Part shown: one piece after another, positions 1 to 12,680 of the stretch
Position numbering within the stretch: position 1 is the first letter of the stretch
Layout of the letters: each line of letters begins with the position of its first letter
NCBI GenBank assembly: GCA_020344715.1
Contig: CP070828.1
Location: 39,739 to 52,418, forward strand
From: Candidatus Bathyarchaeota archaeon
GTDB lineage: Archaea > Thermoproteota > Bathyarchaeia > Bathyarchaeales > Bathyarchaeaceae
Length of the DNA: 12,680 nt
Direction: 5' to 3'
Made by a program: the position numbers and the translations under genes
The notes under the pieces: generated by a model
Seen by the model: only the letters and a program-made list of their open reading frames with translations
Database searches by the model: none
Told to the model about the DNA's origin: nothing

Positions 1-122
1 CTTTCGGCATTCACAATAACTATGTTTTCACCATTCAACAAGCGTTTAGCCACCATGCTAGCCATACGTCCAAGAATCAAACCCGAAGCATCAACAACTG
101 TGGGTGATTGTTCCTTTGCCAT
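1..122 (-). CDS. rpl13: Ribosomal protein uL13 (L13p), N-terminal part
   Basis: This is the first 40 codons or so of large-subunit ribosomal protein uL13; the rest lies beyond the left edge. The reverse strand reads [20 protein letters not shown] and continues with an [14 protein letters not shown] stretch. The VVDA-LILGR-AS-VAK-LL-GE pattern is typical of the archaeal uL13 N-terminus. The ATG lies three bases after the eL18 stop, so it is almost certainly translated as part of the same operon. The order eL18-uL13 after Rpo3 is the usual archaeal arrangement, which supports the call despite the short fragment. I expect uS9 and further RNA polymerase subunits beyond the edge, but they are not visible here. 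Confidence 0.9.
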
Positions 123-125
123 TTG

Positions 126-488
126 TCATCCCATTATCTTCACGTTGGAACCTTTCGGGTTCTTCCTCACCAACTCTTGAAGTGACAGGCATTTCCCTTT
201 TGCCTTCAGAATCTTGGCTCGGGCATGCTCTGAAAAGCTGAACGCGGCTAAGCTAATAGGGTGATCAAGGCGTCCTGCTCCGAGAACCTTTCCGGGAACT
301 ATGACCGTCTCTTTTGCTTCTGTGGAGCGATTAAGTCGACTGAGATTGACGGCGACTCGTCGTCTTCGAGAGGTCGAAAGCCTTTTCGCGACGCTACGCC
401 AGATGCCGGATTCAGCCTCGATAGACTTCTTACTCAAAAGACGAATAACATTGCGCAGTTCCGAGTTGGTTGACTTGATCCGCTTCAT
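126..488 (-). CDS. rpl18e: Ribosomal protein eL18 (L18e)
   Basis: This encodes a 120-residue archaeal/eukaryotic-type large-subunit protein, L18e, of the uL15/eL18 family. It begins MKRIKSTNSELRNVIRLL and contains VNLSRLNR, VIVPGKVLGAG and ALAAFSF-like segments (the last reads SLAAFSFSEHA), all familiar in L18e. The frame is open one codon further upstream to a GTG at 491, but the ATG at 488 overlaps the Rpo3 stop by one base (TGATG), and MKRIKS is the usual family start, so I use 488. The length matches archaeal L18e. It is followed after three bases by uL13. There is no bacterial counterpart with this form, which helps mark the window as archaeal. Confidence 0.94.
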   Translation of the reverse strand: MKRIKSTNSELRNVIRLLSKKSIEAESGIWRSVAKRLSTSRRRRVAVNLSRLNRSTEAKETVIVPGKVLGAGRLDHPISLAAFSFSEHARAKILKAKGKCLSLQELVRKNPKGSNVKIMG

Positions 489-1300
489 CACTTCTTCTCC
501 ATTAGAAGCTTCAGGAAATTCTCGGCTTTTCCATCGAGAATTTTGACAGCTTCAAGCAATATTCGTTCCACGGGAAGTCCGCCACTCGATTCTACGTCAA
601 GAATAAATGCGTCTTGGTCCCAAGATGCTTCTATAGCTGTTGGGTCTTTGGCACAAGCGTCCACACAGTCTTGGCAAAGAGTGCACCCCGTAATGTTACG
701 GATTTCCACCTTCTTCCCAACATTCGTGAGAACTCTTTTCGAGCATATTTCTACACACTTACCGCAAGCATCACAGGCTTGCTGGTTTATCTTGATCTTT
801 GGAAAATATTTATAGACACACCCCGAGACAGGTTGCCATTTTGCGTGCTCTATTCCCTTGCCAAGTCGAGCGTAGGCTTCCAATCGAACTCTTTGGGATG
901 GTGCCAGTTTTACAAGCGGGATCTTCTCGCTTACGGGAATAATGTCCGGGTTGCTCGGCACAAGGTCACCGGAATACACTGTTCTAACGCTGTCGGTCGC
1001 TTCAACATCGAGCGTCAAAGTCACGCGACAAAGATTGCAACCAAACTCGCTCTTGCATGGACATTCTTCGGGCAAATTGTAAGAGTCTAGATCTGTTTTC
1101 AACGGGACAAGCCCAAGTCTATGGGCCATGATTTCGTCGTGCAGTATTGATGAATTCTCAAGGACAACGATTTCATCGATGACCATAGAGGGAACCTCGA
1201 CAAGCATTATCCGGCGCAACGCATTCATAAACGGTACATCAACATCTTCAATAATCAAACGAGCAGTAACATCAGTCTTGTCAACAACGCGCACTTCCAT
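488..1300 (-). CDS. rpo3: DNA-directed RNA polymerase subunit D (Rpo3) with ferredoxin-like domain
   Basis: This is the archaeal homologue of bacterial alpha / eukaryotic RPB3, which pairs with Rpo11 to form the RNA polymerase assembly platform. The N-terminal dimerisation domain is clear (PFMNALRRIMLVEVPSMVID, about residues 23-42). A possible metal site follows at C80, C82, C88 and C91. An inserted ferredoxin-like domain has two complete CxxCxxCxxxC motifs: C176/C179/C182/C186 and C206/C209/C212/C216. Some archaea have lost one or both clusters; here all eight Cys remain. The C-terminus returns to the dimerisation domain (VERILLEAVKIL). An upstream in-frame GTG exists at 1312, but the ATG at 1300 has AAGGTG eight bases before it, so I use 1300 (270 residues). 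The stop overlaps the eL18 start by one base. Confidence 0.95.
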   Translation of the reverse strand: MEVRVVDKTDVTARLIIEDVDVPFMNALRRIMLVEVPSMVIDEIVVLENSSILHDEIMAHRLGLVPLKTDLDSYNLPEECPCKSEFGCNLCRVTLTLDVEATDSVRTVYSGDLVPSNPDIIPVSEKIPLVKLAPSQRVRLEAYARLGKGIEHAKWQPVSGCVYKYFPKIKINQQACDACGKCVEICSKRVLTNVGKKVEIRNITGCTLCQDCVDACAKDPTAIEASWDQDAFILDVESSGGLPVERILLEAVKILDGKAENFLKLLMEKK

Positions 1301-1382
1301 ACAGCTAGACACCTTACAATGGCTGTCGATCTCTGTGTTTCAGATAAGGGAGAAAACGCATTATTTCAATATTTCCCTCTCG

Positions 1383-1388
1383 AAAAAA
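1383..1388 (-). terminator. Oligo-T run after uS11, possible partial terminator
   Basis: On the minus strand a run of six T follows the uS11 stop after seven bases. Archaeal polymerase can terminate at such runs without a hairpin. The spacer up to Rpo3 (1301-1395) is the only real gap in this operon. It also holds an AT-rich stretch at about 1361-1376 (minus strand GAAATATTGAAATAA) that could be a TATA-like box for Rpo3. I read this as a possible attenuation and restart point; the evidence is only base composition. Confidence 0.3.
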
Positions 1389-1395
1389 CCAGCAG

Positions 1396-1791
1396 CTAGA
1401 CTCTACGACCTCGCCGCCCGCCCTTTCTTCTAGTTCCATCGTGAGGAATAGGAGTTACCTCCTCGATTCTTCCAATGCGAAAGCCAGCTCTAGCAAGCGC
1501 TCTAATAGCCGCTTGAGCTCCTGGACCCGGAGTTCTAGCACCCGAGCCTCCTGGCGCTCTCACCTTGATGTGAATGGCAGTTAATCCTTTGTCTTTGGCA
1601 ATTCTTGCTGCTGCAGAGGCTGCTCTCATAGCGGCATACGGAGAGGACTCCAATCTATCAGCTTTTACAAACATGCCTCCAGATGCTCTGGCAACAGTTT
1701 CAGCGCCAGACAAGTCGGTGATATGCACAATCGTATTGTTATACGAGCTGTAAATCCGCACTACTCCCCATCGTTCAGTTTTCTTGCTCAT
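1396..1791 (-). CDS. rps11: Ribosomal protein uS11 (S11p)
   Basis: This 131-residue protein is small-subunit protein uS11, which binds 16S rRNA in the platform near the E site. Diagnostic segments are [20 protein letters not shown] at the start, the Ala-rich [17 protein letters not shown] helix, and the signature [20 protein letters not shown] followed by [18 protein letters not shown] at the C-terminus. The latter is the conserved basic tail seen in archaea and eukaryotes. The length is as expected. The ATG overlaps the uS4 stop by four bases (ATGA), so translation is probably coupled. The order uS13-uS4-uS11-Rpo3 is the standard archaeal one. Confidence 0.96.
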
Positions 1792-2369
1792 GCTTCTTTC
1801 TCCGCTGTCCTGTTCACCGCTTCAGACGTGGGAGCCGTTTCCGGTCTAGCGATTTGAATGGATGTACGTAAAGGATGTTTAGAATTCGACAAGGGGCTTG
1901 TCGAAGCATAGGCGATTGAGGCTTCCTCGTCTCTCAAAACCAAGTAGCTAGGAGAGTAGATCTTCCGGTTTCCGATCACAATATGTCTATGAGTAATAAG
2001 CTGACGAGATTGATGAACAGAATTGGTTAGTCCCTTGTGAAAAACTAAGGTTTGGAGTCGGCGCTCGAGAATATCTTCAATTGACAAGTCTAGGACGTCG
2101 TCCAGGGCGGCTCTTTTTGGAAGAATACCTAGACGGTGAAGCCTATTCAGAAGTTGCAGTTCTAATTTCTTTCGTTGCTCCAAAGGCATACTCAGAAGTG
2201 AACGAGCGATGCCTCGGAACCTTGAAAGCATTGTTCTGTGGCGCCACAGCTCGCGTTTGTTTCGCAGGCCATACTGCCCAAGGAGTTTTAGCTCTGCTTG
2301 TAAGACATCAGTTCTCCATGGAAAACGAGGTGTTTCGTATTTTTTCCGATGTCTCTTAGGGTCTCCCAT
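1788..2369 (-). CDS. rps4: Ribosomal protein uS4 (S4p)
   Basis: This 193-residue protein is archaeal-type uS4, a primary 16S rRNA binder in the small-subunit body. It starts [18 protein letters not shown], the common archaeal opening. [19 protein letters not shown] and the helical LRRLGIL-type region follow. The S4 RNA-binding domain runs from about residue 105 to 165 and includes [31 protein letters not shown] and [11 protein letters not shown]. The C-terminal tail after about residue 165 (Pro/Thr/Glu-rich) is low in complexity and probably flexible. Its ATG overlaps the uS13 stop by one base (TAATG) and its stop overlaps the uS11 start by four bases. Confidence 0.95.
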
Positions 2370-2836
2370 TACTTGGCTCCTCTGCGCATAAGTGCTCTTT
2401 TCTTCACGCCCATAGCTTTTCCTTTTCTACCTGTTGTCCTTGTCTTCTGGCCTCTCACTTTTAGTTTGTAGGCGTGACGATACCCTCTCCACGACTTGGA
2501 CTTTTTCAGTTCTTCGATGTCAGATTTAATCCGGAGATCCAAATCCGGTCCGATAAGGTGAAGATCTTCTCCTGTTTCGATGTCCTTTGGGCGGTTGAGA
2601 AGCCAGCCGGGAACCCCGTATTTCTCAAGATTAGCGATCGTGTCCTTGAGTTTCTCTATGTCGCTCTCGGAAAGCAGACCCAAACGAGTTTCAGGGTCAA
2701 TGTTGGCTTTTCGCAGAATTGTGTGGGCGAGTCGAGTCCCGATCCCCTTGATGTTGGATAGCCCATATCCCACTTTTAGCGTACCATCTATGTCTGTGTC
2801 TGCGATTCTTATGATGTGGCGGAATTCCCTTGACAT
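2369..2836 (-). CDS. rps13: Ribosomal protein uS13 (S13p)
   Basis: This is the first gene of the minus-strand operon, encoding 155 residues of archaeal uS13, the small-subunit head protein that contacts 5S/23S rRNA bridges and the P-site tRNA. Visible family features are FRHIIRIADTDIDGTLKV, the helix-two-turn-helix stretch GLSNIKGIGTRLAHTI, the mid-region GVPGWLLNRPKDIETGED, and the basic C-terminal VRGQKTRTTGRKGKAMGVKK. The length is normal for archaea, which are longer than bacteria. No strong Shine-Dalgarno precedes the ATG. A TATA-like box lies about 50 bases upstream, which would give a short 5' leader and is consistent with this being the promoter-proximal gene. Confidence 0.95.
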   Translation of the reverse strand: MSREFRHIIRIADTDIDGTLKVGYGLSNIKGIGTRLAHTILRKANIDPETRLGLLSESDIEKLKDTIANLEKYGVPGWLLNRPKDIETGEDLHLIGPDLDLRIKSDIEELKKSKSWRGYRHAYKLKVRGQKTRTTGRKGKAMGVKKRALMRRGAK

Positions 2837-2885
2837 TCCGAACAGCCCGTTGCTTTTCGAGTTATCTACGAAGTGAATTGAACTT

Positions 2886-2893
2886 TATTTAAA
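2886..2893 (-). promoter_or_regulatory. TATA box candidate for the uS13 operon
   Basis: The minus strand reads GCAAAGTTTAAATAAAG here; TTTAAATA is a near-ideal archaeal TATA box and the CAAAG before it resembles a BRE. A start site about 25 bases downstream would fall near 2862, giving a leader of roughly 25 bases before the uS13 ATG at 2836. Confidence 0.65.
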
Positions 2894-2926
2894 CTTTGCT
2901 TTATAGCGGGCGCGAAACGGGGCTCT

Positions 2927-2967
2927 AGCAGGCTCCGGCGAAAAGATCCTTCAAGACAGGAGCTGCT
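2927..2967. repeat. Imperfect inverted repeat between divergent promoters
   Basis: AGCAGGCTCC (2927-2936) and GGAGCTGCT (2959-2967) are complementary over nine bases with one bulged G, separated by 22 bases. The element sits between the two outward-facing promoter candidates, so it is probably outside both transcripts and would act, if at all, as DNA. A related decamer, GGCTCCAGCG, recurs at 3010-3019 (compare GGCTCCGGCG at 2931-2940). The function is unknown and chance is possible. Confidence 0.3.
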
Positions 2968-2982
2968 CTGTTTAATCTAAAT

Positions 2983-2990
2983 CTTTAAAA
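2983..2990 (+). promoter_or_regulatory. TATA box candidate for the ABC exporter genes
   Basis: CTTTAAAA within an AT-rich stretch (2970-2990) resembles an archaeal TATA box on the plus strand. It would place a start near 3012, about 38 bases before the ATPase ATG at 3050. A second, weaker AT stretch (TTTAATCTAAAT, 2971-2982) would start transcription near 3000 instead. Confidence 0.45.
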
Positions 2991-3049
2991 GACGGGGAGT
3001 ATGTTGGAAGGCTCCAGCGGGTGGTTGTGGCTGATTTGGAAGTGGTGTA

Positions 3050-4051
3050 ATGATTGAGACCAGAAACCTCACCAAAGAATTCAACGGATTGGTGGCTGTA
3101 GACCACATCTCCTTCAGCGTGAAGAGAGGTGAAATATTCGGTTTGCTTGGTCCCAACGGAGCCGGCAAAACCACCACGATAAGGATGCTGGCCACACTGA
3201 CCAGACCCACGGCGGGCACAGCTACCGTCGGTGATTATGACATAGTGAAAGACGACAACGAGGTGAGAAAGCTCATCGGCCTAGTATCTGAAAAGATAAT
3301 TATGTACGACCGGCTAACGGCCAAGGAAAACTTGTGGTTTTTCGGACGACTCTACAATATCCAAAAGGAAGTTCTCAATACGAGAATCGACGAACTGCTG
3401 GAGTTGGTTCAGCTAGGCAAGTGGAAGGATGTTCAGGTGGGCACATTCTCATCAGGTATGAGACAGAGAATGAACGTGATAAGAGCGCTGCTTAACATGC
3501 CAGAAGTGCTGTTACTAGATGAACCCACATTGGGTCTAGATCCTCAATCAACCGTTGAAGTCAGGGAGTTCATCAAGAAAATTAATCGAGAAAACAAGAT
3601 GACGATCATCCTCACGACACACATGATGATTGAAGCAGACTTGCTCTGCGATCGCATAGGCATCATAGATCATGGTAAAATCGCCGCGCTTGATACATCA
3701 CCCCATCTGAAGCGGCGGGTCTCAGGCGCGGACACGACCATCTTCGAGTTCGAAATTGCCAATCTCACCACCAACATGGTTTCATCGATTCAGTCTCTAG
3801 AATGTGTTGGTTCTGCCTCCCGGGACAACGCGACTCGCATTAGGGTTCATGCGCATGGCAATAACGCCTTCGACATCATAATCGACACTATAAGAGCTGA
3901 GAAAGGCAAGATAAATTCAGTGAAAAACCTTGAACCAACGCTGGAAGACGTGTTCTTGCACATCACTGGCCACGACGTGAGAGACAATGCAGACCAGAAG
4001 ATACCAATGAAGGGACATCGTCGTTTTATGCCGCGGCGCAGAGTGAGGTGA
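3050..4051 (+). CDS. ABC transporter ATPase, DrrA/ABC-2 exporter type
   Basis: This 333-residue nucleotide-binding subunit would power the permease encoded immediately downstream. Walker A is GPNGAGKTT (residues 34-42), the signature motif is FSSGMRQRM (133-141), Walker B is LLLDEP with the catalytic Glu at 158, the D-loop is LGLD (161-164), and the switch His is H191 (TTHMM). The Q-loop Gln position reads GLVSEKIIMYDRLTA, so Glu (E81) appears to replace Gln. After the ATPase core, residues 220-310 form the C-terminal domain common in daunorubicin-resistance-type ATPases (ending LEPTLEDVFLHITG). A basic tail follows (RRFMPRRRVR). Substrate cannot be deduced; drugs, lipids or peptides are all possible. 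The stop lies six bases before the permease start. Confidence 0.9.
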   Translation: MIETRNLTKEFNGLVAVDHISFSVKRGEIFGLLGPNGAGKTTTIRMLATLTRPTAGTATVGDYDIVKDDNEVRKLIGLVSEKIIMYDRLTAKENLWFFGRLYNIQKEVLNTRIDELLELVQLGKWKDVQVGTFSSGMRQRMNVIRALLNMPEVLLLDEPTLGLDPQSTVEVREFIKKINRENKMTIILTTHMMIEADLLCDRIGIIDHGKIAALDTSPHLKRRVSGADTTIFEFEIANLTTNMVSSIQSLECVGSASRDNATRIRVHAHGNNAFDIIIDTIRAEKGKINSVKNLEPTLEDVFLHITGHDVRDNADQKIPMKGHRRFMPRRRVR

Positions 4052-4057
4052 GGTCGA

Positions 4058-5257
4058 ATGGGCATTAGAGGTTTGATCTCTCAAAGCCTTATGGTTACTT
4101 GGAAGGACCTAATGGAGTTGTTCAGGAACAAAATGGGGCTGATCATGCTTGTTTTGATGCCGATATTCATGATGAGCATGGTTGGTTTCATATATCCTTC
4201 TGATACGTCCATAAGCGACGTATCCATCGCTTTAGTGAATGACGATGAGGGACACGCCGGTTACCCCAGTGCAAGTGCAATGCTTGTCGCAGCCTTGGAG
4301 CAAATGAGCACCGACACTGGTATGATGACCATTACTAATGCTTCAAGCTTCGATGAGGTCAGGGACATGATTCAGAGCGGAGAGATCGATGGAGGCATAG
4401 TGATTTCCAGTAATTTCACTTCAAGCCTCATCGTGGGAAAGCAGGGAATTGTCACAATTGTAACAGACGAGTCCAACCCTCAGATGTCAATGAGTCTCCA
4501 GTTTGCCCTGAAGGAAGTGTTTGAACAGATAGGTACATGGGTGGCCGAGCAGAATGTTCAGTTGCTGAGCCCGACAACGATAAATGCTACTAACTCGCTG
4601 GCAATTGTGAAGCCATACAGCGTTCGAACAGAAGGGTCCGTTCCCGGGGAGCTGAGCTATTTCGACTTCATGGCTCCGGGGCTGATGGCTATGACGGTGA
4701 TGATGAGCGTCATGACGGGTCTTCCCGCAGCTATCTCCCATGAGAGAGAAGTTGGCACGCTAGACGGGATGATGGTGGCTCCCATCAATAGGTTGACCAT
4801 AATACTTGGAAAGACCCTTGCCCAAACAGCCCGAGGCCTACTTCAAGGGACGCTTATACTCACATTGGCAGTGGTGTTGTTCGGCGTCACCATTCACGGG
4901 AGCATTCTGTTGATCTTCGCCTTGCTCTTGTTGGGGGTGTTCAGCTTCGTTGGGCTTGGTGTTGTGATAACGTCCTTTGCAAAGGATCAGGAGACTGCTA
5001 TGATGGTGATGATGACTCTAATGTTTCCAATGATGTTCCTTAGTGGCGTGTTCTTCCCGATACAGCAAATGCCGTGGTATATGCAAGACATCTCAAGAGC
5101 CCTTCCGCTGACTTACGCAGCCACAGCTCTAAGGAAGGTAATGGTGCTTGGAGCAAACATAGGCATGATAACCACTGAACTAGCTGTGTTGATAGGCTTT
5201 GGAGCCGTCATGACCACAATCGCAGTTCCAGTATTCAAGAGAGCCATGACCAAGTAA
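4058..5257 (+). CDS. ABC-2 type transporter permease
   Basis: This 399-residue integral membrane protein is the partner of the upstream ATPase. The layout is typical of long ABC-2 permeases: a cytoplasmic start with the coupling region WKDLMELFRNK, a first membrane span at about residues 25-46, a large extracytoplasmic domain of about 150 residues (D-, S- and T-rich, about 48-200), then five spans at roughly 205-225, 250-278, 282-305, 312-335 and 370-395. The conserved ISHEREVGTLDGMMVAPI segment before the third span and the LSGVFFPIQQMP segment are characteristic. The ATG has GAGGTGAGG a few bases before it, partly inside the ATPase stop region, consistent with coupled translation. The product probably exports a hydrophobic or amphipathic compound, but this is not determined. 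Confidence 0.88.
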   Translation: MGIRGLISQSLMVTWKDLMELFRNKMGLIMLVLMPIFMMSMVGFIYPSDTSISDVSIALVNDDEGHAGYPSASAMLVAALEQMSTDTGMMTITNASSFDEVRDMIQSGEIDGGIVISSNFTSSLIVGKQGIVTIVTDESNPQMSMSLQFALKEVFEQIGTWVAEQNVQLLSPTTINATNSLAIVKPYSVRTEGSVPGELSYFDFMAPGLMAMTVMMSVMTGLPAAISHEREVGTLDGMMVAPINRLTIILGKTLAQTARGLLQGTLILTLAVVLFGVTIHGSILLIFALLLLGVFSFVGLGVVITSFAKDQETAMMVMMTLMFPMMFLSGVFFPIQQMPWYMQDISRALPLTYAATALRKVMVLGANIGMITTELAVLIGFGAVMTTIAVPVFKRAMTK

Positions 5258-5322
5258 GGGATTACAGCTATTTGCCCTTGCAAGCACTAGCGGGATCTGC
5301 ATGAGGAAGCAGTGAGCATTCT

Positions 5323-5859
5323 CTAGTACTCGATTCCTTTTCTGGGGGTCACACCTTCGGTAAAAGGATGCTTGATCTCCTTCATCTCGGTGACGAGGTC
5401 GGCCACCTCAACGATCTGCATTGGGGCGTAGCGCCCAGTGAGGATCAACTCTACATGTTTGGGCCTATTCTTGATCAACTGTAAGGCTTCATCCACCGTC
5501 ACCAGTTTTAGGTTTAGCGCTACGTTGATTTCATCGAGGACTACAATGTCGTATTGACCGCTTCCAATCACTTCTTTGGCTAGCTTAAGGGCTTCTTCCG
5601 CTAGCTTCACGTCCTCTTCATGAGGAGAAACTTCGGTGACGAATTTGCCTCGACCAAACGCGGCTAACTTGAAATTCGGAAGCTTCTTTACAACGTGAAG
5701 TTCCCCGTAGTCGAATCCGCCTTTGATAAACTGAATTATGTAAACTTTCAAACCTCGTCCGATGGCGCGCAGAGCAGCTCCAAACGCAGCCGAGGTCTTG
5801 CCTTTGCCGTCACCGGTGTAAACTTGGACAAGACCATGTTCTAATCGAAGTCTAGCCAT
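5323..5859 (-). CDS. cobA: ATP:corrinoid adenosyltransferase (CobA/CobO/BtuR family)
   Basis: This enzyme transfers the adenosyl group of ATP to reduced cobalamin precursors, producing the coenzyme the mutase in this operon needs. The 178-residue protein has the P-loop TGDGKGKTSAAFG (about 15-27), VYIIQFIKGG (39-48), the acidic motif VVLDEIN (106-112) and LTGRYAP near the C-terminus, all familiar in the CobA/BtuR group. It lacks the short N-terminal extension of the enterobacterial enzyme. It is the last gene of the operon, 17 bases after the GTPase. Its 3' end faces the ABC permease across a 65-base convergent gap in which I see no T-run or strong hairpin. PduO and EutT are unrelated families, so the call is fairly specific. 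The exact corrinoid used is not visible. Confidence 0.9.
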   Translation of the reverse strand: MARLRLEHGLVQVYTGDGKGKTSAAFGAALRAIGRGLKVYIIQFIKGGFDYGELHVVKKLPNFKLAAFGRGKFVTEVSPHEEDVKLAEEALKLAKEVIGSGQYDIVVLDEINVALNLKLVTVDEALQLIKNRPKHVELILTGRYAPMQIVEVADLVTEMKEIKHPFTEGVTPRKGIEY

Positions 5860-5877
5860 TCCTAAATCAACCCAGCG

Positions 5878-6828
5878 CTAACCATGTACCAATTTCTTAA
5901 GTACCTCATCCGCTACGGAATAGGGATCTGCTTCTTTCGTCAAGATTTTTTGTTTGAGCTTCTCCCATTCTCCCGTGTGTCGTAGATCCGCGATTATTGA
6001 TTCTACTATCTTCTGTTTGATGGCTTCGACGAGTTCGGTTTCAGCCTCTCCTTTGCGGTGGACCTCAAAAGCGCCTTTCTTTAGATACTCTCTGTGTTCT
6101 TCGATTCTGGCAAGAAGCTCGGCTATGCCTTCACCTGTTAGAGCCTTGGTTTTCAAAACGGAAGGCTTCCAGCTTTTTTCTTCTGTATTCATCTCCAGCA
6201 TTGCTTGGACCTCGCTCCAAGTTTTATTCGCATTTTGCCTGTCGGCTTTGTTAACCACGAAGATGTCACCTATCTCCATGATCCCAGCTTTGATGGCTTG
6301 AATATCGTCGCCTAGTCCAGGGGCCAAGACAACAATTACTGTATTCGAAACCTTTACGATTTCAACCTCTGACTGCCCCGCTCCAACAGTCTCAACAATG
6401 ATGACGTCCTTGCCTGAGGCATCGAGGATTCGTATCACATCTTTTGTAGCTCTACTCAAACCGCCAGTTGCGTTGCGATTTGCCATGCTTCGGATGAAAA
6501 CCCCTTCGTCGGTACTATGTTCCTGCATGCGAACTCGATCGCCCAAGAACGCGCCGCCAGTAAATGGACTTGTCGGATCCACCGCAATGACGCCAACGGT
6601 TTTGCCGCTTTTTCGAAGTTCCCTGATCAGCTTCTCAATAAGCGTGCTTTTTCCTGACCCGGTAGGCCCAGTTATGCCAATCACGTGAGCCTTACCAGTC
6701 TTTTGAAAGAGCTGAGCTACTATTTTTGGAGCCTCTGGTTCATTATTCTCAATTACAGTTATCGCTTTAGCTATAGAGCGGCGGTTGCGTCGAAGTACAC
6801 CTTGAACGAGCTGCGCTACTTGCCCCAC
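5878..6828 (-). CDS. meaB: MeaB/ArgK-type GTPase chaperone of B12-dependent acyl-CoA mutase
   Basis: This G3E-family GTPase guards the mutase: in studied homologues it gates adenosylcobalamin loading and protects the mutase against oxidised cofactor. The 316-residue protein has Walker A GPTGSGKST (54-62), the family motif DPTSPFTGGAFLGDRVRM (84-101), ETVGAGQSEVE (146-156) and the guanine-specificity NKAD (193-196). The C-terminal helical region (about 255-316) would form the dimerisation arm. The start is GTG at 6828; the frame is closed by a TGA at 6837-6835, so no earlier start is possible. It follows the B12-binding subunit after 26 bases. The same GTPase is fused to the mutase in IcmF proteins, so its presence does not by itself distinguish methylmalonyl- from isobutyryl-CoA mutase. 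Confidence 0.93.
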   Translation of the reverse strand: MGQVAQLVQGVLRRNRRSIAKAITVIENNEPEAPKIVAQLFQKTGKAHVIGITGPTGSGKSTLIEKLIRELRKSGKTVGVIAVDPTSPFTGGAFLGDRVRMQEHSTDEGVFIRSMANRNATGGLSRATKDVIRILDASGKDVIIVETVGAGQSEVEIVKVSNTVIVVLAPGLGDDIQAIKAGIMEIGDIFVVNKADRQNANKTWSEVQAMLEMNTEEKSWKPSVLKTKALTGEGIAELLARIEEHREYLKKGAFEVHRKGEAETELVEAIKQKIVESIIADLRHTGEWEKLKQKILTKEADPYSVADEVLKKLVHG

Positions 6829-6854
6829 TGTTCGTCAGCATCCAGTCGCTGTTT

Positions 6855-7280
6855 TCATCTCTTCGCGTTTTCCTGAACAAACTCAACCAACGTGCCAGTT
6901 GGCGTTCCTGGTCCAAAAACCTCTTTTATGCCAATTCGCTTTAGGTCACGAATGTCTTCTTGAGGGATTATACCTCCAGCGAAAACGAGCACGTCGTCCA
7001 TGCCTTTCTCTTTTATGAGTTCCATTATTTTTGGGAAAAGAACTTTATGGGCACCAGAGAGTATACTTAGGCCTATCACATTTACGTCTTCTTGGAGGGC
7101 AGTTTCAACTATCTGCTCAGGCGTTTGCCTCAGCCCTGTGTAGATTATTTCCATCCCGGCATCTCTCAAAGCACGGGCAACAATTTTCGCCCCTCTGTCG
7201 TGGCTGTCCAAACCTGGTTTGGCAATTAGAACCCGGATCTTCCTTTCTGCGGTCAAATCGAATTCACACTTCCTAAACAA
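6855..7280 (-). CDS. Acyl-CoA mutase small subunit (B12-binding domain)
   Basis: This is the separate cobalamin-binding subunit of a two-subunit acyl-CoA mutase. Its fold holds the cofactor with His as lower cobalt ligand and supplies it to the TIM-barrel subunit. The motif is [12 protein letters not shown], the DxHxxG signature with the ligand at H27 (counted from the TTG at 7280). The later glycine-rich parts are [10 protein letters not shown] and [10 protein letters not shown]. The usual form is LDGHDRG; here Ser replaces the first Gly. The TTG at 7280 overlaps the large-subunit stop by eight bases. A second TTG at 7256 would give a start closer to the conserved core (about 133 residues), with AGGAAGTG upstream; either is possible. 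Length matches archaeal small subunits. Specificity is set by the large subunit. Confidence 0.92.
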
Positions 7281-8955
7281 CTATGAGTTCGCGGTATTCA
7301 CCAAAGACGGTGCGCAACACCTCAGTTATTTCCCCAAGTGTTGCATAGGTCTTCAAAGCTTTGATTATGATAGGCATAAGGTTTCTATCCCTGTCAGTTT
7401 CATCATGCAATTTGTCCAAAACTTCTTTGACTTTCCTATTATCTCTTTCCTTCTTCATTTTTCGGAGCCTGGCTACCTGTTCTTCCTCCACTTCTGGATG
7501 AACACGCAAAAGCTCCATGGGCACCCAGTCCTTCTCAACCGTGTAATCGTTAACTCCAACCAGTGTTCTTTGCCGGCTTTCGATTTCTTTCTGGTACAGA
7601 TAGGCGCTGTCAGCTATTTCCTTTTGAAAAAACCCTCGTTCTATTGCAGAAGAAACCCCTCCCATGGCATCTATCCTGTCTATGTACCGCATAGCACGTT
7701 CTTCCATCTTATTGGTCAAATATTCCACATAGTAGGAGCCACCGAGTTGATCAATTGTGTCGGTTACACCGCTTTCATAAGCTATAATCTGCTGCGTCCG
7801 CAGTGCGACTCTTACCGCCTCTTCACAGGGTAACGCCAAGGCTTCATCGAAAGAGTTAGTATGCAGCGATTGAGTGCCACCTAAAACTGCGGCTAGAGAC
7901 TGAAACGCGACCCGCATGACATTGTTGACAGGTTGTTGAGCGGTTAGCGTACAACCCGAAGTCTGAACATGCATCCTCATCCATAGCGACCGAGGATCCT
8001 CGGCGTTGAACCGTTCTTTCATGATCTTTGCCCAAAGCCTTCGAGCAGCTCGAAACTTGGCGATCTCCTCAAAAAAGTCGTTGTGCGAAGCAAAAAAGAA
8101 AGAAAGCCTGGGTGCAAACTCGTCCACTTTCAATCCTCGTTCAAGTGTTGATTCTACATAGGCTATGCCATCAGCCAGTGTGAAAGCTAGTTCTTGCACA
8201 GCGTTTGACCCTGCCTCACGTATGTGGTAGCCACTTATGCTCACAGGGTTCCAGTGGGGCAAGTGACGGGTGCAGTATTCGATGATGTCGGTTGATAATT
8301 TCAGTGAAGGTTTTGGTGGGAAAAGGCAAAGTTTCTGTGCAAAAAACTCTTTGAGATTGTCGTTTTGGGTTGTGCCATCTAGTTTTTCTCTCGGCACGCC
8401 TTGTTTGTCTCCTATGGCTATGTACATAGCCAAGAGCATGGCGGCGGGTCCATTAATTGTCATGGATGTACTGACTTTATTCAGAGGAATGCCGTTGAAG
8501 AGAGTCTCCATGTCCTTGAGAGAAGATACTGCGACTCCACATTGGCCAACTTCACCCGTGGCCATAGAGTGATCAGAATCATACCCCATTATGGTTGGGT
8601 AGTCAAATGCGATACTTAATCCGGTTTCGCCTTCACTCAGCAGGTACTTAAAGCGTTCATTTGTTTGTTCAGCAGTACCGAATCCGCTGAATTGACGCAT
8701 GGTCCATAAGCGCCCACGATACATAGTGGCATGCAAGCCCCGAGTAAACGGGTACTCACCGGGGAAACCTAGATCTTTCACATAGTCAAAATGCTCAATA
8801 TCTTCTGGCGTGTACAATCGCTTCACTTGAACTCCGGAAACTGTGGAGTATTTGTTTTTTTTCTCTGGGTGCCTCTCAATCCAGCTGGGAACCTTTGTCG
8901 TTTCCCATCGCTGCCGTTCCTTTGAGACTTCCCGTAGTTTGCGTTCATCGAACAT
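7273..8955 (-). CDS. B12-dependent acyl-CoA mutase large subunit, isobutyryl-CoA mutase-like active site
   Basis: This is the TIM-barrel subunit that binds the acyl-CoA and performs the radical carbon-skeleton rearrangement. Visible are [20 protein letters not shown] (68-87), GYDSDH (124-129), TTQND (195-199), [11 protein letters not shown] with Y243 and H244, [26 protein letters not shown] and LGGSYYVE. These make family membership certain. Using M at 8955, numbering coincides with the Propionibacterium methylmalonyl-CoA mutase. Position 89 is Phe (Tyr there) and position 207 is Gln (Arg there). Phe/Gln is the pair reported for isobutyryl-CoA mutase; position 116 is Ala, unlike the Asp of 2-hydroxyisobutyryl-CoA mutase. 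The frame is open to 9123, but GGAGG ten bases before the ATG at 8955 and a TATA box support 560 residues. It heads the operon; automatic annotation would probably say methylmalonyl-CoA mutase. Confidence 0.93.
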
Positions 8956-8965
8956 ATTGTTGGAG

Positions 8966-8970
8966 CCTCC
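8966..8970 (-). promoter_or_regulatory. Ribosome binding site fixing the mutase start
   Basis: GGAGG on the minus strand, ten bases before the ATG at 8955. It supports this ATG over the open frame that continues to 9123, whose extra 56 residues show no mutase similarity that I recognise. Confidence 0.7.
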
Positions 8971-8995
8971 GATTTTTATGTTAACATATTCTCGG

Positions 8996-9005
8996 TTAAA
9001 TAAAA
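8996..9005 (-). promoter_or_regulatory. TATA box candidate for the mutase operon
   Basis: The minus strand reads ACTTTTATTTAACC here. A start about 25 bases downstream (near 8975) leaves just enough leader for the GGAGG at 8970-8966 and the ATG at 8955. Read on the plus strand the same stretch (TTAAATAAAA) is also TATA-like and could serve the divergent genes that begin at 9091. Confidence 0.5.
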
Positions 9006-9090
9006 GTATGTTCAGGTAATCGGCGACTCGCATGCGATTCTCAGCTGTTCGACCGAAACCGGTACATTCTGCAACGCAAAAAGCCCCAGA

Positions 9091-9317
9091 ATGAGTTTTG
9101 AAATCGCTGACGATTCGGTTCAAGCAACGTGCGAAGTGATCTCTAGAAGAATAGCAGCTAGAGGTGGAAGATTGCTCTTCATTTCCACGGCTGAATCGTC
9201 TTTGTTCAGGTTCTAGCTCATCAATTCATTGATGTTCTGTTAGAGCTTGCACGCGCAAAACTTAAGAAAGCAATCGTGTATATTGGATGCTCCCAAAATG
9301 GAGAAATGGAGTCATGA
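9091..9317 (+). pseudogene. Small gene of unknown function, apparently frameshifted, coupled to the thiolase-like gene
   Basis: Two overlapping frames look like halves of one protein of about 75 residues. The first runs from ATG 9091 (MSFEIADDSVQATCEVISRR, then IAARGGRLLFISTAESS) to a TAG at 9214-9216. The second, open from 9195, reads VQVLAHQFIDVLLELARAKL and KKAIVYIGCSQNGEMES, ending at TGA 9315-9317. One extra T in the TTT run at 9201-9203 would join them as ...STAESSFVQVLAHQF.... The final TGA overlaps the next gene's ATG (ATGA, 9314-9317), the usual sign of a coupled upstream gene. The second half has no good start codon of its own. I do not recognise the family; the mixed helix/strand pattern with a Cys near the end gives no function. 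It may be a sequencing error, a true pseudogene, or chance. Confidence 0.4.
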
Positions 9318-10783
9318 CGTTTAAACCAAGAGAAGTTGCAGTGATCGGAGGTGGAGTAATACCTCACAGTAAAGGTAGACCTGACTGCAACATCACTGAC
9401 ATGTGTGTTGAAGCCTACAATATGGCGCAAGAAAACCTCTCAGAACAAATGGGCAAGCCTTTCGAAAATAGCTACATCGATGCCTTAGTGGTGAGCTACT
9501 TCAGTGACCATTTTGCAGGTCAGTTACTCGGTGAAGCGATGATAGCGGATTCCCTGGGACTCAATCCGAAAAGAAGCTACAGGGCAATAGGCGGAGGGGC
9601 AACAGGTGGACTAGGGGTCCAAAATGGATATTCACTTATAGCATCAGGACTTGCCGACGTTGTTGCAGTTGTAGGCTTTGAGAAGATGAGTTTGGTCGAC
9701 ACAGCAGAGGGTAATGAATACATTGCGTTGGCCAGCGATACTGACTGGGACTTCGCGAACGGCGGCTACTACACGGCATACTATGCAGCTATGGCCGCGG
9801 AATACGCCAAGACCTTCAATATTCCCGTTGATGTTTTCGAACGTCAGATGGCTGAAGTGAGCGTTAAAAACAGACGGAACGCCCAGTCAAACCCTTTTGC
9901 CCAAACGAGTTGGCTGAATCCCTGGTGTGTTAAGGGTGCACGCCAGAATGTTACAGGGGAAATCACCGCGGAAGAGGTTCTAGAATCAGGTTATTGTGCA
10001 ACACCGTTGCGACTGAGAAACTGCTGTCTGATGTCAGATGGAGCAGCTATAGTCATTCTAGCCTCCAAAGAGACCGCTCACAAACTCGTTGACAAACCAA
10101 TTTGGATAATCGGAACAGGGATGGGCACAGACACAATGCGACCAGGTGATCGATATGACACTGTAGGCGGTCTACACGAATACGACCTCATTCTGCCAAA
10201 CGAGGACGAGAAAACACAACAAAGATACAAAAAACTTCGTTATCCGGGTCAAAACAGTTTCCGCGCCGGTCGAATGAGTGCGAAGCAGGCATACTGGATG
10301 GCTCAAATTGAGAACCCGTTAAAAGAGATGGATGTTGTCGAAATCCATGACGCATTTAGCAGCAGTGAAATTCAAACATATGAGGATTTGGGCCTTTGCC
10401 CGTACGGCAAGGGTGGAGAATTCGTCATGAGTGGCGCAGCCAATATTGATGGCGAAGTGGCAATCAATCCATCAGGCGGCCTCATTGGTATGGGTCATAG
10501 CGTTGGCAGCAGCGGCGTATGGCAAGTATACTTCACTTACCTACAGCTGAGAGGCGATATTGACCAGGTCTTCAAAAGCTGGAATGAACGCTTCAAACCA
10601 TATAATGACAACAGAAATATACCGAGACCAGCGCAGGTGCCAAATGCCAGATTGGGAGCAGGTCATAGCCATGCAGGCACTGGAAGCCACGTGACATACA
10701 CAATACTAAGCAACAAAGAAAGCGATCTAGAGCGGATTCGACCTTTATCCGAATTTCCATCCAGGTTGATTAGGAGGCCTTGA
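9314..10783 (+). CDS. Thiolase-fold protein (SCP-x/lipid-transfer type) lacking the nucleophilic Cys
   Basis: This 489-residue protein is a thiolase-superfamily member, about 100 residues longer than most archaeal thiolases. Family segments are RAIGGGATGGLGVQNGY (90-106), SGLADVVAVVGFEKMS, VVEIHDAFSSSE (HDAF at 345-348) and NPSGGLIGMGHSVGSSG (His at 395). Aligned with the intact thiolase at 11600, its Cys89 corresponds to Gly95, and HDCF is HDAF; only the GHS histidine remains. It therefore should not do normal Cys-based thiolysis. About 50 extra residues lie between these motifs. The ATG at 9314 is preferred over 9287, because GGAG precedes it, the conserved PREVAVIGGGVIP follows, and it overlaps an upstream stop. 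It is adjacent to a DUF35 gene, as in Ltp2-ChsH2(DUF35) retro-aldolases. An aldolase-like or structural role is inferred. Confidence 0.88.
   Translation: MTFKPREVAVIGGGVIPHSKGRPDCNITDMCVEAYNMAQENLSEQMGKPFENSYIDALVVSYFSDHFAGQLLGEAMIADSLGLNPKRSYRAIGGGATGGLGVQNGYSLIASGLADVVAVVGFEKMSLVDTAEGNEYIALASDTDWDFANGGYYTAYYAAMAAEYAKTFNIPVDVFERQMAEVSVKNRRNAQSNPFAQTSWLNPWCVKGARQNVTGEITAEEVLESGYCATPLRLRNCCLMSDGAAIVILASKETAHKLVDKPIWIIGTGMGTDTMRPGDRYDTVGGLHEYDLILPNEDEKTQQRYKKLRYPGQNSFRAGRMSAKQAYWMAQIENPLKEMDVVEIHDAFSSSEIQTYEDLGLCPYGKGGEFVMSGAANIDGEVAINPSGGLIGMGHSVGSSGVWQVYFTYLQLRGDIDQVFKSWNERFKPYNDNRNIPRPAQVPNARLGAGHSHAGTGSHVTYTILSNKESDLERIRPLSEFPSRLIRRP
10772..10777 (+). promoter_or_regulatory. Ribosome binding site for the DUF35 gene
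   Basis: AGGAGG lies seven bases before the TTG at 10785 and inside the last codons of the preceding gene. It is the main reason to accept a TTG start for the DUF35 protein. Confidence 0.75.
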
Positions 10784-10784
10784 C

Positions 10785-11357
10785 TTGGACACCAAGAAAC
10801 TTAACGTAAAAGGTATAGTTCGACCTGAAAGCAAACGTCTAATGGGTCACCCAGAATACGTTGTTTCAATCCGAGATTACACCACCTATCAATTCAAGCC
10901 GTATGGACGGAACAGTAAGTACTTTAGAGCATTAGCAGAAGAAAAAAAGATTCTAGCCACAAAATGCAAAAGACACGGATTCTTCTTACCACCAAGACCT
11001 TTCTGTCCAGACTGTCAGTCTCCAGATATGGAGTGGATAGATTACACCAACCAGCCAGCCCAAGTGAAAACTGCGTCCATATGCAAATTTGCAGGCAAAG
11101 CGTTTCTGGACGAGACCCCCTTCTTACTGGGGTTCATTCAGATGGGTGAGGCAAAAACAGTGATGTCTTCAGTAGTGAAGCTTTCCGAAGATTCAGCAGA
11201 AAACACTCGGATGCTAAACAAGCTTATGGATACTAGGAGATACATGGAGCTCAACGGAAGAAAGGTGGAACCAAGGTTCATCTCACATCCTCAATATACA
11301 GTGAGGGACATCTACTTCATAGTAACAGACAAAGAATGGCTCAATACTCTGAAATAA
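10785..11357 (+). CDS. DUF35 Zn-ribbon/OB-fold acyl-CoA-binding partner of thiolase-like protein
   Basis: This 190-residue protein belongs to the DUF35 group: a rubredoxin-like zinc ribbon followed by an OB fold. In characterised archaeal and actinobacterial complexes such proteins bind thiolase-fold enzymes and help hold or shuttle CoA substrates. The ribbon is TKCKRHGFFLPPRPFCPDCQ (59-78): C61, C74 and C77 are in place, and the second ligand position is His64 rather than the usual Cys. The PPR motif is intact. The OB-fold part spans about 85-185 (VKTASICKFAGKAFLDETPF onward). The N-terminal 45 residues probably form the helical arm that packs on the partner. The TTG start follows the preceding stop by one base and has AGGAGG upstream, so both proteins are probably made together. 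A T-run follows it. Confidence 0.87.
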   Translation: MDTKKLNVKGIVRPESKRLMGHPEYVVSIRDYTTYQFKPYGRNSKYFRALAEEKKILATKCKRHGFFLPPRPFCPDCQSPDMEWIDYTNQPAQVKTASICKFAGKAFLDETPFLLGFIQMGEAKTVMSSVVKLSEDSAENTRMLNKLMDTRRYMELNGRKVEPRFISHPQYTVRDIYFIVTDKEWLNTLK

Positions 11358-11370
11358 CCAGCAATATCCC

Positions 11371-11377
11371 TTTTTTT
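11371..11377 (+). terminator. Oligo-T terminator after the DUF35 gene
   Basis: Seven T in a row begin 13 bases after the TAA stop of the DUF35 gene, in a region with no coding sequence. This is the form of an archaeal factor-independent terminator. With the promoter candidate at 11526 it suggests the downstream thiolase is a separate transcript. I see no gene in the rest of 11358-11599. Confidence 0.5.
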
Positions 11378-11525
11378 GATATGTACGGGCACCTACTGCA
11401 CCTATTGTTTCACACGCTGATGTTCGCAAGTTCTGAAAAACCGCTGATAAAGCCTGTCAGTGTTTGTTCAGCTGATAGTGCCATGAGAACCATAGACCGA
11501 CTTCAGCAACTTCCAGTTGTTTGCG

Positions 11526-11534
11526 CTTAAATAC
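11526..11534 (+). promoter_or_regulatory. TATA box candidate for the downstream thiolase
   Basis: CTTAAATAC in the plus strand is close to the archaeal TATA consensus. A start about 25 bases later (near 11556) gives a leader of about 44 bases containing the GGAGG at 11587-11591. Confidence 0.5.
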
Positions 11535-11586
11535 ACGTTTCAACTATACTATTCGCTCTCTTCAAATCAATCTATTTCACTCGATT

Positions 11587-11591
11587 GGAGG
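11587..11591 (+). promoter_or_regulatory. Ribosome binding site deciding the TTG start of the thiolase
   Basis: GGAGG lies eight bases before TTG 11600, ideal spacing. The next in-frame ATG is at codon 56, well inside the conserved N-terminal half, so the TTG must be the start. Confidence 0.75.
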
Positions 11592-11599
11592 ACAAATCA

Positions 11600-12680
11600 T
11601 TGAAGGGAAAACCAATAGTTTCCATAGTGTCTGCTGGCTTGTCGAAATTCGGAAAACGAGAAGGCCTATATGGAAGAGAGCTTTTCATTGAAGCCACAAG
11701 CGAAGCTTTCGAGCGATGCCCTAACCTTGACCCTCGAAGAGACATCAAGGCTGCTTTCATTGGCATGATGGGCGAGTCTTTTGAACATCAAGGCCACACA
11801 GGACCAACCGCTCTAGACTGGACTGGTTTGTTGCCAATACAAGCATTTCGGACCGAAGGAGCCTGTGGCTCTTCAGCTACGGCGCTACGTTGTGGAATAT
11901 TCGCCGTGCTCTCAGGTCTCGCCGACGTTGTTATGGTCGGCGGCGTTGAAAAAATGACCCATAGAACCACTTCAGACGTTACAGAATACTTGGCCATGGC
12001 ATGTGACTTTCCGTTTGAACAGTGGAATGGTCTGACGTTTCCCGGACTCTTTGCCATGGTGGCTACAGCGCACATGCACAAATATGGCACAACAGAAGAG
12101 CAGATGGCCCTCGTAGCGGTGAAGAATCATCACCACGGCACCATGAACCCAAAAGCGCACATGCAAAAGGAAGTATCGTTGGAAAAAGCCATGTCTTCAC
12201 GTGTTATCGCTTGGCCTCTCAAGCTCTACGATTGTTCGCTAATAACCGACGGAGCCAGCTGCTTGATTCTCACCAAGCCAGAACTTGCCAGAAAATTCAC
12301 TGACGCGCCTGTTCACATAATCGGTTCTGGACAGGCAAGTGATACTATTGGGCTATATGAAAGGAAAGAATTGACAACTCTCAAGGTTGGCAGGTTGGCA
12401 GCTGAAGAAGCATACAAGATGGCTGGCGTCAGCGCTTCTGACGTCGACGTTGCAGAAGTGCATGATTGCTTCACAATCGCGGAACTCGTGGCTTATGAAG
12501 ACCTTGGCTTCTGCAAACCAGGAGAAGGGGGACATTTCATCGAAGAAGGACAAAGTCAAATCGGCGGCAAGGTGGCTGTATGTACCAGCGGTGGGCTAAA
12601 ATCAAAAGGGCACCCGGTTGGCGCTACGGGTACAGCTCAAGCCTATGAGATATATCTACAGTTGACCGGGCAGGCAGAAA
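11600..12680 (+). CDS. Acetyl-CoA acetyltransferase-type thiolase (SCP-x-like), 3' end beyond window
   Basis: These first 360 codons belong to a thiolase that should carry out Cys-based Claisen condensation or thiolysis of 3-oxoacyl-CoA. The nucleophile is C89 in RTEGACGSSATALRCG. The HDCF motif lies at 288-291 and the GHPVGATG histidine at 338 (GGLKSKGHPVGATG), so the full catalytic set is present. Other family parts are SGLADVVMVGGVEKMTHRTT and WPLKLYDCSLITDGA. About 25-40 C-terminal residues are missing at the window edge. It begins with TTG (MKGKPIVSIVSAGLSKFGKR). It probably has its own promoter, downstream of the DUF35 gene. Many archaeal homologues work with a DUF35 protein and HMG-CoA synthase in the mevalonate pathway; no such synthase is seen here, so a catabolic acyl-CoA role is as likely. 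Confidence 0.9.
   Translation, partial: MKGKPIVSIVSAGLSKFGKREGLYGRELFIEATSEAFERCPNLDPRRDIKAAFIGMMGESFEHQGHTGPTALDWTGLLPIQAFRTEGACGSSATALRCGIFAVLSGLADVVMVGGVEKMTHRTTSDVTEYLAMACDFPFEQWNGLTFPGLFAMVATAHMHKYGTTEEQMALVAVKNHHHGTMNPKAHMQKEVSLEKAMSSRVIAWPLKLYDCSLITDGASCLILTKPELARKFTDAPVHIIGSGQASDTIGLYERKELTTLKVGRLAAEEAYKMAGVSASDVDVAEVHDCFTIAELVAYEDLGFCKPGEGGHFIEEGQSQIGGKVAVCTSGGLKSKGHPVGATGTAQAYEIYLQLTGQAE

Follow-up and report, generated by a model that had tools for sequence, protein, structure and literature searches.

A predicted isobutyryl-CoA mutase-type enzyme of Bathyarchaeia and its methylmalonyl-CoA mutase-type paralogue

Introduction

The acyl-CoA mutases that depend on adenosylcobalamin (AdoCbl) share a common chemistry: homolysis of AdoCbl, formation of a substrate radical and migration of the CO-SCoA group. 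According to an excerpt of PMC5017805, syntrophic bacteria isomerise isobutyrate to butyrate, which is then β-oxidised. In the same excerpt the isobutyrate syntroph Syntrophothermus lipocalidus is credited with the four-gene set that is also found at the locus described here, and this set is called the isobutyryl-CoA mutase (ICM) cluster. IcmF is widely misannotated as methylmalonyl-CoA mutase (MCM), as stated in part of PMC7764203. A protein of the archaeon Cuniculiplasma has already been named 'isobutyryl-CoA mutase subunit B' in print (excerpt of PMC7285479), so that annotating an archaeal protein as ICM has a precedent. In excerpts of the open-access literature on Bathyarchaeota combined with isobutyryl- or methylmalonyl-CoA mutase, isobutyrate or branched-chain, no Bathyarchaeial ICM was announced.

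Results

The window (the whole stretch of DNA that was analysed, 12 680 nucleotides) comes from a genome of 1.31 Mb that is 64.6% complete. Judged by the mutase gene, the closest named relatives of this host genome (G000) are Bathyarchaeota. The mutase gene is followed on the same strand by genes for a B12-binding subunit, which overlaps its 3′ end, a MeaB-type chaperone and a CobA/BtuR-type adenosyltransferase, each scoring above its curated cut-off. In the following, mutases with Phe89/Gln207 are termed F/Q and those with Tyr89/Arg207 Y/R (F/A/Q and Y/A/R when Ala116 is included); HCM denotes 2-hydroxyisobutyryl-CoA mutase.

7273..8955, minus strand: predicted ICM-type acyl-CoA mutase, catalytic (large) subunit, 560 aa
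8966..8970, minus strand: GGAGG, Shine-Dalgarno-like, preceding ATG 8955 (read from the sequence)
8689..8691, minus strand: Phe89 codon TTC; the counterpart is Tyr in MCM and Ile in HCM, and IcmF also has Phe
8608..8610, minus strand: Ala116 codon GCA; the HCM counterpart is Asp
8590..8592, minus strand: Ile122 codon ATA; third group-separating column
8335..8337, minus strand: Gln207 codon CAG; MCM has Arg here, HCM and IcmF also have Gln
8326..8328, minus strand: Cys210 codon TGC; clade-specific, adjoining the carboxylate site, mostly aromatic in others, also Cys in IcmF
6855..7280, minus strand: B12-binding small subunit (MutC), 141 aa, DSHDRG motif (TIGR00640, 174.9 bits)
5878..6828, minus strand: MeaB-type GTPase chaperone (TIGR00750, 362.9 bits)
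5323..5859, minus strand: CobA/BtuR-type corrinoid adenosyltransferase (TIGR00708, 190.2 bits)
9287..10783, plus strand: thiolase-fold protein, divergent from the operon; functional link putative
10785..11357, plus strand: DUF35/ChsH2-type Zn-ribbon (PF12172), partner of the thiolase-fold protein; functional link putative

The thiolase-fold protein has a glycine aligned to the cysteine of the 6esq thiolase (CASG) and also matches the lipid-transfer protein 6ok1 (E 7.8e-11). Together with the adjacent ChsH2/DUF35-type Zn ribbon it may resemble the Ltp2/ChsH2 aldolases. Elsewhere in the window, 488-1312 (minus strand) encodes subunit D of RNA polymerase, which contains a ferredoxin-like 4Fe-4S region, and an Rfam scan of the window yielded no match at the gathering threshold.

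Active-site residues and family models

Alignment of the mutase to MCM, HCM and IcmF gave Phe89, Ala116 and Gln207. The alignment with MCM (1req_A) was free of gaps over residues 64–300 and placed Phe89 on Tyr and Gln207 on Arg. The positions given in the initial annotation for the TTC and CAG codons are correct. Against HCM (4r3u_A), Phe89 falls on Ile, Ala116 on Asp and Gln207 on Gln; the distinction from HCM, which had been based on Asp116 and Ile89 of that enzyme, is upheld. In the alignment with IcmF, for which a joined query was used, Phe89 and Gln207 fall on Phe and Gln at letters 618 and 762 of the chain, corresponding to residues 598 and 742 given a 20-residue offset. We take Phe598 and Gln742 to be the specificity residues of IcmF, as Jost et al. 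reportedly described in 2015. These residue equivalences are read from sequence alignments, the structural alignments having returned ranges rather than residue pairs; an offset of the pair from the substrate positions, named beforehand as refuting, was not seen in the sequence alignments. The catalytic core residues R87, T195, Q197, Y243 and H244, also listed in the initial annotation, are present in the query and kept in all F/Q rows counted.

Columns 89, 122 and 207 fully separate 85 F/Q from 21 Y/R sequences. Column 122, which was absent from the earlier list of positions, holds Ile or Leu in F/Q and Gln or His in Y/R enzymes. The Bathyarchaeial F/Q clade has residues of its own at positions 119, 122, 205, 209, 210, 328 and 330, and Y119, I122, L209, C210, M328 and V/I330 differ from most other F/Q enzymes. 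An AlphaFold model of the query based on a second alignment of 96 rows reached a pLDDT of 90.3 and superposes on HCM, MCM and holo-IcmF over 497–553 residues. A first model from 34 rows had been discarded because of a pLDDT below 50 at residues 65–90.

The family model TIGR00641 names the query MCM at the domain level. The query stays below the NCBI equivalog MCM model NF006944 (649.1 vs 876 bits), which was built for the 721-position form of MCM and which separate-subunit MCMs may fail too, and below the IcmF equivalog NF045497 (381.6 vs 1500 bits), its genes being separate rather than one fused chain. A two-subunit ICM is recognised by Phe89/Gln207 instead of Tyr/Arg and by a separate B12-binding small subunit with a DxHxxG motif. 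Both are found here, the latter as DSHDRG in the product of 6855–7280, and the query has neither the Tyr89/Arg207 of MCM nor the Ile89 and Asp116 of HcmA.

Distribution of the F/Q state

The query is by no means the rarity that it was at first taken for. F/A/Q occurs in the query and in all of the best 120 homologues listed, which makes it a member of a large clade. Among 80 loci fetched from named genomes, belonging to Chloroflexota, Archaeoglobi, Thermoplasmatota, Armatimonadota and others, the best match was F/A/Q in 76 and Y/A/R in four (L008, L009, L013 and L075); second, Y/A/R mutase copies lie in L019 and L057. IcmF was searched for in 18 genomes or records and none scored over the cut-off. 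Deviant mutases were also encountered. A Sphingobium plasmid (L110, 2959–4680) encodes one with V89/E116/V207 and Thr87, lacking Tyr243-His244, next to MutC- and MeaB-like genes and close to a P450 gene. Two Bathyarchaeial mutases, with Leu89/Val116/Arg207 (L237, G049) and Leu89/Ala116/Gly207 (L230, G064), are neither MCM- nor ICM-like.

A second, Y/R mutase and its linkage to epimerase

In a class-wide sample of 161 Bathyarchaeia genomes, 54 had a mutase match and 53 were classified, fragments being counted wherever residues 89 and 207 were readable; G183, with a short C-terminal mutase piece only, was left unclassified. Both F/Q and Y/R mutases occur in 39 of the 53 classified genomes, F/Q alone in four, Y/R alone in eight and an odd type in one. 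One genome of the Y/R-only class (G020) also has an F/Q-like piece of 39 residues adjoining a MutC. Besides its F/Q gene, the host genome carries a second mutase gene (L002/L103, L240) that is cut off by a run of N and lacks its N-terminal part. A PycB/OadA-like gene and a biotin carrier adjoin it. For most of the full-length Y/R copies in Bathyarchaeia, identity to the query is approximately 54–66%.

Where a Bathyarchaeial Y/R gene and an epimerase over the cut-off share a contig, the distance between them is at most 25 kb in 20 of 22 cases; the wider count is 20 of the 35 genomes that have both. For the F/Q gene, none of seven same-contig cases shows an epimerase at this distance (0/32 in the wider count). 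Fisher's test gave p = 2e-5 for the same-contig cases and p = 6e-8 for the wider counts, the genomes being related and hence non-independent. The initial annotation had also argued from the lack of a methylmalonyl-CoA epimerase nearby. Of the epimerase evidence, only the linkage counted above is strong. Absence of the enzyme as an argument for ICM was rejected as stated, since the host genome holds an epimerase 822 kb from the F/Q gene.

In the F/Q-only Bathyarchaeia, G026 (98% complete) and G193 showed neither a Y/R gene nor an epimerase match and G089 and G184 carry an epimerase, so that its absence from two of four genomes shows little. No epimerase over the cut-off was detected in ten f22 genomes with both mutases (G071, G074, G076, G090, G096, G098, G101, G103, G105 and G106) or in G020 and G190, which have a Y/R gene. 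The F/Q mutase of the f22 genomes bears the signature F A L Q K W, unlike the Bathyarchaeial clade, and their F/Q and Y/R genes are close neighbours on opposite strands. Judged from sequence, the separate Y/R gene looks like the genuine MCM of these Bathyarchaeia, and this second mutase is the strongest evidence for an ICM-type reading of the F/Q gene.

One B12-binding subunit and two mutases

In the host genome, the MutC beside the F/Q gene is the only strong copy and the adjacent MeaB the only copy found. The same holds more widely: all 14 two-mutase genomes tested (G000, G011, G014, G023, G024, G071, G101, G124, G129, G135, G163, G170, G177 and G179) have one strong MutC (at least 54% identity) and one strong MeaB each. 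In 12 of the 14 the single strong MutC directly adjoins the F/Q gene. The exceptions are G071 and G101 of f22, in which MutC is apart and MeaB lies between both mutases. The remaining MutC matches (25–34% identity, below 50 bits) resemble other corrinoid proteins, most of their frames being longer. At approximately 545–600 aa, the Y/R frames of the tested genomes (that of the host genome is cut) are too short to include a B12 domain. Together with the single strong MutC per genome, this suggests that MCM probably borrows the B12 subunit of the ICM operon and that MeaB, too, is probably shared. The claim that the enzyme has its own GTPase is therefore doubtful. Y/R-only genomes agree less well with a shared subunit: MutC and MeaB are both strong in G053 and G061, but G190 gave a partial MeaB and no match for MutC, and G132 (98% complete, with Y/R mutase and epimerase) yielded no strong MutC and no MeaB over the cut-off.

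Gene neighbourhoods

Neighbourhoods were surveyed with a small set of reference proteins in stretches of 3–22 kb around the mutase loci. In all five named Bathyarchaeota F/Q loci (L003–L007) the mutase is followed by MutC, MeaB and BtuR; across the 76 F/Q loci, MutC was found within the stretch surveyed in 27, MeaB in 19 and BtuR in 12. A relative of acyl-CoA dehydrogenase, enoyl-CoA hydratase or 3-hydroxybutyryl-CoA dehydrogenase is present in 21 of the 76, including loci of Archaeoglobi (L018, L025, L038, L040) and Thermoplasmatota (L024, L033, L056). The other 55, among them all five named Bathyarchaeota, have none of these three types within the stretch surveyed. Tested neighbours in L004, L006 and L007 were thiolase, KAS-III-like, methionine-gamma-lyase-like and unrelated genes. 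Around the nine Bathyarchaeial Y/R loci, a biotin carrier is close to four (L008, L100–L102), with a carboxylase in addition at L008, and none was seen within the short flanks of L093, L094 and L097–L099.

An epimerase lies close to five of the 76 F/Q loci, all from Chloroflexi. This makes absence of a nearby epimerase weak evidence alone, and these loci are the best evidence against the ICM reading. In L019 and L057, Y/R mutase, epimerase and F/Q mutase stand in one row; in L026, L032 and L046 the epimerase directly precedes the F/Q gene. A Y/R gene is located elsewhere in G038 and G041 (the genomes of L032 and L046) and was not found in G037 (that of L026). The order in these three loci may be a remnant of the L019-type order. 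In L019 (3414–11700) both mutase types are arranged around epimerase and BtuR, accompanied by a single MutC and a MeaB.

Origin of the F/Q pair

All trees were built from sets without any characterised two-subunit ICM sequence. The first contained 122 rows, 22 of them Y/R, with nine of the best 120 homologues listed, and the specificity columns were kept. Short rows or rows with stops (L002, L061, L092, L095, L096, L103, L104) and the duplicate L083 had been removed; the smaller sets omit further rows. In this tree all F/Q rows, HCM and one V/D/Q row lie on one side of a branch (SH-aLRT 98). With nine specificity columns masked, a 93-row tree including 40 Y/R rows grouped the Bathyarchaeial F/Q with 12 Bathyarchaeial Y/R sequences (support 99). 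A masked quick tree of 69 rows also placed Bathyarchaeial F/Q beside Bathyarchaeial Y/R (93), and HCM moved, indicating that the placement of HCM is unstable.

Constrained topologies were tested with 51 rows. With masking, holding F/Q and HCM together cost 0.64 in log-likelihood (AU p 0.495), and the grouping of Bathyarchaeial F/Q with Y/R was already in the tree (support 34.6). With all columns retained, holding F/Q and HCM together gained 32.28 over the free tree (p 0.878) and holding Bathyarchaeial F/Q and Y/R together gained 14.23 (p 0.673). It is the specificity columns themselves that support a single F/Q clade, and this support disappears once they are masked. We therefore claim neither one origin nor two. 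It is conceivable, and in our judgement somewhat doubtful, that the ICM pair of Bathyarchaeia arose in parallel with that of bacteria, through a duplication of their own MCM and the subsequent changes Y89F, R207Q and Q122I, and that one cofactor module came to serve both mutases; this module, encoded together with the ICM gene, would consist of one B12-binding subunit, MeaB and the adenosyltransferase.

Discussion

The gene at 7273–8955 probably encodes the catalytic subunit of a stand-alone AdoCbl-dependent ICM-type mutase of a Bathyarchaeon. It would work together with the adjacently encoded B12-binding subunit, and MeaB and the CobA/BtuR adenosyltransferase of the operon would load and repair the cofactor. 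Phe89 and Gln207 replace the Tyr and Arg that hold the second carboxylate of methylmalonyl-CoA, which suggests a pocket for a neutral branched C4 acyl-CoA; combined with the chemistry of the family, this points to a substrate of the neutral branched acyl-CoA type, isobutyryl-CoA being the simplest choice. A likely role would be to channel isobutyryl-CoA from valine or isobutyrate into β-oxidation to two acetyl-CoA, or the reverse. Matches in the host genome comprise four acyl-CoA dehydrogenases, two enoyl-CoA hydratases (ECH) and one strong 3-hydroxyacyl-CoA dehydrogenase (3HCDH). Acyl-CoA dehydrogenases number 3–10 in the 13 F/Q-bearing genomes examined (14 handles, G026 and G029 being the same genome) vs 0–1 in four mutase-free relatives. 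The latter have one ECH and one strong 3HCDH each, so that these two families do not track the mutase.

The F/Q pair means 'no second carboxylate' and alone cannot distinguish isobutyryl-CoA from other neutral C4–C5 acyl-CoAs. A neutral-acyl-CoA mutase with another physiological substrate, such as pivalyl/isovaleryl-CoA, 2-hydroxyisobutyryl/3-hydroxybutyryl-CoA or an undescribed C5 acyl-CoA, is an unlikely candidate. The pocket-side residues particular to the Bathyarchaeial clade, the position of HCM on the F/Q side of the unmasked 122-row tree and the adjacent thiolase-fold protein, which lacks the usual Cys as an aldolase might, are compatible with it. Pivalyl- and isovaleryl-CoA are IcmF substrates as well (parts of PMC10481361 and PMC9974510), and Kyrpidia RcmAB, although distant from HcmAB, converts 2-hydroxyisobutyryl-CoA (part of PMC7176365). 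On the other hand, the enzyme has Phe89 and Ala116, not the Ile and Asp of HCM, and Cys210 and a hydrophobic residue 122 are also found in IcmF.

An MCM whose carboxylate-binding residues have drifted is improbable. Its name under TIGR00641 holds at the domain level, and the equivalog MCM model is missed; P. shermanii MCM carrying Y89F has been crystallised together with substrate (5req), but here both carboxylate-binding residues are changed, and they are fixed across the whole clade. The epimerase near five of the 76 F/Q genes, three of which have no Y/R gene in the stretch surveyed, would suit such an enzyme; against this, epimerase is linked to the Y/R paralogue. We consider it very improbable that the F/Q protein, in the manner of the small beta subunit of Propionibacterium MCM, serves the Y/R mutase as a non-catalytic or regulatory partner. 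Such a partner would explain one shared B12 subunit, in keeping with the single strong MutC and MeaB in each of the 14 two-mutase genomes, the host included, and with the two mutase genes and one MutC of the Chloroflexi locus L019. The five core residues are nevertheless retained in every F/Q row counted, and G026 and G193 have an F/Q gene with no Y/R gene found.

The observation itself is real, and the ICM-type reading is well supported at the level of sequence: of the initial case for ICM over MCM, the residue pair and the core stand, joined by the Y/R paralogue and the epimerase linkage. The points of interest are the possible parallel origin and a B12 subunit that two mutases probably share. 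Enzymes of a large archaeal and bacterial group carry the name MCM although their active site indicates ICM; metabolic maps then show a propionate/succinate step in places that may belong to a valine, isobutyrate or butyrate step. As Bathyarchaeota are abundant in sediments, the correction would affect predictions of how protein and branched-chain acids are fermented. With F/Q and Y/R genes in pairs, these genomes offer a compact test of the smallest number of residue changes that turns a radical mutase from a diacid to a monoacid substrate and, with one B12 subunit, of whether a cofactor subunit can be shared by two mutases.

Among the known systems, the ICM cluster Slip_0757–0760 of S. lipocalidus TGB-C1 contains the same four genes (N- and C-terminal mutase subunits, adenosyltransferase and MeaB-like protein), as given in an excerpt of PMC5017805. 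It is bacterial and is likened here by gene set only, whereas the Bathyarchaeial enzyme forms its own clade and often has MCM as co-resident. IcmF (4xc6/5cjt) resembles the enzyme in the F/Q pair, the hydrophobic residue 122, Cys210 and fold, but unites B12 domain, G domain and mutase in one polypeptide, which are separate genes here. HcmA (4r3u) differs in having Ile89 and Asp116 in place of Phe89 and Ala116. MCM (1req, 2xij) and the Bathyarchaeial Y/R paralogues share the fold and catalytic core and differ in Y89/R207 and Q/H122; they are often linked to epimerase and some to a biotin carrier.
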